Both the position numbers and the translations under genes were made by a program. From Acidiphilium acidophilum (GTDB taxonomy: Bacteria > Pseudomonadota > Alphaproteobacteria > Acetobacterales > Acetobacteraceae), in NCBI RefSeq assembly GCF_033842475.1, contig NZ_JAWXYB010000018.1, positions 3,145,501 to 3,209,500 of the forward strand: a DNA stretch of 64,000 nucleotides, given 5' to 3'. Under the pieces are notes generated by a model, which saw only the letters and a program-made list of their open reading frames with translations, searched no databases and had not been told where the DNA came from. Positions 1 to 64,000 of the stretch are shown piece after piece (the first letter of the stretch is position 1; the number at the start of each line of letters is the position of its first letter).

Positions 1-231
1 GCGGTTGCCCGCGAGAAGGGCGCCGGTGCGGTCGGTGATGAGGCCGCGCTCGGGGGCGAGCGGGCGTTGCGACATTGCGTTATCGCGCGCCTTGATCCGG
101 TAGCCCGCATGCTCGATCACCTGCAGATCGTAAAGCCGGGCGATCAGGCCGCCGAAGGTGACGGTCTGGATGCCGCCGATCACCAAAGCACGGCGGGTGA
201 AGACCTGACGGTTGAGCGTGCTGCGAGCCAT
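1..231 (-). CDS. mrdA: Penicillin-binding protein 2, N-terminal part (gene cut by window edge)
   Basis: Reading the minus strand from an ATG at 229-231 gives 77 open codons that run off the left edge. The product starts MARSTLNRQVFTRRA, followed by a hydrophobic membrane segment, LYDLQVIEHAGY and APERGLITDRTGALLAGN. This order is the normal N-terminus of PBP2: cytoplasmic tail, single TM anchor, then the start of the dimerisation domain. PBP2 is the class B transpeptidase for cell-wall elongation. The transpeptidase domain itself lies outside the window. No partner gene is visible upstream; the next leftward gene is an OmpA-like lipoprotein. Confidence 0.85.
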   Translation of the reverse strand, partial: MARSTLNRQVFTRRALVIGGIQTVTFGGLIARLYDLQVIEHAGYRIKARDNAMSQRPLAPERGLITDRTGALLAGNR

Positions 232-312
232 GCGCGGCGTTGTGCGACGAGGCGGGCGGTAACCCAAGACACGATCTAGCGAGCGCGCCCACCGCCCGCC
301 TGCGGCGAAATC

Positions 313-738
313 CTATTGGGGTGCGTGCGACCTGCCGATGACGATGGTCGCGGTGCGGCTGGCCTGCTTGCTGTCCGGCGGGCTGCCGATCGGGCCAATC
401 CCTTCGGTGGTGATGCGCGCGGGGGCGACGCCGTCCGCGACGAGCTGGGCGGCGACGGCGGCGGCGCGCTGGTTCGAGAGTGCCACGTTGTCAGGAGTAT
501 TGCCGACCGTGTCGGCGGCGCCGGTCACGGTGACCGGAGAGAGCAGGTCGATTTTCGCCTTGTGCGCGGCCTGGGCGACGACGGCGATGCCGGGCGGATT
601 CAGATTGGTCTTGAACGGGGCGAAGAACACGACGTAGGACGGTTGAGGGTGCATGAACGGCAGGTCCGCGCAGCCCGCCAGACCGATGCCGGCGACGGCG
701 AGACAGGCAGCGGCGGATAACAGGTTCGGGCGATGCAT
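313..738 (-). CDS. OmpA/MotB-domain lipoprotein
   Basis: The 141-residue product begins at an ATG preceded on its strand by a strong GGAGGAGA ribosome site. It has a short signal peptide ending in a lipobox (GLAGC, Cys23). The rest resembles an OmpA-like peptidoglycan-binding domain: a beta strand (YVVFFAP), then VTVTGAADTVGN, LSNQRAAAVAAQLVADG and RITTEGIG. It is likely an outer-membrane lipoprotein that touches peptidoglycan. The domain is short and slightly divergent, so a precise Pal or YiaD-type name is not justified. It lies 34 bp downstream of kdsA on the same strand. Confidence 0.75.
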   Translation of the reverse strand: MHRPNLLSAAACLAVAGIGLAGCADLPFMHPQPSYVVFFAPFKTNLNPPGIAVVAQAAHKAKIDLLSPVTVTGAADTVGNTPDNVALSNQRAAAVAAQLVADGVAPARITTEGIGPIGSPPDSKQASRTATIVIGRSHAPQ

Positions 739-772
739 CGTGATCTCCTCCGGGACCGTTCCCGGTACGGGA

Positions 773-1603
773 TCATTCCTGCCCGGTCTCGGCCTTGGCC
801 ACAAGATCGAATTTCTGCAACCGCGCCAGAAGAGCGGGCATGCGGGCCAGCGGGATCATGTTGGGACCGTCGGACGGGGCGTTATCCGGGTCGGGGTGGC
901 ATTCGATGAACAGGGCGGCGCACCCGACCGCGAGTGCCGCCCGCGCAAGGATAGGTGCGAATTCGCGCTGGCCGCCGGAGGAGCCGCCCTGGCCGCCGGG
1001 CTGCTGGACCGAATGGGTGGCATCGAACACCACGGGATAGCCGGTCTGCGCCATGATCGGCAGCGCCCGGAGGTCGCTGACCAACGTGTTGTAGCCGAAA
1101 CTCGCCCCCCGTTCGGTGAGCATGATGCGCTCGTTGCCGGTGCTGGCGATTTTGGCGGCGACGTTCTTCATGTCCCACGGGGCGAGGAACTGGCCTTTCT
1201 TCACGTTGATCGCCCGGCCGGTGTTGCCGGCGGCGAGCAGAAGATCGGTCTGGCGGCAGAGAAAGGCCGGGATCTGCAGCACGTCCACCACCTCGGCGAC
1301 CGGCGCGCATTGATGGGCGTCGTGCACATCGGTCAGCACCGGGATGGCGAATTTCGCCTTGATATCGGCCAGGATCTGCAACCCCGCCGCCATGCCGACG
1401 CCGCGCCCGGTGCCGAGCGAGGTGCGGTTCGCCTTGTCGTAGCTCGATTTGAAGATCAGGCCGATATTCAATGCCCGGGTCATCTCGACCAGCGCGCCGG
1501 CGACACTCATGGCATGATCGGCGGATTCGATCTGGCAGGGGCCGGAGATCAGCGTGAAGGGGAGCGCATTGCCGATGGTGAGGGTGCCGATGGTGACGTT
1601 CAT
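773..1603 (-). CDS. kdsA: 3-deoxy-8-phosphooctulonate synthase
   Basis: The 276-residue protein matches KdsA over its whole length. Visible motifs are SGPCQIES near the N-terminus, [41 protein letters not shown] and [11 protein letters not shown]. It condenses phosphoenolpyruvate with arabinose 5-phosphate to make KDO 8-phosphate for lipid A/LPS core synthesis in the cytoplasm. I chose ATG 1603 (MNVTIG); a GTG at 1621 would add six residues. It is divergent from infA, and 1604-1790 holds both promoters. Confidence 0.95.
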
Positions 1604-1790
1604 GGGGTTCGATTCTTTCACGATAGAGGGGCACGATAGACCGGTGGGAGGGACGAAACCGGGTTTATTGCCTTCCGGACCGCAGCGACAGGCAGGGGGG
1701 TATTATCTGCTCCGATCCGCGCAAACCTTGACCTCGCCGCCCGCACGGCTCATGTGAGGCCCGCACGTAACGACCTTATAACGAGGATAG

Positions 1791-2009
1791 ATGTCGAAAG
1801 AAGACATGATCGAGTTCAGCGGCACCGTCGCTGAGCTGCTGCCCAATGCCATGTTCCGGGTCAAGCTGGATAATGAACACGTCATTCTGGCGCATACCAG
1901 CGGCAAGATGCGCAAAAACCGCATCCGTGTTCTGGCCGGCGACCGCGTGAACGTCGAGATGACGCCCTATGATCTGACCAAGGGCCGGATCACGTTCCGA
2001 TTCAAGTAA
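1791..2009 (+). CDS. infA: Translation initiation factor IF-1
   Basis: The 72-residue S1-fold protein starts [11 protein letters not shown] and contains [42 protein letters not shown] and the C-terminal GRITFRFK, all typical of bacterial IF-1. It occupies the ribosomal A site during initiation and helps IF-2 and IF-3. An AACGAGGAT ribosome site precedes the ATG. Its stop codon overlaps the start region of maf, so the two genes are probably cotranscribed and translationally coupled. Confidence 0.96.
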
Positions 2010-2572
2010 CGCTGGTCCTCGCCTCGTCGAGCCCGCGCCGGCTCGATCTGCTGCGCCAGATCGGGATCATCCCGGACCGTATCGTCAGCCCCGACATCGA
2101 TGAAACGCCGCAGCCTCATGAGGTGCCGCGCAGCCTCGCCGCGCGCCTCGCCCGCGCGAAACTCGATAGTGCCGCCATCCCCGGTTCATTCACCATCGCA
2201 GCCGATACGGTCGTCGGTCTCGGCAGCCGCATCCTGCCCAAGGCCGAGACCGAGGCAGAGGCGCGGCAGTGCCTCACGATGCTTTCGGGGCGGCGTCACA
2301 AAGTGTATTCCGCGGTCGCGGTCGCGGGCCCCGATGGAAGGATCGCGATGCGAACCGTCGCCAGCGTCGTCGCCTTCGCGCGGCTCGAAGCGGGTGCGAT
2401 CGAGCATTACATCACGAGCGGCGAGTGGCGCGGCAAGGCCGGTGGCTACGCGATCCAGGGGCGCGCCGCCGGTTTCATCGATTTCCTGTCGGGGTCCTAT
2501 ACCGGCGTGGTCGGCCTGCCGCTGCACGAAACCCTGAACCTCCTGCGCGGCCTCGGCTGGCGCGCGCCGTGA
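2000..2572 (+). CDS. maf: Maf-family nucleotide pyrophosphatase (start codon unresolved)
   Basis: The frame encodes [38 protein letters not shown], the [12 protein letters not shown] loop and [15 protein letters not shown], the normal Maf order. These proteins hydrolyse non-canonical NTPs (dTTP/UTP or m7GTP type). The conserved N-terminus must begin at about 2012, but the frame has a TGA at 1970-1972 and no ATG, GTG or TTG before GTG 2123, which would delete the SSSPRR substrate loop. Candidate starts are ATT 2000, ACG 2009 or CTG 2012, right at the infA stop (2007-2009). The position given uses ATT. Function is clear; start is not. Confidence 0.85.
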
Positions 2573-2582
2573 TGATCACCCC

Positions 2583-3443
2583 GTGATCCTTGCCGCGCGA
2601 CGGCGCGGGGCGGTGCATCTCGCCCTGCTGGAGGCGGGAGTGCTGGTCGATTACGCGATCTGGCAGCCCGATGAACCGGATGGGGTGGGCGATCGCTACA
2701 CGGGCCGGGTGACCGCCCGGGCCCCGGCGCTCGGCGGCGTCTTTGTCGATCTCGGCGCCGCCAGCGGCTTCCTGCCCGACAGCGCGGGCGGCAAATCGGC
2801 ATCGGACGGCGATCTGCTCGCGGTGCGGATCATCCGCGCGGCGCAGGGTGGCAAGGGGCCGCGTCTCGCCCGCGCCCCGGGTGAACCGGCGGGCCGGCCT
2901 GGCCTCGACGCCCGTGGCCCCGGCCCGATCGCGGAATTCCGTGCCCTGCACCCGGCCGCGCCGATCCTCGCCGAGGATTTCGAGCTGATCGCCCGGCTCC
3001 GCCCTGATTTTGCCGGTGTCGAGCATGCGCCGTCCTGCTTTGCCGGGATCGAGGAGGAAATCGCGGGCCTGACCGAGCCGGTCGTGCGTCTCCCCGGCGG
3101 CGCGCGTGCGATCATATCCCCGACCCCGGCGCTCACCGCCATCGATATCGACGCGGGGGCCGCAACCGCCGAACGGGGCGAAAAAACCGGGCTGCAGGCG
3201 CGACTCAATCGCGCGCTGATCCCCGAACTCGCCCGTCAGATCCGCCTGCGCAACCTCAACGGCGCGATCCTGATCGATTTCGCCGGCATGAAAGCGAGCG
3301 CGCGCCCCAGCCTCGCGCCCGACCTGACGCAGGCCCTCGCACGCGATCCGTTGAAACCGCGCCTGCTCGGCTTTACCTCTCTCGGCTTCGCCGAGATTCT
3401 GCGCCCCCGTATCCGCCCGCCACTCCACGAGATCCTGCCATGA
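2583..3443 (+). CDS. Short ribonuclease E/G-like protein
   Basis: The 286-residue product starts at GTG 2583. Its N-terminal third resembles the S1 segment of RNase E/G (YTGRVTARAPALGGVFVDLGAASGFLP). The two metal-binding aspartate motifs of the catalytic domain are recognisable as AIDIDAG and ILIDFAGM. Bacterial RNase G is about 490 residues; this protein lacks the zinc-link CPxCxG region and C-terminal domain, so it is a short form. It overlaps yacG by 4 bp and follows maf by 10 bp, giving an infA-maf-rng-yacG run also common in other alphaproteobacteria. Activity is not certain. Confidence 0.75.
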   Translation: MILAARRRGAVHLALLEAGVLVDYAIWQPDEPDGVGDRYTGRVTARAPALGGVFVDLGAASGFLPDSAGGKSASDGDLLAVRIIRAAQGGKGPRLARAPGEPAGRPGLDARGPGPIAEFRALHPAAPILAEDFELIARLRPDFAGVEHAPSCFAGIEEEIAGLTEPVVRLPGGARAIISPTPALTAIDIDAGAATAERGEKTGLQARLNRALIPELARQIRLRNLNGAILIDFAGMKASARPSLAPDLTQALARDPLKPRLLGFTSLGFAEILRPRIRPPLHEILP

Positions 3444-3595
3444 CCGCGAAACCCTGCCCGATCTGCCGCAAGCCGAGCATTCCCGAACAGGCGCCGTTCT
3501 GCTCGCGCCGTTGCCGCGAGGTCGATCTCGGCCGCTGGTTCGGCGAGGATTACAGGGTCTCGACCATCGAGCCATTGCCGGACGAGGGCGAATAA
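3440..3595 (+). CDS. yacG: DNA gyrase inhibitor YacG, zinc-binding
   Basis: The 51-residue product begins MTAKPCPICRKP, followed by FCSRRCREVDLGRWF. The CPIC...CSRRC pattern supplies the four cysteines of the YacG zinc finger, and LGRWF...DYR is the conserved following segment. In other bacteria YacG binds GyrB and inhibits gyrase. It overlaps the upstream RNase-like gene by 4 bp (ATGA). Its 3' end overlaps the convergent LOG gene by 46 bp. Confidence 0.9.
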   Translation: MTAKPCPICRKPSIPEQAPFCSRRCREVDLGRWFGEDYRVSTIEPLPDEGE

Positions 3596-4134
3596 TCGTC
3601 GAGCCGGGCCAGCGCGGCCGCGACATCCGGCACGATTTCCCAAAGCTGGCGCGCCGAATCCCGGGCGAAGCCGGCGCCGATGACCGCATCGAGCAAGGCC
3701 ACCACTCTGCCCGCCCAGCCCAGAATATCGACCAGGATGATGGGCTTGGCATGGCGCTCCAACTGCTTCCACGTCACGATCTCCATCAGCTCGTCGAGGG
3801 TGCCGAGCCCGCCGGGCAGCACCACGAACGCATCGGCCCGGGCGAACATGCGCCGTTTGCGGGTGTGCATCGAATCGGTGACGATCAACTCCGACAGGCC
3901 GGGAAACTCGACCTCCCGCGCGCGCAGGAAATCGGGAATGATCCCGACCACCGTGCCGCCGCTGCCCAGGGCCGCGCCCGCGACGGCGCCCATCAGGCCG
4001 ACATTGCCGCCGCCGAACACCAGCGTCATGTCGCGCGCGGCGAGCCCCGCGCCCAGATCGCGCGCCGACTGCATGTAATCGGGCGCGACGCCGACTGAAG
4101 ACCCGCAAAATACCGTGACCGAAATGTGACTCAT
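3550..4134 (-). CDS. LOG-family protein (TIGR00730 Rossmann fold)
   Basis: The 194-residue protein has VFCGSS near the N-terminus, VFGGGNVGLMGAVA, the MHTRKRRMF segment and the family signature PGGLGTLDE followed by TWKQL. LOG proteins hydrolyse cytokinin riboside 5'-monophosphates or AMP-type nucleotides to the base and ribose 5-phosphate. In bacteria the natural substrate is often unknown. It is transcribed against yacG and overlaps its 3' end. Confidence 0.88.
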   Translation of the reverse strand: MSHISVTVFCGSSVGVAPDYMQSARDLGAGLAARDMTLVFGGGNVGLMGAVAGAALGSGGTVVGIIPDFLRAREVEFPGLSELIVTDSMHTRKRRMFARADAFVVLPGGLGTLDELMEIVTWKQLERHAKPIILVDILGWAGRVVALLDAVIGAGFARDSARQLWEIVPDVAAALARLDDYSPSSGNGSMVETL

Positions 4135-4222
4135 ATTCCAGAATGACCTCTTGAACCTATCGACAGGGACAAGTTCGTGGCAGGGTAATCAAATCGAAGC
4201 AAGTTATTGATAGAGTCCGCCC

Positions 4223-5218
4223 ATGGCCCTCAACGCACAGCAAACCGACAATGAAAAGCCCGGTCGCCCTGCCCTTCCCGGGTGGGTCGCGCCGACCGCC
4301 ATTGCGGGTCTGGGCCTGGTTGCCTTGCTCGGCCTCGTGTTCCTCGGCGGCCAGCAGCATTTCGAGCCGACCAAACCGGCCCCGAAGGTTGCGGCCAGCA
4401 CCATCGCATCGCCTTCGGTCGCCCCGGGGCCGAGCTTCGATACCGTGCGGGTGGATGCCGGTGGCAACGCGGTGATCGCCGGCCATGCGGCACCCGGCAG
4501 CACCGTCACCATCACCGCCAACGGCAAGGCGATCGGCACGGTGAAGGCGGATCGCTCCGGCAGCTTCGCCTTCGTCACCTCCACCCCCCTGCCGGCGGGG
4601 GGGCAACAACTTGCCCTGTCGGAATCGAGCCCGACCGGTCAGGTGATGGCGAGCAATCGCAGCGTCACGGTATCCGTGCCGGAGGCGCCGAACGAGGGGG
4701 CGCTCGCGGTGCTCAGCGGCACCGGCAAATCGCCCTCGCAGGTGCTGAGCGGCCAGGGGCCGCAACCCGGCACTCTCGGCCTCGGCTCGGTCGATTACGA
4801 TGGTTCGGGCAAGGCCGTCATCGCGGGAACCGCGAAGCCCGGTGCCACCGTGTCGCTGTTCCTCGGCACCACCAAGCTCGGCACGGTGAAGGCCGATGCA
4901 GCCGGGCGCTGGACCATGCGGACCGACAGCCTGCCCGCGAAACCCGGAACCTTCAGGCTGGAAACCACAAGCCCGACCGGCAGCGTCCTGCAATCGATGC
5001 AGACGGCCTTCGCCCCGCACAAGGTCGGCAAGCTGGCACCCGGCCAGATCGTGATCACCCAGGGGCAGTGCCTGTGGCAGATCGCGCGCAAGCTCTACGG
5101 CAAAGGGACGGATTATTCGCTGATCTACCGTGCCAACGAGGCGAGTATCCAGAATCCCAACCTGATCTATCCCGGCCAGCATATCGCCCTGCCGAAGCCG
5201 GCAACGACCTCCGGCTGA
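4223..5218 (+). CDS. Membrane-anchored protein with two Ig-like repeats and a C-terminal LysM domain
   Basis: The 331-residue protein has a short cytoplasmic tail, one TM segment at about residues 21-43 and a Pro/Ala-rich linker. Two related beta-rich repeats follow. Each contains AVIAG, then PG(S/A)TV, then GTVKAD and ends SPTG (about residues 70-135 and 190-255). The last 55 residues form a LysM domain (WQIARKLYG...NPNLIYPGQHIALP) that would bind peptidoglycan in the periplasm. Family relatives are annotated only as LysM peptidoglycan-binding proteins. It appears to be monocistronic. Confidence 0.8.
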   Translation: MALNAQQTDNEKPGRPALPGWVAPTAIAGLGLVALLGLVFLGGQQHFEPTKPAPKVAASTIASPSVAPGPSFDTVRVDAGGNAVIAGHAAPGSTVTITANGKAIGTVKADRSGSFAFVTSTPLPAGGQQLALSESSPTGQVMASNRSVTVSVPEAPNEGALAVLSGTGKSPSQVLSGQGPQPGTLGLGSVDYDGSGKAVIAGTAKPGATVSLFLGTTKLGTVKADAAGRWTMRTDSLPAKPGTFRLETTSPTGSVLQSMQTAFAPHKVGKLAPGQIVITQGQCLWQIARKLYGKGTDYSLIYRANEASIQNPNLIYPGQHIALPKPATTSG

Positions 5219-5241
5219 ACGCGGCGCCCCCTTGAATCCGG

Positions 5242-5285
5242 TTGCGATGTCCATATAATTTCTATATAGATTTCATATAAGGAGA
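5242..5285 (+). promoter_or_regulatory. Promoter with three ATATA boxes phased at 11 bp
   Basis: TTGCGA (5242-5247) and TATAGA (5265-5270) are separated by 17 bp and could form a sigma-70-type promoter. ATATA occurs at 5253, 5264 and 5275, exactly 11 bp apart and across the -10 region. An AAGGAG ribosome site follows. The downstream gene encodes a small ribbon-helix-helix-like protein, so these boxes are a reasonable operator candidate for it. The operator role is inference. Confidence 0.5.
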
Positions 5286-5290
5286 TCGCC

Positions 5291-5494
5291 ATGCCCGTCA
5301 CCAGTTTCGCGTTCGACGAACGGACCATGCAGGCCATCGCCGATCTGCGCAAAATATTCGGCGTTTCGAGCAATGCCGCCGCACTTCGCCGCGCCATCAC
5401 GCTTTCGCGCGTCGTGGCCGACCAGCGTGACGACAAGAACACCGTCCTGATCCAGGGAAAGGATCATCCGCTCCGCGTCAGCCTCGACGGCTGA
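5291..5494 (+). CDS. Small ribbon-helix-helix-like protein
   Basis: The 67-residue product reads VTSFAFDERTMQAIADLRK, then FGVSSNAAALRRAI and LSRVVADQ. This gives a beta strand followed by two amphipathic helices, as in ribbon-helix-helix DNA-binding proteins. A polar C-terminal tail follows. Its stop overlaps the ATG of the next gene (ATGA-type), so the two are cotranslated. Repeated ATATA boxes directly upstream fit autoregulation. It is not recognised as a named family member; it could instead be an antitoxin-like orphan, but the next gene does not look like a toxin. Confidence 0.6.
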   Translation: MPVTSFAFDERTMQAIADLRKIFGVSSNAAALRRAITLSRVVADQRDDKNTVLIQGKDHPLRVSLDG

Positions 5495-5871
5495 TGCCTC
5501 CGGTCGAGCCGGTTGCGGCGGCCGCTGAAACACGGGTTTCGCTCAAGGCCCTCGATCGCAGCCTGACCGTTCCGGAGCGCATCGCTTTGTCCGATGCCGG
5601 CATCCGCCGCCAGATCGCGACCATCGTGCTCTGGCTGTTCGCGGGCACCAATATTCTCTCCGTCGTTTTCGTGATCGTGCTGTATTATTTCGATCAGCGC
5701 GATATTGCCGATCATTTGATCCCGGCGACCGCACGGGTGATCACCCCCAGCGTGGTCATGAGCCTGCTCGGGGCCACCACGGTCCAGCTCGGGGCCATCG
5801 CGGTGATCATGGCGCGCGGCATTTTCAATGTGCCCATTGACCAGCCCTACCCGATCGTCGAAGAGACCTGA
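5494..5871 (+). CDS. Hypothetical two-TM membrane protein
   Basis: The 125-residue product has a soluble N-terminal stretch of about 40 residues. Two hydrophobic segments follow: IATIVLWLFAGTNILSVVFV and, after a polar loop (DQRDIADHLIPATA), VVMSLLGATTVQLGAIAVIM. No catalytic motif is seen. It overlaps the stop codon of the small RHH-like gene and ends directly at the 5' end of RNase P RNA. I do not recognise a function. Confidence 0.6.
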   Translation: MPPVEPVAAAAETRVSLKALDRSLTVPERIALSDAGIRRQIATIVLWLFAGTNILSVVFVIVLYYFDQRDIADHLIPATARVITPSVVMSLLGATTVQLGAIAVIMARGIFNVPIDQPYPIVEET

Positions 5872-6271
5872 GCCAGACGGTTGGACGGCCGCCGTCACGA
5901 GACCCGAAAGGGTGTGACGGAGGAAAGTCCGGGCTCCACGGAAACACGGTGCCGGTTAATGGCCGGCGGGGGCGACCCCAGGGACAGTGCCACAGAAAAC
6001 AAACCGCCCGCGCGCTTCGGCCTGCGGGCAAGGGTGAAACGGTGCGGTAAGAGCGCACCGCGCCTTCGGTAACGAAGGCGGCAGGGTAAACCCCACCGGG
6101 AGCAAGACCGAATAGGGGTGGCCGGCGGCGTGAGCGATCATGGCCGCAGGGGTGTTTTCGACCCGTCACCCGGGTTGGTCGCGTGAGGCGTGCAGCAATG
6201 CCCGTCCCAGACGAATGGCCGTCCACCATCCGCGAGGATGCGGACAGAACCCGGCTTACAGACCGTCTGGC
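5872..6271 (+). ncRNA. rnpB: RNase P RNA, class A
   Basis: About 400 nt. The 5' GCCAGACGGT pairs with the 3' ACCGTCTGGC to form P1. Conserved blocks appear in order: GAGGAAAGTCCGGGC, ACAGAAAAC, GGGTGAAACGGTG, AAGAGCGCACCG, GCAAGACCGAATAGGG and near the 3' end ACAGAACCCGGCTTACAG. This RNA is the catalytic subunit that trims tRNA 5' leaders. Its 5' end abuts the stop codon of the upstream membrane protein gene. Confidence 0.95.
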
Positions 6272-6301
6272 ATCTATATCGGTAAGAGGAAGTGGGGCGC
6301 G

Positions 6302-6376
6302 TGGTGCCGGGTGAGGGATTTGAACCCCCGACCTTCGGTTTACAAAACCGCTGCACTACCACTGTGCTAACCCGGC
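6302..6376 (-). tRNA. tRNA-Thr (UGU)
   Basis: The minus strand folds as GCCGGGT acceptor, GCAC/GTGC D-stem, anticodon loop TTTGTAA (anticodon TGT), a five-base T-stem around TTCAAAT, ACCCGGC and an encoded ACCA end. The G-A pair at the top of the anticodon stem also occurs in other alphaproteobacterial tRNA-Thr. Confidence 0.95.
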
Positions 6377-6462
6377 GACCGGCTTCGCCCTCTTATCACG
6401 ACCGCACAGGGTTTCCACCCCTTGCTTCACCCCGGAGCGCGGTTTATACGCCGCGAACCGGT

Positions 6463-6538
6463 GGGGCCATAGCTCAGTTGGGAGAGCGCCTGAATGGCAT
6501 TCAGGAGGTCGGCGGTTCGATTCCGCTTGGCTCCACCA
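6463..6538 (+). tRNA. tRNA-Ala (GGC)
   Basis: GGGGCCA pairs with TGGCTCC, the D-loop contains AGTTGGGA, and the anticodon stem CCTGA/TCAGG encloses ATGGCAT (anticodon GGC). The T-arm is standard and CCA is encoded. The 3' half is overlapped on the opposite strand by the end of the lipoate ligase gene. Confidence 0.95.
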
Positions 6539-7643
6539 GGTTCATTTCATGCAAACGATGCGGCTCGAACCGGCTTTCCGCTGCGGATCGGATCGATCCG
6601 ATCAGTTGTGGGGCGGTCAGGCCGATGAAATCGACCCCGCGTGCCGTCAGCACCTGCATCACGATCGTCTCGATCTCCGCGACCGGTGCCCGGCGCAGGG
6701 ACGCTTCGATGTCGCGGATCGCGCGGGCCGGGGTGACGAAAAAATCGCCGGTGATCGCGCAATCGGCGATCCGGTCGCGCGCCGCCCCCTCGAAACGCAG
6801 ATCGACCCGCACCCGTCCGCCGGGATAGGCGGTGAAACTATGGCCGCGGGCGGCATCGCTGGCGGCGGGTGGCGCTTCGCCTTCGATGAAGGCGGGCGTG
6901 CCGATCTCATGGTCGAACAATTCCGCCGCGCGCGCTTCCTCGGCCTCGGTGATCTCGCCCCGGACCGGATCGATCCCGAGCGTTTCGGCGAAGCCGTTCA
7001 GCAGCGCGGTCATGACCTCGCCGACCGGGGGTGCCGTGCCGCCACCGAGCATGGCGAGCGAGACCATGCGATCGGCGATCGAAGCCGCCCCGTGTTTCGC
7101 GAGCTTGTCGGCAGCCACGTTGAGGCACGACACCATCCGCACCGGATCGACATCGAGCAGCACGGTGCCCTGAAAACTCACCAGCCTGCCGTCGAAAAAG
7201 CCGCCGGTGCCGCCGAGCTTGCGGCCATCGACCTCGATATCGTTGCGGGGGCGGTAGGCCGCAGCGACCCCAAGCCGCTGGAGGCCGGTGCAGCAGGCTT
7301 CGCACAGGCGCCGCGTGGTCTCGGTCAGGTCGCCGAACCCCAGGGCGTGGCGGTCGAACACGAACTCCCAGCCGAGTTGCCCTTCATCGAGATAGATCGC
7401 GCCACCGCCGGTGATGCGCCGGCCCACCTCGATCCCGTGGGCGGCACAATAGTCGCGCTTGACCTCGTCACGCAGCACCTGATGACGCCCGACCAGCACG
7501 GTGGGGCGGAAGCGGAGAAAGCGGATAGTGTCGGGCACCTCGTTCGCCGCCCGCGCCTCGATCAATGCCTCGTCGAACGCCATGTGGCGCTGACCGGGAC
7601 GGATCCCGGTGTCGATCACGCGAAAGACCGGGCGCGGGATCAT
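6501..7643 (-). CDS. Lipoate-protein ligase, sLpl(AB)-type
   Basis: The 380-residue protein has the biotin/lipoate ligase fold: RFRPTVLVGRHQ, RRITGGGAIY (residues 75-84), RNDIEVDGRKLGGTGGFF with the likely catalytic Lys142, then a C-terminal accessory domain. The length fits a ligase carrying both the large A domain and the B domain. sLpl(AB) enzymes attach octanoate or lipoate to LbpA in sHdr-containing sulfur oxidisers. It is the last gene of a leftward operon, 3 bp after a LipS gene. The final 12 or so residues (including EPSGIEPPTS) are read antisense through tRNA-Ala, so the true stop is unusually placed. Confidence 0.85.
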   Translation of the reverse strand: MIPRPVFRVIDTGIRPGQRHMAFDEALIEARAANEVPDTIRFLRFRPTVLVGRHQVLRDEVKRDYCAAHGIEVGRRITGGGAIYLDEGQLGWEFVFDRHALGFGDLTETTRRLCEACCTGLQRLGVAAAYRPRNDIEVDGRKLGGTGGFFDGRLVSFQGTVLLDVDPVRMVSCLNVAADKLAKHGAASIADRMVSLAMLGGGTAPPVGEVMTALLNGFAETLGIDPVRGEITEAEEARAAELFDHEIGTPAFIEGEAPPAASDAARGHSFTAYPGGRVRVDLRFEGAARDRIADCAITGDFFVTPARAIRDIEASLRRAPVAEIETIVMQVLTARGVDFIGLTAPQLIGSIRSAAESRFEPHRLHEMNLVEPSGIEPPTS

Positions 7644-7646
7644 GGC

Positions 7647-8897
7647 TCAGCTCTTGGTCGATGCAAGCTGGCGGCGGATCAACCGGACATCCTGCTTGTT
7701 CGGCTGGAACGGGTAGGAGGCGATGTCGCGCGCCGGCGAATCGCCATAGGGCCGGTCGCAGGCCGAGACGTCCTCCGCCTCCTTGCCCGGACAGCCCGAG
7801 GTGCGGAAGGCGACACCAGCGTTGATGATGTCGTCGAGATCCGCCTGCGGCATGCCGTAATCGACCAGCTTTCCGGTGGTATCGAACCGCATGTCGTCGA
7901 TCCGCCGGTCACGGTAATCGATCAGGTAGCGCGCGAGCTGCACCCGCCGCCATTGCGGGCGGGGCACCGCGGGCAGATGATCCATCAGCGAGCCTTTTTC
8001 GGGGAAGAACGCGAACATATGGCTATGGCCGCCCATGTCCCGGATGCGCTGGACCTGGGTGAGCACGTCGTGCTCGCTCTCTCCCATGCCGACGATCAGA
8101 TGCGCGCCGAATTTCTCCGGCCCGAAAATCTCGGCGGCGGCCTTCATGATATCCCAGTACTTGTCCCACGAATGGGGCGACTGCACGCCGCGGCCCCGCG
8201 TGCGGTCGAAGACGTCCGGGTTGGCGGCGTCGAGCGCGACGGTGAAAATATCCGCGCCGAGATCCTTGAGGGTCTGCACGTCGAGCCGGCTCATCGTGGT
8301 CGGGTTCGACAGGATCGAAACCGGCACGTCCGGCACGCGCTCGACCCAGCGTTTCAGAACGACCCTGGTATCGTCATCGGAATTCGGATGGGTGATCATG
8401 CTGATGCACATCCGGTGGAAGCGGTCGCCGTCGCCACCGCGCTCCATGATGTCGAGCACGTCGTCATAAGGCACCGCCGGCCAGTCGACCCGGATGAAGT
8501 TGCGGTCGGCATAGTCGCGGCTCGCTTCGCGGTGGCGGGCGAGGCCGCAATAGGCGCAGTTGGCGCGGCAGCCTTCGGGGTAGGTCAGCAGAAGATTGAG
8601 GCAGCGCGTGCAACTCGTGCGATGCATGTAGCCGTTCATCACGCCGAGGGTGATCGCCGCGGCGGTCGACATCTGGACATAGGCGGGCGAGCGCATATGC
8701 GGCGTCAGGATGTTGTTGTTAGGCAAGTAAACGCCGGACGGCACCTCGTCACGCTCCTTGACCCTGCCGCCGTTGCGGGCATCGGCGGGAACCGGCGCGG
8801 GGGCGCGGGGGATCATGGCCTCGGCGGTGTTATGATCCGCCTTCACGCCGGGCCGGAAATCTGGCGCAGCATCGCGCGGCATTTCGAGACATCCCAT
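7647..8897 (-). CDS. Radical SAM lipoyl synthase subunit, LipS1/LipS2-type
   Basis: The 416-residue protein has a radical SAM CxxxCxxC motif at Cys110, Cys114 and Cys117 (EGCRANCAYCG), with two further cysteines just before it (SCTRC, Cys96 and Cys99). Near the C-terminus is FRTSGCPGKEAEDVSACDRP, which may ligate an auxiliary cluster. LipS1 and LipS2 together insert two sulfurs into octanoyl-LbpA in place of LipA. Which of the two this is cannot be decided here. It lies 39 bp after the other LipS-type gene and 3 bp before the ligase. Other radical SAM functions are possible, but the context argues strongly for lipoate assembly. Confidence 0.8.
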   Translation of the reverse strand: MGCLEMPRDAAPDFRPGVKADHNTAEAMIPRAPAPVPADARNGGRVKERDEVPSGVYLPNNNILTPHMRSPAYVQMSTAAAITLGVMNGYMHRTSCTRCLNLLLTYPEGCRANCAYCGLARHREASRDYADRNFIRVDWPAVPYDDVLDIMERGGDGDRFHRMCISMITHPNSDDDTRVVLKRWVERVPDVPVSILSNPTTMSRLDVQTLKDLGADIFTVALDAANPDVFDRTRGRGVQSPHSWDKYWDIMKAAAEIFGPEKFGAHLIVGMGESEHDVLTQVQRIRDMGGHSHMFAFFPEKGSLMDHLPAVPRPQWRRVQLARYLIDYRDRRIDDMRFDTTGKLVDYGMPQADLDDIINAGVAFRTSGCPGKEAEDVSACDRPYGDSPARDIASYPFQPNKQDVRLIRRQLASTKS

Positions 8898-8936
8898 TAT
8901 CCGGTTTCCTTCTGGTTTTTCATGTGAGTTTCGGTA

Positions 8937-9968
8937 TCAGGCCGCGCAGGCGGTGCGCCCGCGCAGACCATCGAGGGCGATCGAGCAACATGCATGGGCC
9001 TGTTCGACCGGTCGGCCGATCGCGGTGGCCAGCGCGCGAATTCCCTCGGCGGGATAGGCGATTCCGTCGAACCCGGCCATGGTGGCGTAGGCATCCGTGA
9101 TGAGTTTGTGCATCCCCGCCGGGCGGGCGCAGCCGAGCTGGACCGGCACATCCGACAGCCGCTCGCGGGCGGCCACGAACACCCGTGCCGCATCCTCCGG
9201 CGTCACGGTCTCGAACGGGCGGTTTGAGGGCGCGTAATACGGCATCACCACGACCAGGACGAGTGCGGACACCCGGTGCCGGGCGATGATGTCGAGCGCG
9301 TTGAATTCGCCGAGAATCCGGCCGTAATGCAGCCCGATCACGATATGCGGCACCACGTCCATCGAGGTCGCGCTCAGCGCCGCCAGGGTTCGTTCGAAAT
9401 CCTCGACCGGCCGATCGAGGTGATAGACGTCGCGGATCGTCTCCTGCGCGCCAATGATATCGGTCATCGCGACATCGACGCCGGCAGCCTCCATCCGGCG
9501 CGCTTTCACATCATCGAGCAGGGCGCTGTGCATCGCGATTTTCAGGTGAGGAAACTCGCGCTTGAGTTTTTCCACGGTCGGGTAATAGCGCTCATACGGC
9601 ACCTCGTTACGGCGATTGGAGCCACCCGACAGCAAAAACCCCTGGAGGTCCTGCAACAAAACCAGATCGCGCACTTTCCGTTCGAGCATCGCCGGGTCGG
9701 TCGCCGGGATCATCGGGTCGAGAATTTTCGCCTGGCAGTGATCGCAGTTGAGCGCGCACGCGCCCGCCGTGATCGAAAAGGCCGGAAAACTGTTCTTGTT
9801 GCAGCCTTTGACATCCTCGGTCCCATAGGCCCGGAAGGTCGGCGTGAAAAACCGCAGCGGCGCGAGCGGACGGGCTTCTGCCGCAGCCTCCAGCGCCGCG
9901 ACGATATCCGTATTGAATTCAATATCCTCGAACATCTCGATTGACGATAATCTGTCGTTCCAGGTCAC
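8937..9968 (-). CDS. Radical SAM lipoyl synthase subunit, LipS1/LipS2-type
   Basis: The 343-residue protein has a CxxxCxxC motif at Cys71, Cys75 and Cys78 (GACALNCDHCQ), preceded by GCNKNSFPAFS, and a TIM-barrel-like body with LSGGSNRR. C-terminal cysteines (LGCARPAG, HACCS) could bind an auxiliary cluster. It pairs with the adjacent radical SAM gene, as LipS1/LipS2 do in sHdr loci. Translation probably starts at GTG 9968 behind GAGGGA; ATG 9935 is an alternative that removes 11 residues. It is the first gene of the leftward lipS-lipS-lpl operon and is divergent from the GATase-like gene, sharing the 71-bp AT-rich promoter region 9969-10039. Confidence 0.8.
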   Translation of the reverse strand: MTWNDRLSSIEMFEDIEFNTDIVAALEAAAEARPLAPLRFFTPTFRAYGTEDVKGCNKNSFPAFSITAGACALNCDHCQAKILDPMIPATDPAMLERKVRDLVLLQDLQGFLLSGGSNRRNEVPYERYYPTVEKLKREFPHLKIAMHSALLDDVKARRMEAAGVDVAMTDIIGAQETIRDVYHLDRPVEDFERTLAALSATSMDVVPHIVIGLHYGRILGEFNALDIIARHRVSALVLVVVMPYYAPSNRPFETVTPEDAARVFVAARERLSDVPVQLGCARPAGMHKLITDAYATMAGFDGIAYPAEGIRALATAIGRPVEQAHACCSIALDGLRGRTACAA

Positions 9969-10039
9969 GATTCCAAATCCCTCATTTGATTATTATACTG
10001 ATCCATCATAACACGATCCGGTCATATGGAAACGATAAC

Positions 10040-10732
10040 ATGATCACACTCGGCGTTCTGCAACACACCGATTCCGAATATCTCGGCCTCATGGAAGACC
10101 ATTTCGAAGGCCGCAACATCCGGTTTCACTATATCCGGCCGTTCACGCCGGGGGCGACGATCCCGGCCACCGCCGAAGGTTTCGCGGGTCTGATCGTGCT
10201 CGGTGCCGGTCCGCGCGGCGCGGTCAGCGGCGATCTGCTGGCGAGCCTGGGCCCGGAACTCCGCCTGATCCGCGATGCGATCGCCCGGCAATTGCCCATC
10301 GTCGGCCTCGGCCTCGGGGCCGCCATGCTGGCGATCGCAACGGGAGGCGGTGCCGAAGATACCAGACTGCGCCTGGAGGTTGTGCGTGCCCGTCGCAGCG
10401 ATCCCGCGGCGCTGGGCGGCATGATGCCGGTGGAATTTCCGATCGTGATCTATGGGCGCGATCGTGCGATTCTGCCGCCGGGCGCTGAAATTCTCGCCAC
10501 CACCACCGGCAACGAGCCGGCGGTCTTCAGGATCAACAATAATTGTCTCGGCTTCATCGGGCATCCGGGCATCAAGCGCGCCATGATCGAGGACCTCGTC
10601 ATGGAGTTCGACGAAGCGCCCGAGGACATCACGCCCGGTCTTGTACGCCTGGGCGAGGAACAGCGGGCGATTGCCGATGCGCTCACGCCGATCATGGTCG
10701 GCCTCATAAAAGTCACCGGATGGATGGGCTGA
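10040..10732 (+). CDS. Class I glutamine amidotransferase-like protein, catalytically degenerate
   Basis: The 230-residue protein has the GATase1 fold order: ITLGVLQHTDSEYLG, FAGLIVLGAGPRGAVSGD, the nucleophile elbow region PIVGLGLGAAMLA and a late GFIGHPGIKR. In active enzymes the elbow carries Cys (GxCxG) and the last motif is HPE. Here residue 91 is Gly and the Glu is also Gly, so two of the three catalytic residues are missing. Related genes have been reported beside lipS and shdr genes. ATG 10040 was chosen; the upstream extension is out of context. The role may be regulatory or scaffold binding rather than glutamine hydrolysis. Confidence 0.75.
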   Translation: MITLGVLQHTDSEYLGLMEDHFEGRNIRFHYIRPFTPGATIPATAEGFAGLIVLGAGPRGAVSGDLLASLGPELRLIRDAIARQLPIVGLGLGAAMLAIATGGGAEDTRLRLEVVRARRSDPAALGGMMPVEFPIVIYGRDRAILPPGAEILATTTGNEPAVFRINNNCLGFIGHPGIKRAMIEDLVMEFDEAPEDITPGLVRLGEEQRAIADALTPIMVGLIKVTGWMG

Positions 10733-10998
10733 ACGAGCGCGGTTCATGCTGTTTCCTGTTGTGATCTGCCGATGATCGTGTGCGAACGCTGGCGGGTCAA
10801 TAGGTTACTTTCGCTTTCGAAGTTGTGATGCAGTGCACCATCGATTTTCATATCATAATCTCCGAATATGTCTTGCCAAGCCCGACGTGTCGGGCTAGCG
10901 TTATATTCAACAGCACATTTTGACTTGCGGGGTCGCGAACTTGTGGCCCACGAAAATCTGATGACCTGACGACTATAATTAAAAATCGGGAGAAATGC
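10733..10998 (+). promoter_or_regulatory. Leader region of the dsrE-hdr block, with an 18-bp palindrome
   Basis: The 266-bp gap holds no convincing gene. It contains a perfect inverted repeat AGCCCGAC-GT-GTCGGGCT at 10879-10896, a TATAAT at 10974-10979 and a GGGAGA ribosome site before GTG 10999. No -35 box at normal spacing from the TATAAT is seen. The palindrome could be an operator or a short hairpin. This is the likely promoter region for the sHdr block. Confidence 0.45.
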
Positions 10999-11379
10999 GT
11001 GGCCAGAAAACTGATGATCATCATGGTCAATAGCGATCCGCGTAATGGCGAGGAAATGGGCGCGCCTTTCTTTCAGGCGACCGTTGCCGCCGCGATGGAC
11101 TATGAGGTCGAGATCGTCTGCACCGCGACTTCGGGGCAGTTGATGAAGAAAGGCGTTGCCGAAGCGTTGCGGGTCAAGGCGGGTTCGGACAAATCCGTCT
11201 ATGATTTCATCAAGGACGCCCATGACGCCGGCGTGAAATTCTACTGTTGCTCGCCCAATCTGGACTTGTTCGACATGACGGAAGCCGACCTGATCCCTGA
11301 ATGTTCCGGCATTGTCGGTGGCGCACATGTGATCGAGGAAGTCATGGAAAACGATGATGTGAAGGTCCTGACTTACTGA
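10999..11379 (+). CDS. DsrE/DsrF-like sulfur carrier protein
   Basis: The 126-residue protein starts at GTG 10999 (MARKLMIIMVNSDPRN) and has the DsrE fold, with the conserved cysteine region FYCCSPNLDLF (Cys83, Cys84) in the usual loop. DsrE3-type proteins transfer persulfide sulfur to or from TusA in the cytoplasm and are encoded beside shdr genes. It is the first gene of the block and lies 50 bp before hdrC1. Assignment to a particular DsrE subgroup is inference. Confidence 0.82.
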   Translation: MARKLMIIMVNSDPRNGEEMGAPFFQATVAAAMDYEVEIVCTATSGQLMKKGVAEALRVKAGSDKSVYDFIKDAHDAGVKFYCCSPNLDLFDMTEADLIPECSGIVGGAHVIEEVMENDDVKVLTY

Positions 11380-11429
11380 CCGACCCCAAGTATTGCGGAT
11401 GAGCCTGGAACGACAACGGAGTTCGGACC

Positions 11430-12275
11430 ATGGATAGTGGCATAGTTACAATCAGCGACCCGTTGAGCGGCAATTCGGGTGTGTCTTACGACAAGCTCGA
11501 GGAGATCTTCAACGATATCAAGGCGCACCCGCTCTACGATCAGGAGCTGTTCGGCTGCCTTAACTGCGGTATCTGTACCGCGACCTGCCCTTCGGCGCAT
11601 TATTACGATTATTCGCCCCGCGAGATCGTGCAGCTGTTGTGGACCGAGAATCTCGAAGGCATCTACGATACGATGCAGGAGAAAATCTGGGCCTGCGCGC
11701 AATGCTATACCTGTGCCGCCCGCTGCCCGTTCCATAATTCACCGGGCGGCCTGGTGATGGTGATGCGCGAAGTCGCGATCCAGCACGGCATGCAATCCGC
11801 CAAGGATGTGCTGCGTCCCTTCACCCGCGTGCTGATGAAGCTGGTCTCGACCGGCAACCAGCTTGCGCCGAACATGATCACCCCCGATGCATTCCCCGAC
11901 TGGGGGCCGAATATCGCGAAAGTGAAGGCCCCGCTCGATCTGCTCCGCAAGGCGATCCCGATGCCGACCATGCATACGACGGACACCGCCTGGGAAGTCA
12001 ACATCAAGACATCGATCGAGCTTTACACGATCTGGGAAGAGACCGGCGTGCTGAAGCAGCTCGAAATGATCGACGAAAATCTGTTCGACGTGATCTGGTG
12101 GTGTAACCTGACGTCTGGAAATTCATTTTGGGTTGGGAGTTGGTGCCCTTGCCGGGGCATGCCCCGGCAAGGGCTGTTCATTCTGGTATTCCATGCAGTT
12201 GTTCACACCAACATGGAGACCGATGAATGGACGCCAAAAAGGATACGATTATCGAGGCACTTTTGGAACATCTGA
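11430..12275 (+). CDS. hdrC1: sHdr subunit HdrC1, 3' end replaced by IS sequence
   Basis: The original gene encodes an iron-sulfur protein with two CxxCxxCxxxCP motifs: Cys43/46/49/53 and Cys89/92/95/99, the HdrC pattern of the sulfur-oxidising heterodisulfide-reductase-like complex. Native sequence runs to Ile222 (12095); the IS begins at 12097. The frame then reads into the element for 59 codons and stops at 12275, giving a 281-residue chimera. Joining the flanks without IS and duplication restores an uninterrupted 242-codon frame, so only the last 20 residues were lost. Both cluster-binding domains remain. Function may therefore be partial, absent or retained. Confidence 0.88.
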   Translation: MDSGIVTISDPLSGNSGVSYDKLEEIFNDIKAHPLYDQELFGCLNCGICTATCPSAHYYDYSPREIVQLLWTENLEGIYDTMQEKIWACAQCYTCAARCPFHNSPGGLVMVMREVAIQHGMQSAKDVLRPFTRVLMKLVSTGNQLAPNMITPDAFPDWGPNIAKVKAPLDLLRKAIPMPTMHTTDTAWEVNIKTSIELYTIWEETGVLKQLEMIDENLFDVIWWCNLTSGNSFWVGSWCPCRGMPRQGLFILVFHAVVHTNMETDEWTPKRIRLSRHFWNI

Positions 12276-13449
12276 TCGAAAACGGCGCAGGCGATATCGC
12301 CACGGTATTTGCCAGGACCTTCGAACTCGCCATGCAGATCGAGCGCGAACGCTTCCTCCACGCCAGTCACTACGAGCGCAACCCCGATCGTCAGGGTTAC
12401 GCCAATGGCTACAAGCCCAAGCGGATCGATACCCCGGCCGGGTCGATCACCGTCGATGTCCCCAAAACCGCCGGTCACGTGGGCGAACCCTTCTACCCAC
12501 AGTCCCTCGAACGCGGCCGACGCTCGGTCCGCGCCGTCATGGTCGCCGTCGCCGAAATGTACATCAAAGGCGTCTCCACCCGCGACGTCGAGGCCGTCAT
12601 GCGCGAATTCGGCATCGAAAGCCTCTCCTCCGCTCAGGTCAGCCGCGCCAGCAAGCTGCTCGATGACGAACTCGCCGCCTGGCGCACCCGACCCCTCGCC
12701 GAGATCCGCTACCTCATCCTCGACGCCAGATATGAAAAAATGCGCGATAATGGCGTCGTCCGCGATGCCGCCGTGCTCTCGGCCATCGGCATCGGACCCG
12801 ATGAACGCCGCCGTGTCCTCGGCGTCTCGGTCGCCCTTTCCGAGGCCGAAGTCCATTGGCGTGCCTTCCTCGAAAGCCTCCATCAGCGTGGCCTGCGAGG
12901 CGTCGAATTCATCGTCTCCGATGACCATGCCGGATTGCACGCCGCACGCCGCGCCGTCTTCGGCGCCGCACACTGGCAACGATGCCAGTTCCACCTCGCC
13001 CAAAACGCCATCCACCACGCCCCCAACCACGCCATCCGCAAACGCATCGGCGCAGAACTCCGGACCGTCTGGAACGCAAATTCCCTCGCCGCTGCCCAGA
13101 TCGCTCTCACAACCCTCGTCAATGCCTATCGCGACACCGCACCAAAGCTCGCCGATTGGCTCGAACGAAATATCCCCGAAGGCCTCACCGTCTTCACACT
13201 GCCAGAACCCCACCAGCGCCGGCTTCGCACTTCCAACCCCATGGAACGCGGCATCCAGCAGGAACTCAAACGCCGCACCACCAAAATCAGGGTCTTCCCC
13301 AACGAAGCCTCCCTCGAACGCCTCGTCAGCGCCGTCCTCGTCGAAATCGATGAAAAATGGGCCGCCGACACCAAGGGCTACATCAAGTGGGACTACCAGG
13401 ATGCCTGACCCCCGCTCGCCCTATTTTCCAGACATCAGGTTGCTCAATC
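12097..13449 (+). mobile_element. IS256-family insertion sequence, copy 1
   Basis: The element is 1353 bp, with imperfect terminal inverted repeats of about 26 bp: GGTGGTGTAACCTGACGTCT at the left end against GATTGAGCAACCTGATGTCT read inward from the right. It is flanked by an 8-bp target duplication CGTGATCT (12089-12096 and 13450-13457). It carries one transposase gene in the same direction as hdrC1. A second copy with the same length, ends and transposase sequence sits at 57271-58623. The left boundary could shift by one base. Confidence 0.95.
12227..13408 (+). CDS. IS256-family (mutator-type) transposase
   Basis: The 393-residue protein has the family order: HYERNPDRQGYANGYKPK near the N-terminus, a DDE catalytic core with LILDARYEKMRDNG (first Asp), VSDDHAGL (second Asp) and a C-terminal SNPMERGIQQELKRRT around the Glu. 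It catalyses cut-and-paste or copy-out transposition of the element. Its protein sequence matches that of copy 2. The start is ATG 12227. Confidence 0.96.
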   Translation: MDAKKDTIIEALLEHLIENGAGDIATVFARTFELAMQIERERFLHASHYERNPDRQGYANGYKPKRIDTPAGSITVDVPKTAGHVGEPFYPQSLERGRRSVRAVMVAVAEMYIKGVSTRDVEAVMREFGIESLSSAQVSRASKLLDDELAAWRTRPLAEIRYLILDARYEKMRDNGVVRDAAVLSAIGIGPDERRRVLGVSVALSEAEVHWRAFLESLHQRGLRGVEFIVSDDHAGLHAARRAVFGAAHWQRCQFHLAQNAIHHAPNHAIRKRIGAELRTVWNANSLAAAQIALTTLVNAYRDTAPKLADWLERNIPEGLTVFTLPEPHQRRLRTSNPMERGIQQELKRRTTKIRVFPNEASLERLVSAVLVEIDEKWAADTKGYIKWDYQDA

Positions 13450-13457
13450 CGTGATCT

Positions 13458-13519
13458 GCGACATCATGGAAGAAAAACGCGCCGATTTCGAGGATTGGCA
13501 AGACGAGCAGGACGACTGA
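13458..13519 (+). pseudogene. hdrC1: Detached 3' end of hdrC1
   Basis: Downstream of the second target-duplication copy, the bases encode the last 20 residues of HdrC1 in the frame expected for the intact gene: CDIMEEKR, then an acidic tail ending DEQDD and TGA at 13517-13519. The fragment has no start of its own. It shows where the gene ended before insertion and lies 40 bp before hdrB1. Confidence 0.88.
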
Positions 13520-13559
13520 TCAACCGCGTTGATCCGAAACGATCGAAAGGTTAAGGACA

Positions 13560-14936
13560 ATGGCTGAGAAACCCGTAAAGACTGCCGAAGGCGACTTCAC
13601 CGGATTCGGTTCCGAATGGCGCGCCAGCACCCTCTCTCCGGAAGATGCCCGCACGGCGACCGCCTGGGTCGAAAAGCGCATCGACCGGCGCGAGATGCTG
13701 ACCCAGAAGGACAAGGTTCACGATGTCCGCGACGTGATGTGGGATCTGGAAAAGGACGGTGAAATCGTCGTCCACCGCATCACCGACCAGCACGAACCGG
13801 TCATCGGCCGCACCTTGTACGGCTGGGAGAAAAAAATCCCGACCAATCAGCTCTGGCACCACAAATCCTGCGGCCAGTGCGGCAATATTCCGGGCTACCC
13901 CAGCTCGTTGCTGTGGATCCAGAACCAGCTCGACATCCGCTATCTGGACGAGACCGACCAGACCTCCTGCACCGCATGGAACTATCATGGGTCGGGGATC
14001 GGCAATGTCGTGAGCCTTGCCGCGGTCTTCCTGCGCAATTTCCATCAGGCCTATGTCTCGGCCAAGGCGTTCGGCATGGATGCCGGGTATTACTACCCGC
14101 TGGTCCATTGCGGGACGTCGTTCGGAAACTACAAGGAAATCCGTCATTTCCTGCTCCACTCCGCCGAACTGCGGGAAAAAGTCCGCTCCATCCTCGCCAA
14201 GCTCGGCCGTCTCGTCGATGGCAAGCTGCTGATCCCCGAGGAAATCGTTCATTACTCGGAATGGTTGCATGTCATGCGCAGCCGGATCGCGGAACGGCAG
14301 GTCATCGATGTCAGCAACATCCGCGCCACGGTTCATCCGGCGTGCCATGTGCACAAAATGGTGCCGGAAGACGTGCTTTATGACGAGACCGTTCTCGATG
14401 GTAACCGCGTTGCGGTCTCGACCGGGTTGTTGCAGTCTTTGGGCGCTCAGGTGATCGATTACTCGACCTGGTACGATTGCTGCGGCTTCGGCTTCCGCCA
14501 CATCATCGGCGAGCGTGAATTCACCCGCTCCTTCGCGATCGATCGCAAAATCAAGGTCGCGGTGGAAGAGGCGCGTTCGGATGTCATGATCGGTCACGAT
14601 ACCGGCTGCATCACCACGCTCGACAAGAGCCAGTGGATCGGCAAGGCGGTCGACAAGGTCTATGAGCTGCCGGTGATGGCCGATTGCCAGTTCGGCGCGC
14701 TCGCCATGGGGGCGCATCCCTACAAGCTCGCCCAGTTGCATTGGCACGCCTCGCCTTTCGAAAAACTCCTTGAGAAAATCGGGATCGACTGGGAACAGAA
14801 GAAGGCGGAATTCGAGGACTACCTCAAGGATGTCGCTGAGGGCCGGATCGAGACATTGTACGACCCGAAACGCGCGATCACCTCGGGGCCGGGCTATGTC
14901 GGCTTGTCGATTGAAGGAACGGGAGCAAACGCGTGA
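13560..14936 (+). CDS. hdrB1: sHdr subunit HdrB1, CCG-domain protein
   Basis: The 458-residue protein contains cysteine-rich motifs of HdrB: KSCGQCGNIPGYPSS, a central HPACHVHKM, YDCCGFGFRH and GHDTGC. In methanogen HdrB such CCG motifs bind non-cubane [4Fe-4S] clusters at the disulfide site; in the sulfur-oxidising complex HdrB1 is thought to take part in catalysis on LbpA-bound sulfur. The ATG follows AAGGACA. It overlaps hdrA by 4 bp. Transcription must now cross or restart after the upstream IS. Confidence 0.88.
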   Translation: MAEKPVKTAEGDFTGFGSEWRASTLSPEDARTATAWVEKRIDRREMLTQKDKVHDVRDVMWDLEKDGEIVVHRITDQHEPVIGRTLYGWEKKIPTNQLWHHKSCGQCGNIPGYPSSLLWIQNQLDIRYLDETDQTSCTAWNYHGSGIGNVVSLAAVFLRNFHQAYVSAKAFGMDAGYYYPLVHCGTSFGNYKEIRHFLLHSAELREKVRSILAKLGRLVDGKLLIPEEIVHYSEWLHVMRSRIAERQVIDVSNIRATVHPACHVHKMVPEDVLYDETVLDGNRVAVSTGLLQSLGAQVIDYSTWYDCCGFGFRHIIGEREFTRSFAIDRKIKVAVEEARSDVMIGHDTGCITTLDKSQWIGKAVDKVYELPVMADCQFGALAMGAHPYKLAQLHWHASPFEKLLEKIGIDWEQKKAEFEDYLKDVAEGRIETLYDPKRAITSGPGYVGLSIEGTGANA

Positions 14937-15985
14937 GTGATCCAATTCTGATCGTCGGCGCAGGGCCGGCGGGACTGTCTGCCGCCTATGCTGCCGCCGG
15001 TAACGGCAGCAAGGTGGTGCTGGTGGAAAAGGCGGACCGGCTCGGCGGTGCGCCGATTCTGTCCGGCTATGCCAAACTGGTTCCGAGCCACGAATGGGCG
15101 AAGGACGCGATCGGCGGCATGGTCTCGCGGGTCGAGAGCAACCCGATGGTCACGGTTCATCGCGACACGACGGTAACGGCGTTCGACGGCCAGCCGGGTG
15201 CCTTCGTCGCGACACTTTCGAGCGGCGAAAAAATCAACGCCAGCGCCGCGATTTTGACGACCGGCTTTACTCATTTCGACTCGGTGAACAAGCCGGAATG
15301 GGGCTTCGGCACCTATCCCGACGTCGTCACGACCACCCAGGTCGAACAGATGATTTCGTCCGGTCAGGGGGTCCGTTGCCCGTCCGACGGGCGCAAGCCG
15401 GAGCGCGTTGCGATCCTGCTGTGCGTCGGCTCGCGGGATCGGCAGATCGGCCGGGAATGGTGCTCCAAAGTCTGCTGCACCGTCTCGGCGAACATGGCGA
15501 TGGAAATTCGCGAGGAACTGCCGAACTGCAACGTGTATATCTATTACATGGATATCCGCACCTTCGGCCTCTACGAAGGCGAATTCTACTGGAAAAGCCA
15601 GGAAGAATACAAAGTCAAATACATCAAGTCGCGTATCGCCGAGGTGACCTCGAACGGCAAGCGCCTGATCGTCAAGGGCGAGGATACGCTGGTCAAACGC
15701 CCGATCACCATTCCGTTCGACCTCGTGGTCCACGCGATCGGCATGGACCCGAATGTCGACAATATGGTGATCGCCTCGGTGTTCGGCGTGAAGCTTCAGC
15801 AATACGGCTACATCGATCGCGCCTCGACCTACACGATGATGAGCGGCACCAGCCGCCCCGGCGTGTTCGTCGCCGGTGCCGCGACCGGGCCCGAAACCAT
15901 CGATGATTCCATCGCTCAGGGCCAGTCGGCGGCGATCGCCTCGCTGAACATGAGCCACAGCGCCGTGCGCCAGGCCGCCGAGTAG
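14933..15985 (+). CDS. hdrA: sHdr subunit HdrA, FAD and iron-sulfur protein
   Basis: The 350-residue protein opens with the FAD-binding motif ILIVGAGPAGLSAAYAA and has LTTGFTHFD and a late FVAGAATGPETIDDSIAQG. Cysteines in LLCVGSRD...GREWCSKVCCTVSANMA fit the [4Fe-4S] site of sHdrA. The compact length matches the sHdr type, not the larger methanogen HdrA. It overlaps hdrB1 by 4 bp, and its stop shares a base with the next gene's start. Confidence 0.92.
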   Translation: MSDPILIVGAGPAGLSAAYAAAGNGSKVVLVEKADRLGGAPILSGYAKLVPSHEWAKDAIGGMVSRVESNPMVTVHRDTTVTAFDGQPGAFVATLSSGEKINASAAILTTGFTHFDSVNKPEWGFGTYPDVVTTTQVEQMISSGQGVRCPSDGRKPERVAILLCVGSRDRQIGREWCSKVCCTVSANMAMEIREELPNCNVYIYYMDIRTFGLYEGEFYWKSQEEYKVKYIKSRIAEVTSNGKRLIVKGEDTLVKRPITIPFDLVVHAIGMDPNVDNMVIASVFGVKLQQYGYIDRASTYTMMSGTSRPGVFVAGAATGPETIDDSIAQGQSAAIASLNMSHSAVRQAAE

Positions 15986-16860
15986 TGGGACGGTCGGGCA
16001 ACATCGTCCCGCTTCGCGGTCAGCACGGCGTCGCACCCGTGCTCGACCTCGGCGGGCCGCAGTTGCGCGCCACCCTGCAGGATCTGGTGGAAGCCTCGGC
16101 GTCCACCGGCGGCATCGACGTTTATGTCAACGCTCTCGGCGTCAAATCCGCGCTTTTCACCGCCCTGCTGGGCCGCGATGCGATCGGCCGGCTCGACGAA
16201 TCGCTGCTGCGCGACCTTCTGGCGTTGATGCCCACGGTTCGCCGGCGGGCCCGGCTGTGGCTGGAGCGGGAAGGTGCGTCGAGCCTTCGCGCGCGCATCA
16301 TCACCCTCATGGAAGGTCACGGGCGGGAACAGCCGATCGACGATCTGATCGCGAATTTCACCGCCCAGTTCCCGGAGGGCAACGATTATCGCTGGACCCG
16401 CGATCTGGCGGCGGAAATCCTGCATTTCACCGCCCCCGACCGCTGCCCGCTGATGACCCGCTGGATCTGGGATGCCAAGGCAAAAACCGGGGTCTTGCGC
16501 GAAATCTGGTTCGACGATGCCATCGATGAAAAACGCGTGGTCGTGCGCGATGATTTCGCGACCTTCAAGGTGCTGGCCGACGAGATTGCCGGGTTCCTGC
16601 GGGAAAACGGTTTTTTCCGCGAGCTTGCTCTCTGCCAGGACGTGATGTTCGCGCATGTCTATGCCCGCTACATCAACGATCGCGGCAACCAGTTCCTCAA
16701 AGGGGATTTCGGCGGCCCGGAAGATCGTATGGCCCATACCCGCCGGATGCTCGGCCTCGATGCCCCCGGCGCCAAAAAAGGCCGCGCCGCCACTGCCATT
16801 GCGCAGGATTCAGTGCCCGAACCTCTCCAGATCAACAGGACACGCCATGCCGATTCATGA
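15985..16860 (+). CDS. Conserved hypothetical protein of the sHdr locus
   Basis: The 291-residue product starts at GTG 15985 inside the hdrA stop. It is a soluble, charge-rich protein with no signal or TM segment. Recognisable stretches are LQDLVEASASTGGIDVYVNALGVKSALF, LTRDLAAEILHFTAPDRCPLMTRWIWDAK-like residues and a basic tail. A gene of unknown function sits between hdrA and hdrC2 in other shdr clusters, and this occupies that slot. It overlaps hdrC2 by 14 bp. Tight coupling suggests a maturation or assembly role, but no motif proves it. Confidence 0.75.
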   Translation: MGRSGNIVPLRGQHGVAPVLDLGGPQLRATLQDLVEASASTGGIDVYVNALGVKSALFTALLGRDAIGRLDESLLRDLLALMPTVRRRARLWLEREGASSLRARIITLMEGHGREQPIDDLIANFTAQFPEGNDYRWTRDLAAEILHFTAPDRCPLMTRWIWDAKAKTGVLREIWFDDAIDEKRVVVRDDFATFKVLADEIAGFLRENGFFRELALCQDVMFAHVYARYINDRGNQFLKGDFGGPEDRMAHTRRMLGLDAPGAKKGRAATAIAQDSVPEPLQINRTRHADS

Positions 16861-17629
16861 AAAATCGCTGATCAGGCCGGAAAATTTACGTCGCAACGAG
16901 TCGCTGATCATCGAAGGCGTCGATGTCTCGGGCGACTGGAGCACCTTCATCGATTCCCGGGTGATCACCGACTATAACGAAACGATGCAGGACGAGATCG
17001 CTGCCCTGCCCGGCGGCGAAAACATCCATCGCTGCTGGCAGTGCGGTTCGTGCACCAATTCCTGCACGGTCAATGCGATCAACCCGGACTTCAACCCGCG
17101 ATACTGGATCTACCTGATCCGCATGGGTTACGAATCGGAACTGCTGCGCGACAAGGACATCATCTGGCAGTGCGTGTCGTGCAACAAATGCACCTATGCC
17201 TGCCCGCGTGACGTGGTGCCCGAAGGCGTGATGAAAGCCACCGCGCACTGGCTGGAACTCAAGGGCCACACCGAGCCGTCCAACTCCACCAAGTTCGACG
17301 ACGTGTTCTCGAATCAGGTGTTCGCCACCGGCAAGATCGAAGACGGTCTGGTGATGCGCGACTACTTCAAGGCGACCAATCAGAGCATCACCCAGCCCTG
17401 GCTGATCGCGATGGTGAAATCCCTGGCCAGCCGCATGCCGGTCACGTTGCTGATGAAACTCGGCATTTCCACTGTCATCCGCCCCCGCACACGGGATTGG
17501 TCGCGCGCCCGCGAGGCGATCGGCGAATATGTCACTGAACGGAAAGTCAAGGACCACGCGACGGTCGGCATGCCGATCTCCCACGCCAAAGCGGCGCAGG
17601 GCGAGCCGATCAGCACCAAAGGATCGTGA
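16847..17629 (+). CDS. hdrC2: sHdr subunit HdrC2, two [4Fe-4S] ferredoxin-type protein
   Basis: The 260-residue protein from ATG 16847 has two CxxCxxCxxxC sites: Cys63/66/69/73 (RCWQCGSCTNSC) and Cys109/112/115/119 (QCVSCNKCTYACP). The spacing is that of HdrC. It would carry electrons between HdrA and HdrB-type subunits. It overlaps the preceding orf and is followed by hdrB2 after 2 bp. The C-terminal half is helical, ending in a polar tail. Confidence 0.92.
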   Translation: MPIHEKSLIRPENLRRNESLIIEGVDVSGDWSTFIDSRVITDYNETMQDEIAALPGGENIHRCWQCGSCTNSCTVNAINPDFNPRYWIYLIRMGYESELLRDKDIIWQCVSCNKCTYACPRDVVPEGVMKATAHWLELKGHTEPSNSTKFDDVFSNQVFATGKIEDGLVMRDYFKATNQSITQPWLIAMVKSLASRMPVTLLMKLGISTVIRPRTRDWSRAREAIGEYVTERKVKDHATVGMPISHAKAAQGEPISTKGS

Positions 17630-17631
17630 AC

Positions 17632-18549
17632 ATGAAACACAAAAAAGTCGCCTATTATCCCGGTTGCGCCCTCGAAGGCACCGGCCACGCCTACAACCGC
17701 TCCACCAAGGCGGTCGGCAAGGCGCTGGGGCTCGACCTCGTCGAGCTGGAGAACTGGAATTGCTGCGGCGCCATGGAGGTCAAGAACGTCGACCCCAAAC
17801 TGCAGACCTATCTTTCCGCCCGCAATCTCGCCATCGCCGAAGACATGGGCTTCGACACCGTTATGGCGCCCTGCAACGGCTGCTACCACAATCTGAAAAA
17901 AGCCGAATACGATCTTGAGCACGATCAGGGCTCGAAGGACGTGGTGAGCCGGATTTCGACCAAGGCGGGTCACAAGACCTATGAAGCCGGCAAGGTCACC
18001 ACGATCCACGCCCTGGACTGGATCAAGGAGTCGGTCGGCGAGGAAGGTCTCGCCAAGCTGGTGAAAAAGCCGCTGAAGGGCCTCAAGGTCGCCAATTACT
18101 ACGGCTGCATGTATACCCGCCCCCGTCACATCTTTCCTGAAAAAGATCAGGGACCGGGTTCTGAATCGACCTCGAAGCCGCATTTCATGGACGATCTGCT
18201 CGCCGCCGCCGGTGCCACCAATGTCGATTTCCCGCTCAAGACCGCCTGCTGTGGCGGGGCGCACACCCTCTCCGACTCCGACACCTCGACCAAGCTGGTT
18301 CTGAATATCCTGATGGCCGCGGAAGCCTGCGGCGCCGATGTGATCGCCACCGAATGCCCGACCTGCCATACCGGGCTCGAAATGCACCAGAAGCGCGCCG
18401 AGACCAATTTCGGCAAAAAAACCTCGGTGAAAATCCTCTATTTCACCCAGTTGCTCGGCATGGCCATGGGCCTGTCCAAGCGCAATGTCGGGGTCCATGA
18501 AAACTTCTCCGACTCGGGCGATCTGCTCAAGGCGCGAGGTCTCGGATGA
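17632..18549 (+). CDS. hdrB2: sHdr subunit HdrB2, CCG-domain protein
   Basis: The 305-residue protein has two cysteine-rich CCG domains: PGCALEG with NWNCCGAMEV and APCNGCYHN, then YYGCMYTR with TACCGGAH and TECPTCHTG. This is the complete HdrB pattern for two non-cubane clusters. ATG 17632 has AAAGGA eight bases upstream; a GTG at 17626 overlapping the hdrC2 stop is possible but less well placed. It overlaps the next orf by 4 bp. Confidence 0.92.
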   Translation: MKHKKVAYYPGCALEGTGHAYNRSTKAVGKALGLDLVELENWNCCGAMEVKNVDPKLQTYLSARNLAIAEDMGFDTVMAPCNGCYHNLKKAEYDLEHDQGSKDVVSRISTKAGHKTYEAGKVTTIHALDWIKESVGEEGLAKLVKKPLKGLKVANYYGCMYTRPRHIFPEKDQGPGSESTSKPHFMDDLLAAAGATNVDFPLKTACCGGAHTLSDSDTSTKLVLNILMAAEACGADVIATECPTCHTGLEMHQKRAETNFGKKTSVKILYFTQLLGMAMGLSKRNVGVHENFSDSGDLLKARGLG

Positions 18550-19043
18550 CCACCGATCTCGCCTTGCCGGTGATCGACCCGCGCGGCGAGGCCTGTGACG
18601 ACCTGCTGGCGCTCGATCCGGCGGTTCTCGCGCAGGCCCGGTTCGCGATCATTCACGATCTGGTGGCCTTTGCCGAAGACCGTGTTTCGGTCTGGCTGAT
18701 GTCGAAGGGCAAGACTCCGGGCGATGCCGAGGTCGAGGGATTTCGCCTGCTCGGCCTGCATCGTCAGGCCGCGCAGGGCGATGCCAGCTTCAACGCCTGC
18801 CGCGAAACCTGCCGCGAACTGATCTATCAGACCAACATGGTGAAGGCCGCAACCGACGATGCCGAAGCCGCCCGGCACGTCCGGCTCGCAATCATGGTTG
18901 CCAGACATCTTGCTTTGTTCATAAATGGCAAACTCGAAGTTGCCGGCCTTGGCGAATTCTGCTGCTCCGCGAAAGGTATTCGCAGCGAAGACGCCGATCG
19001 GACCCAAGGCCATGATTTCGACACGACAATGACAACGCCCTGA
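18546..19043 (+). CDS. Conserved hypothetical protein between hdrB2 and lbpA
   Basis: The 165-residue soluble protein overlaps hdrB2 by 4 bp. It is predicted mainly helical, with the central segment FNACRETCRELIYQTNMVKAA and a later FCCSAKGIR, giving four cysteines in all. No known catalytic signature is seen. Its position directly before lbpA and inside the cotranslated block points to a role in the sHdr-LbpA system. I do not recognise the family by sequence. Confidence 0.7.
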   Translation: MTTDLALPVIDPRGEACDDLLALDPAVLAQARFAIIHDLVAFAEDRVSVWLMSKGKTPGDAEVEGFRLLGLHRQAAQGDASFNACRETCRELIYQTNMVKAATDDAEAARHVRLAIMVARHLALFINGKLEVAGLGEFCCSAKGIRSEDADRTQGHDFDTTMTTP

Positions 19044-19055
19044 GGGAAATCGAAC

Positions 19056-19499
19056 ATGGCAAATGTCCGCGGCTGCAACCTTCCTGACGATCTAATCTAC
19101 GATGTCGACAACAACATGTGGTACCGAGCCGAAGCCGATGGCACGATCACTCTGGGCATGACCGCGGTGGCCGCCGCCCTCGCGGGCCAGCTCGTCGCGT
19201 TCACCCCCCGCAAGGTGGGGCGTTCGGTCCAAGCCGGCAAATCCTGCGCCACCATCGAATCCGGCAAATGGGTCGGGCCGGCGAAAATCGCCTTCGATGC
19301 CGAAGTCGTGGCCGTGAACGATGCCGTGGTCTCCGATCCCAAACTCGCCAACGCCGACCCCTACGAAAAGGGCTGGCTGGTCCGCGTCAAATCCCCGGGT
19401 TGGGATGAAGTCAAACCGAAACTCACGCCGGGTGCGCAGGTTGCCGCCCCATACGAAGCCAAAATGGTCGCGGACGGCTTTGCCGGCTGCGCACCCTGA
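19056..19499 (+). CDS. lbpA: Lipoate-binding protein LbpA (GcvH-like)
   Basis: The 147-residue protein has the lipoyl-domain fold with the modified lysine at Lys71 in CATIESGKWVGPAK, preceded by GMTAVAAALAGQLVAFTPRKVG. The LbpA family differs from glycine-cleavage H protein and occurs with sHdr, where lipoate carries the sulfur substrate. No glycine cleavage genes are nearby. It sits directly after the hdr genes and before tusA, as expected. Lipoylation would be done by the LipS pair and ligase encoded at 6.5-10 kb. Confidence 0.93.
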   Translation: MANVRGCNLPDDLIYDVDNNMWYRAEADGTITLGMTAVAAALAGQLVAFTPRKVGRSVQAGKSCATIESGKWVGPAKIAFDAEVVAVNDAVVSDPKLANADPYEKGWLVRVKSPGWDEVKPKLTPGAQVAAPYEAKMVADGFAGCAP

Positions 19500-19538
19500 G
19501 CCGCCTGATCGTCAACATAAAACGGAGGAACTCACGCA

Positions 19539-19760
19539 ATGCACATGCTCGACGCCAAGGATCTGAACTGCCCTTTGCCGATCCTGCGGACTAAAAAGGC
19601 CCTCAAGGACGTCCCCTCCGGCGAAGTGCTCGAAATCCACGCGACCGATCCGGGCGCGGTGAAGGATTTCGAAGCATTCTGCCGTACCACGGGGAACGAA
19701 TTGCTGGGTCATCGGGTCGAAGGAAAGGTTTATATCTTCCAGATCAAACATACGGCCTAG
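19539..19760 (+). CDS. tusA: TusA sulfur carrier protein
   Basis: The 73-residue protein has the TusA motif LDAKDLNCPLPILRTKKAL, with the sulfur-carrying Cys11 in CPxP. A GGAGGA ribosome site precedes the start. TusA hands persulfide sulfur to downstream enzymes. In this locus it probably delivers sulfur to the sHdr-LbpA system with help from DsrE partners. Confidence 0.93.
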   Translation: MHMLDAKDLNCPLPILRTKKALKDVPSGEVLEIHATDPGAVKDFEAFCRTTGNELLGHRVEGKVYIFQIKHTA

Positions 19761-19794
19761 CGGCAACATCAAACAGGTGGGGGAGGAGGGTCTT

Positions 19795-20307
19795 ATGGAA
19801 AGACGCTCGCTAATAAACGCGGCAATGACCGCACCGATCGGCTTCATGGCGGCAGGGGTGATGAATGTCGCCCAGGCCGCCGATAGCAGTTCATTCGCTC
19901 AAAATGTCGTCTGGATGCCGTTGAAGGCTGGGGTCACGCCCAGCCTTTGCGTCGATTCGATGACCACCCAGGCCGATACCGTCAATATGAAGCAGGTCGG
20001 TCATCTGCCCTTGTCGAAACAGGTCGAGATGATGCTCGGCAAGAAGCAGCCTCTGATCGAGGTCTTCATGTTCTGCAATCCTTTGACCGCCGTGAAGATG
20101 GTCCAGGCCAACTACGCCTTCGGGGCCTACCTGCCCTGCCGCATCACGCTGCTCGAAGCCAAACCGAACGAATTCGGCGTGGTAATGCTCAATCTGGACC
20201 CGTTGATCGCCCAGATCCCGAAAAACTCACCCCTTTTGAAGGCTGCGCAGGATGTCAACACATCGCTCCTGAGCATCCTGAAGGCCGGGGCGGACGGGTC
20301 ACTGTAA
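19795..20307 (+). CDS. Exported DUF302-domain protein
   Basis: Translation most likely starts at ATG 19795 behind GGGAGGAGGG, giving 170 residues. A signal peptide (MERRSLINAAMT... ending AQAA) precedes the mature part. The twin Arg at 3-4 is not a full Tat motif, so Sec export is more likely. The body has VFMFCNPLTAVKMVQANYAFG and LPCRITLLEA, the layout of DUF302 domains. DUF302 proteins occur near sulfur-oxidation genes, but their biochemical role is unknown. A periplasmic location is unusual inside a block of cytoplasmic sulfur-transfer proteins. Confidence 0.75.
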   Translation: MERRSLINAAMTAPIGFMAAGVMNVAQAADSSSFAQNVVWMPLKAGVTPSLCVDSMTTQADTVNMKQVGHLPLSKQVEMMLGKKQPLIEVFMFCNPLTAVKMVQANYAFGAYLPCRITLLEAKPNEFGVVMLNLDPLIAQIPKNSPLLKAAQDVNTSLLSILKAGADGSL

Positions 20308-20396
20308 TGAACCCAAACAGGCACGCCCCGTTCGCGGCGGACGAGCGTTGCCCCTCCCGCCGCGCATAACACCAACAGAATGAAGGAACCAGTTCG

Positions 20397-20894
20397 ATGT
20401 CCGAACCCACCGCGAACGCCAAGGCTATGTCGATCATCGTCACCAAGGGAACCCTCGACTGGGCCTATCCTCCCTTCATTCTCGCGACCACCGCAGCCGC
20501 GATGGGGCTCGACGTCACGATGTTCTTCACGTTCTACGGCCTCAACCTGCTGAAGAAAAAGCTCGATCTCGGCGTCAGCACCCTCGGCAACCCCGGCATG
20601 GAAATGCCGATGGGCGGCATGCACGTGAAAATGCCGAACATCGTCTCGATGCTGCCGGGGGTCGATGCCATGGCGACCTCCATGATGAAAAACCTGATCA
20701 AGAAAAAAGGCGTCGCCTCGATCGAGGAATTGCGCGAAATGGCCATCGAGGCCGATGTCAACATGATCGCCTGCCAGATGACGCTCGACCTCTTCGAGTA
20801 CAAGCGTGAAGATCTGATCCCCGGCCCCAGCCTCGGCGGTGCCGCCTCCTATATCGAGGTCGCCCAGAAGGCCGGGATCAATCTCTACATCTGA
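20397..20894 (+). CDS. DsrE2-like sulfur-transfer protein
   Basis: The 165-residue protein has the DsrE2-type features: KGTLDWAYPPFILATTAAAMG, VTMFFTFYGLNLL, a methionine-rich loop (MEMPMGGMHVKM) and the conserved cysteine in NMIACQMTLDLF (Cys126). The hydrophobic first third could associate with the membrane. DsrE2 proteins take part in cytoplasmic persulfide transfer with TusA and rhodanese. It is followed 7 bp later by the flavoprotein gene. Confidence 0.82.
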   Translation: MSEPTANAKAMSIIVTKGTLDWAYPPFILATTAAAMGLDVTMFFTFYGLNLLKKKLDLGVSTLGNPGMEMPMGGMHVKMPNIVSMLPGVDAMATSMMKNLIKKKGVASIEELREMAIEADVNMIACQMTLDLFEYKREDLIPGPSLGGAASYIEVAQKAGINLYI

Positions 20895-20901
20895 TCCGGA
20901 C

Positions 20902-21969
20902 ATGGCGACCGGTCATCAGGTCGATCTGCTGGTGATCGGTTGCGGGCCGGCGGGAGCCTCGGCGGCGCGCACCGCAGCCGAGGCCGGGCTTTCCGTCCTG
21001 CTGATCGATCGCCGGTCCAAAATCGGCGATCCGGTTCAGTGCGCGGAATTCGTGCCCCTGCCGATGGCGCGTCACGTCAAACGCACCGGCACGCTGGTTC
21101 AGACCATCGCCACCATGACGAGTTTTCTGCCCTCGGGTGCGCAGGATATCAGTGATTTCCCCGGCCTGATCATCGATCGCGGTGCCTTCGACCGCGCTTT
21201 GGCGGCCGAAGCGGGCGCTGCCGGTGCGACGATCTGGACCGATTGCCGATTTCTCGGCTGGAACGGCAAGGTCGCCACCCTGCAACAGGGCGAACGCACC
21301 GTGCCGGTTTCAGCACGCTGCCTGATCGGCGCCGATGGCCCGCACAGCAGCGTCGCCGCTGCCCTCGGCCTGAAACCCCAGCCGATCGTGCAGACGCGGC
21401 AATACACCGTCCCCCTGCGCCGTCCCCATACCGCGACCGACATCTATCTCTCGGATCGTTTCCCCGGCGGTTACGGCTGGCTGTTTCCCAAAGCCACGGT
21501 GGCCAATCTTGGCGTCGGGGCCGATCGCGGGCTAGGACCCGATCTCAAGACCCCGCTCGACCAACTCCACCGCGATCTCGCGGCGAGCGGTCTGGTCGGC
21601 ACCGATATTCTCCACCGCACCGGGGGCGCGATTCCGGTGGGCGGTGCCCGGGGAATGGTGCATGGCAACACGGTTCTGGTCGGCGACGCCGCGGGCCTGA
21701 CCCACCCGATCACCGGTGCCGGGATTTCCGCCGCGGTGATCAGCGGTGAAGCCGCCGGCCACGCCGCCGCACGCTGGTGTGCGGGCGAGCCCAAGGCCTT
21801 CGTCGAGATGGAAGACGACATGCAGGAGTTGTTCGGGCCGACGCTCCAACGCGGCGTTCAGTGCCGGTCGCGCTTCCAGCCACTCTGGCACAGCACAGCC
21901 ACGCAGGACGACACCGTGATGCGCCACGGCTGGATCGCCTTCGAACAGTATTTCGCTCAGGCCGCCTGA
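20902..21969 (+). CDS. Geranylgeranyl-reductase-family flavoprotein, candidate LipT
   Basis: The 355-residue protein from ATG 20902 has an N-terminal FAD motif DLLVIGCGPAGASAARTAA, LIGADGPHSSVA, PGGYGWLFPK and the second FAD contact VLVGDAAGLTHPITGAGISAA. This is the geranylgeranyl reductase (TIGR02032-like) family. A flavoprotein of this type, LipT, is found with lipS1, lipS2 and sLpl in sHdr loci and proposed to give electrons to lipoyl synthesis. An isoprenoid-reductase role is possible but no lipid genes are adjacent. The downstream rhodanese is convergent, with an 18-bp gap. Confidence 0.75.
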   Translation: MATGHQVDLLVIGCGPAGASAARTAAEAGLSVLLIDRRSKIGDPVQCAEFVPLPMARHVKRTGTLVQTIATMTSFLPSGAQDISDFPGLIIDRGAFDRALAAEAGAAGATIWTDCRFLGWNGKVATLQQGERTVPVSARCLIGADGPHSSVAAALGLKPQPIVQTRQYTVPLRRPHTATDIYLSDRFPGGYGWLFPKATVANLGVGADRGLGPDLKTPLDQLHRDLAASGLVGTDILHRTGGAIPVGGARGMVHGNTVLVGDAAGLTHPITGAGISAAVISGEAAGHAAARWCAGEPKAFVEMEDDMQELFGPTLQRGVQCRSRFQPLWHSTATQDDTVMRHGWIAFEQYFAQAA

Positions 21970-21987
21970 GCCGGCCGCCCGGTCCGG

Positions 21988-22455
21988 TTACGCGGCGGCA
22001 ACGCCGTCGCGGGCGTCGAGGATACCCGCCGGCAGGAATTCCGGTGCCGCATGATCCGGGCTGCGCCAGTCGCGCCAGCCACCCCGCACCGAATACGAAT
22101 GGGTATAACCAAGATCGCTCAGCAGCTTCGCGGCATACAGGCTGCGCCGGCCGCTGTTGCACAAGCACAGAAAACAGGGGCGCTCCTTGGCGAAATAGAG
22201 CTTGTTGAGGTCCATCACGAACATCGCCGCGTTCTTCCGGTCCGGCTCCTCGGCATCCAGCATTTCCTGCTCGTCCTGATCGAGGGGCTTCCCGAGCGAA
22301 TTCTTGAACGTGAACAGCGGCACATGCACCGCTCCGGGGATATGCCCCTCAAGTTCGAGTTCGAAAGCCTGCCTTACGTCGATCAGCAGACCCGCACCGA
22401 TCGCGATCATTTCGCGCGCAGTCGGGATCGAGACTTCGCATCGTAGCTCACTCAT
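21988..22455 (-). CDS. Rhodanese-domain protein
   Basis: The 155-residue protein from ATG 22455 has the rhodanese landmarks LLIDVRQAFELELEGHIPGAVHVP and the active-site loop CLCNSGRRS with Cys99, followed by AAKLLSDLGY and VRGGWRDW. It would move sulfane sulfur between carriers. The domain has an insert of about 35 residues between the two landmarks (residues 55-90). It is transcribed leftward, away from dsrE, but lies between two DsrE/TusA gene groups, so a place in the sulfur relay is likely. Confidence 0.88.
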   Translation of the reverse strand: MSELRCEVSIPTAREMIAIGAGLLIDVRQAFELELEGHIPGAVHVPLFTFKNSLGKPLDQDEQEMLDAEEPDRKNAAMFVMDLNKLYFAKERPCFLCLCNSGRRSLYAAKLLSDLGYTHSYSVRGGWRDWRSPDHAAPEFLPAGILDARDGVAAA

Positions 22456-22805
22456 GGGCCAATATCTCCGGTAGCGTCGGGTGGGGTCTCTGTTGCGGTG
22501 CAAGAACACGCACAAGTAGAGATCACGATTATCTTACCGGTCAACAACGTCGTGATCAAATCGGCGAGACGATCAATTTCATCTATTTTCATGATATCTG
22601 ATCAAAAGATGATATTTTCGCTTTCCCGATGGTTTCGGGTGCGCTAGGCTCCGCTTAGTCGATGTCTGAATATGCTTAACTGATTCTGGCTAAGTATCCG
22701 GCTTACCTCTGTTTCGCCCTACGATGCCGGGCCTCGAATGCGTGCGTCCCCTCTCTGATTGCTACAGCCTGACCAACAAAAAACGATAATCCGGAGGATG
22801 ACTGA
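22456..22805. promoter_or_regulatory. 350-bp divergent promoter region between rhodanese and dsrE
   Basis: No gene is seen here. The region is locally A+T-rich around 22550-22620, with ATGATATCTGATCAAAAGAT-type sequence near 22592-22612 that contains short partial inverted repeats of TGATATC/TGATCA. GGAGGA lies just before ATG 22806, and GATAAT at 22785-22790 is a possible -10 box without a well-spaced -35. It must serve both the leftward rhodanese and rightward dsrE-tusA-SQR genes. Confidence 0.4.
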
Positions 22806-23195
22806 ATGAACACTCCGCTCTACGTGATCTGCCTGAGCGGCAACATCGAACATCTGCAGTTCTGCGCCATGACCGCCTCGGTCGCGGCAGTATCGGGCCG
22901 CAAGGTCTCGATCTTCGTCAGCATGAACGCCTTTCCCCATTTCACCAACAAGTCAGCCGAGACGCCGCCCACCACCGGCCCATTCGGCGACCTCATGGCC
23001 ACCAAGAAACTGCCCCCGTTCATGGAGTTGTTCGACAACGCGGTCGAACTCGGGGACGCAGAGATCTTCGCCTGCTCGATGGCGATGGATGTGATGGGGA
23101 TCGGCAAGGACGATCTCAAACCCTTCGTCGCCGGCGCGCTCGGCCTGACCAAATTCCTCAGCGATGCCGAATCCGGCCAGTTGCTGATTTTCTGA
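22806..23195 (+). CDS. DsrE-like protein, second set
   Basis: The 129-residue protein has the DsrE/F fold pattern, with [21 protein letters not shown] at the N-terminus and the conserved loop cysteine Cys90 in [14 protein letters not shown]. It lies 15 bp before a second tusA. Together they repeat the dsrE-tusA arrangement found earlier in the locus. It probably supplies sulfur to or receives sulfur from that TusA. Confidence 0.82.
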
Positions 23196-23210
23196 TCTGG
23201 AGACCTGAAC

Positions 23211-23444
23211 ATGAGTGAACCCAAACTCGTCGATGCCCGTGGCGGCTTCTGCCCCGGCCCCCTGATGGAACTGATCGCGACGCTGAAAACCCTCGAGGTC
23301 GGCCAATCGCTCGAACTGCTCTCGACCGATGAAGGCTCCGCCGCCGATGTTCCCGAATGGGTCCACAAGGTCGGCCACAAGATGGGCCCGACCTCGAAGG
23401 ATGCCGAGGGCGTCTGGCACATCGTGGTCGAGAAGGCGAAATAG
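23211..23444 (+). CDS. TusA-like sulfur carrier, second copy
   Basis: The 77-residue protein has the TusA-type motif VDARGGFCPGPLMELIATLK with Cys14 in a CPGP motif, where most TusA proteins have CPxP, and a body matching the TusA fold (GQSLELLSTDEGSAADVPEW). It differs clearly from the first TusA at 19.5 kb, so the two probably have different partners. It is flanked by dsrE and an SQR-like gene. Confidence 0.9.
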   Translation: MSEPKLVDARGGFCPGPLMELIATLKTLEVGQSLELLSTDEGSAADVPEWVHKVGHKMGPTSKDAEGVWHIVVEKAK

Positions 23445-23566
23445 CCGCACCTGACCACGGCGCACGAGGGTAGTGCATCCACCGCCGCCGGGCGCGCGTA
23501 AAGACAGACAAGAGACCGATCGCTGACACTACAGATAACGGTACCACAAAAACGGAGGAAGTAATC

Positions 23567-24706
23567 ATGCGTATTCTCGTCGTCGGTGGCGGCATGGGCG
23601 GCACCATTTTCGCCAATCACCTGGCCCGCCGCGTCAGTTCCGAAATGAAGCACGGCAAGGCGCGGATCACCATGCTGTCCGCAACCGACAAGCACGTCTA
23701 TCAGCCCGGCTGGCTCTACGTCGCCATGGGCCGGATGACCCCGGATGAACTGGTGCGCGAACAGGCGAGCCTGCTCGAACCCGGCATCGCCTTTCATGTC
23801 GACCCGGTCGAAACATTCAACCTCGCCGACAACAACGTGGTCACCGCCAGCGGCAAGACCCACGAATACGATCTCATGATCATCGCGACCGGCTCGCGCC
23901 CGATGCCGAGCGATATCCCCGGCATGGCCGAACACTCGATCAACTGCTACTCGGCTGAAGCTGCGGTCGATTTCTTCGGCAAGCTGAGCGATTTCAAGGG
24001 CGGACGCATCGTCGTCGCGGTCGGCCTGCCGCACAAATGCCCGATGATCCCGCTCGAAATCACCTTCGCGATGCATGATTTCCTCAAGGATCGCGGCCTC
24101 GCCGACAAAACCGAGTTCCACTACACCTACCCGATCGGCCGGGTCCATTCGCTCGAAAACGTCGCGAAATGGGCCGCCCCGGAATTCGACCGGATGGGAA
24201 TCAAGTACGAAACCCTTTTCAATATCAAGGAAGTCGACGCGAATAACGGCGTGGTCCGCAGCGAGGAAGGCTCCGAGCTGAAATACGACCTCGCGGTTTC
24301 CGTCCCGCCGCATCGCGGCCAGGAGGTCATCGAAAAGAACGGCCTCGGCAAGAACGGCTGGATCCCGACCAATCGCTTCAACCTCCACATGGAAGGCGAG
24401 CACGGCAAGAACGTGCTGGTCATCGGCGACACCACCAATCTGCCGATCAGCAAGGCCGGTTCGACCGCGCATTTCGAGGCCGAGGTCGCCGCCGAGAATG
24501 TCGCCGCCGTCATCAAGATGGGCCGCCCGGTTCGCAGCTACGACGGCAAGGTGTTCTGCTTCATCGAAGCCGGCAAGGACCGCGCGACCTACGCGATGTT
24601 CAACTACACCACCCCGCCGCAGCCGCGTGCGCCGAACCACGCCGTCCACGCCTTCAAGATGGCCTACAACCAGCTGTACTGGGCGACCGCGCGCGGTCTT
24701 TTGTGA
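23567..24706 (+). CDS. Sulfide:quinone-oxidoreductase-like flavoprotein
   Basis: The 379-residue protein has an FAD motif ILVVGGGMGGTIFANHLA, the HVYQPGWLYVAMG segment, IIATGSRP, and VLVIGDTTNLP before AHFEAEVAAENV. Three cysteines, Cys127, Cys158 (GLPHKCPMIPLE) and Cys331 (KVFCFIEAG), match the three-cysteine layout of SQR. SQR oxidises sulfide to polysulfide and reduces quinone at the membrane. The C-terminal amphipathic segment (VHAFKMAYNQLYWATA) could sit on the membrane. It is followed 12 bp later by a DUF1641 gene, a common SQR neighbour. Substrate remains inferred. Confidence 0.82.
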   Translation: MRILVVGGGMGGTIFANHLARRVSSEMKHGKARITMLSATDKHVYQPGWLYVAMGRMTPDELVREQASLLEPGIAFHVDPVETFNLADNNVVTASGKTHEYDLMIIATGSRPMPSDIPGMAEHSINCYSAEAAVDFFGKLSDFKGGRIVVAVGLPHKCPMIPLEITFAMHDFLKDRGLADKTEFHYTYPIGRVHSLENVAKWAAPEFDRMGIKYETLFNIKEVDANNGVVRSEEGSELKYDLAVSVPPHRGQEVIEKNGLGKNGWIPTNRFNLHMEGEHGKNVLVIGDTTNLPISKAGSTAHFEAEVAAENVAAVIKMGRPVRSYDGKVFCFIEAGKDRATYAMFNYTTPPQPRAPNHAVHAFKMAYNQLYWATARGLL

Positions 24707-24718
24707 GCGGGGGCCGTC

Positions 24719-25537
24719 ATGGATCAGATACTCGACCCCCCAGGCTCCCATCTGACCGATGAGCGCCGCCAGCACGCCGAGTTCGCCCTCGCAACGCTCG
24801 TCGAGCACGGCGACCTCGACCGGCTGGTCGGCCTCGCCCGTCTGGTCGGCAGCGCGCAGGATGCGACCAGCGACGATACGGTAGGGCGCTTCGCCGCGAT
24901 TGCCGGCGAAGGGCTCGACCTGCTCGACAAGGTCAATCGCAGCGGCATCGCCCGGGCGCTTCCCGCCATCTCGGCTTTGGTCGAACATGGCGATCTCGAC
25001 CGCATCGTCGGCCTCGCACGGCTGATCGGCAGCGCGCAGGACGCAACCGGTGACGAAACGGTCGCGCGCTTCGCCGCAATTGCCGGCGAAGGGCTCGACC
25101 TGCTCGACAAGGTCAACCGCAGCGGGCTGTCGCGCGCCCTTCCCGCCATCTCGGCGCTGGTCGAGCATGGCGATCTCGACCGCATCGTCGGCCTCGCCCG
25201 CCTGGTCGGCAGCGCGCAGGATGCGATGTCCGACGAGATGGTCAGCCGCATGGCCGCCTTCGCGGGCGATGCGCTCTGCATCGCCGATCGTCTGGTCCGT
25301 AACCGGGTGGTGGACCGGATGATGGCGTTGCTCAATGACGAATCGATGATGTCGATGCTCGACAATATCGGTCCCGCCATCGAGTCCGCCGTGCAAAAAT
25401 CCCAAACGGAGCCCGCCCCTTCGGGCGGGTTATCGGGACTGTGGTCGATGATGAAGCAACCGGAAACCCAGAAAACGCTTCAATTCATGCTGAACATCGG
25501 CACCGCCTTGCGCCAGCCCTCCCACCCCCGGAGCTGA
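24719..25537 (+). CDS. DUF1641-type protein with three 60-residue repeats
   Basis: The 272-residue protein is nearly all helix and contains three consecutive repeats of about 60 residues. Each starts LVEHGDLDR(L/I)VGLARL(V/I)GSAQDA; the first two continue GRFAAIAGEGLDLLDKVNRS-like residues and the third diverges. A C-terminal segment (WSMMKQPETQKTLQFML) resembles the usual DUF1641 end. DUF1641 proteins are often encoded with SQR or formate dehydrogenase flavoproteins; their function is not known. The repeats make it longer than many relatives. Confidence 0.75.
   Translation: MDQILDPPGSHLTDERRQHAEFALATLVEHGDLDRLVGLARLVGSAQDATSDDTVGRFAAIAGEGLDLLDKVNRSGIARALPAISALVEHGDLDRIVGLARLIGSAQDATGDETVARFAAIAGEGLDLLDKVNRSGLSRALPAISALVEHGDLDRIVGLARLVGSAQDAMSDEMVSRMAAFAGDALCIADRLVRNRVVDRMMALLNDESMMSMLDNIGPAIESAVQKSQTEPAPSGGLSGLWSMMKQPETQKTLQFMLNIGTALRQPSHPRS
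24795..25334 (+). repeat. Three tandem 180-bp units within the DUF1641 gene
   Basis: The phase of GTCGAGCACGGCGACCTCGA-type sequence recurs near 24800, 24980 and 25160, and GCCGGCGAAGGGCTCGACCT recurs in the first two units. The unit is 180 bp, a multiple of three, so the protein gains 60 residues per copy. Units two and one are nearly alike; unit three has drifted in its second half. Confidence 0.85.
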
Positions 25538-25551
25538 AGCCGGCGCAAACC

Positions 25552-25590
25552 GGCCGGGGGCGATGATCGTGCGGATCGTCACCCCCGGCC
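25552..25590. terminator. Hairpin between convergent DUF1641 gene and ispE
   Basis: GGCCGGGGGCGATGA (25552-25566) pairs with TCGTCACCCCCGGCC (25576-25590), with a few central mismatches and a nine-base loop. It lies in the short gap between two convergent genes, where a bidirectional terminator is expected. No T-run is present. Confidence 0.6.
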
Positions 25591-25594
25591 GACC

Positions 25595-26422
25595 TCACCC
25601 GCCCCACACCCACCACCCCTCGCGGCGCAGGCCGATTGCGGCCCGTTTCGCGTGAGCGACGGTTGGAAACAAACCAAAACACGTCGCACCCGAGCCGCTC
25701 ATTCGTGAGAGCAAACAGTCCGGCTGATCCCGGATCGCCGCGAGGGCATCGCCGATCACCGGCTGCAACCCGATCGCCGGGGCTTCGAGATCGTTGCCGA
25801 ACCGCGCAAGATCGCGCGCCATCGCCGCCGCGCTGTTCCAGCCGCGCGGCAGCAGGGCGGGCGGCGAGAACGCCCCATGCCGCGCCTTGAAGATCGCCGG
25901 GGTCGAGACCGCCACCCCGGGATTGACCAGCACCATGCCATAAGGCGGCAGATCGGGTGCCGGTTCGAGCACCTCGCCAATGCCGCCCATGCGCGCGGGC
26001 GTGCTGGCGAGGCAGGCCGGCACATCCGCGCCGAGCCCGAGCGCGAGCCCGTCCGGCACCTCGCAGGCCCAAATGCGGGCCAGCAGCCGCAACGCCGCCG
26101 CCGCATCCGCCGATCCCCCGCCGATCCCGGATGCGACCGGCAGGGATTTGATCAAATGAAACGCATACGGCGCCGTGCATTGCCGGGCATCGCCGAACCG
26201 CCGCGCCGCCCGGAGGATCAGATTGTCGGGATCGGCGGTGAGCGACCCCGCGAACGGGCCGGCGATCGTGAGAGAGGCCCGATCGGCAATCGTCATGCTC
26301 ACATCGTCGCCGACCGGCGGAAACACCACGAGACTATCGAGCAAATGATAGCCATCGGGCCGCCTGCCGGTGACGAGCAGATGGAGATTGACCTTGGCAG
26401 GCGCGAATTCGGTGAGCTTCAT
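25595..26422 (-). CDS. ispE: 4-diphosphocytidyl-2-C-methyl-D-erythritol kinase
   Basis: The 275-residue GHMP kinase starts MKLTEFAPAKVNLHLLVTGRRPDGYH, has the ATP loop LPVASGIGGGSADAAA and the C-terminal SGSGATCFGLF. It phosphorylates CDP-methylerythritol in the MEP isoprenoid pathway. ATG 26422 fits the conserved N-terminus. It follows the TPR lipoprotein gene by 10 bp on the same strand, so the two are likely cotranscribed. Confidence 0.95.
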   Translation of the reverse strand: MKLTEFAPAKVNLHLLVTGRRPDGYHLLDSLVVFPPVGDDVSMTIADRASLTIAGPFAGSLTADPDNLILRAARRFGDARQCTAPYAFHLIKSLPVASGIGGGSADAAAALRLLARIWACEVPDGLALGLGADVPACLASTPARMGGIGEVLEPAPDLPPYGMVLVNPGVAVSTPAIFKARHGAFSPPALLPRGWNSAAAMARDLARFGNDLEAPAIGLQPVIGDALAAIRDQPDCLLSRMSGSGATCFGLFPTVAHAKRAAIGLRREGWWVWGG

Positions 26423-26432
26423 CGCGGCAGGG

Positions 26433-28133
26433 TCACGACCCGTGATCGTCCCGCTCCAGCGCCGCCCGTATCTTCGCGGCCTCGGCGGGGTCGGGGTGGA
26501 GCGACAAAGCCCGCGCCCACTGGTTGCGCGCGGCCAGATAGTCCCCGGCGGCGGCGTAGATATCGGCGAGATGGGCATTGACCTCGGGATCGTTGGGTGC
26601 GGCCTGAACCGCGCGGATCTGCTCGCGCATCGCCTCCGCGAGCTTGCCACGCTTGAGCAGCACATAACCGAGACTGTCGATGATCGCGCCTTCGTTCGGG
26701 TCGATCTGCAACGCCTGCTCGATCATGCTCTGCGCTCTGGCAAGGTGGATGCCGCGCACCGCATAGGAATACCCGAGATAATTCAGCACGAAAGGCTGGC
26801 CCGGCTCGATCGCGAGGGCCTGCTTCAGATCGGCTTCGGCCTCCGGCCAGTGGCCGCTCTTATCCTCCGCGATCGCCCGCCCGTAATAAATCGCCCAGGC
26901 CGAGCCGGGCGGATTGGGACCGAGCCTTGCCAGCGCCTGATCGTAAAGCCGCAGCGCAGACGCATAATGCCCGGCATCGCGCTCGATATCGGCGGCAAGC
27001 ACGATGGGCGTCGATACGTGCGGATGAGCGGCGGCAAGCGCTTCGAGCGCCGGAACCATCGCGGCCCCCTTGCCCATGCCCGCCAGGATCTGCGCCCTCT
27101 GCACCACGGCGGGACCGTAGAGCGGATCGCTGGCCGGTATCCGCCCCAGCGTCGCGGCGGCTTTGGCGGATTGCCCGCGCGCCATGTCGAGATTGGCGGC
27201 AAGCAACCGCGCCGCCGACAGATCGGGGCGCAGCCGGAGCGCGAAGCGGAGCAGCAACTGGCGCAGCAGGATCTGCTGGGGCTGATCCAGCGAGCCGGCA
27301 AGGGTCAGGTATGCCTCGGCGGCACCCTGCTTCGCGGACTCGACCATCGGCCGGCTGGCATCGGCTTCGAGGGCATCGAGCGCGAGGCGCAGATCGGGAT
27401 GACTTGCGACCATCCGCACCAGAATCGCATCGGCGGCCTGATGCTGGCCCTGCCGCGCGCGAAAACTCGCGAGGGCCTGGGCCAGCCGGAGGTTGGGCGC
27501 GGGAAACGCGCGTTCGGCGATCAGATAAAGCGGGGCCGCCTCGGCCTCACGCCCCGCGAGTTCCGCGATCATCGCGGCATTGAGCGCATAGACCGGGCCG
27601 AACGGCGCCGTCGCCTCGCTCTGCTTCAACCGGGTGATCGCCCGATCGAACTCACCCTCGCCCGCCTCGGTCCAGGCCAGCAGCAACGGACGGATCAAGC
27701 CGGTCACCCCGGTGGGCGGCATGGTTTTGAACACTGCCGCCGCCTTCGCATTATGGCCGGATGCGAGCAGCGCATTGCCGCGCACCATCAGCGCCAGCGG
27801 ATCGGTGCCCATCCGCCGCGCCAGAGCGGGCGCATTCGGGCTGTTGGCGAGCAGCGCGGTGACGAAGGCCTGATGCAGCAGCATCGGGTTGGTGGGGTCG
27901 AGGCTGTAGGCCCGATCGAAAAACTGTGCCGCCTCATGGTCGTGCCCGGTTCCCGCCGCGTAATTGCCCGCCATGAAAGCGGCATAGAGCGGCATCGACG
28001 CCGCCAGGTTCGGCGCTGGCGGGTTCGGCGCTGCGGGGGTCGAGGCCGTCTGGGCCAGGCCGCCCGCGCAGGAGGAGAGCAGCAGCACGAGGGAACAGGC
28101 GGCACGCCGCAGCGTTTTCGATCCGGTGAGCAT
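26433..28133 (-). CDS. TPR-repeat lipoprotein
   Basis: The 566-residue protein has a signal peptide with lipobox LLSSC (Cys22), then a Pro/Ala-rich linker and many tetratricopeptide-type helix pairs. Repeats are clearest near the C-terminus (AWAIYYGRAIAEDKSGHWPEA, PFVLNYLGYSYAVRG, AIIDSLGYVLLKRGKLAEA). It is probably anchored to the outer membrane facing the periplasm. Such proteins commonly lie next to ispE in Rhodospirillales (family knowledge). The specific partner is unknown. Confidence 0.82.
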   Translation of the reverse strand: MLTGSKTLRRAACSLVLLLSSCAGGLAQTASTPAAPNPPAPNLAASMPLYAAFMAGNYAAGTGHDHEAAQFFDRAYSLDPTNPMLLHQAFVTALLANSPNAPALARRMGTDPLALMVRGNALLASGHNAKAAAVFKTMPPTGVTGLIRPLLLAWTEAGEGEFDRAITRLKQSEATAPFGPVYALNAAMIAELAGREAEAAPLYLIAERAFPAPNLRLAQALASFRARQGQHQAADAILVRMVASHPDLRLALDALEADASRPMVESAKQGAAEAYLTLAGSLDQPQQILLRQLLLRFALRLRPDLSAARLLAANLDMARGQSAKAAATLGRIPASDPLYGPAVVQRAQILAGMGKGAAMVPALEALAAAHPHVSTPIVLAADIERDAGHYASALRLYDQALARLGPNPPGSAWAIYYGRAIAEDKSGHWPEAEADLKQALAIEPGQPFVLNYLGYSYAVRGIHLARAQSMIEQALQIDPNEGAIIDSLGYVLLKRGKLAEAMREQIRAVQAAPNDPEVNAHLADIYAAAGDYLAARNQWARALSLHPDPAEAAKIRAALERDDHGS

Positions 28134-28285
28134 GAAACTCCCTAACCCGGATCGCCGATGCGGTCACGCCCGCCCTGCCCTGTCTGCTTGCCTTTTCTAG
28201 CCGCCTTGTCTCGCCATGACACGGGGGTTAAACCATCGGCACAGCGGCGCGGTGCCTTCGCGCGCCGACAGGTTAGGACTGACCC

Positions 28286-28705
28286 ATGGCGCGCCTTTCG
28301 GCGAACGAGCTTTACACGCGTGAAACCGCCGGAATCCGGATCACCATCCGGGTGATCTACCTCGCCGACCAGTCACGCCCCGATGATCGCCATTTCGTCT
28401 GGGCCTATCATGTGCGGATCGAGAACACCGGTACCCGGACGATGCAGCTTCTCCGCCGGACCTGGACGATCACCGACGGCAACGGCCATCTCCAGCAGAT
28501 CCACGGTCCCGGCGTGGTCGGCGAACAGCCGGTGCTCGATCCGGGCGATGTGTTCGAATACACTTCCGGCACCCCGCTCGAAACGCCGAGCGGTTTCATG
28601 TCCGGCTTCTATCACATGCTCGTGGTGGACAGCGGCGAGGTTCAGGATGTGCCGACCCCGCCGTTCAGCCTCGATTCGCCGCATGCCGACAGCCGGTTGC
28701 ACTGA
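28286..28705 (+). CDS. apaG: ApaG-domain protein
   Basis: The 139-residue protein has IRITIRVIYLADQSRPDDRHFVWAY, then YHVRIENTGTRTMQLLRRTWTITDGNG and the signature GPGVVGEQPVLDPGDVFEYTSGTPLETPSGFM. This is the full ApaG fold (fibronectin-like). ApaG is linked to Co2+/Mg2+ phenotypes in Salmonella; the biochemical role is unclear. It is divergent from the TPR gene. Confidence 0.92.
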   Translation: MARLSANELYTRETAGIRITIRVIYLADQSRPDDRHFVWAYHVRIENTGTRTMQLLRRTWTITDGNGHLQQIHGPGVVGEQPVLDPGDVFEYTSGTPLETPSGFMSGFYHMLVVDSGEVQDVPTPPFSLDSPHADSRLH

Positions 28706-28822
28706 ATTCATCATCCGGCACCGGCAAAGCCCCGGCGGGTTGCGGGGTTGCGGTCTCCGACCATATGCCGATCGGAGCGTTACGATGCGTCCGCATCGCG
28801 CGCTGAACAAGGGAGAATGCCG

Positions 28823-29461
28823 GTGGATATTCACAGCCCGCGCGATGAGTTGAACAGCGCGCAACATGAGGCTCGTCCGACCCAGGCGGAGGCGGAAGCC
28901 GCCATCCGCACGCTGATCCAGTGGGCGGGGGACGATCCGGCGCGCGAAGGGCTGCACGATACCCCGGCGCGGGTCGCACGTGCCTATCAGGATTTCTTCC
29001 GGGGTTACGCCGAAGATCCCGAAGCGATCCTCACCCGCACCTTCGAGGAAATCGAAGGCTATGACGAAATGGTGATCCTGCGCGATATCAGGCTGGAATC
29101 GCATTGCGAGCATCACATGGTTCCGATCATCGGGGTGGCCCACGTCGCCTATCTGCCCAATTTGCGGGTGGTCGGCATCAGCAAGCTCGCCCGCGTGGTC
29201 GATGCCTATGCGAAGCGGCTGCAGATCCAGGAAAAACTCACCGCCCAGATCGCCAACACGATCAACGAGGTGCTCCAGCCGCGCGGCGTCGCCGTGGTGA
29301 TCGAGGCCGGGCACGAATGCATGTCGACCCGCGGCGTTCACAAGACCGGGGTTTCGATGGTCACGAGCCGCATGCTCGGCGCCTTCCGCGACGACCCCTC
29401 CACCCGGCGCGAGTTCCTCTCGATGATCCAGGGCCGGCGCTGCACCGGAGTGGAAACCTGA
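28823..29461 (+). CDS. folE: GTP cyclohydrolase I
   Basis: The protein has [14 protein letters not shown], the zinc and catalytic region [48 protein letters not shown] and a late [14 protein letters not shown]. These are invariant FolE blocks (Cys, His zinc ligands visible). It makes dihydroneopterin triphosphate from GTP. I prefer GTG 28823, which has AGGGAG seven bases upstream; ATG 28817 sits too close to that site. The product is then 212 residues. Confidence 0.94.
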
Positions 29462-29540
29462 GGCGCCAGCCCGCAGGGTCAGCGCCCGGTGAGCCCCTCT
29501 TGGGCCGCCACCGGAGTTATGCTAAGGCCCGAATTCCGCT

Positions 29541-29625
29541 GCGGGCGTGGTGGAACTGGTAGACGCGCCGGACTCAAAATCCGGTTCCGAGAGGAGTGTC
29601 GGTTCGATTCCGACCGCCCGCACCA
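29541..29625 (+). tRNA. tRNA-Leu (CAA)
   Basis: GCGGGCG pairs with CGCCCGC. The anticodon stem CCGGA/TCCGG encloses CTCAAAA (anticodon CAA), a long class II variable arm follows, then the T-arm GTCGG-TTCGATT-CCGAC and an encoded ACCA. Length is 85 nt. It ends six bases before the stop of the convergent hyfI-like gene. Confidence 0.95.
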
Positions 29626-29630
29626 CCCGG

Positions 29631-30176
29631 TCAGGATTGCGTCGATCGATGCGTCGGAGCTGAAGCGAGGGCGTTGGCGAAACCAATCAGCCCTTTCAGC
29701 AGAGTGACCGGATCGGGCGGGCAGCCGGGAATCCGCAGATCGACATCGAGGATTTGCGCCGCCGCGCCGATGCAGGCAGGGCTTCCGGCGAACACGCCGC
29801 CGGTGCAGGCGCAATCGCCGACGGCGATCACGAATTTTGGTGCCGCCATCGCCTCATAGGCCGATCGCATGGCCTCCAGCATGTTACGGGTCAACGGGCC
29901 GGTGATCATCAGCACGTCCGCATGGCGGGGCGAGGCGACGAATTTCAGCCCGAACCGTTCCAGATCGTGGAAGGCGTTGCCGAGTGCGGTGATTTCAAGC
30001 TCGCAGCCATTGCATGATCCGGCATCGAGTTCGCGGATCGCCAGCGAACGGCCGAGACGGCCCCGCGCAGTCTCTCCGAGTTCGGTCAGAAGCGCCATGG
30101 GTTCGGCCTCGCCCACCCGCGGTGCCGGTTCGGTCAGCTTGCCACGAAACAGGCTCTCGATCAGGGTTCTGCGCAT
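29631..30176 (-). CDS. Hyf/NuoB-like small subunit
   Basis: The 181-residue protein has the proximal [4Fe-4S] ligands of NuoB and energy-converting hydrogenase small subunits: Cys55 and Cys58 (GSCNGCELEI), Cys122 or Cys124 (VGDCACTGG) and Cys152 (IPGCPPDP). It would lie between the large subunit and an electron-input module. It is the last gene of the leftward operon, 6 bp after the large-subunit gene, and ends beside tRNA-Leu. Closest named families are HyfI and HycG. Confidence 0.85.
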   Translation of the reverse strand: MRRTLIESLFRGKLTEPAPRVGEAEPMALLTELGETARGRLGRSLAIRELDAGSCNGCELEITALGNAFHDLERFGLKFVASPRHADVLMITGPLTRNMLEAMRSAYEAMAAPKFVIAVGDCACTGGVFAGSPACIGAAAQILDVDLRIPGCPPDPVTLLKGLIGFANALASAPTHRSTQS

Positions 30177-30182
30177 GGGGTC

Positions 30183-31583
30183 CTACAGGTCGCAGCCGGA
30201 ATAACTCGGGTTGAACGATTTGTTGCAGAGCGGGAAGTCGGCGACGATATTGCCCTCGATCGCGGTTTCCAGCGCCGGCCAGAAAAACCAGGACGGATCG
30301 CGCAGCATCGCAGCCTCGACGAGGCCGTCACGCAGCCTGACATGGGCAAAGATATCGCCGCGAAACCCTTCGACCAGCGCGTGGCCGGTGGTGATGGGGG
30401 TATCGGGCAGAGCGGCCCGCAACGGGCCGGTCGGCAGCGTCGCCAGCAGGTCGCGGATCAGCGAAATGCTCTGGTCCAACTCCGCCATGCGAATCTGGAT
30501 CCGCGCATCGACATCGCCGGCGGATACGCCCGGTACGGTGAACCGGCAGGTGTCGTAAGGCTGGTAGGGAGCATCGCGCCTTGCATCGAAATCCTGACCC
30601 GACGCACGACCGACATAGCCGCCGCAGCCGAGCCGGCGGGCGATTGCCGGATCGAGCCGACCGCTGGTCACCATGCGGTCCTGCAACGACGCCGTCTTTT
30701 CGTAAAGCTCGGACAGGCGCCCCCACTGCGTGAGCAGATCGGCGAGCGTGGTGCGGATCAATGCCGCAGCGGCCTCCGTGAGGTCAGCCTCGACCCCGCC
30801 GGGAATGATACGGTCCATCATCAGCCGATGGCCGAAACATGCGGCGGACAGGCGCAGCACCCGTTCGCGCAGGGCGGCGGTCAGAGCGTTCATCAATGGA
30901 AAACCGCCATCGTTGCAGATCGCGCCGATGTCGCCGAAATGATTGGCGAGGCGTTCAAGCTCGGCCATGATGCCGCGTAGCGCGGCGGCGCGTGGCGGCA
31001 CCACGATCCCGAGCGCCCGCTCCACCGCGCAGGCGAAGGCGTAGGCATAGGCCACCGTGGAATCACCGGAGATCCGCCCTGCGAGCTTCGCCGCATGCCC
31101 GATGGTCTGACCCCGCATCAAGCCGATCGTACCCTTGTGGGCGTAACCCAGCCGGGCTTCGAGCCGGACGATGGTTTCGCCATTGACCGAGAATCGGAAA
31201 TGCCCCGGCTCGATGATCCCCGCGTGGACCGGGCCGACCGGAATCTGATGGATACCGGGGCCGATCGCCGGTTTGAACGCATAGGCGGCCGTGTGATCGA
31301 GCCAGGCGCGCGGGTCGGGCGTATCATCCGCGATCAGCCCGTGCAGGTCGCACAGCGCGCGTTCCATCAGGATCGCACCCGGATGATGAAGCGCGATCGA
31401 GGGGAAATGCCGGTCATGGGCCATGAGGCTGAGCACCCCCACGTCCCCCGATCCGCGCGGGCGACCCGCCAGATGCACCACGCAGCCATCGCCCGCCGGT
31501 TCCGCCCAGAGAGCGACGAACACCGATGCGCCGCTTGCCAGATCGGCTGCCGCTTCCTGCCAGGTTGCCTGATCGATCATCAT
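30183..31583 (-). CDS. Hyf/NuoCD-like large subunit without Ni-Fe ligands
   Basis: The 466-residue protein has a NuoC-like N-terminal part (LMAHDRHFPSIALHHPGAILMER) and a NuoD/HycE-like body (PVGPVHAGIIEPGHFRFSVNGE, LGYAHKGTIGLM, GRISGDSTVAYAYAF, GDIGAICNDGGF). Hydrogenases have a CxxC in the region of GRISGDS (residues 169-175); here it has no cysteine. The C-terminal hydrogenase motif DPCxxC is replaced by LCNKSFNPSYSGCDL. The subunit therefore cannot hold a standard Ni-Fe site. ATG 31583 lies 7 bp after the hyfF-like stop. Confidence 0.87.
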   Translation of the reverse strand: MMIDQATWQEAAADLASGASVFVALWAEPAGDGCVVHLAGRPRGSGDVGVLSLMAHDRHFPSIALHHPGAILMERALCDLHGLIADDTPDPRAWLDHTAAYAFKPAIGPGIHQIPVGPVHAGIIEPGHFRFSVNGETIVRLEARLGYAHKGTIGLMRGQTIGHAAKLAGRISGDSTVAYAYAFACAVERALGIVVPPRAAALRGIMAELERLANHFGDIGAICNDGGFPLMNALTAALRERVLRLSAACFGHRLMMDRIIPGGVEADLTEAAAALIRTTLADLLTQWGRLSELYEKTASLQDRMVTSGRLDPAIARRLGCGGYVGRASGQDFDARRDAPYQPYDTCRFTVPGVSAGDVDARIQIRMAELDQSISLIRDLLATLPTGPLRAALPDTPITTGHALVEGFRGDIFAHVRLRDGLVEAAMLRDPSWFFWPALETAIEGNIVADFPLCNKSFNPSYSGCDL

Positions 31584-31590
31584 CGGCGCC

Positions 31591-33039
31591 TCATCCCAGC
31601 AAGGTCGCGACATGGGCGAACCAGGCATAGAGAAACGCCGGCATCGCGAGGCCGACCAGCAGCACGATACCGAGATGAAGGAAAATCGAAATCGAGGAGG
31701 CGGTGATCGGATACGAGACCTCGCTCGGTTCGCCGAAGCAGACCGAGGTCATCCGCATCAGCAACGCGCCGAACGCCAGCAGGATCCCGAAACCGAGCAG
31801 CACGGCGAGGAGCGGGGCACGGGCGAAGGTGGAGGTGATCAGCAGGAATTCGGACGTGAAAATACCGAAGGGCGGCAGGCCGGCAATCGCGGCGACCCCG
31901 GCCACCAGGGTCCAGCCGAGCAGCGGATGGCTCCTGGTGAGGCCGGTGATCGCCGCGATCTTCTGGGTGCCCTTGGCCTGGGCGATATGCCCGACCGAGA
32001 AAAAGATCGCCGATTTGGTCAGCGAGTGCATCATCATCTGGAGCAGACCCGCAATATTGCCGAGCGGCCCGCCGATCCCGAACGCGAAGGCGATGATGCC
32101 CATATGCTCGATCGAGGAATAGGCGAACATGCGTTTGATGTCGCGGCGGCGATACAGCATGATCGCGGCAAAAAACAGCGAGAGCAGCCCGACCCCGATC
32201 ATCAGTATCCCCGGCTGGACCGTCGCATGGCTCATCGCCAGCAACATCTTGAACCGCAGGATCGCGTAAAGGGCGACGTTGAGCAGCAGACCCGACAGCA
32301 CCGCTGAAATCGGCGTCGGCCCTTCGGCATGGGCGTCCGGCAGCCAGGCATGCATCGGCACCAGCCCGGCCTTGGTACCGTAGCCGATCAGCAGGAAAAT
32401 GAACCCCACATTCAGCATCGCCGGGTCGAGTTCCGCCGCGCGGTGCAGCAGATTGGTCCATTGCATCGCCCCCATGCCGACACCGAGCACCGGCTTGGCC
32501 GCCAGATAGATCAGGATGGTGCCGAACAGCGCGAGGGCGATGCCGACGCTGCCGAGAATGAGATATTTCCACGACGCCTCGATCGAAGCCGGCGTGCGAT
32601 AGATCCCCACCATCATCACCGTCGAGAGTGTCGCGAGTTCGACGCCGAACCACATCAGGCCGAGATTGTTGGTGATCAGGGCGAGGTTCATCCCCACCAT
32701 CATCACCTGGTACATCGCATGATAGAACCGCAGGTACCGCGGCGTCAGATGCCCGGTTTGCAGTTCATGCGCGATATAGCTCGCACTGAACACGCTCGTG
32801 GTGAAGCCCACGAAGCCGTTCAGCAACAGAAACACGATGTTCAGATCATCGATCAGAAACAGCTCGGTCGGGACCGGCCGGTACCGGAGCAGGACGGACG
32901 AGGCCGCGAGGGTCAGGAAGGTCGCACCGACATTAATCCCCGCCGCCAGACGCCAGGACGGCACCACGGCAAGGATCAGCGCGGCGAGCGTGGGGATCGC
33001 AATGGTGGCGATCACGGCGTCGTAGGCGATGCCGGTCAC
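31591..33039 (-). CDS. HyfF-like antiporter-type membrane subunit
   Basis: The 482-residue protein is an Mrp/NuoN/NuoL-family membrane subunit with about 13 to 14 TM helices. The conserved core reads LGLMWFGVELATLSTVMMVGI, GYGTKAGLVPMHAWLPDAHAEGPTPISAVLSG and RDIKRMFAYSSIEHMGIIAFAFG. The lysine in TKAGLVP and glutamate in WFGVELATL are the proton-path residues of this family. It overlaps the hyfE-like gene by 4 bp. Confidence 0.88.
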   Translation of the reverse strand: MTGIAYDAVIATIAIPTLAALILAVVPSWRLAAGINVGATFLTLAASSVLLRYRPVPTELFLIDDLNIVFLLLNGFVGFTTSVFSASYIAHELQTGHLTPRYLRFYHAMYQVMMVGMNLALITNNLGLMWFGVELATLSTVMMVGIYRTPASIEASWKYLILGSVGIALALFGTILIYLAAKPVLGVGMGAMQWTNLLHRAAELDPAMLNVGFIFLLIGYGTKAGLVPMHAWLPDAHAEGPTPISAVLSGLLLNVALYAILRFKMLLAMSHATVQPGILMIGVGLLSLFFAAIMLYRRRDIKRMFAYSSIEHMGIIAFAFGIGGPLGNIAGLLQMMMHSLTKSAIFFSVGHIAQAKGTQKIAAITGLTRSHPLLGWTLVAGVAAIAGLPPFGIFTSEFLLITSTFARAPLLAVLLGFGILLAFGALLMRMTSVCFGEPSEVSYPITASSISIFLHLGIVLLVGLAMPAFLYAWFAHVATLLG

Positions 33040-33725
33040 TGGGCTTCTCCCCGGAACGCATCGAGTGCCGCGCTATCCACCGTGTCGAACCGCTCCCGGA
33101 TGCGAAACAGGAACACGCCGATCACGATGAAGGCAATCAGGATCGAAAATGCCACGCTGATCTCGACCACCAGCGGCATCCCCTGGGCGCCCGCAGCGGC
33201 GAGGATCAGGCCGTTTTCGAGCGACATGAAGCCGACGATCTGGCTGACCGCGTTGCGCCGCGTCACCATCATCAGCATCCCCAGCAGAATGACCGCGAGC
33301 GCCAGCGCCACATCCTCGCGCGCGAGCGCATCCGCATGGGCCGCGGTACGCAGCATCACCACCAGCGACAAGGCAACCAATCCGATCCCGGCGAGCATCG
33401 TCACGCTGATACCGCCGACCGCCTCGATCTGGTGATGAATGCCCAGCCGGATCACGATCCGCTGCAGCGCGATCGGAATGACCACCGCCTTGAACCCGAG
33501 GGCGAGCCCCGCGGTGATATAGAGTTCCGGCGCATGCTGGATATAGGCCTGCCAGCCAACCGCAACCCCGAGCACCGTCGAGTGCAGGGCCAGCACGTTG
33601 ATCACGGAGGAGAGCCGGTCCTGATAGAGCATCATGAAACTGGCCAGCACCAGCGCCCCGGCCAGAACATGCGCGATGCTCAGCGTCGCGGCGGGAGAGA
33701 TCAGGCTGCCCAGACCGGTCATCAC
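33036..33725 (-). CDS. HyfE-like membrane subunit
   Basis: The 229-residue protein has about seven TM helices. It contains VIVALAVILLG-like segments and GFMSLENGLILAAAGAQGMPLVVEISVAFSILIAFIV, the NuoK-like portion with its membrane glutamates. HyfE and its relatives form part of the membrane arm. The gene overlaps both neighbours by 4 bp, showing tight translational coupling. Confidence 0.85.
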   Translation of the reverse strand: MMTGLGSLISPAATLSIAHVLAGALVLASFMMLYQDRLSSVINVLALHSTVLGVAVGWQAYIQHAPELYITAGLALGFKAVVIPIALQRIVIRLGIHHQIEAVGGISVTMLAGIGLVALSLVVMLRTAAHADALAREDVALALAVILLGMLMMVTRRNAVSQIVGFMSLENGLILAAAGAQGMPLVVEISVAFSILIAFIVIGVFLFRIRERFDTVDSAALDAFRGEAQ

Positions 33726-34678
33726 AGCGTCGCCGAAACGAACAGGAGCAGCGTGCCGAGCAGACCGAGCATCAGTGCGGCACCAATGAAATTCGGGACC
33801 CGGAAAATTCTCATCTTCGCGATCGTGGTCTCGAAAACCGCGAGCAGCACGGCACCGGCGGCGAGCTTGCCGACGTAGCCGACCAACGCGATCGCGAGGG
33901 CCGGCAAGGCGGCGCCGGGTCCGGCCATGCCGAACGGGACAAAGATGCAGGCGATCAACGACATGTACAGGGTCAGTTTCAGCGCATGGGCAAGCTCGAT
34001 CAGGGCCAGATGCCGGCCGGAATAGTCGAGCACCATCGCCTCATGCACCATGGTCAGCTCCAGATGGGTCGCGGGATTGTCCACAGGAAAACGCCCGGTT
34101 TCGGCGAGGGCCACGATCACCAGCGCCACCAGGCCAAGACCGAGCGAAAGCCGGAGCCCGGCGGCCTGCGAGTGCATGAAATCGGCAATGGCCGATAACT
34201 GGCTGGACCCGGCAACGACCGCCACCGTGAACACGATCATCAGCATTGCCGGCTCGGCCAGCGAGGCGAACATCGCTTCCCGGCTCGCTCCCAGACCACC
34301 GAACGCCGTAGCGACATCGAGTGCCGCCAGCATCTGGAAAAACCGCGCGGTGCCGAGTAGCGCCACGACCGCGATGAGATCGCCAGCGCCGGAAAACGGA
34401 AGACCCGTGGCAAAACTCGGAACCAGCGCGGCGGCGATCCATGTGAGGACGAAAATCGCATACGGTGCCAGAACGATCAGCCATGACGCATCGCCGGCAA
34501 CGATGGCATCCTTGCCGGTCAGCTTGGCAAGATCGCGATAGATCTGCAGCAGCGGTGGTCCCGACCGGCGTTGCAGGCGCGCCTTCAGCAGACGCACGAA
34601 CCCGGCAAGCAGCGGCGCCACCAGGATGACCAGTCCGATCTGAAACAACTGAAGCAGGAGCGGAACGATCAGGTCCAT
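33722..34678 (-). CDS. HyfC/HycD-like (NuoH-type) membrane subunit
   Basis: The 318-residue protein has eight or so TM helices with VRLLKARLQRRSGPPLLQIYRDLAKLTGKD, EPAMLMIVFTVAVV, and FPVDNPATHLELTMVHEAMVLDYSGRHLALIE, the NuoH/HycD signature that contacts the large subunit. ATG 34678 overlaps hyfB by 10 bp; a GTG at 34690 is also possible. It links the peripheral subunits to the antiporter subunits. Confidence 0.88.
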   Translation of the reverse strand: MDLIVPLLLQLFQIGLVILVAPLLAGFVRLLKARLQRRSGPPLLQIYRDLAKLTGKDAIVAGDASWLIVLAPYAIFVLTWIAAALVPSFATGLPFSGAGDLIAVVALLGTARFFQMLAALDVATAFGGLGASREAMFASLAEPAMLMIVFTVAVVAGSSQLSAIADFMHSQAAGLRLSLGLGLVALVIVALAETGRFPVDNPATHLELTMVHEAMVLDYSGRHLALIELAHALKLTLYMSLIACIFVPFGMAGPGAALPALAIALVGYVGKLAAGAVLLAVFETTIAKMRIFRVPNFIGAALMLGLLGTLLLFVSATL

Positions 34679-36693
34679 AACGCGGTCCACATCAGCAGCA
34701 CCACCAGAGCCACAAACACGAATCCGAGATATTTGCGGATGCTGAGGAACTGCAGCCGGTTCATCCGCTCGGCGATCAGACCAATCGTGCTGACGAGCGG
34801 CGTATAGAGCGCGGCCCAGACCGGATCGGTCCAGTGATGCGTCAGGCGCGCCGGCCCGATGTCGCCCGGCGGTGGGAGGACGACATCGTCATGGGCGCGA
34901 AACATCAGCGTTGCGAACACGCGCCGGATCGGCTGCGCGAAGCCCGAGGGGCTGTATTGACCCGTCCCCCGCAGGGCGGCGGGATCGCGCTCCTGATAGC
35001 CACACGCCCAGGCCGGGGCACGGCGCGTGACGCGAGACCCGAAACGATAGAGGGTCAGGGCGGTCAGCCCGCCGCTGATCGCGATGAAAACGGCGATCAG
35101 CAGCGGGTCGTAGGAGCTCTGGCTGGAGGCAACCGGAACGACCGCCAGCCACGCGAGGCCGGCCTGGGCAGGCAGGCGCGCCCCCAGCAGCGCGTGGGTC
35201 ACCGGGGCCAGAACATCGATCACCAGGCCAGGCAGCACACCGGCGGCAAGGCACAGCCCCGCGAGTCCGATCATGGCGCCGCGCGAAAACCTGTCGGTCT
35301 CATGGGCGGTGGCGGCCTCCGGGCTCCGCGCCCGGCCCAGATAGGCGATCCCGTAGAACCGCACGAAACAGGCCGACGCGAACGCGGTCGAGAGCGCCAC
35401 CAGCGCCCCGATCGCCGGCACCGCCAGCTTCAGGCCGAACTGCGGCAAGGCCGGGCTCAGCAGGATCGCCTGCAACAGCAGCCATTCCGAGGCGAAGCCG
35501 TTGAGCGGCGGGAGTGCCGCTATCGCCATCGCCGCGATCAGCATCGGCACCGTGCTGATCTTCATCCGGTGGATCAGGCCGCCCAGCTGCGCGAGATCGC
35601 GGGTGCCGGTGGCGTGTTGAATGGCACCGGCCCCGAAAAACAGCGTCGATTTGAACAGCATGTGGTTCAGCGCGTGGAACAGCGCCGCCGTCAGCGCCAG
35701 CGCCGCGGCGATCATCATGCCATCGGCCTTGAATGCCAGCGCCAGCCCCAACCCCACGAAAATCAGCCCGACATTCTCGATCGTGCTATAGGCCAGGATC
35801 GTCTTGATATCGTCTTCCATCAACGCATACAGCACGCCGAGCACCGCCGTCATCCCGCCGACCAGCAGCACGACCAGCCCCCACCACCATGCGGCGGGTC
35901 CGACCAGATCGAACACGATGCGGATGAACGCATAGATCGCCACCTTGGTCATCACCCCGCTCATCAGCGCCGAAACATGGCTCGGCGCGGCGGGATGGGC
36001 ATGCGGCAGCCACACATGCATCGGCACCAGCCCCGCCTTCGATCCGGCGCCGATCAGGGCGAGGATGATCACGAGGGCCCCGATCCAGGACGATCGATGC
36101 GCGTTGCGCATCGCGGCGAAGGCGTAATGCCCGTGCGCGCCCGCGAGCAGGCCGAAGCACAGAAGAAGCGCCAGCGTGCCCGCGCTGGCCATCAACAGAT
36201 AGATCGTCCCCGCCCGTCTGATCGCCGCATCGGTATGGTGCGCCATGACCAACCCCCATGACGCGACCGACATCAACTCCCAGCACAGCAGAAACCCGTA
36301 GGCGTCAGCCGCGATGACGACCAGATTCATCGCCGCAAGAAACACCGGATAGAACGGCAGGATGCGCCAGGGCTCATGCTCGTGCCGGCCATAGCCGAGC
36401 GCGAACAGGCTGGCGGCGGCCGCCCCGAGATTGGTGATGATCAGAAACAGTGACGCGAGGTCATCCATCGTGAAATGCATGCCGAGCCCCGGCAGGCCGA
36501 TCGGGAGAAGGACCCGGGGTACCGGCGCAATGCCAAAGCAAAGCTGGGTCAGCGACGCCAGCAGCGCCACGCCGGCAACCGCGAGCGAGCCGCCGTAAAC
36601 CACGACATGCCCCGATGGGCGGCGACCCAGAACCGCACCGAGGGCGCCCAGCAACAGGAAGGCCATGGCACAGACGAGGATGATCGGCGTCAT
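34669..36693 (-). CDS. HyfB-like (NuoL-type) antiporter subunit
   Basis: The 674-residue protein has about 15 TM helices. It contains FLLCWELMSVASWGLVM, GAGSKAGLVPMHVWLPHAHPAAPSHVSALMSGVM, EDDIKTILAYSTIENVGLIFVGLG and HALNHMLFKSTLFFGAG. The lysine and glutamate positions of the proton channel are kept. It begins the membrane-complex genes, overlapping the XRE regulator by 4 bp (ATGA). Confidence 0.9.
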   Translation of the reverse strand: MTPIILVCAMAFLLLGALGAVLGRRPSGHVVVYGGSLAVAGVALLASLTQLCFGIAPVPRVLLPIGLPGLGMHFTMDDLASLFLIITNLGAAAASLFALGYGRHEHEPWRILPFYPVFLAAMNLVVIAADAYGFLLCWELMSVASWGLVMAHHTDAAIRRAGTIYLLMASAGTLALLLCFGLLAGAHGHYAFAAMRNAHRSSWIGALVIILALIGAGSKAGLVPMHVWLPHAHPAAPSHVSALMSGVMTKVAIYAFIRIVFDLVGPAAWWWGLVVLLVGGMTAVLGVLYALMEDDIKTILAYSTIENVGLIFVGLGLALAFKADGMMIAAALALTAALFHALNHMLFKSTLFFGAGAIQHATGTRDLAQLGGLIHRMKISTVPMLIAAMAIAALPPLNGFASEWLLLQAILLSPALPQFGLKLAVPAIGALVALSTAFASACFVRFYGIAYLGRARSPEAATAHETDRFSRGAMIGLAGLCLAAGVLPGLVIDVLAPVTHALLGARLPAQAGLAWLAVVPVASSQSSYDPLLIAVFIAISGGLTALTLYRFGSRVTRRAPAWACGYQERDPAALRGTGQYSPSGFAQPIRRVFATLMFRAHDDVVLPPPGDIGPARLTHHWTDPVWAALYTPLVSTIGLIAERMNRLQFLSIRKYLGFVFVALVVLLMWTALWT

Positions 36694-36947
36694 TTCGGAT
36701 CGCTCTTCAGGCGAACCCCGCGGCCGCCCGCCGCGTCGGAGATGTCACCCGGCCGGATCACGATGACACCGGCACGGTCGAGCGCATCGAGCAGTTTCAT
36801 CAGCGAGTCCACATTGCCGCGGATCACGCCTTCACTCCCTTCCATCCGCTGAATCGTCGGCAGGGACAGGCCGGAAAGCTCGGCGAGTTCCTTCTGATCG
36901 ATACCCAGAAGCGCGCGAGCGGCTTTGAGTTGACCCGCAGAAATCAT
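36690..36947 (-). CDS. Small XRE-family regulator, first gene of the hyf-like operon
   Basis: The 85-residue protein is a lone helix-turn-helix domain: LKAARALLGIDQKELAELSGLSLPTIQRMEGSEG, followed by a short C-terminal part with LMKLLDALDRAGVIVI. No effector domain is present. It precedes and overlaps hyfB by 4 bp, so regulator and complex are made together. The direct repeats just upstream are a likely autoregulatory site. Confidence 0.85.
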   Translation of the reverse strand: MISAGQLKAARALLGIDQKELAELSGLSLPTIQRMEGSEGVIRGNVDSLMKLLDALDRAGVIVIRPGDISDAAGGRGVRLKSDPK

Positions 36948-36954
36948 GTTTTAT

Positions 36955-36985
36955 GCATCAATAACACCATAGAAAGCATCATAAA
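36955..36985. promoter_or_regulatory. Direct repeats upstream of the XRE-hyf operon
   Basis: GCATCAATAA (36955-36964) and GCATCATAAA (36976-36985) match at 8 of 10 bases and are 21 bp apart, two helical turns. They lie 8 to 38 bp upstream of the XRE start codon. The stretch 36948-36995 is A+T-rich against the background. The operator role is inferred. Confidence 0.45.
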
Positions 36986-37079
36986 CCATTTTTTCTCCAT
37001 AGGCGCGCTGAATCCGCATCGCTGCAATGCGGTCACGCCGCAATCCCGCCGCCGATCCTGCGGCACCCCTTCCCGTCCC

Positions 37080-37433
37080 TCACGTCCCGAATACATCCGG
37101 CAGTCGGGTGGGGTTTTCGATGCGGAGCTGTTTGTTGACGCTCATCCGTCCGAACACGACGGTGATGGCGGCGGGCGGGACGCCGAATTCGCGGGCGAGG
37201 AAGCGGACCATATGGTCTGTGGCACGCCCGAGTTTGGGAGCGGCGGTGACGCTGACCATGAGCTGGCGGCCACGGACCTTGCCGATGGCGTCTTCGCGGG
37301 CGGCGGGTTTGCCGAGAATGTTGACCACGAGGGTGGTGCCGTCCCAGCGGAAAAATCCGTCTTCCGCCGGGCGGTCGGGTTCGGGGGTGGGCGTTTTGGC
37401 TTTCGCTTTGGCTTTGGCTCTGGCTTTGGCCAT
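37080..37433 (-). CDS. DUF167 (YggU-type) protein
   Basis: The 117-residue protein starts with a Lys/Ala-rich repeat tail (MAKARAKAKAKAK), then FFRWDGTTLVVNILGKPAAREDAIG, LMVSVTAAPKLGRATDHMVRFLAREFGV and ITVVFGRMSVNKQLRI. The body is the DUF167 fold, with unknown function. The N-terminal tail comes from a short tandem repeat of the TTTGGC type in the DNA. ATG 37433 was chosen. Confidence 0.82.
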   Translation of the reverse strand: MAKARAKAKAKAKTPTPEPDRPAEDGFFRWDGTTLVVNILGKPAAREDAIGKVRGRQLMVSVTAAPKLGRATDHMVRFLAREFGVPPAAITVVFGRMSVNKQLRIENPTRLPDVFGT

Positions 37434-37480
37434 TGCGGGTTTGCCGGGGGGTGAGGTGCGGGGGTGCGACAGTCGGGCGA

Positions 37481-37780
37481 TCAGCGTTTTTTCACGAACT
37501 CCGCGCGCAGGACGAGGCCTTTGATGGTTTCGTGCCGGCAGTCGATCTCTTCGGGGTCGTCGGTCAGGCGGATCGATCTGATGACCGAGCCACGCCGCAG
37601 GGTCTGGCTGGTACCTTTGACCTTGAGGTCCTTGATCAGGATGACGCTGTCGCCATCGGCCAGAACGTTGCCGACGCTGTCGCGCACGGTGCCGGCTGGT
37701 TCGGCGGGTGTGGGGGTGGCGGAGGCCGCCCGCCATTCGCCGGTGGTTTCGTCATAGACATAATCTTCGGATTCACTCAT
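37481..37780 (-). CDS. PhnA/YjdM-like protein without zinc ribbon
   Basis: The 99-residue protein has the PhnA C-terminal domain: VRDSVGNVLADGDSVILIKDLKVKGTSQTLRRGSVIRSIRL and HETIKGLVLRAEFVKK. The N-terminal part lacks the two Cys-pairs of the E. coli zinc ribbon and reads as an acidic linker. PhnA is not required for phosphonate breakdown despite its name, so no pathway is inferred. Confidence 0.8.
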   Translation of the reverse strand: MSESEDYVYDETTGEWRAASATPTPAEPAGTVRDSVGNVLADGDSVILIKDLKVKGTSQTLRRGSVIRSIRLTDDPEEIDCRHETIKGLVLRAEFVKKR

Positions 37781-37947
37781 CGCGACGTCTTGTTCCTGTT
37801 GCCGTCCGACCCGCACCGCGCGGTGCCCGCAGGGCCGCTATAGGACCCGGGCGGCGGTGGATCGAACCGGATCGTCCGGTTGATGGCGGCGGCAAGCTGC
37901 GCCGCGCACCATGGACAGTTATGGCCTTCCCGATGAATCCGGATCGC

Positions 37948-38829
37948 CTACAACATGTTGATCGGTATTTTCAGGTAGGTCGTGCCGTTGTCTTCGGCGG
38001 GAGGCATGTCGCCGGCGCGCATGTTGACCTGGATCGAGGGCAGGATCAGGCGCGGCATGCCGAGTGTCGCGTCGCGGGCTTCGCGCATGGCGACGAAAGC
38101 GTCTTCGGTGATGCCGTCATGGACGTGGACGTTGCCGGATTTTTCGGCGGCGACCGAGGATTCCCACATGGTGACGTCGCGGCCGACGGGCCGGTAGTCG
38201 TGGCACATGAACAGGCGGGTTTCGGGCGGCAGCGCGAAGATTTTCTGGATCGAGCGATAGAGGGTGCGGGCATCGCCGCCGGGAAAATCGCAGCGGGCGG
38301 TGCCGTAATCGGGCATGAACAGAGTATCGCCGACGAAGGCGGCATCGCCGATCATCCAGGTCATGCAGGCAGGGGTGTGGCCCGGCGTGTGCATGACATG
38401 GCCCTGAAGGCTGCCGATGGTGAAGCGATCGCCGTCGCTGAAGAGGCGGTCGAACTGGCTGCCGTCCCGCTCGAATTCGGTGCCGGCATTGAAGATTTTG
38501 CCGAATATGTTCTGGACGATGGTAATGTTGGCCCCGATGCCGATTTTGCCGCCGAGCGCCTGCTGGATATAGGGGGCGGCGGAGAGATGATCGGCGTGGA
38601 CATGGGTTTCCAGAACCCATTCGACGGTCAGGCCGTTCGCCTTGACGAAGGCGATGATGCGGTCGGCGAAATCAGTCGAGGTCCGGCCCGAGGCGGCATC
38701 GAAATCGAGCACGGAATCGATCACCGCGCAGGTGGTCGAGGCCGGGTCGCGCACAACGTAGCTGACCGTATTGGTCGGTTCGTCGAAAAACCCCTGGATT
38801 TCGGGTTTGGTCATGACTTCATCCTGCAT
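37948..38829 (-). CDS. Persulfide-dioxygenase-like MBL-fold protein (ETHE1/Blh type)
   Basis: The 293-residue metallo-beta-lactamase-fold protein has the metal motif ETHVHADHLSA, HTPGHTPACMTW, FVGDTLFMPDYGTARCDFPGG and MCHDYRP. This is the ETHE1/Blh pattern, enzymes that oxidise glutathione persulfide to sulfite. AAGGAGCG precedes ATG 38829. The long ETHE1-type C-terminal segment (YLKIPINM) is present. It fits the sulfur theme, clearing persulfide from the cytoplasm. Confidence 0.85.
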   Translation of the reverse strand: MQDEVMTKPEIQGFFDEPTNTVSYVVRDPASTTCAVIDSVLDFDAASGRTSTDFADRIIAFVKANGLTVEWVLETHVHADHLSAAPYIQQALGGKIGIGANITIVQNIFGKIFNAGTEFERDGSQFDRLFSDGDRFTIGSLQGHVMHTPGHTPACMTWMIGDAAFVGDTLFMPDYGTARCDFPGGDARTLYRSIQKIFALPPETRLFMCHDYRPVGRDVTMWESSVAAEKSGNVHVHDGITEDAFVAMREARDATLGMPRLILPSIQVNMRAGDMPPAEDNGTTYLKIPINML

Positions 38830-38842
38830 GGCGGCGCTCCTT

Positions 38843-38878
38843 GATTACCTTTATGGCGGGGATTACCTGTATGGCGGG
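38843..38878. repeat. Two tandem 18-bp repeats upstream of the MBL gene
   Basis: GATTACCTTTATGGCGGG (38843-38860) is followed at once by GATTACCTGTATGGCGGG (38861-38878), with one mismatch. The pair lies 13 to 49 bp upstream of the MBL start, next to its ribosome site. It could be a regulator or leader element or a simple duplication. Confidence 0.7.
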
Positions 38879-38974
38879 CAGGTTGGTCCCCGTGATGGTA
38901 TATAGACAGTTTCGGGAGGTTATGCCCGAACGCGATCAACCCGCTGGCTCGATTGTTACGACGTGATCGTGCGG

Positions 38975-39676
38975 TCAGCCGAGCCCATAGGCGACGCCGG
39001 CGATCGGGTCGATCAGCGCGAGATCGTCATGGACGCTTTTGACCCCGGCGGTGTTCTCCGCCAGCACCCGCAGAGCATTGCGTTCAGCCTCGCTGAACAC
39101 GGTGCCGCCGAGCGACGCGACCCCGGCCACAACCCTCACAGTCACATTACCTTTGGTGGCCCAGTTCGACCGCGCGATGGCGGTGCGGATCATGGTCGCG
39201 ATCGCCTCGTCCGTCATCGCGCCGCCGCTGGAAACCACCAGCCGATCGAGCAGGGCGGCGAGAATGTCGCGCCGCGAAAGCACGCCGACCAGCAGGCCAT
39301 CATTGACCACGGGCAGTTGTTTGATCCGGCGCTCCTCCATCACGGCGACCGCATCGACCAGACGGGTCGTCTCGGCAACCGTGACGACCGATTCGGTCAT
39401 GATCTCGCCGACATGCCGCCCCCTGGTGCGAACGAAAGCGCGGGCCGAGGTTTCAGGGGTCAGAAAGCCGCGCCACCAGCCGATTTCCGGCGCGGTGTCC
39501 AGTTCCGGGCGGCGCAGCAGATCGCCATCGGTCACGATACCGAGCAACCGCCCGTCGCGGTCGATCACCGGCAGGGCCGATAAATGCCGGTCGAGCATGA
39601 CACGCCCCGCATCGGCGATCGTGGTCTCCGGACCCACGGTGGTGGGCGCGACAGTCATGATATCCTTGATGTCCAT
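38975..39676 (-). CDS. CBS-pair plus BON domain protein
   Basis: The 233-residue protein has two CBS motifs (ADAGRVMLDRHLSALPVIDRDGRLLGIVTDGDLL and MEERRIKQLPVVNDGLLVGVLSRRDIL), followed by a BON domain (NVTVRVVAGVASLGGTVFSEAERNALRVLAENTAGVKSVHDDL). CBS pairs bind adenosyl ligands; BON domains bind phospholipid or surfaces. GAGGAGGG precedes the ATG, and a perfect FNR box lies 55 bp upstream, so oxygen limitation probably induces it. Confidence 0.9.
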   Translation of the reverse strand: MDIKDIMTVAPTTVGPETTIADAGRVMLDRHLSALPVIDRDGRLLGIVTDGDLLRRPELDTAPEIGWWRGFLTPETSARAFVRTRGRHVGEIMTESVVTVAETTRLVDAVAVMEERRIKQLPVVNDGLLVGVLSRRDILAALLDRLVVSSGGAMTDEAIATMIRTAIARSNWATKGNVTVRVVAGVASLGGTVFSEAERNALRVLAENTAGVKSVHDDLALIDPIAGVAYGLG

Positions 39677-39730
39677 TTTACCCTCCTCAGGATGTGATCC
39701 GAGGATTAGCGGGATCCCTGACCTTGCGCC

Positions 39731-39744
39731 TTGATCCAGATCAA
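39731..39744. promoter_or_regulatory. FNR-type binding site
   Basis: TTGATCCAGATCAA matches the FNR consensus TTGATnnnnATCAA at every defined position. On the minus strand a TAATCC-like -10 (39702-39707) lies at the distance expected for a class II site centred at -41.5, upstream of the CBS-BON gene. The FNR-like regulator gene ends 10 bp away. Confidence 0.75.
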
Positions 39745-39754
39745 GCGAGGGTCA

Positions 39755-40501
39755 TCACGCGAAAGTCTGGCCGATCGCTGCGAGCCGCGCATGGTCGAGG
39801 ATCGAAATCCGGTGATCGGCCGCAACCGCAACAACGCCCTGCCTGCGCAGCGAGGCCAGCACGCGGGAGACGGTTTCGATGGTAAGGCCGAGATATTCAG
39901 CGAGATCGCCGCGCAACATCGGCAGATCGAGCGGCGCGCCCGGATCGGCGCACAGCGTCCGCCGGTACCAGCCCTCCAGGAACGAGGCGACCCGTTCGAT
40001 CGCGGTTTTACGGCCGAGCAGCAGCATCTGCTCCTGCGCGATGACCAGCTCATGCGAGGCGATTTCGAGCAGACGCCGTTCGATCACGGGAAACCGGGCC
40101 GATACCGCGCGCAGTTCGATCCGGTCGAACCGGCAGAGCTGGACCGGTTCGATTGCCTCGGCGCTGAAGGCATAACGGGTGCCCGCCGCGAGTCCGACGA
40201 AATCGCCGACGCCGACGAAACCGGTAATCTGCCGCCGCCCGTCCGCAAGGTCCATGTAGAGTTTTGCGGCGCCCTGATTGATGTTGAAAAAGTTGCGCGC
40301 AGGATTGCCTTCGGTCACGAAGACCTCGCCCTTCGCGATCGCGCTCCGGTGGGCGGCATCCGACAGAAAATGCAGGTCGTCGTCGTGCAGCGCATCGCAC
40401 AAGCCCTGATGCCTGGCATCGCACCGTTTGCAGGCTTCGAGCTCGTGCCGCGACAATATATTAATCGCCGCCGGGCGCACTATTGTCGCAGATCCAGACA
40501 A
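39755..40501 (-). CDS. FNR-type [4Fe-4S] transcription regulator
   Basis: The 248-residue Crp/Fnr protein has the N-terminal cysteines Cys24, Cys27 and Cys35 (ACKRCDARHQGLC) and an internal Cys123 (VQLCRFDR), the FnrN/FixK-type oxygen-sensing set. The C-terminal helix contains TIETVSRVLASLRR with the E-xx-SR DNA contacts that read TTGAT half sites. It is predicted to sense oxygen and bind the site just downstream of its own stop. The start at 40501 would be TTG and is uncertain. Confidence 0.88.
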   Translation of the reverse strand: MSGSATIVRPAAINILSRHELEACKRCDARHQGLCDALHDDDLHFLSDAAHRSAIAKGEVFVTEGNPARNFFNINQGAAKLYMDLADGRRQITGFVGVGDFVGLAAGTRYAFSAEAIEPVQLCRFDRIELRAVSARFPVIERRLLEIASHELVIAQEQMLLLGRKTAIERVASFLEGWYRRTLCADPGAPLDLPMLRGDLAEYLGLTIETVSRVLASLRRQGVVAVAADHRISILDHARLAAIGQTFA

Positions 40502-40880
40502 ATCGACCCCCCAACCGTCATGGCCAAAAACGACATTATATTATTGTACCATCATAACCAAGTCGTTTTCCCGTCGCGGTTGCAAACGTGATGCTTGATC
40601 GAGGATCGAGCGGGTTCACGCGATCCGGAATGCTAGCTGTTTTTTCGGCGCGCGCAGTTATGGATCCGGTGCGGTCGGGCCACCGGACAGGACGACGCAA
40701 CTTAATATCGCGATGGATGCTGAAAAGGCTCTACAGAAACCAACAAATTGCGATCTCGCGCAATTCGATATTCCGTATGGTTGTGTCTTTACCACCCCCC
40801 CCGACCTGGGCGAAACACTTGATCCCGGTCGCTTTTCGTCTGCGGCCCAACCTGCTTCGGCTTCACCAAGGAGAGTTCCC
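40502..40880. promoter_or_regulatory. 379-bp divergent region between the FNR-type gene and the RND operon
   Basis: No convincing gene is found. An A+T-rich patch at about 40533-40560 lies upstream of the leftward regulator. A near-palindrome TTGCG-ATCTCG-CGCAA at 40748-40763 lies in the leader of the rightward RND genes and could be an operator. AAGGAGA precedes ATG 40881. Confidence 0.4.
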
Positions 40881-42056
40881 ATGCCCGGCGGTCAACCGGA
40901 CCCATTGCGCGGCCGCGCGCCCGCCGGACTGTGTTGCGTGCAGGCGGGACGGACACGCCGGGCCGCGCGGGCCGTCGTTGGACCGGCGGCGGTCGCGCTG
41001 GCGCTGAGTGTCGCGGTGGCGCAGGCGGCGGGCGAAGCAACGCCACAGGTGCCGGTGACGCGGGTTCATCCGACCCGGTATCGTGCCACGGTCGAGGTTT
41101 CCGGTCAGATTGCGGCCGTGCAGTCCGCCACCATTGCCGCGCAGCGCGCCGGGGTGATCGGCACCGTGCTGTTTCATTCGGGCGAGACCGTCACCAAGGG
41201 CGAAGTGCTGCTGCGCTTCGACGATGGGGTGGAACGCGCGCAGGTCGCGCTCGATCGGGCGAAACTCGATCAGGCGGGCCGGACCATTGCGCGGGACCGG
41301 AAATTGCGCGCGATCTCGGGCGTGTCGGAAGCGCAGGTGGAAACCGATCAGGCGGGCTATGCCGAAGCCGCCGCGCAACTGGCCCTCGATACCGCGCGCG
41401 AGAACCGCCGGATCGTGCGGGCCCCGTTCGGGGGAATTCTGGGAATCCGCCGGGTTTCCGCAGGGGATTACCTCGCGCAGGGGGCCACGATCACGACGAT
41501 CACCCAGACCGATCCGCTGCGCGTGCTGTTCGCCGTGCCGGAAACCGAACTTGCGGGGATCGGCTTCGGCGATGCGTTCCGGTTTACCGCGCCCGGCGCC
41601 GGCGGGAATGACGGGACGGATGCGGCAGCGGCACAAATCGGGCGCATTCTCGCCCTCAGCCCGCAGCTGAACGCAACGACGCGGGCGCGGATGGTCGAGG
41701 GGCGGATCGCCAATCCCGATCATACCCTGATGCCGGGTGCGTTCGGCACCGTGACGATTGCGACGGGCACGCCGGTTGCAGCGTATCGGGTGCCGGCGAC
41801 CGCGGTGGATTACGGGCCGCTCGGCAGTTTCGTCTATGCCGTCGATCAGCACGCATCAAAATCGGTGGTGCGGGCGGTCTACGTCAAAATCCTGTCCACC
41901 GCGGGAGCGACCACGATCATTCGCGCGGCGAAGGCGACCCCGCTGAACACCATCGTTGCGATCGGCGGATTCAAACTTCAGGATGGCGAGGGCATCGTGC
42001 CGGAAACCGCCGGCGCGCTCCAGGCGGCGCGGGTGAAACCGGGCGCGAAATCATGA
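40881..42056 (+). CDS. RND efflux periplasmic adaptor protein
   Basis: The 391-residue protein has an N-terminal signal region, then VSGQIAAVQSATIAAQRAGVIGTVLFHSGETVTKGEVLLRFDD (lipoyl-like), a helical hairpin, and IRRVSAGDYLAQGATITTITQTDPLRVLFAVPE in the beta barrel. This is the HlyD/MFP layout. It links the inner-membrane pump to the outer-membrane channel. It overlaps the pump gene by 4 bp. Confidence 0.9.
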   Translation: MPGGQPDPLRGRAPAGLCCVQAGRTRRAARAVVGPAAVALALSVAVAQAAGEATPQVPVTRVHPTRYRATVEVSGQIAAVQSATIAAQRAGVIGTVLFHSGETVTKGEVLLRFDDGVERAQVALDRAKLDQAGRTIARDRKLRAISGVSEAQVETDQAGYAEAAAQLALDTARENRRIVRAPFGGILGIRRVSAGDYLAQGATITTITQTDPLRVLFAVPETELAGIGFGDAFRFTAPGAGGNDGTDAAAAQIGRILALSPQLNATTRARMVEGRIANPDHTLMPGAFGTVTIATGTPVAAYRVPATAVDYGPLGSFVYAVDQHASKSVVRAVYVKILSTAGATTIIRAAKATPLNTIVAIGGFKLQDGEGIVPETAGALQAARVKPGAKS

Positions 42057-45000
42057 GCCCGACGCGGGGATGGACTAGCCCGTGGGCGCGTTTGCTCAAC
42101 CACCCGATCCTCGTGGGTCTCGGCGTGGCGGCGCTCATGCTGTTCGGGACAATCTCGCTGCTGACCCTGCCGATCCGCCCGAGCCCGCCGATCCCGGCCA
42201 ACCGGATCAAGATCGTCACACGCTACCCCGGCGCCTCGGCCTCGGTGGTCAACCGCTTCGTGACGATCCCGACCGAAGCGAGCGTCGCGGCGGTGAACGG
42301 CGTGTCATACGTCACCGGCACGTCCCGCGAAGGACGCTCGGTCATCCGCGCCTATCTCGGCGGCGGCGTCGATCCCAACACGGTCTATGCCGAAGTGCTC
42401 TCGGCGGTGAATGCCGCGCGCAACGATCTGCCGAGCGCGGCGCGGTTGCCGGAGGTCGCCTTGGTGGGGCGGCAGAGCGCCAATCAGGAACTCAACGTCG
42501 CCGCCCTGTTCGCGCCGGGAATTTCGGAAACCGCCGTCACCCGCTACCTCAAGACCGACGTGATCCCCCGGCTGGAAACCGTGCCGAATATCGGGCCGGT
42601 GACGGTATTCGCCCCGGACCCCGCCATCCGCGTCGCGATGAACCCGGCACGGATGGCCGCACTCGGCGTCACGCCGGGAGAAATCACCGATGCGCTGACC
42701 AATGCCGCCAACCTGTCCGCCGCCGGTTCGCTGCGCAACGCGGCGGGCGTGATCCCCGTGGAAGCGCGCAACGGGCTCGGCGCGATCGGGAATTTCCAGC
42801 GGATTCCGATCGTGACGCGCTCCGGGGTCACGATCCCGCTCTCATCGGTCGCGGATGTCGCCCTCGGCCCGCCATCCAAGACCTTCGAGAACTGGTGGCA
42901 GGGGCGGCGGGCGGTCTACCTCGCCGCCGGCGTGGCACCGGGCGGCAATATTCTGGACGTGTCGCGCGATGTCCGCCGGATGCTCGCCACCATTCGCAAG
43001 ACCGCGCCGCCGGGGCTGGAACTGCCGCTGATCTATGACGAATCGATCAGCATCACCCGCTCCCTGCGCGATCTGGGCTTCACCCTGCTCATCACCATCG
43101 CGCTGGTCGTGGTGATCGTGCGCTTCTCCCTCGGCACCACGCGCGCCGCCGCCGCCCCGTTCCTCGCGATCGTGCTGTCGCTGCTGGGCACCGCGATCGT
43201 GATGCATCTGCGCGGGGAAAGCCTCAACCTGTTCACCATCATCGCGCTCGTCCTGGCCGTGGGGCTCGTGGTCGATGATGCGATCGTGGTGGTCGAGGAT
43301 ATTTTCCGCCGGATCAACGAAGGCGAAACCCCGCTCGACGCCGCCTCGGCCAGCGTCACCCGGCTCGCCCCGGTGCTCGCCGCGATTTCATCGACGCTGG
43401 TGGTCGCCTTCCTGCCCCTGCTGTTTCTGCAGGGATTGACCGCCGCACTGTTCCGCCCCTTCGCGAGCGTGCTGATCACCGCGTTTCTGCTCTCGCTGCT
43501 GATCGCGCTGACCGTGGTGCCGCTCATCGCACTCTGGGCGGGACGGCATTCCACCCGCGAAGCCGATACCGGGCCGATCGACCGGCTGCGCGACCTTTAC
43601 GCCCGCATGCTCGCACCCGCGCTGCGCCACCCCGGCATGGTCGTGCTGGTCGCGGCGGTGCTCGCCGGGGTCAGCGGATTTCTCTACACGCAGGCCCCGC
43701 GCAATCTCACGCCCGCCGCCGATGGTCTTTCGGTCAATATTTTCGCCCAGGGCCCCTACGGCGCCTCGATCACCTACCTCAAGGCGCAATATCACCAGAT
43801 CCAGGCCGTGCTCGACCGGCTCGAACCCGGTATGCCGGACTGGATGGTCGCCGATGAAAACGCCCACGGCCTGTTCGGCGGCTACAGCTTCGATACGCCG
43901 GACGAAGCGCTCCACGCCACCAAAATCCTCGGCGCGGCCCTCGGCAAACTCCCCGGAGTCAAAGCCTATGTCAACGAAAACAACGGGTTACCCGGCCTCA
44001 ACGGGCTGCCGATCGACGTGCTGATCTCAGGGCAGGCCAGCTACGGCAAGCTGCTCGCGGTGGCGCAGAAGGTGATCGATGCCGGCTACGCCAGCGGCAA
44101 GTTCGACTTTCTCCAGGAATCGCCGGGGGCGAGCCAGCCGCAATACGCCATCTCGATCCGCCGCAACCTCGCCGCCGCACTCGATGTGCCAACCAGCGCG
44201 ATCGGGAATGCACTGGCCGATTCACTCTCCGGCGGCACGATCGGCCATGTCAGCCTCGGGCATACCACGCTCGATGTGATCCCAACCGGGCCGCGCAATA
44301 CCACCCCCGCCGGGATCGGGACCTACACGGTGCAGACCGCCAAAGGCGGGATCGTGCCGCTCGCGGATGTCACGCGGATCGCACTGCGTCAGGAACCCAA
44401 CGCGATCGGCTCGTGGCAGGGCCTGCCGACCGTGACCATCCAGGGCCAGCCGAAACTCGGCGTCTCGCTCTCGGATGCGCTCGCCACCCTCAACAAGGCA
44501 TTCACCGCCCAGCACACCCTGGGCATGTCGTTCGGCTACGCCGGCCCCTCCGCCACCTTCCGGCGCTCGCAGCACGAAAACAACCTCCTGTTCCTCATGG
44601 GCTTCGCCGGGCTGTTCTTTCTGCTCGCCGGTCAGTTCCGCTCGCTCCGCGACCCGTTCGTGGTGATCACCACCGTGCCGCTCGCCAGCCTCGGCCCGCT
44701 CTCCCTCATCGCCCTCGGCGGAGCAACCCTCAATATCGTCACCGAAATCGCCCTCCTCGCCGTATGGGGCCTGATCGCGCGACAAGGCATCCTGTTCGTC
44801 CAGGTCGCCCACGAACGCGCCCGCGACGGCCACCCGATCACCGAAGCCGCCCGCGACGCCGCACGACTGCGCTTCCGCCCGATCCTGATGATCACCCTCG
44901 CCCTGATCGGCGGCGCCATCCCGCTGATGCTCGCCAACGGACCCCAGGCCGTGATCCGCTACGATATCGGCGCCATCCTCGCGACCGGCATGGCCTCCGG

Positions 45001-45064
45001 CTTCATCCTGTCCCTGTTCGCCGTGCCGGCAATGTATTGCCTCGTCCACGGACGGCAACGATGA
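42053..45064 (+). CDS. RND efflux pump permease
   Basis: The 1003-residue protein has 12 TM helices and two large periplasmic loops. LVVDDAIVVVEDIFRRINEGE in TM4 (about residue 403) carries the two aspartates of the proton relay, and TRLAPVLAAISSTLVVAFLPLL follows. The second half has FLMGFAGLFFLLAGQFRSLRDP and AARLRFRPILMITLALIGGAIPL. The substrate is not readable from sequence. It overlaps the outer-membrane factor start (ATGA). Confidence 0.92.
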   Translation: MSPTRGWTSPWARLLNHPILVGLGVAALMLFGTISLLTLPIRPSPPIPANRIKIVTRYPGASASVVNRFVTIPTEASVAAVNGVSYVTGTSREGRSVIRAYLGGGVDPNTVYAEVLSAVNAARNDLPSAARLPEVALVGRQSANQELNVAALFAPGISETAVTRYLKTDVIPRLETVPNIGPVTVFAPDPAIRVAMNPARMAALGVTPGEITDALTNAANLSAAGSLRNAAGVIPVEARNGLGAIGNFQRIPIVTRSGVTIPLSSVADVALGPPSKTFENWWQGRRAVYLAAGVAPGGNILDVSRDVRRMLATIRKTAPPGLELPLIYDESISITRSLRDLGFTLLITIALVVVIVRFSLGTTRAAAAPFLAIVLSLLGTAIVMHLRGESLNLFTIIALVLAVGLVVDDAIVVVEDIFRRINEGETPLDAASASVTRLAPVLAAISSTLVVAFLPLLFLQGLTAALFRPFASVLITAFLLSLLIALTVVPLIALWAGRHSTREADTGPIDRLRDLYARMLAPALRHPGMVVLVAAVLAGVSGFLYTQAPRNLTPAADGLSVNIFAQGPYGASITYLKAQYHQIQAVLDRLEPGMPDWMVADENAHGLFGGYSFDTPDEALHATKILGAALGKLPGVKAYVNENNGLPGLNGLPIDVLISGQASYGKLLAVAQKVIDAGYASGKFDFLQESPGASQPQYAISIRRNLAAALDVPTSAIGNALADSLSGGTIGHVSLGHTTLDVIPTGPRNTTPAGIGTYTVQTAKGGIVPLADVTRIALRQEPNAIGSWQGLPTVTIQGQPKLGVSLSDALATLNKAFTAQHTLGMSFGYAGPSATFRRSQHENNLLFLMGFAGLFFLLAGQFRSLRDPFVVITTVPLASLGPLSLIALGGATLNIVTEIALLAVWGLIARQGILFVQVAHERARDGHPITEAARDAARLRFRPILMITLALIGGAIPLMLANGPQAVIRYDIGAILATGMASGFILSLFAVPAMYCLVHGRQR

Positions 45065-46668
45065 GGGACGTGCGCAAGACGGGGCTTCGCCCCGGACCCC
45101 AGCAGGGGCGCTGCCCCTGCACCCCGCCAAAGGCGGAGCCTTTGGAATCCGCTAGTTTCCGTCCGGAGGAGGGCGCTGCCACGGTGGTTCCGTCGATCTG
45201 GTCTGGATCGCCCTACTCCGGACGGAAACTCATGGGTTCTAAGGGCCCCGCCCTTAGTGGGGGTCCAGGGGGCAAAGCCCCCTGGTGGGGCTGGGGGCGA
45301 AGCCCCGTTCTGCTCACCGCCCTGATCCTCGCCGGCTGTGCCGTGCCGATCAGGCCGGTGGCGGTGGGTTCGGTGCCGGGGGCGTATGTGCGGGGCGGGC
45401 CGGTGGCGGGATCGGTTCTGGTGGGGGCGTGGTGGCGGGGGTTTGGCGATCGGTCGCTGGATCGGCTGGTGGCGGCGGGGGTGGTGCGGGCGCCGGGGGT
45501 GGTGGCGGCTTCGGCTCTGGTGCGGGCGGCGGCGGCGAACCGCGCGGCGGCGACCGGGGCATATCTGCCGCAGGTTTCGTTGAACCCGAACGTGTCGCGC
45601 CAGTCGTTTCCCACCGGGCCGAACGGGTATGGGGCGTACACGATCGACGAGATGGACGGGACGATTTCGTATAATCCCGGGTTGTTCGGGGCGCGGGCCT
45701 ATGCGTTCCGGAATGGCGCGGCGCTGGTGGCGTATCAGCGGGCGGAGGTGGGTGCGGCGCGGTTGACGGTGGCGGACGGCATTGTGGTCGCGGCGATCAC
45801 CGAGGCGGGGTTGAATGCGCAGATCCGGACCGACCGGGCGATTGCGGCGAGCGAGAAGCGGCTGCTGGATCTGCTGAACGGGGAGTATGGCGCGGGCGCG
45901 ATTGCGCGGCTGCCGGTATTGCAGCAGCGGGCGCAGTATCAGGCGACGATGTCGGCTTTGCCCGCGTTGCTGGCCGAGGCGAGTGCCGAGCGCCATGCGA
46001 TGGCGGTGGATAGCGGGGTGGCCCCGGCGGAGTTCAGGGGCGGGCATTACCGGCTGGCCGATTTCACGGTGCCGCGCGATGTGGTGCCGGCGGTGCCTTC
46101 GGCGCTGGTGGCGGGGCGGCCGGACATTGTGGCGGCGCGGGCCCTGGTTTCGGCGGATCATGCGGCGGTCGGGCAGGCGGTGGCGGCGTTGTATCCGAGC
46201 GTGACGCTGTCGGCGCAGGGCGGTTACGCGTCGGAGACGTTCAACACCTTGTTCGAGCCGGGGGCGGCGTTATGGACGCTGGCGGGGTCGTTGCTGGCGC
46301 CGGTATTCGATGGCGGGGTATTGCGCGCGCATGAGCGGGCGGCGCAGGCGACGCTCGCGAACGCGCTCGCGACCTATCGGGGGACGGTGCTGACCGCGTT
46401 CCAGCAGGTCGCGGACGGGTTGCGCAAGGTGGCGGCGGACCGGGAGTCGGTGCGCGAGAGCGACGCGGCGGCGGCGACGGCGGATGCGGCGTATACGCTG
46501 GCGCGCCAGCAGTTCAAGCTCGGGGCAGCGGATTACAATACGGTACTGACCGCCGAAATCGCATGGCGGCAGGCGCAGCTGGCGGCGGTTCAGGCGCAGA
46601 CCCAGCAATTGCTCGACGACGCGGCGTTGCGCGCGGCGCTGGCGGGGGATGACGCGTCGGCTCATTAG
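45061..46668 (+). CDS. RND outer-membrane efflux lipoprotein with an inserted repeat
   Basis: The OEP domain (VGAWWRGFGDRSLDRLVAAGV, RPDIVAARALVSADHAAVGQAVAALYPSVTLSAQGGY, LAPVFDGGVLRAHERAAQ, LARQQFKLGAADYNTVL) is a NodT-type TolC-like protein. ATG 45061 overlaps the pump stop and is in frame: MRDVRK, then 76 repeat-encoded codons, then VLLTALILAGC. Removing the insert would give MRDVRK joined to VLLTALILAGC, a normal lipoprotein signal. A restart at ATG 45231 is also possible. Export may therefore be damaged. Confidence 0.85.
   Translation: MRDVRKTGLRPGPQQGRCPCTPPKAEPLESASFRPEEGAATVVPSIWSGSPYSGRKLMGSKGPALSGGPGGKAPWWGWGRSPVLLTALILAGCAVPIRPVAVGSVPGAYVRGGPVAGSVLVGAWWRGFGDRSLDRLVAAGVVRAPGVVAASALVRAAAANRAAATGAYLPQVSLNPNVSRQSFPTGPNGYGAYTIDEMDGTISYNPGLFGARAYAFRNGAALVAYQRAEVGAARLTVADGIVVAAITEAGLNAQIRTDRAIAASEKRLLDLLNGEYGAGAIARLPVLQQRAQYQATMSALPALLAEASAERHAMAVDSGVAPAEFRGGHYRLADFTVPRDVVPAVPSALVAGRPDIVAARALVSADHAAVGQAVAALYPSVTLSAQGGYASETFNTLFEPGAALWTLAGSLLAPVFDGGVLRAHERAAQATLANALATYRGTVLTAFQQVADGLRKVAADRESVRESDAAAATADAAYTLARQQFKLGAADYNTVLTAEIAWRQAQLAAVQAQTQQLLDDAALRAALAGDDASAH
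45079..45306. repeat. About 228-bp palindromic element inside the efflux lipoprotein signal sequence
   Basis: The ends are inverted: ACGGGGCTTCGCCCC near 45079 faces GGGCGAAGCCCCGT ending near 45308. Inside, AGTTTCCGTCCGGA (45153-45166) faces TCCGGACGGAAACT (about 45215-45229). Many G/C hairpins (CCCCTGC, GGGGGTCC) fill it. It resembles a REP/MITE-like palindromic element. Boundaries are approximate to a few bases; the 228-bp length keeps the reading frame. Confidence 0.7.
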
Positions 46669-46693
46669 GCATTTCGGCGGTTTTCTGCTATAA

Positions 46694-49174
<2,481 letters not shown>

Positions 49175-49245
49175 GGCCGATGGCGGCACCGCGTTCGCGC
49201 GGGGTTGCGGTTTTCGGGGCGATCCGCTAATCCGGCCCGCACAGC

Positions 49246-49322
49246 GCACCCGTAGCTCAACTGGATAGAGCACCAGACTACGAATCTGGGGGTTAGGAGT
49301 TCGAGTCTCTTCGGGTGCGCCA
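49246..49322 (+). tRNA. tRNA-Arg (ACG)
   Basis: GCACCCG pairs with CGGGTGC. The anticodon stem CCAGA/TCTGG encloses CTACGAA (anticodon ACG, read as ICG after deamination). T-arm and encoded CCA are present; length 77 nt. Confidence 0.95.
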
Positions 49323-49348
49323 TTCCACCATCGCAAAGGATACGCGCC

Positions 49349-49534
49349 ATGACCGATCCGGCGCCGATCGACCCGAGGTTGCTCGAAGTTCTGGTCTGCC
49401 CGCTCACCAAAGGGCCGCTGGTTTACGATCGGGCGCAGGGCGAATTGATCAGCACGCAGGCCGGGCTAGCCTTTCCGATCCGCGACGGGATTCCGATCAT
49501 GCTGATCGACGAGGCGCGGAAGATCGACTCGTGA
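49349..49534 (+). CDS. Trm112-like small protein
   Basis: The 61-residue protein reads [25 protein letters not shown], then [20 protein letters not shown], the pattern of bacterial Trm112-like (YcaR) proteins. The zinc-type cysteines are reduced to one (CPLTKG), which is common in the bacterial forms. Relatives may act with methyltransferases or kinases. Its stop overlaps the next gene. Confidence 0.85.
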
Positions 49535-49884
49535 CCCTGCCCGAGCCGACCGAAATCCGCCTCAAGCGCGCGGAACGCGTGCTCGACATCAGTTTCGCCG
49601 ACGGGTCGCATTTCATTTTACCGGCGGAGTATCTCCGGGTCGAAAGCCCGAGCGCCGAGGTTCAGGGCCACAGCCCGGAGCAGCGTCAGCTGGTGGGCGG
49701 AAAATCCGGGGTCGGCATCACGTCGCTGGAGCCGAACGGGCATTATGCCATTCGCATCACCTTCGACGATGGGCACTCGACCGGCATATTCTCGTGGGAC
49801 TACCTGCATCGCCTCGGGCGGGAGCAGGAGTTCCGATGGGCGGCCTATCTCAAGGCCATCGAGGCGGCCGGGCTGAGCCGCTGA
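49531..49884 (+). CDS. DUF971-domain protein
   Basis: The 117-residue protein starts at GTG 49531 inside the Trm112-like gene stop. It has [40 protein letters not shown] and [26 protein letters not shown], the DUF971 fold seen as an N-terminal domain of gamma-butyrobetaine hydroxylases and in scaffold-like proteins. Catalytic residues of the hydroxylase are absent, so it is not an oxygenase. Its function here is unknown. Confidence 0.85.
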
Positions 49885-49891
49885 CTTCGCC

Positions 49892-49945
49892 GCCTTCTAT
49901 CGCTGCGCCGCCCTCTATCGCTGCGCGGCCCTCTATCGCTGCGCG
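49892..49945. repeat. Three tandem 18-bp copies of the tpiA 3' end
   Basis: GCCTTCTATCGCTGCGCC, GCCCTCTATCGCTGCGCG and GCCCTCTATCGCTGCGCG follow each other without gap. The third unit contains the tpiA stop codon (33-35 of 49933-49935) and the codons for the final AAQR. The other two are extra copies beyond the stop, a likely slippage product. Confidence 0.8.
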
Positions 49946-50661
49946 GCTTGGGCAATCGCAAGGAAATCATCCGCTTCGAGGCTGGCCCCGCCGATCAAGG
50001 CGCCTCCGACTTCGGGAATGGCGAGAAGTTCCGCCGCATTGGCGGGTTTCACCGACCCGCCATAGAGAATGAGCATGGCCGTGCCGGCATCCCCCAGCTG
50101 CTTTTTCAGCGAGGCGCGGATGCTGGCGTGCATCGCCGCGACATCGGCAACGGTGGGCGTTTTGCCGGTGCCGATCGCCCAGACCGGCTCGTAGGCGATC
50201 AGGCCGGCAAACCCGTCCGGCACGCTCCCGGCAAGCTGCGCACGGACCACGGTTTCCGCCTCGCCGGACTCGCGTTCGGCCAGAGTTTCACCAACACAGA
50301 TAATCGGGATCAGCCCGGCGGCGGTGGCAGTGCGGGCCTTGTCGCGCACCAGAGCGGAGCGCTCGCCATGATCGGCCCGGCGTTCCGAATGACCGAGAAT
50401 GACGTGGCTGGCCCCGATCTCGGCGAGGAGCGGGGCAGAGACATCGCCGGTATGGGCGCCCGCGACCTCGACCGCGCAATCCTGCGCCCCGACCGCGACC
50501 GGCGCACCGGCGAAGGCCGCGATCATCGGCCCGATCAGGGGAAAAGGCGGGCAGATCAGCAGGTCAACCCCGTCCACGCCCGCCGCAAGGGGAGCGGCAA
50601 AGCCAGCGAGGCCGGCGAGGGTGCCGTTCATTTTCCAGTTACCCGCAATCATCTGGCGCAT
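49933..50661 (-). CDS. tpiA: Triosephosphate isomerase
   Basis: The 242-residue protein has the catalytic Lys in AGNWKMNG, the catalytic His in ILGHSERRA, the catalytic Glu in AYEPVWAIGTG and the phosphate loop LYGGSVKP with GGALIGGASL. It interconverts dihydroxyacetone phosphate and glyceraldehyde 3-phosphate. ATG 50661 was chosen. It is divergent from the ppiD-like gene. Confidence 0.95.
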   Translation of the reverse strand: MRQMIAGNWKMNGTLAGLAGFAAPLAAGVDGVDLLICPPFPLIGPMIAAFAGAPVAVGAQDCAVEVAGAHTGDVSAPLLAEIGASHVILGHSERRADHGERSALVRDKARTATAAGLIPIICVGETLAERESGEAETVVRAQLAGSVPDGFAGLIAYEPVWAIGTGKTPTVADVAAMHASIRASLKKQLGDAGTAMLILYGGSVKPANAAELLAIPEVGGALIGGASLEADDFLAIAQAAQR

Positions 50662-50806
50662 CGGATCGTGTCCTCGGTTATCAGGCAGGGCCGGTGCGAC
50701 CGGCCGGGAATGAGCAGGCTGCTTCGTAGCCTCAGCATGGGCCGGGTGGCAATCGGCGGCGCGCGTGGTAATACGCCGGTCTCTCGCTGCACAAGGTTGG
50801 AAACGG

Positions 50807-52693
50807 ATGCTCTCGACGATCCGCAAATTGCTCGACAACTGGCTGGTTCGCGCCTTTTTCATGGTGCTGATCGCCGTGTTCATCTTCTGGGGGGTCTCCA
50901 GCGTGATCACCCAGCACGGGTCGAGCGAGGCGGTCGCCACCGTCGGCGGCCAGTCGATCCAGGCCGAGGACATCAACTCATCGTATCAGCAGCAGGTCAC
51001 CGCCTATGCGCAGGCGCATAACGGCGCGGAGCCGAGCCAGGGCGAGCGCCGCCTCTATGCCGGGGCCGCGCTGGGCCAGGCCATCGACCGCGCGACGATG
51101 GCGCTGGATGCCCGCCATCTCGGCGTCGTGGCACCGCCCGAGGCACTCCGGGCCCAGATTTTCGCGATGAGCGTGTTCGACGGTCCGGACGGCAAGTTCG
51201 ACAAGGCGACCTTCAATCAGGTGCTCGCCCAGCATAACCTGACCCCGGCGGCGTTCATGGCGGATATTTCGCGCGGCCTCAACGCGAGCCAGATCGTGCA
51301 GGCGATCACCGTGGGAGCCGTGGCCCCCGCGCCGCTGGTAAAGCAGATCTATGATTATGTCGGTCAGGAACGCACGATCGAGTACGCGCAACTCCCCTTC
51401 GCCGCCGCAACACCCCCGCCCCCGCCCGCGACGGCGGTGCTCAGGCGGTACTGGCGCGATCACCCCGGGCGGTTTTCAACCCCGGCGCTGCGCAAAGTCC
51501 AGGTGGTCATTCTCTCGCCCGCCCTGCTCGCGGCGGACCAGACCGTGACGAAGGCGGAACTCGACGCCGAATACAAGGATGAGGCCTCGAAATTCGGGCG
51601 CATCGCCAGCCGATCGGTCGAGATCATCACCGCCGAGGACGCACCGAGCGCGGCGAAACTCGCGGCCCTGTGGAACAAGGGCACGAGCTGGGCCGCAATG
51701 AAACAGGCCGCCAATGCCGCGAGCGCAACGGCAGTGACGTTCAACGACGCCCAGCCGGACCAGTTCCCCTCGGGGCGTCTGGCCAAGGCTGTGTTCGCCG
51801 CCACGCCGGATCAGGTGTCCGCGCCGGTGACCGGCGCGCTCGGCACCTATGTGTTCAAGGTGACCAAGGCCAATCCGGGCGGCACGACCCCGCTGGCCCA
51901 GGTGGAACCGCAGGTGAAGGCGGCGGTGCAATTGCGCAAGGCGCGTCACGTGGTGAATGCCAGCGTGACGAAATTGCAGGATGCGCTGGCGGGCAACACC
52001 TCGCTCGATCATCTGCCGGGGGATCTGCACCTCGTGGCGGTCGAGGGAACGCTCGATGCGGAGGGCATGACCGCCGAAGGCAAGCCCGCACCGATCCCCG
52101 GCCCGAAGGCCTTGCGCGCCGCGATCGTGAAATCCGCGTTCGATACCGCGCCGGGGGCGCAGCCGCGCGCGATCACCGGGCCGGATGACAGCTACTACGC
52201 GATCTCGGTGCAGAAGCTGATCCCCCCCGCGCTGAAACCCTACGACAAGGTCGCAACCGCAGTGCTGAGCGACTGGACCGGCGATCAGGTCAAGCGCCAG
52301 GAGGAGATTGCCGCCGCGTCCCTGATCAGTGCGGTGAAATCCGGCAAAACCTTCGCGCAAGCCGCGAACGCGGCGGGTCAGCCGATCACGACCTCGCCGC
52401 CGATGACCCGCGCAAAGCCCGCCGCCGGGGTTCCGGCCAAATTGCTGCCGATCATCTTCACGCTCAAGCCGGGCGAGCCGACCATGGTTGAAACCGAGAG
52501 CGAGTTCGTCGTGGGGGTGGTGAAAAGCATCACCGAACCCAAACCGGGCAGCAATCCCGCCATCGTGGCCCGCATTCAGACCTCGCTCGACAATGCGATG
52601 CAGACCGATATCCTGCAGACCTACGCGACCGCCCTGCGCAGCCGCTATCATGTAAAGATCAACGCCGCGAAACTGCACCAGATCAGTGACTGA
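50807..52693 (+). CDS. PpiD-like membrane-anchored periplasmic chaperone
   Basis: The 628-residue protein has a short cytoplasmic tail, one TM segment (VRAFFMVLIAVFIFWGVSSVI) and a long periplasmic part. The SurA-like N-domain (VATVGGQSIQAEDINSSYQQQ, LGQAIDRATMALDARHLGV, FNQVLAQHNLTPAAFMADISRG) is clear. The parvulin domain is weak, with no clean PPIase core visible, so it may act as a chaperone without isomerase activity. It assists outer-membrane and secreted proteins as they leave the Sec channel. Confidence 0.85.
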   Translation: MLSTIRKLLDNWLVRAFFMVLIAVFIFWGVSSVITQHGSSEAVATVGGQSIQAEDINSSYQQQVTAYAQAHNGAEPSQGERRLYAGAALGQAIDRATMALDARHLGVVAPPEALRAQIFAMSVFDGPDGKFDKATFNQVLAQHNLTPAAFMADISRGLNASQIVQAITVGAVAPAPLVKQIYDYVGQERTIEYAQLPFAAATPPPPPATAVLRRYWRDHPGRFSTPALRKVQVVILSPALLAADQTVTKAELDAEYKDEASKFGRIASRSVEIITAEDAPSAAKLAALWNKGTSWAAMKQAANAASATAVTFNDAQPDQFPSGRLAKAVFAATPDQVSAPVTGALGTYVFKVTKANPGGTTPLAQVEPQVKAAVQLRKARHVVNASVTKLQDALAGNTSLDHLPGDLHLVAVEGTLDAEGMTAEGKPAPIPGPKALRAAIVKSAFDTAPGAQPRAITGPDDSYYAISVQKLIPPALKPYDKVATAVLSDWTGDQVKRQEEIAAASLISAVKSGKTFAQAANAAGQPITTSPPMTRAKPAAGVPAKLLPIIFTLKPGEPTMVETESEFVVGVVKSITEPKPGSNPAIVARIQTSLDNAMQTDILQTYATALRSRYHVKINAAKLHQISD

Positions 52694-52702
52694 GGAGAGG
52701 TT

Positions 52703-54214
52703 ATGAACGCCGTGCCCGACCCGATGACCGGATTCCGCGCCGCCTATGAAGCAGGATCGGGCGCGCTGGTGTGGCGGGTGCTCGCGGCGGATCTGATCAC
52801 ACCGGTCGCGGCGTTCCTCAAGCTCGCCCACGGCAGGCCCTATTCCCTGCTGCTCGAAAGCGTCGAAGGCGGCGCGGCGCGCGGGCGATATTCAGTAATC
52901 GCGTTCGCGCCGGACCTCGTGTGGCGCTGCGAGAGCGGGGTCGTCAGCATCAATCGCGACGCGGCGCACGATACCGGGGCCTTCGTCGCCGATCATCGCG
53001 ATGCCTTCGCCAGCCTGCGCGCCCTGCTCGCGGAAACCCGGCTCGACCTTCCGGAGCATCTGCCGCCGATGACCGGCGGGCTGGTTGGCTACCTCGGCTA
53101 CGACATGGTCCGGCTGATGGAACGGCTGCCGGCGGATAATCCCGATGTGCTGGGCATTCCCGATGCGGTGCTGATGCGGCCGGGATTGTTCGCGATTTTC
53201 GATTCGGTGAACGACGAAATCACCCTCGCCGCCCCCGCCTGGCGGCGCGAGGGGGTCACGGCGGCGGATGCCTTTCAAGCCGCAACCGCGCGGATCGAGG
53301 CGGCGCAGGCAGCGCTCGAGCAGCCGACCCCCCACCTCACCGGCTCGCTCGCCCCCGCCGGTGTGCCGGTGCCCAACATGACCGAGGCCGATTTCAAGGC
53401 GATGGTCGCGCGCGGGAAAGAGTATATCGTCGCCGGGGACGTGTTTCAGGTCGTGGCGAGCCAGCGTTTCGCGCAGGACTTCACCGCCCCGCCCTTTGCG
53501 TTCTACCGCAGCCTGCGGCGGATCAACCCCGCCCCGTTCCTGTTTTTCCTCGATTTCGGCGCCTATCAGGCGGTGGGATCGAGCCCGGAAATCCTGGTGC
53601 GCCTGCGCGACGGCACCGTCACGATCCGCCCCCTTGCCGGAACCCGCCGGCGCGGCGCCAACCGCGCCGAGGACGAGGCCATGGAGAGCGAACTGCTCGA
53701 AGACCCCAAGGAACGCGCCGAGCACCTCATGCTGCTCGACCTCGCGCGCAACGATGTCGGCCGGGTCGCCAAAATCGGCTCGGTGGCGGTGACCGAGAGC
53801 TTCGCGATCGAGCGGTTTTCCCATGTGATGCACATCTCCTCCACGGTCGAAGGCACGATCCGGCCCGACGCCGATGCGCTGGACGCGCTGATCGCCGGGT
53901 TCCCCGCCGGGACGCTTTCGGGCGCTCCGAAAGTGCGGGCGATGGAAATCATCGAGGAGTTCGAACCCTCGCGGCGCGGCCTGTACGGCGGCTGCATCGG
54001 CTATTTCGCCGCGAACGGCACGATGGACACGTGCATCGCGCTGCGCACCGCGCTGATCAAGGACCATAAACTCTACGTCCAATCGGGCGTCGGCATCGTC
54101 GCGGATTCCGATCCCGACGCGGAATATGCCGAAAGCCTGCAAAAGGCCCGCGCGCTGTTCCGCGCCGCCGAGGATGCGGTGAACTACGTGAGCGTGAACC
54201 GGAGCGCGCCATGA
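52703..54214 (+). CDS. trpE: Anthranilate synthase component I
   Basis: The 503-residue protein has [22 protein letters not shown] (tryptophan feedback region), [15 protein letters not shown], and the chorismate-binding core [53 protein letters not shown] and [20 protein letters not shown]. It makes anthranilate from chorismate with the glutaminase TrpG. A GAGGAGA site precedes the ATG. It overlaps the trpGD gene by 4 bp and is probably inhibited by tryptophan. Confidence 0.95.
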
Positions 54215-55836
54215 TCCTGATCATCGACAATTACGACAGCTTCACCTTCAACCTCGTGCATTTCTTCGGCGATCTCGGGGCCGATTGCGTGGTCCGGCGC
54301 AACGACCGGATCACCCCGGAGGAAGTGCTGGCCCTGCAGCCCGAGGCGATCGTGCTCTCGCCCGGCCCCTGCACCCCGAACGAGGCGGGGATCTGCCTCG
54401 ACCTGATCCACGCCGCCGCCGGCAAGGTGCCGATCCTCGGGGTCTGCCTCGGTCATCAGGCGATCGGCCAGGCGTTCGGCGGCGTGGTGAAACGCGCGCC
54501 GCAGCCGATGCACGGCAAGATGGCCGCGATCCGCCATCAGGGCAGCGACATTTTCGCAGGCGTGCCGGACGCGTTCGAGGCGACCCGGTATCATTCGCTG
54601 ATCGTCGAGCGCGACACCCTGCCCGAAACGCTGGTACCGACCGCCTTCACCGAAGACGGGCTGATCATGGGAATGCGGCATCGCGACCTGCCGATTTTCG
54701 GTGTGCAGTTCCACCCCGAGAGCATCGCGACCGCGCATGGCCACACGTTGCTGCGCAATTTCCTGGCGCTGGCACGGGGCCGCAACCAGGGTTCCGCCGA
54801 GATTCTGGCCGATCTGAAACCGGTGCTCGACCGTCTGGCACGGGGCGACAAGCTGAGCGAAGACCTCTCGGAAGCCGCCTTCGGCGCGATCATCGACGGA
54901 AAATCGAACGACGCCCAGATTGCCGGGATGCTGCTCGCGATGCGGGTGCGCGGGGAGACCGTGGCCGAACTCACCGGAGCGGTACGCGCGATGCGCGAGC
55001 GGATGCGCGCGATCAAGGCCCCCGAGGGCGCGATCGACGTGTGCGGCACCGGCGGCGACGGCGTGGGCACGCTGAATATCTCGACCGCGGTAACCTTCGT
55101 CCTCGCCGGACTGGGCGTGCCGGTGGCCAAGCACGGCAATCGCGCGCTCTCCTCGCGCGCAGGCGCGGCGGATGTGCTGACCGCCCTCGGCGTCGCGGTG
55201 GAACCGCCGTTCGAGCGGCTCTCGGCCATCCTGAACGAGGCCGGGTGTGTGTTCCTGTACGCGCCGCGCCATCATGCCGGGCTGCGCCATGCGGCGGCGG
55301 CACGGATCGCGCTCGGCACCCGCACCATTTTCAACCTGCTCGGCCCGCTCGCCAACCCCGCCTCCGTCCGGCGACAGCTGGTCGGCGTGTTCGACCCGGT
55401 CTGGGCGCGGCCGATGGCGGAGAGCCTGGCCCAGCTCGGAACCGAGCGGGCGATGGTGGTGCACGGCCAGGGCCTCGATGAATTGACGCTGGTGGGCGAA
55501 AGCCGGATCGTGCTGCTCGATCACGGGGCGATCTCGGAGACCAGCGTGACCCCCGAGGAGGCCGGACTGGCGCGCGCCCCGCTCGCCGCGATCATCGGCG
55601 GGGATGCCGCGCATAATGCCGGGCGGCTCCGCGCGCTGCTCGATGGCGAGGCCGGGGCCTATCGCGACGCCGTGTTGCTCAACGCGGCGGCAGGTCTGAT
55701 CGTGGCGGGCCGGGCCGATGATTTCCGCACCGGTGCGGAAATCGCCGCCGGCTCGATCGACAGCGGCGCGGCGCGCGCGGCGCTGGAGCGGCTGCGGCGG
55801 GCAAGTGCGACAACCACCCTGGAGCCCGCCCGATGA
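54211..55836 (+). CDS. trpGD: TrpG-TrpD fusion
   Basis: One uninterrupted 541-residue protein combines two enzymes. Residues 1-190 are the glutaminase Trp[19 protein letters not shown], the nucleophile Cys79 in [15 protein letters not shown] and the catalytic His-Glu in QFHPES. Residues about 200-541 are TrpD, anthranilate phosphoribosyltransferase: [39 protein letters not shown] and [16 protein letters not shown]. No stop or frame change separates them. It overlaps trpE and trpC by 4 bp each. Similar fusions exist in enterobacteria; most alphaproteobacteria have separate genes (family knowledge). Confidence 0.95.
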
Positions 55837-56642
55837 ACGACGCCCAAACCGACATCCTGCGCCGGATCTGCGACGATACCCGCACCGAAACCGCGCGGCG
55901 GCGGAGCGAATGCGATCTCGATACCGTCAAGGGCCTCGCGCGGGATGCCGAGCCACCCCGTGGGTTCGCGCGGGCGCTGATGGATGCCGCGGCGTCGGGC
56001 CGCACCGGGTTGATCGCGGAAATCAAGAAAGCCTCGCCGAGCGCCGGGCTGATCCGCGCCGATTTCGATCCGGCGGCGATCGCGCGCGCGTATAAGGAGG
56101 GCGGCGCGGTCTGCCTTTCGGTGCTGACCGACGGCAAATATTTCCAGGGCGACATCGCGCATTTCACGGCGGCGCGCGCGGCGGTCGATCTGCCGATGCT
56201 GCGCAAGGATTTCATCCTCGACGAGTGGCAGATTTACGAGAGCCGCGCGATCGGGGCGGATTGCATCCTGCTGATCATGGCCGCCCTCACCGATGACGAG
56301 GCCCGCCGCTTCGAGGAACTGGCAACCGCACTCGACATGACCGTTCTGGCCGAGGTCCATGACGATACCGAACTCGAACGGGCGCTCGGGCTGCGGGCAC
56401 GGCTGGTCGGGATCAACAACCGCGATCTCAAGACCATGACCACCGATATCAGCCTGTCCGAGCGGATGGCCGCGACTATACCGCCGGAGCGTTTCGTGGT
56501 GGCGGAAAGCGGCATCCGCGATTTCGCCGATATCGAACGGCTCAAGGCCGCCGGGGTCCAGGGCATTCTGGTCGGCGAAAGCCTGATGCGTCAGGACGAC
56601 ATCACCAAAGCGACCCGCGCGCTGCTCGGCGTGGGGTCATGA
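55833..56642 (+). CDS. trpC: Indole-3-glycerol phosphate synthase
   Basis: The 269-residue TIM-barrel protein has [20 protein letters not shown] with the catalytic Lys, [48 protein letters not shown] and [30 protein letters not shown]. It forms the indole ring in tryptophan synthesis. It is separate from TrpF. It overlaps moaC by 4 bp. Confidence 0.95.
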
Positions 56643-57112
56643 GCCTCACCCATATCGATGCGACCGGCGCGGCCCGCATGGTCGATGTCTCGGCCAAGCC
56701 GGCCACGGTGCGGGATGCCGCAGCCTCCTGTCACGTCACGATGCGGCCGGAAACCCTCGCTCTCGTCCTCGACGGCGCCGCGAAAAAGGGCGATGTCCTG
56801 GCAACCGCGCGGATCGCCGGCATCATGGCGGCGAAACGCACGGCGGATCTGATCCCGTTATGTCATCCGCTCGCGATTGCCTCGGTGACGGTGGACCTGA
56901 CGCCGGATGCGGCGCTGCCCGGCATCCATGTCCGCGCCGTCGTGCGCACCACGGGACCGACCGGGGTGGAAATGGAAGCGCTCACCGCCGCCTCGGTCGC
57001 GGCGCTGACGATTTATGACATGTTGAAGGCAGCCGATCGCGCCATGCGGATCGAGGCGCTGCGGGTCGTGGCGAAATCCGGCGGCAAGTCGGGCGATTTC
57101 ACCCAGGAGTGA
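56639..57112 (+). CDS. moaC: Cyclic pyranopterin monophosphate synthase
   Basis: The 157-residue protein has [20 protein letters not shown] near the start, [20 protein letters not shown] with the active-site His, [32 protein letters not shown] and a C-terminal KSGGKSGDF. It completes the first step of molybdopterin synthesis after MoaA. Its link to the trp operon is a positional coupling also seen in other alphaproteobacteria, where moeA often follows; here the IS lies 158 bp downstream instead. Confidence 0.95.
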
Positions 57113-57270
57113 GCGTTGCGGGACGGTTCAGTGATCGAGGCCGGGCACACGCCCAATATTTAGTCATTCGTGAATAAAAATTATAAATATTGCGTCTTTA
57201 TTGAGATCGTTGTGTCATTCAACCGTCATAAATGACAAATCCGTATGCAGTTTCCGCTGCCGTTACAGCC
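57113..57270. other. A+T-rich spacer with two inverted repeats before the second IS
   Basis: CAATATTTA (57154-57162) faces TAAATATTG (57184-57192). TGTCATT (57213-57219) faces AATGACA (57231-57237). The first pair could be a terminator-like hairpin or a regulator site for the genes on either side. The last nine bases are the target duplication of the IS. No gene is seen. Confidence 0.5.
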
Positions 57271-58623
57271 GGTGGTGTAACCTGACGTCTGGAAATTCAT
57301 TTTGGGTTGGGAGTTGGTGCCCTTGCCGGGGCATGCCCCGGCAAGGGCTGTTCATTCTGGTATTCCATGCAGTTGTTCACACCAACATGGAGACCGATGA
57401 ATGGACGCCAAAAAGGATACGATTATCGAGGCACTTTTGGAACATCTGATCGAAAACGGCGCAGGCGATATCGCCACGGTATTTGCCAGGACCTTCGAAC
57501 TCGCCATGCAGATCGAGCGCGAACGCTTCCTCCACGCCAGTCACTACGAGCGCAACCCCGATCGTCAGGGTTACGCCAATGGCTACAAGCCCAAGCGGAT
57601 CGATACCCCGGCCGGGTCGATCACCGTCGATGTCCCCAAAACCGCCGGTCACGTGGGCGAACCCTTCTACCCACAGTCCCTCGAACGCGGCCGACGCTCG
57701 GTCCGCGCCGTCATGGTCGCCGTCGCCGAAATGTACATCAAAGGCGTCTCCACCCGCGACGTCGAGGCCGTCATGCGCGAATTCGGCATCGAAAGCCTCT
57801 CCTCCGCTCAGGTCAGCCGCGCCAGCAAGCTGCTCGATGACGAACTCGCCGCCTGGCGCACCCGACCCCTCGCCGAGATCCGCTACCTCATCCTCGACGC
57901 CAGATATGAAAAAATGCGCGATAATGGCGTCGTCCGCGATGCCGCCGTGCTCTCGGCCATCGGCATCGGACCCGATGAACGCCGCCGTGTCCTCGGCGTC
58001 TCGGTCGCCCTTTCCGAGGCCGAAGTCCATTGGCGTGCCTTCCTCGAAAGCCTCCATCAGCGTGGCCTGCGAGGCGTCGAATTCATCGTCTCCGATGACC
58101 ATGCCGGATTGCACGCCGCACGCCGCGCCGTCTTCGGCGCCGCACACTGGCAACGATGCCAGTTCCACCTCGCCCAAAACGCCATCCACCACGCCCCCAA
58201 CCACGCCATCCGCAAACGCATCGGCGCAGAACTCCGGACCGTCTGGAACGCAAATTCCCTCGCCGCTGCCCAGATCGCTCTCACAACCCTCGTCAATGCC
58301 TATCGCGACACCGCACCAAAGCTCGCCGATTGGCTCGAACGAAATATCCCCGAAGGCCTCACCGTCTTCACACTGCCAGAACCCCACCAGCGCCGGCTTC
58401 GCACTTCCAACCCCATGGAACGCGGCATCCAGCAGGAACTCAAACGCCGCACCACCAAAATCAGGGTCTTCCCCAACGAAGCCTCCCTCGAACGCCTCGT
58501 CAGCGCCGTCCTCGTCGAAATCGATGAAAAATGGGCCGCCGACACCAAGGGCTACATCAAGTGGGACTACCAGGATGCCTGACCCCCGCTCGCCCTATTT
58601 TCCAGACATCAGGTTGCTCAATC
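57271..58623 (+). mobile_element. IS256-family insertion sequence, copy 2
   Basis: This 1353-bp element has the same ends, the same orientation and the same transposase as the copy at 12097-13449. A 9-bp target duplication GTTACAGCC flanks it (57262-57270 and 58624-58632). It sits in the A+T-rich spacer between moaC and the glycosyltransferase and appears not to break a gene. Confidence 0.96.
57401..58582 (+). CDS. IS256-family (mutator-type) transposase, copy 2
   Basis: The 393-residue protein has the same sequence as the copy 1 transposase, including the DDE core motifs LILDARYEK, VSDDHAGL and SNPMERGIQQELKRR. An intact frame and matching sequence show that both copies are recent and could still be active. 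Confidence 0.96.
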   Translation: MDAKKDTIIEALLEHLIENGAGDIATVFARTFELAMQIERERFLHASHYERNPDRQGYANGYKPKRIDTPAGSITVDVPKTAGHVGEPFYPQSLERGRRSVRAVMVAVAEMYIKGVSTRDVEAVMREFGIESLSSAQVSRASKLLDDELAAWRTRPLAEIRYLILDARYEKMRDNGVVRDAAVLSAIGIGPDERRRVLGVSVALSEAEVHWRAFLESLHQRGLRGVEFIVSDDHAGLHAARRAVFGAAHWQRCQFHLAQNAIHHAPNHAIRKRIGAELRTVWNANSLAAAQIALTTLVNAYRDTAPKLADWLERNIPEGLTVFTLPEPHQRRLRTSNPMERGIQQELKRRTTKIRVFPNEASLERLVSAVLVEIDEKWAADTKGYIKWDYQDA

Positions 58624-58748
58624 GTTACAGCCTCGTTGCGGTGAAAACATTTGAATGATGCGGGAATTCTATCTATTGCTGAGGCGACCGGGTTCACGCG
58701 GACGCGGATCACAGGTTGGGCTTCCGGCGACCAAAAAGGATAGACTGA

Positions 58749-61457
58749 ATGGCGAAACAGCCAGACACCAACGGTGTGGACCGCACGAAGCGCTCCGACC
58801 TTCCCCTCGTGCGGCCCGGCCGTGTGATCCTCGGCTATCTCGACCGGATCGAGGATGCCTCGCTGGTCGGCTGGGCCGTGGACTCGCTGGTGCCCGATCG
58901 CACCCTGACCATGCGCGTGCTGATCGACGGCCAGATCGCCGATGTGATCTCCTGCGACGTCAACCGGCCCGATACCGCGCCGCTGAATCTCCCGACCACC
59001 CGAGTCGGTTTCGACTACATGATCCCGCTGCGGTTTCAGGACGGTCTGCGCCATGTCCTGTCCTTTGCCACGCTCGACGGCGACCCGATCAGCCTGCCGA
59101 CGCGCGGTGGCCTCGTCCTGCCCGAACTCCATTTCTGCCTGAAAACCCGCATCCATATCGAGGGCGTGCTCGATGGATTGGTCGATGGCATGATCCAGGG
59201 CTGGGTCGTCCGCGTCGATGAACGAACGAACACAAAAATGGGCGGCGTCCGCGTCCTGATCTCGACCAAGGGACAGCCGCTCGCCGAACTCACCGCCAAT
59301 GAATTCCGCGCCGATGTCGCCGAGGCAACCGGCGCCGATCCGTCCTGCGGGTTTTCCTACGCGCTGCCCCCCGAATTGCGCACCGGCAAATCGATCGTGC
59401 TCGATTTCCACGCCATGCCGGACCGTATTCTGCTGCGCGGCAGCCCGCTCGAACTGGCGATCCCCGCCGAAGCCGAACGCGCCCGGCTGAGCAGCCTGAT
59501 CGACCGGGCCGATGAGTTGTTCCGCTACGCCTACCATCTGCGGCGGGAATTAAAGGCGGCGATGCTGGCGGAACGGCTGACGCTCGGCAATTACGAAAGC
59601 TGGGTTCGCCAGAGCCGGAAACACGTTCCGGCCCGCGCCACCGCCCGTTACGGCGCGATCGGCGGATCGCCGCTGGTATCGATCCTGTGCCCGGTATTCC
59701 GCCCCAACCAGGCGGAATTTCTGGCCGCGATCGACTCGGTGCGGGCCCAGACCTATCCCAACTGGGAACTCATCCTGGTCGATGACGCGAGCAAGGACGA
59801 GGCGCTCTCCGAAACGCTGGACCGGATGGCCAGGGTCGATCCACGGATCAGGCTCATCGTCCTGCCCCGCAATGGCGGCATCGCGGCAGCGACCAATAAG
59901 GCCCTCGAAGCCGCCACCGGCGAGGTCACTGCGTTTTTCGATCACGACGATGTGCTGGAACCCTTCGCGCTCGACGTCATGCTGCGCGCCCGCACCGCAA
60001 CCGGTGCCCGGCTGCTCTACTCGGACGAAGACAAGATCGACCGCAGCGGGCGCGTCTCCGAGCCGAACTTCAAGCCGGATTTCAATTATCGCTTCCTGCT
60101 CGACCTCAATTACATCTGTCACCTCGTCATCGCCGATACCGCATTGTTGCGCGAGGCCGGCGGGCTCGACCCCCGGTTCGACGGAGCACAGGATCACGAC
60201 CTGCTGCTGCGGCTCGCCGAAAAGCTGCTGGCGCACGAAATCCATCACGTCCCCGAAATCCTGTATCACTGGCGCATCACCGCGCAATCGACCGCCGGGG
60301 GCGCCGCAGCGAAGCCACGCGCGGCGCTGGCCGGCGAGGTCGCGGTGGCCGAACATCTCAAACGGCGCAATCTGCCCGCCAAGGTCGAGCGGCGCGGCAG
60401 CCTGACCTGCTACCAGACCAGCTTCCGGCTGACCGAAAATCCCGGGATCTCGATCCTGATCCCGTTCCGCAACCATATCGACCTGACCCGCCAATGCGTC
60501 GAGGCGATCCGCGCCCATTCCGACGGCATGAAAATCGAGATCCTCCTGCTCGACAACTGGTCCCAGGGTGCCGAGGCCGAGGCCTTCTGCACCGAGCAGG
60601 GCAACGAACCCGATACCAAAGTGCTGCGGATCGCCGAGCCGTTCAATTATTCGCTGATCAACAATCGCGGGGTCGCGGCGGCGGCGCATCCGTTCCTGCT
60701 GTTCATGAATAACGATGTCATCGTCAATGACCCCTCATGGCTGCGCACCCTGCTGAACGAGGCATTGACCGACCCGAGGGTCGGCGCCGTCGGTGCCAAG
60801 CTGCTCTACCCCAACGGGACGGTGCAGCATGCCGGCGTGGTGCTCGGCGTCGGCGGCGTGGCGGACCATGCGTTTCGCGGCCTCCCCAGCAGCGCGCCGG
60901 GCTATATCGCCCACGCGATCGCGGCGCGCGAGGTCGCGGCGGTGACGGCGGCGTGCATGCTGGTCCGGCGCGAGGCGTTCGAGGCCGCCGGCGGGTTCGA
61001 CGAGGCCGAACTCGGCATCGCGTTCAACGATGTCGATCTGTGCATCAAGATCCGCGAGGCCGGCTACCGGATCGTGTTCACGCCGGACGTGGTGTGCGAA
61101 CATCGCGAGAGCATGAGCCGGGGCGACGATCTCGACGAGGATAAACTCTCCCGCTTCATGCGCGAGAACGAGGCGATGCGCGGCCGCTGGGGGCATCTGC
61201 TGGCGCATGATCCGTTCTACAATCGCCATTTCACCCGCGAGGGCGGGCTTTACCGCGATCTGCGCTCCCTCGACCCGAAGGACGAAACGCCGATCGCGCG
61301 AACCCCGGCGCAGCCCTACCCGATCGCCCCGGTGCACGCACCCCGCACCCCCGCCCCGTCCCGGCCCGCAAAGCCCGCGCGGGCGGCAAAGCCGGTGGCG
61401 CCGCCCGCGCGCGCCAAAAGCGGCGGCGCGAAAGATCAGAGGGTGACGCCGCGATAA
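58749..61457 (+). CDS. Two-domain GT2-type glycosyltransferase
   Basis: The 902-residue protein has three parts. Residues 1-270 are a beta-rich N-terminal domain (VILGYLDRIEDASLVGWAVDS). A first GT-A domain starts near residue 307 (VSILCPVFRPNQAEF, VDDASKDEALSE, FFDHDDVLEP). A second starts near residue 567 (GISILIPFRNHIDLTRQ, LFMNNDVIVNDPSWL, AGGFDEAELGIAFNDVDLCIKIREAGYRIVFTPDVVCEH). The C-terminal tail is rich in Pro and Ala. The sugar and acceptor cannot be read; such proteins often build O-antigen or rhamnan chains. Confidence 0.85.
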   Translation: MAKQPDTNGVDRTKRSDLPLVRPGRVILGYLDRIEDASLVGWAVDSLVPDRTLTMRVLIDGQIADVISCDVNRPDTAPLNLPTTRVGFDYMIPLRFQDGLRHVLSFATLDGDPISLPTRGGLVLPELHFCLKTRIHIEGVLDGLVDGMIQGWVVRVDERTNTKMGGVRVLISTKGQPLAELTANEFRADVAEATGADPSCGFSYALPPELRTGKSIVLDFHAMPDRILLRGSPLELAIPAEAERARLSSLIDRADELFRYAYHLRRELKAAMLAERLTLGNYESWVRQSRKHVPARATARYGAIGGSPLVSILCPVFRPNQAEFLAAIDSVRAQTYPNWELILVDDASKDEALSETLDRMARVDPRIRLIVLPRNGGIAAATNKALEAATGEVTAFFDHDDVLEPFALDVMLRARTATGARLLYSDEDKIDRSGRVSEPNFKPDFNYRFLLDLNYICHLVIADTALLREAGGLDPRFDGAQDHDLLLRLAEKLLAHEIHHVPEILYHWRITAQSTAGGAAAKPRAALAGEVAVAEHLKRRNLPAKVERRGSLTCYQTSFRLTENPGISILIPFRNHIDLTRQCVEAIRAHSDGMKIEILLLDNWSQGAEAEAFCTEQGNEPDTKVLRIAEPFNYSLINNRGVAAAAHPFLLFMNNDVIVNDPSWLRTLLNEALTDPRVGAVGAKLLYPNGTVQHAGVVLGVGGVADHAFRGLPSSAPGYIAHAIAAREVAAVTAACMLVRREAFEAAGGFDEAELGIAFNDVDLCIKIREAGYRIVFTPDVVCEHRESMSRGDDLDEDKLSRFMRENEAMRGRWGHLLAHDPFYNRHFTREGGLYRDLRSLDPKDETPIARTPAQPYPIAPVHAPRTPAPSRPAKPARAAKPVAPPARAKSGGAKDQRVTPR

Positions 61458-61621
61458 GGCGCGTGCCGCACTGCATCGTGCCATGTGGTGTCGTCGCCCG
61501 CGACGAGCGCTGATCGCAAGGAGCTGAGGTCACGACAGGCGGCAACGGCGCGTCAGCCGTTGTCGCCATCCGTGCAAATCCCCTCTTTCTCACCCCCCGC
61601 CTGACATGCTGTTATGCGGAC

Positions 61622-62287
61622 GTGACAGAAACCCCCACAATTTCCCTGACCGACCGTTTCGCCGCCATCATCCGCGGGCTCCGCAACGATGTCTGCGTGC
61701 GCGGTTTTCAGACCGGCCTGAACCATCTCCTGCTCGCCCTGATCTCCACCCGCCTCACCCGCATCATCGAGCGCTTCGCCGCCATCGTCAGCCGCGACCG
61801 CGCCACCCCCGCCCAACCCGCCGAAACCCCCGCGCGCAAACCCCGCCCCACGCCCGGACGCGAGCCCCCGCCCGGCCCAGCGCCCTTGCGCCTCCCCTAT
61901 CATTTCGCCTGGCTCCTCCGTCTCGTGCCGCCCACCATCACCCAGGGCAACGCCGCCGTGAATGGCCGCATCGGCATCCAATCCCTGCTCGACGACCCCG
62001 AACTCCTCGCCCTGATCGCCCGCAACCGCGCCGCCGGCCGCCTGTTCCGCCCGCTCTGCCACATGCTCGGCATCCAGACCCCACCGCTCCTGCGCCGCCC
62101 GAAACGCCCGCGCGCACCAGACCCGACCCCACCCGATCCAACCCCACCCGCCGAGCCACCCCGGCGCCGCCAACCCCGCGCCGCACCGCGCCCCTCACCC
62201 TTCCCATCCAAACCGCGCACGCCGCCCGCCTGGGACCAGCACCTCGCCTTCCACCAGATCCTCGCCACCCGCGATTTTCAGTTCTGA
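61622..62287 (+). CDS. Proline-rich hypothetical protein
   Basis: The 221-residue product starts at GTG 61622. It has a short helical N-terminus (FAAIIRGLRNDVCVRGFQTGLNHLLLALISTRL), a Pro/Arg-rich linker, a small conserved-looking part (FAWLLRLVPPTITQGNAAVNGRIGIQSLLDDPELLALIARN) and a second long Pro/Arg-rich segment, ending in FQILATRDFQF-like residues. No known domain is seen. Codon use is as GC-rich as its neighbours. I am moderately sure it is a real gene. Confidence 0.55.
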   Translation: MTETPTISLTDRFAAIIRGLRNDVCVRGFQTGLNHLLLALISTRLTRIIERFAAIVSRDRATPAQPAETPARKPRPTPGREPPPGPAPLRLPYHFAWLLRLVPPTITQGNAAVNGRIGIQSLLDDPELLALIARNRAAGRLFRPLCHMLGIQTPPLLRRPKRPRAPDPTPPDPTPPAEPPRRRQPRAAPRPSPFPSKPRTPPAWDQHLAFHQILATRDFQF

Positions 62288-62318
62288 TGCGCCGCACCTT
62301 CGCACGCCCAATTCGTTA

Positions 62319-62337
62319 CGATATAGTAATTATATCG
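62319..62337. other. 19-bp A+T-rich palindrome downstream of livF
   Basis: CGATATA-GTAAT-TATATCG is a perfect inverted repeat with a five-base spacer in a GC-rich surround. It lies between the 3' ends of two convergent genes, so it could be a terminator hairpin or a protein-binding site. Confidence 0.5.
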
Positions 62338-62343
62338 GACCCT

Positions 62344-63045
62344 TCACAGCCCGAAATAGGCTTCCCGCACCGCTGTCGAGGCTTCAAGCTGCGCCCGCGT
62401 CCCCGACAGGCGCACCCTGCCGCCATCGATCAGGTAACCACGATCCGCCAGTTCGAGAAACGCGACGTTCTGTTCGGCAATCAGCAACGCGGTCCCCGCC
62501 CCGATCGCGGTCTGCAGGATCTTGATCACCTGCTTGACGAAAACCGGCGCCAGCCCGGACGAAGGCTCGTCCATCAGCAGGAGCCGGGGCTCGGAGACCA
62601 GAACCTTCGCGATCCCGAGCATCTTGCGCTGCCCGCCCGACAAGGTGGCCGCCGCATGGCGGCGCTTTTTCGCGAGGTCGGGAAACATCTCGAACAGCCG
62701 GTCGCTGCGCTGGCGGACGGTCGCGCGGTCCAGAAAATAACCCCCGAGCCGGATATTCTCCTCGATCGACAGGCTGGGAAACACCCCGAGTTCCGACATG
62801 AACGCGATGCCCCGGCGGATGCGCTGGTCGGGCGCGAGCATTTGCAAGGCCTCGCCCTCGAACCGGATCGTGCCGCCGCGGCAGGCGATCAGCCCGATAA
62901 TGGTGCGCAGCAGCGTCGTCTTGCCCGCACTGTTCGCGCCGAGCAGCAGCACGGTTTCCCCGGCGGCCACGTCGAGATCGATCCCCCACAAAATCTGGAG
63001 CGGACCGTAGCCGGCTTCGACGCCTTCGAGCGAAAGCAGGGTCAT
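62344..63045 (-). CDS. livF: Branched-chain amino acid ABC transporter ATP-binding protein LivF
   Basis: The 233-residue ATPase has Walker A LLGANSAGKTTLL, signature TLSGGQRKMLGIAKVL, Walker B LLLMDEPSSGLAP and the H-loop area LLIAEQNV. Order and length match LivF. It powers uptake of branched-chain amino acids or amides with LivG, LivH, LivM and a binding protein. It lies 4 bp after livG. Confidence 0.9.
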   Translation of the reverse strand: MTLLSLEGVEAGYGPLQILWGIDLDVAAGETVLLLGANSAGKTTLLRTIIGLIACRGGTIRFEGEALQMLAPDQRIRRGIAFMSELGVFPSLSIEENIRLGGYFLDRATVRQRSDRLFEMFPDLAKKRRHAAATLSGGQRKMLGIAKVLVSEPRLLLMDEPSSGLAPVFVKQVIKILQTAIGAGTALLIAEQNVAFLELADRGYLIDGGRVRLSGTRAQLEASTAVREAYFGL

Positions 63046-63049
63046 CCCG

Positions 63050-63757
63050 TCACCCTCCGATGAATGCTGCGACGACTTCAGGGTCCTGCGACGCCGCGCG
63101 CAACGTGCCCTCGAACAGCATCCGCCCGGCCCCGAGAACGATGACCCGTTCGGTGATGCGGTTGAGAAAGTCGAGCAGGTGTTCCACCACGATCATCGCA
63201 ATCCCCCGCGCCGCCAGCCGTTGCAGCAGGATCGCGACGACGGCGAGTTCCTGCGGGTTCAGCCCCGCCCCGATCTCGTCGATCAGCAGGATTTGCGGCC
63301 CGGTGGCGAGCGCGCGGGCGAGGTCGAGCATTTTCTGCTGATTGACCGTCAACGACCCCGCCGCCTGCCCGGCATGGGCGGCAAGATCGGTCTCGGCAAG
63401 GATGGCAGCGATATCGACCTGGTCATGGCCGCAGAAATGCGCGGAGACCTCGATATTCTCGCGCACCGTCATGCTGCGGAACGGCTTGGGCACCTGAAAG
63501 GTCCGGTTGATCCCCATGCGCGCGAGCCGAAACCCGGGCCGCGTCTGAACCGGGGTCCCGTTGAGCAGGATGCGCCCGGCATCGGCGCGATGGACCCCGG
63601 AAATCACGTTGATCGTCGTGGTCTTGCCCGACCCGTTCGGCCCGACCAGCCCGACGATCTCGCCCGCCGCGACCGTGAAGCTCACCTTGTCGAGCACGGT
63701 GAGGCCGCCGAATCGCTTGCCGACCGCATCGAGCCTGAGGAGAGGTTCAGAAGACAC
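63050..63757 (-). CDS. livG: Branched-chain amino acid ABC transporter ATP-binding protein LivG
   Basis: The 235-residue ATPase has Walker A LVGPNGSGKTTTINVISGV, Walker B LLIDEIGAGL and the LivG-type insert region GINRTFQVPKPF. The ABC signature reads GSLTVNQQKMLDLARAL, where most have LSxGQ; Gly is replaced by Asn, which may lower activity. It overlaps the livM stop by 11 bp. Confidence 0.88.
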   Translation of the reverse strand: MSSEPLLRLDAVGKRFGGLTVLDKVSFTVAAGEIVGLVGPNGSGKTTTINVISGVHRADAGRILLNGTPVQTRPGFRLARMGINRTFQVPKPFRSMTVRENIEVSAHFCGHDQVDIAAILAETDLAAHAGQAAGSLTVNQQKMLDLARALATGPQILLIDEIGAGLNPQELAVVAILLQRLAARGIAMIVVEHLLDFLNRITERVIVLGAGRMLFEGTLRAASQDPEVVAAFIGG

Positions 63758-64000
63758 GGATGCGCCTCCGTTCGAGCAGCGAAATCAGGCCGTTGGGCAG
63801 GAACAGAACCAGCAGCACGATGAGCAGACCATAGAGCAGCTCGAAATACTGCGGCGCCGAAACCCCGATCACCGCATAGAAACTGTACAGGATCACCGCA
63901 CCGATCAGCGGCCCGATCACGGTGCCGACCCCGCCGAACAGGGCGAACACGATGGCGAAAACGCTGATCTGCAGATTGAACACCGATTCCGGGTAGAACA
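63747..64000 (-). CDS. livM: Branched-chain amino acid ABC transporter permease LivM, C-terminal part (cut by window edge)
   Basis: The minus strand is open from the right edge to a stop at 63747-63749 and gives about 83 residues: FYPESVFNLQIS, then FALFGGVGTVIGPLIGAVILYSFYAVIG, then LYGLLIVLLVLFLPNGLISLLERRRIRVF. The LFGGVGTVIGP and LPNGL motifs are those of the LivM permease end. The N-terminal part lies beyond the window. Confidence 0.88.
   Translation of the reverse strand, partial: FYPESVFNLQISVFAIVFALFGGVGTVIGPLIGAVILYSFYAVIGVSAPQYFELLYGLLIVLLVLFLPNGLISLLERRRIRVF

Follow-up and report, generated by a model that had tools for sequence, protein, structure and literature searches.

The window analysed here, a 64,000-nucleotide stretch of the Acidiphilium acidophilum genome, carries an insertion sequence (IS) inside hdrC1, a gene of a sulfur-oxidising sHdr cluster, and the question is whether the protein, and the system to which it belongs, can still function. 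We consider it probable, at roughly 0.75, that, in a type I sHdr cluster, a recent copy of an IS256-family element broke the single-copy hdrC1, and that the resulting chimera keeps its iron-sulfur cluster motifs, loses a conserved C-terminal tail and works poorly or not at all. The features of the locus are collected in Table 1.

Table 1. Features of the interrupted hdrC1 locus and its surroundings (positions in the window)
Feature	Position	Strand	Remarks
DsrE-like sulfur carrier gene	10999..11379	+	Upstream of hdrC1; NF047629 2.5e-07, below its cut-off
hdrC1 5' part	11430..12096	+	First 667 bases, as far as base 1 of codon 223; carries both 4Fe-4S motifs; Pfam Fer4_8 1e-09
Chimeric ORF	11430..12275	+	HdrC1 1-222 plus 59 residues from the IS left end
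Target duplication, left copy	12089..12096	+	8 bp, CGTGATCT
IS256-family insertion sequence	12097..13449	+	1353 bp; oriented like the hdr genes
Left terminal inverted repeat core	12105..12121	+	17 nt, 94% complementary to 13425-13441
Perfect palindrome, terminator-like	12145..12174	+	15-bp arms; near the left IS end
Transposase, IS256/Mutator	12227..13408	+	393 aa; NF033543 E=1.9e-95; PF00872 6.6e-92
Right terminal inverted repeat core	13425..13441	+	
Target duplication, right copy	13450..13457	+	8 bp, CGTGATCT
Severed hdrC1 3' end	13458..13519	+	Remainder of codon 223 to stop; conserved C-terminal tail
hdrB1	13560..14936	+	Open; own ATG 40 nt past the old hdrC1 stop
hdrA-like flavoprotein gene	14933..15985	+	Open
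'hyp' gene of the shdr cluster	15985..16860	+	Open; named by position, no family match
hdrC2	16847..17629	+	Open; start chosen is ATG 16847 inside ORF 16655-17629
hdrB2	17626..18549	+	Open
lbpA-like gene (GcvH-like, lipoate-binding)	19056..19499	+	Open; 8.7e-29, below GcvH cut-offs; LbpA name from position
Second copy of the same IS	57271..58623	+	Identical to the first; flanked by a 9-bp duplication; lies between moaC and the next long ORF

The last hdrC1 base before the break is 12096, which opens codon 223 of 242, and the original prediction of an IS within this codon proved correct to the base (12097-13449, with an 8-bp duplication). The chimeric ORF is 281 aa long, with 222 native and 59 IS-encoded residues and a stop at 12273-12275. 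Its translation confirmed that codons 1-222 are intact with all eight cluster cysteines (C43, C46, C49, C53; C89, C92, C95, C99), and that the last 20 residues have been swapped for the 59 residues of the IS, both as predicted. Joining the flanks without the IS and one copy of the duplication gave 242 codons and a stop, and the exact recovery of the frame thus also held. A second intact hdrC1, which had been named as evidence against a broken gene, was looked for in the own genome and not found; the other native match was the weak, 30% identical HdrC2, and the remaining matches were IS tails.

The element is an ordinary member of the known IS256 family, with a Mutator/IS256 transposase, a length of about 1.35 kb, terminal inverted repeats and 8-bp duplications, and nothing basic sets it apart. 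The transposase scored 319.7 bits against the NF033543 cut-off of 150, and the three family hallmarks (transposase, terminal inverted repeats and target duplication, here 8 bp at hdrC1) were all present. Exact searches of the own genome detected 61 left and 62 right IS ends, which paired into 59 full-length copies and left two left and three right ends unpaired. Fifty-seven of the 59 were identical to the window copy and two had one mismatch each. Matching duplications of 8 or 9 bp flanked 50 of the 59 copies; among the nine without, two were at contig ends, four formed two tandem pairs and three were single. Because so many full copies were found, 50 of them with a matching duplication, the insertion at hdrC1 is not a chance pattern. 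It is a real and recent event, one of dozens in this genome, and a transposon inactivation of a known kind, not a new type of system. Repeat-mediated joins are possible with 59 near-identical copies, but an assembly artefact at this site is extremely improbable: the two flanks are parts of one gene, and a false join would not produce the matching 8-bp duplication that they carry.

The two substitutions in 59 x 1353 bases correspond to about 2.5e-5 per base, as compared to about 2% between this genome and a draft genome of the same species, which points to a very young burst, gene conversion aside. With megablast, a single match to the IS was obtained in the plasmid collection, 76.1% identical and in Novosphingobium. 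The best fragments in the genus came from the genomes G004 and G010, with 95-99% identity, and in the draft G004 the IS fragments lay at contig ends.

Insertions in likely genes are common, yet somewhat fewer than at random, since an ORF of at least 200 codons spanned 37 of the 50 testable sites (22 of 30 on contig C18) and 429 of 500 random window positions. Special targeting of the sHdr cluster was considered and rejected: contig C18 (3.64 Mb) carries 34 full copies, from which 0.06 hits would be expected in the approximately 6.7 kb of native hdrC1-lbpA.

Some copies were arranged in unusual ways. Two head-to-tail pairs were exactly 6 bp apart (own genome, G000, C2:56434-57786 / 57793-59145 and C18:128557-129909 / 129916-131268). 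Circular transposition intermediates are known for IS256, and the pairs with the 6-bp spacing resemble the joined ends of such circles. The C2 pair has TCCAACCT at both outer flanks, as if it had been inserted as a unit, and the flanks of the C18 pair do not match. A nested insertion was also seen (G000 C18:2233390-2236103), in which one copy is split by another in the opposite orientation with an 8-bp duplication.

The cluster around the insertion has the core order shdrC1B1AHC2B2 that defines type I sHdr according to PMC11582611. The order C1-B1-A-hyp-C2-B2 is present with C1 interrupted, and the associated lipoate-binding protein of this type is represented by the GcvH-like gene at 19056-19499; the intact HdrC1 of this type is missing, its last 20 residues being replaced. 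Gene order and the nearby GcvH-like lbpA and DsrE-like genes are the same as in the type I sHdr-LbpA system of Hyphomicrobium denitrificans, from which the cluster differs by the IS interrupting hdrC1. The Hdr model matches were below cut-offs that were made for methanogen enzymes. The ORFs at 6501-9968, putative lipoate assembly genes (lpl, lipS1 and lipS2) of the kind found near type I sHdr clusters, are open and conserved with the same-species draft. As predicted, hdrB1 to hdrB2 are intact and tightly overlapped, with open frames and overlaps of 4 nt (hdrB1/hdrA), 1 nt (hdrA/hyp), 14 nt (hyp/hdrC2) and 4 nt (hdrC2/hdrB2).

The proposed comparison with a sister strain was possible with the same-species draft (G001, 83% complete), which is 97.8-98.9% identical to the own genome over the compared stretches. 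Its hdrC1 is split over two contigs, with the 5' part on C187 and the insertion site on C190, where the site is uninterrupted and has the predicted sequence. The 20-residue tail is the same as the own one, with one silent difference at 13516. The overlap of the two contigs disagrees near the contig ends, where C187 has the window bases at 11701 and 11709 and C190 does not. The IS had no match in this draft, and its true absence is likely but not proven because the draft is only 83% complete. Over hdrB1, hdrA, hyp, hdrC2, hdrB2 and lbpA 85.5 synonymous changes separate the two genomes, as compared to 13.5 non-synonymous ones (hdrC2 counted from the second codon; the rows of the amidotransferase, DUF302 and FAD-enzyme left out) with no broken frame, a pattern indicative of purifying selection on the genes downstream of hdrC1 relative to the draft. 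The intact neighbours are no argument for present function, because a young insertion has left little time to decay.

The kept iron-sulfur domains had been taken as a reason why the protein may still work. The presence of the eight cysteines stands, but the conclusion drawn from it is weakened by the lost tail. A scan with one genome per species gave 413 relatives, from which the best 80 were kept; one of them (L112), at a contig end, was dropped from the tail and conservation counts. All 79 complete relatives among these best 80 of 413 have a tail of 20-32 residues beyond the insertion point. In the conservation alignment of 80 rows (the 79 relatives and the flank-joined own sequence) D224, E228, K229 and R230, all of them among the lost residues, are invariant in 80/80 rows, M226 is found in 79/80 and W236 in 75/80. 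The relatives were retrieved by patterns elsewhere in HdrC1, so this conservation was not selected for by the search. Taken over its full length, the tail is more variable than the rest, with a mean entropy of 0.97 as compared to 0.15 for the cluster region and 0.42 and 0.49 for the two blocks in between. The emphasis of the original prediction on the retained iron-sulfur domains understates the damage, and the conserved C-terminal segment with its D-x-M-x-E-K-R motif is a target for mutagenesis.

AlphaFold2 (AF2) models, made with alignments of 35 of the 80 relatives, were also considered. In an intact relative (L055) a C-terminal helix is predicted at residues 208-234, with pLDDT values of 75-86 for 10-residue blocks in the best model among five. 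Residues 216, 220, 221 and 222 of this relative correspond, by the invariant residues, to the own 224, 228, 229 and 230, which places the break inside the predicted helix. The model is of moderate quality (mean pLDDT 64.7 and pTM 0.60 in the best; 44.0-56.2 in the other four), and the model of the chimera, with a mean pLDDT of 43.9, says little either way. A Foldseek search of the L055 model against the PDB gave no match at E <= 0.001, the best hit, at 1.5e-03, being a methanogen HdrC, and a search of solved structures yielded no sHdrC1 chain at the same threshold. The tail may be a helix that packs or docks on a partner subunit and stabilises HdrC1 there. Given the conservation of the tail and the cut through the helix, the chimera is probably unable to perform its full function, although both of its clusters may form.

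Expression of the downstream genes could also be affected. The first 144 nt of the IS fold better than shuffled sequences (z -3.75, with 1 of 200 shuffles at least as good) and the transposase start sits in the second predicted hairpin of this left end; the scan for terminator-like hairpins gave 1 as compared to 2.1 in shuffles. Transcription from upstream may therefore be damped by the IS, unless ribosomes on the chimeric frame, which runs to 12275, open the hairpins. The polarity may be weak, because hdrB1 has retained a start of its own, 40 nt downstream. A scan of 12000-13650 gave no sigma-70-like promoter; with 0.3 expected by chance and a single promoter type covered, this is a weak negative.

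It is unlikely that the chimera still functions, with its two cluster domains sufficing for electron transfer and the block being read through or from the IS. The eight retained cysteines, the open downstream frames with their apparent purifying selection and the own start of hdrB1 would suit this explanation, and as nothing else has decayed a retained function is conceivable. The tail present in 79/79 complete relatives (best 80 of 413) with its four invariant residues argues against it, as does, weakly, the missing sigma-70-like promoter at the right IS end. A poorly working or dead chimera, with a possible additional drop in downstream expression by polarity, therefore remains our preferred reading.

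The insertion may have a second aspect: of the three phases in which the IS can be entered, a single one stays open, and it is the one used by hdrC1. Ribosomes coming from the hdr message would therefore pass both hairpins and the transposase start, as far as 12275. This would allow sulfur-induced hdr transcription to switch on the transposase, by which the sulfur-oxidation promoter would be tied to transposition and, on exact excision, sHdr would be turned on and off reversibly; we regard this as very unlikely. Other IS copies were also entered in the same phase by long open frames of up to 890 codons, and the entry from hdrC1 is not unique.

An insertion in only part of the culture, or a reversible on/off change by precise excision, is compatible with a broken hdrC1 and was judged improbable. 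The perfect 8-bp direct repeats, the exact restoration of the frame and an active-looking element with identical copies would allow it. A precedent is described in a review, in which IS256 in icaC of staphylococci is proposed to cause phase variation that is reversible by exact excision, with occurrence in laboratory subcultures (PMC4322838). Both cases have an IS256-type element inside an operon gene, but gene, host and function are different and excision has been proposed for icaC only. The 59 scattered copies point instead to undirected spread, and the same review cites a study with IS256 in the ica locus in 0/120 clinical isolates (PMC4322838). We regard the hdrC1 insertion as fortuitous, neither a designed nor a selected device. 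Among the publication titles listed, none described an IS within an shdr gene, which is no proof of absence.

The sulfur physiology of the strain may explain how the insertion is tolerated. The sox cluster of the own genome is open, with soxC, soxX, soxY, soxZ, soxA and soxB all over their cut-offs and a cytochrome gene, named by position only, in the place of soxD. The same-species draft contains soxB and a soxC truncated by a contig end; soxY was not detected in it. Extracytoplasmic oxidation of thiosulfate is possible for a Sox system with SoxCD, so a loss of sHdr need not abolish the use of thiosulfate. The open genes soxC, X, Y, Z, A and B may buffer the loss for this substrate, and the strain would tolerate the insertion for this reason; the oxidation of cytoplasmic sulfane sulfur would be expected to be impaired. 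According to PMC6067878, a Hyphomicrobium mutant with an insertion affecting hdrA and every gene downstream of it was unable to grow on dimethylsulfide. From the sequences and models, loss or reduction of sHdr function appears the likeliest outcome, and metabolic models in which hdrC1 of this strain is treated as functional may be in error.

With the chimera as query, 6 of 13 genus genomes gave a match, and native hdrC1 was found in the own genome and the same-species draft only; G004 and G010 matched by IS tails, and G007 and G011 weakly, with 33-40% identity. Among 299 genomes drawn from the order, 6 had hdrC1, the own genome included. The uninterrupted draft and the interrupted genome form a natural same-species pair in which sHdr is broken at one point and sox is present, which is useful for determining what sHdr adds. 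As the lipoate/sHdr block lies beside tRNA genes and its hdrC1 was found only in this species among the 13 genus genomes, some of them incomplete, the block is a possible genomic island. The tRNA-Thr and tRNA-Ala genes adjoining it are at 6302-6538 of the window. Three Acidithiobacillus ferrooxidans plasmids (for example NZ_CP082239.1, 16912-18023) carry a gene with 71.6% identity to hdrB1 across about 1.1 kb.
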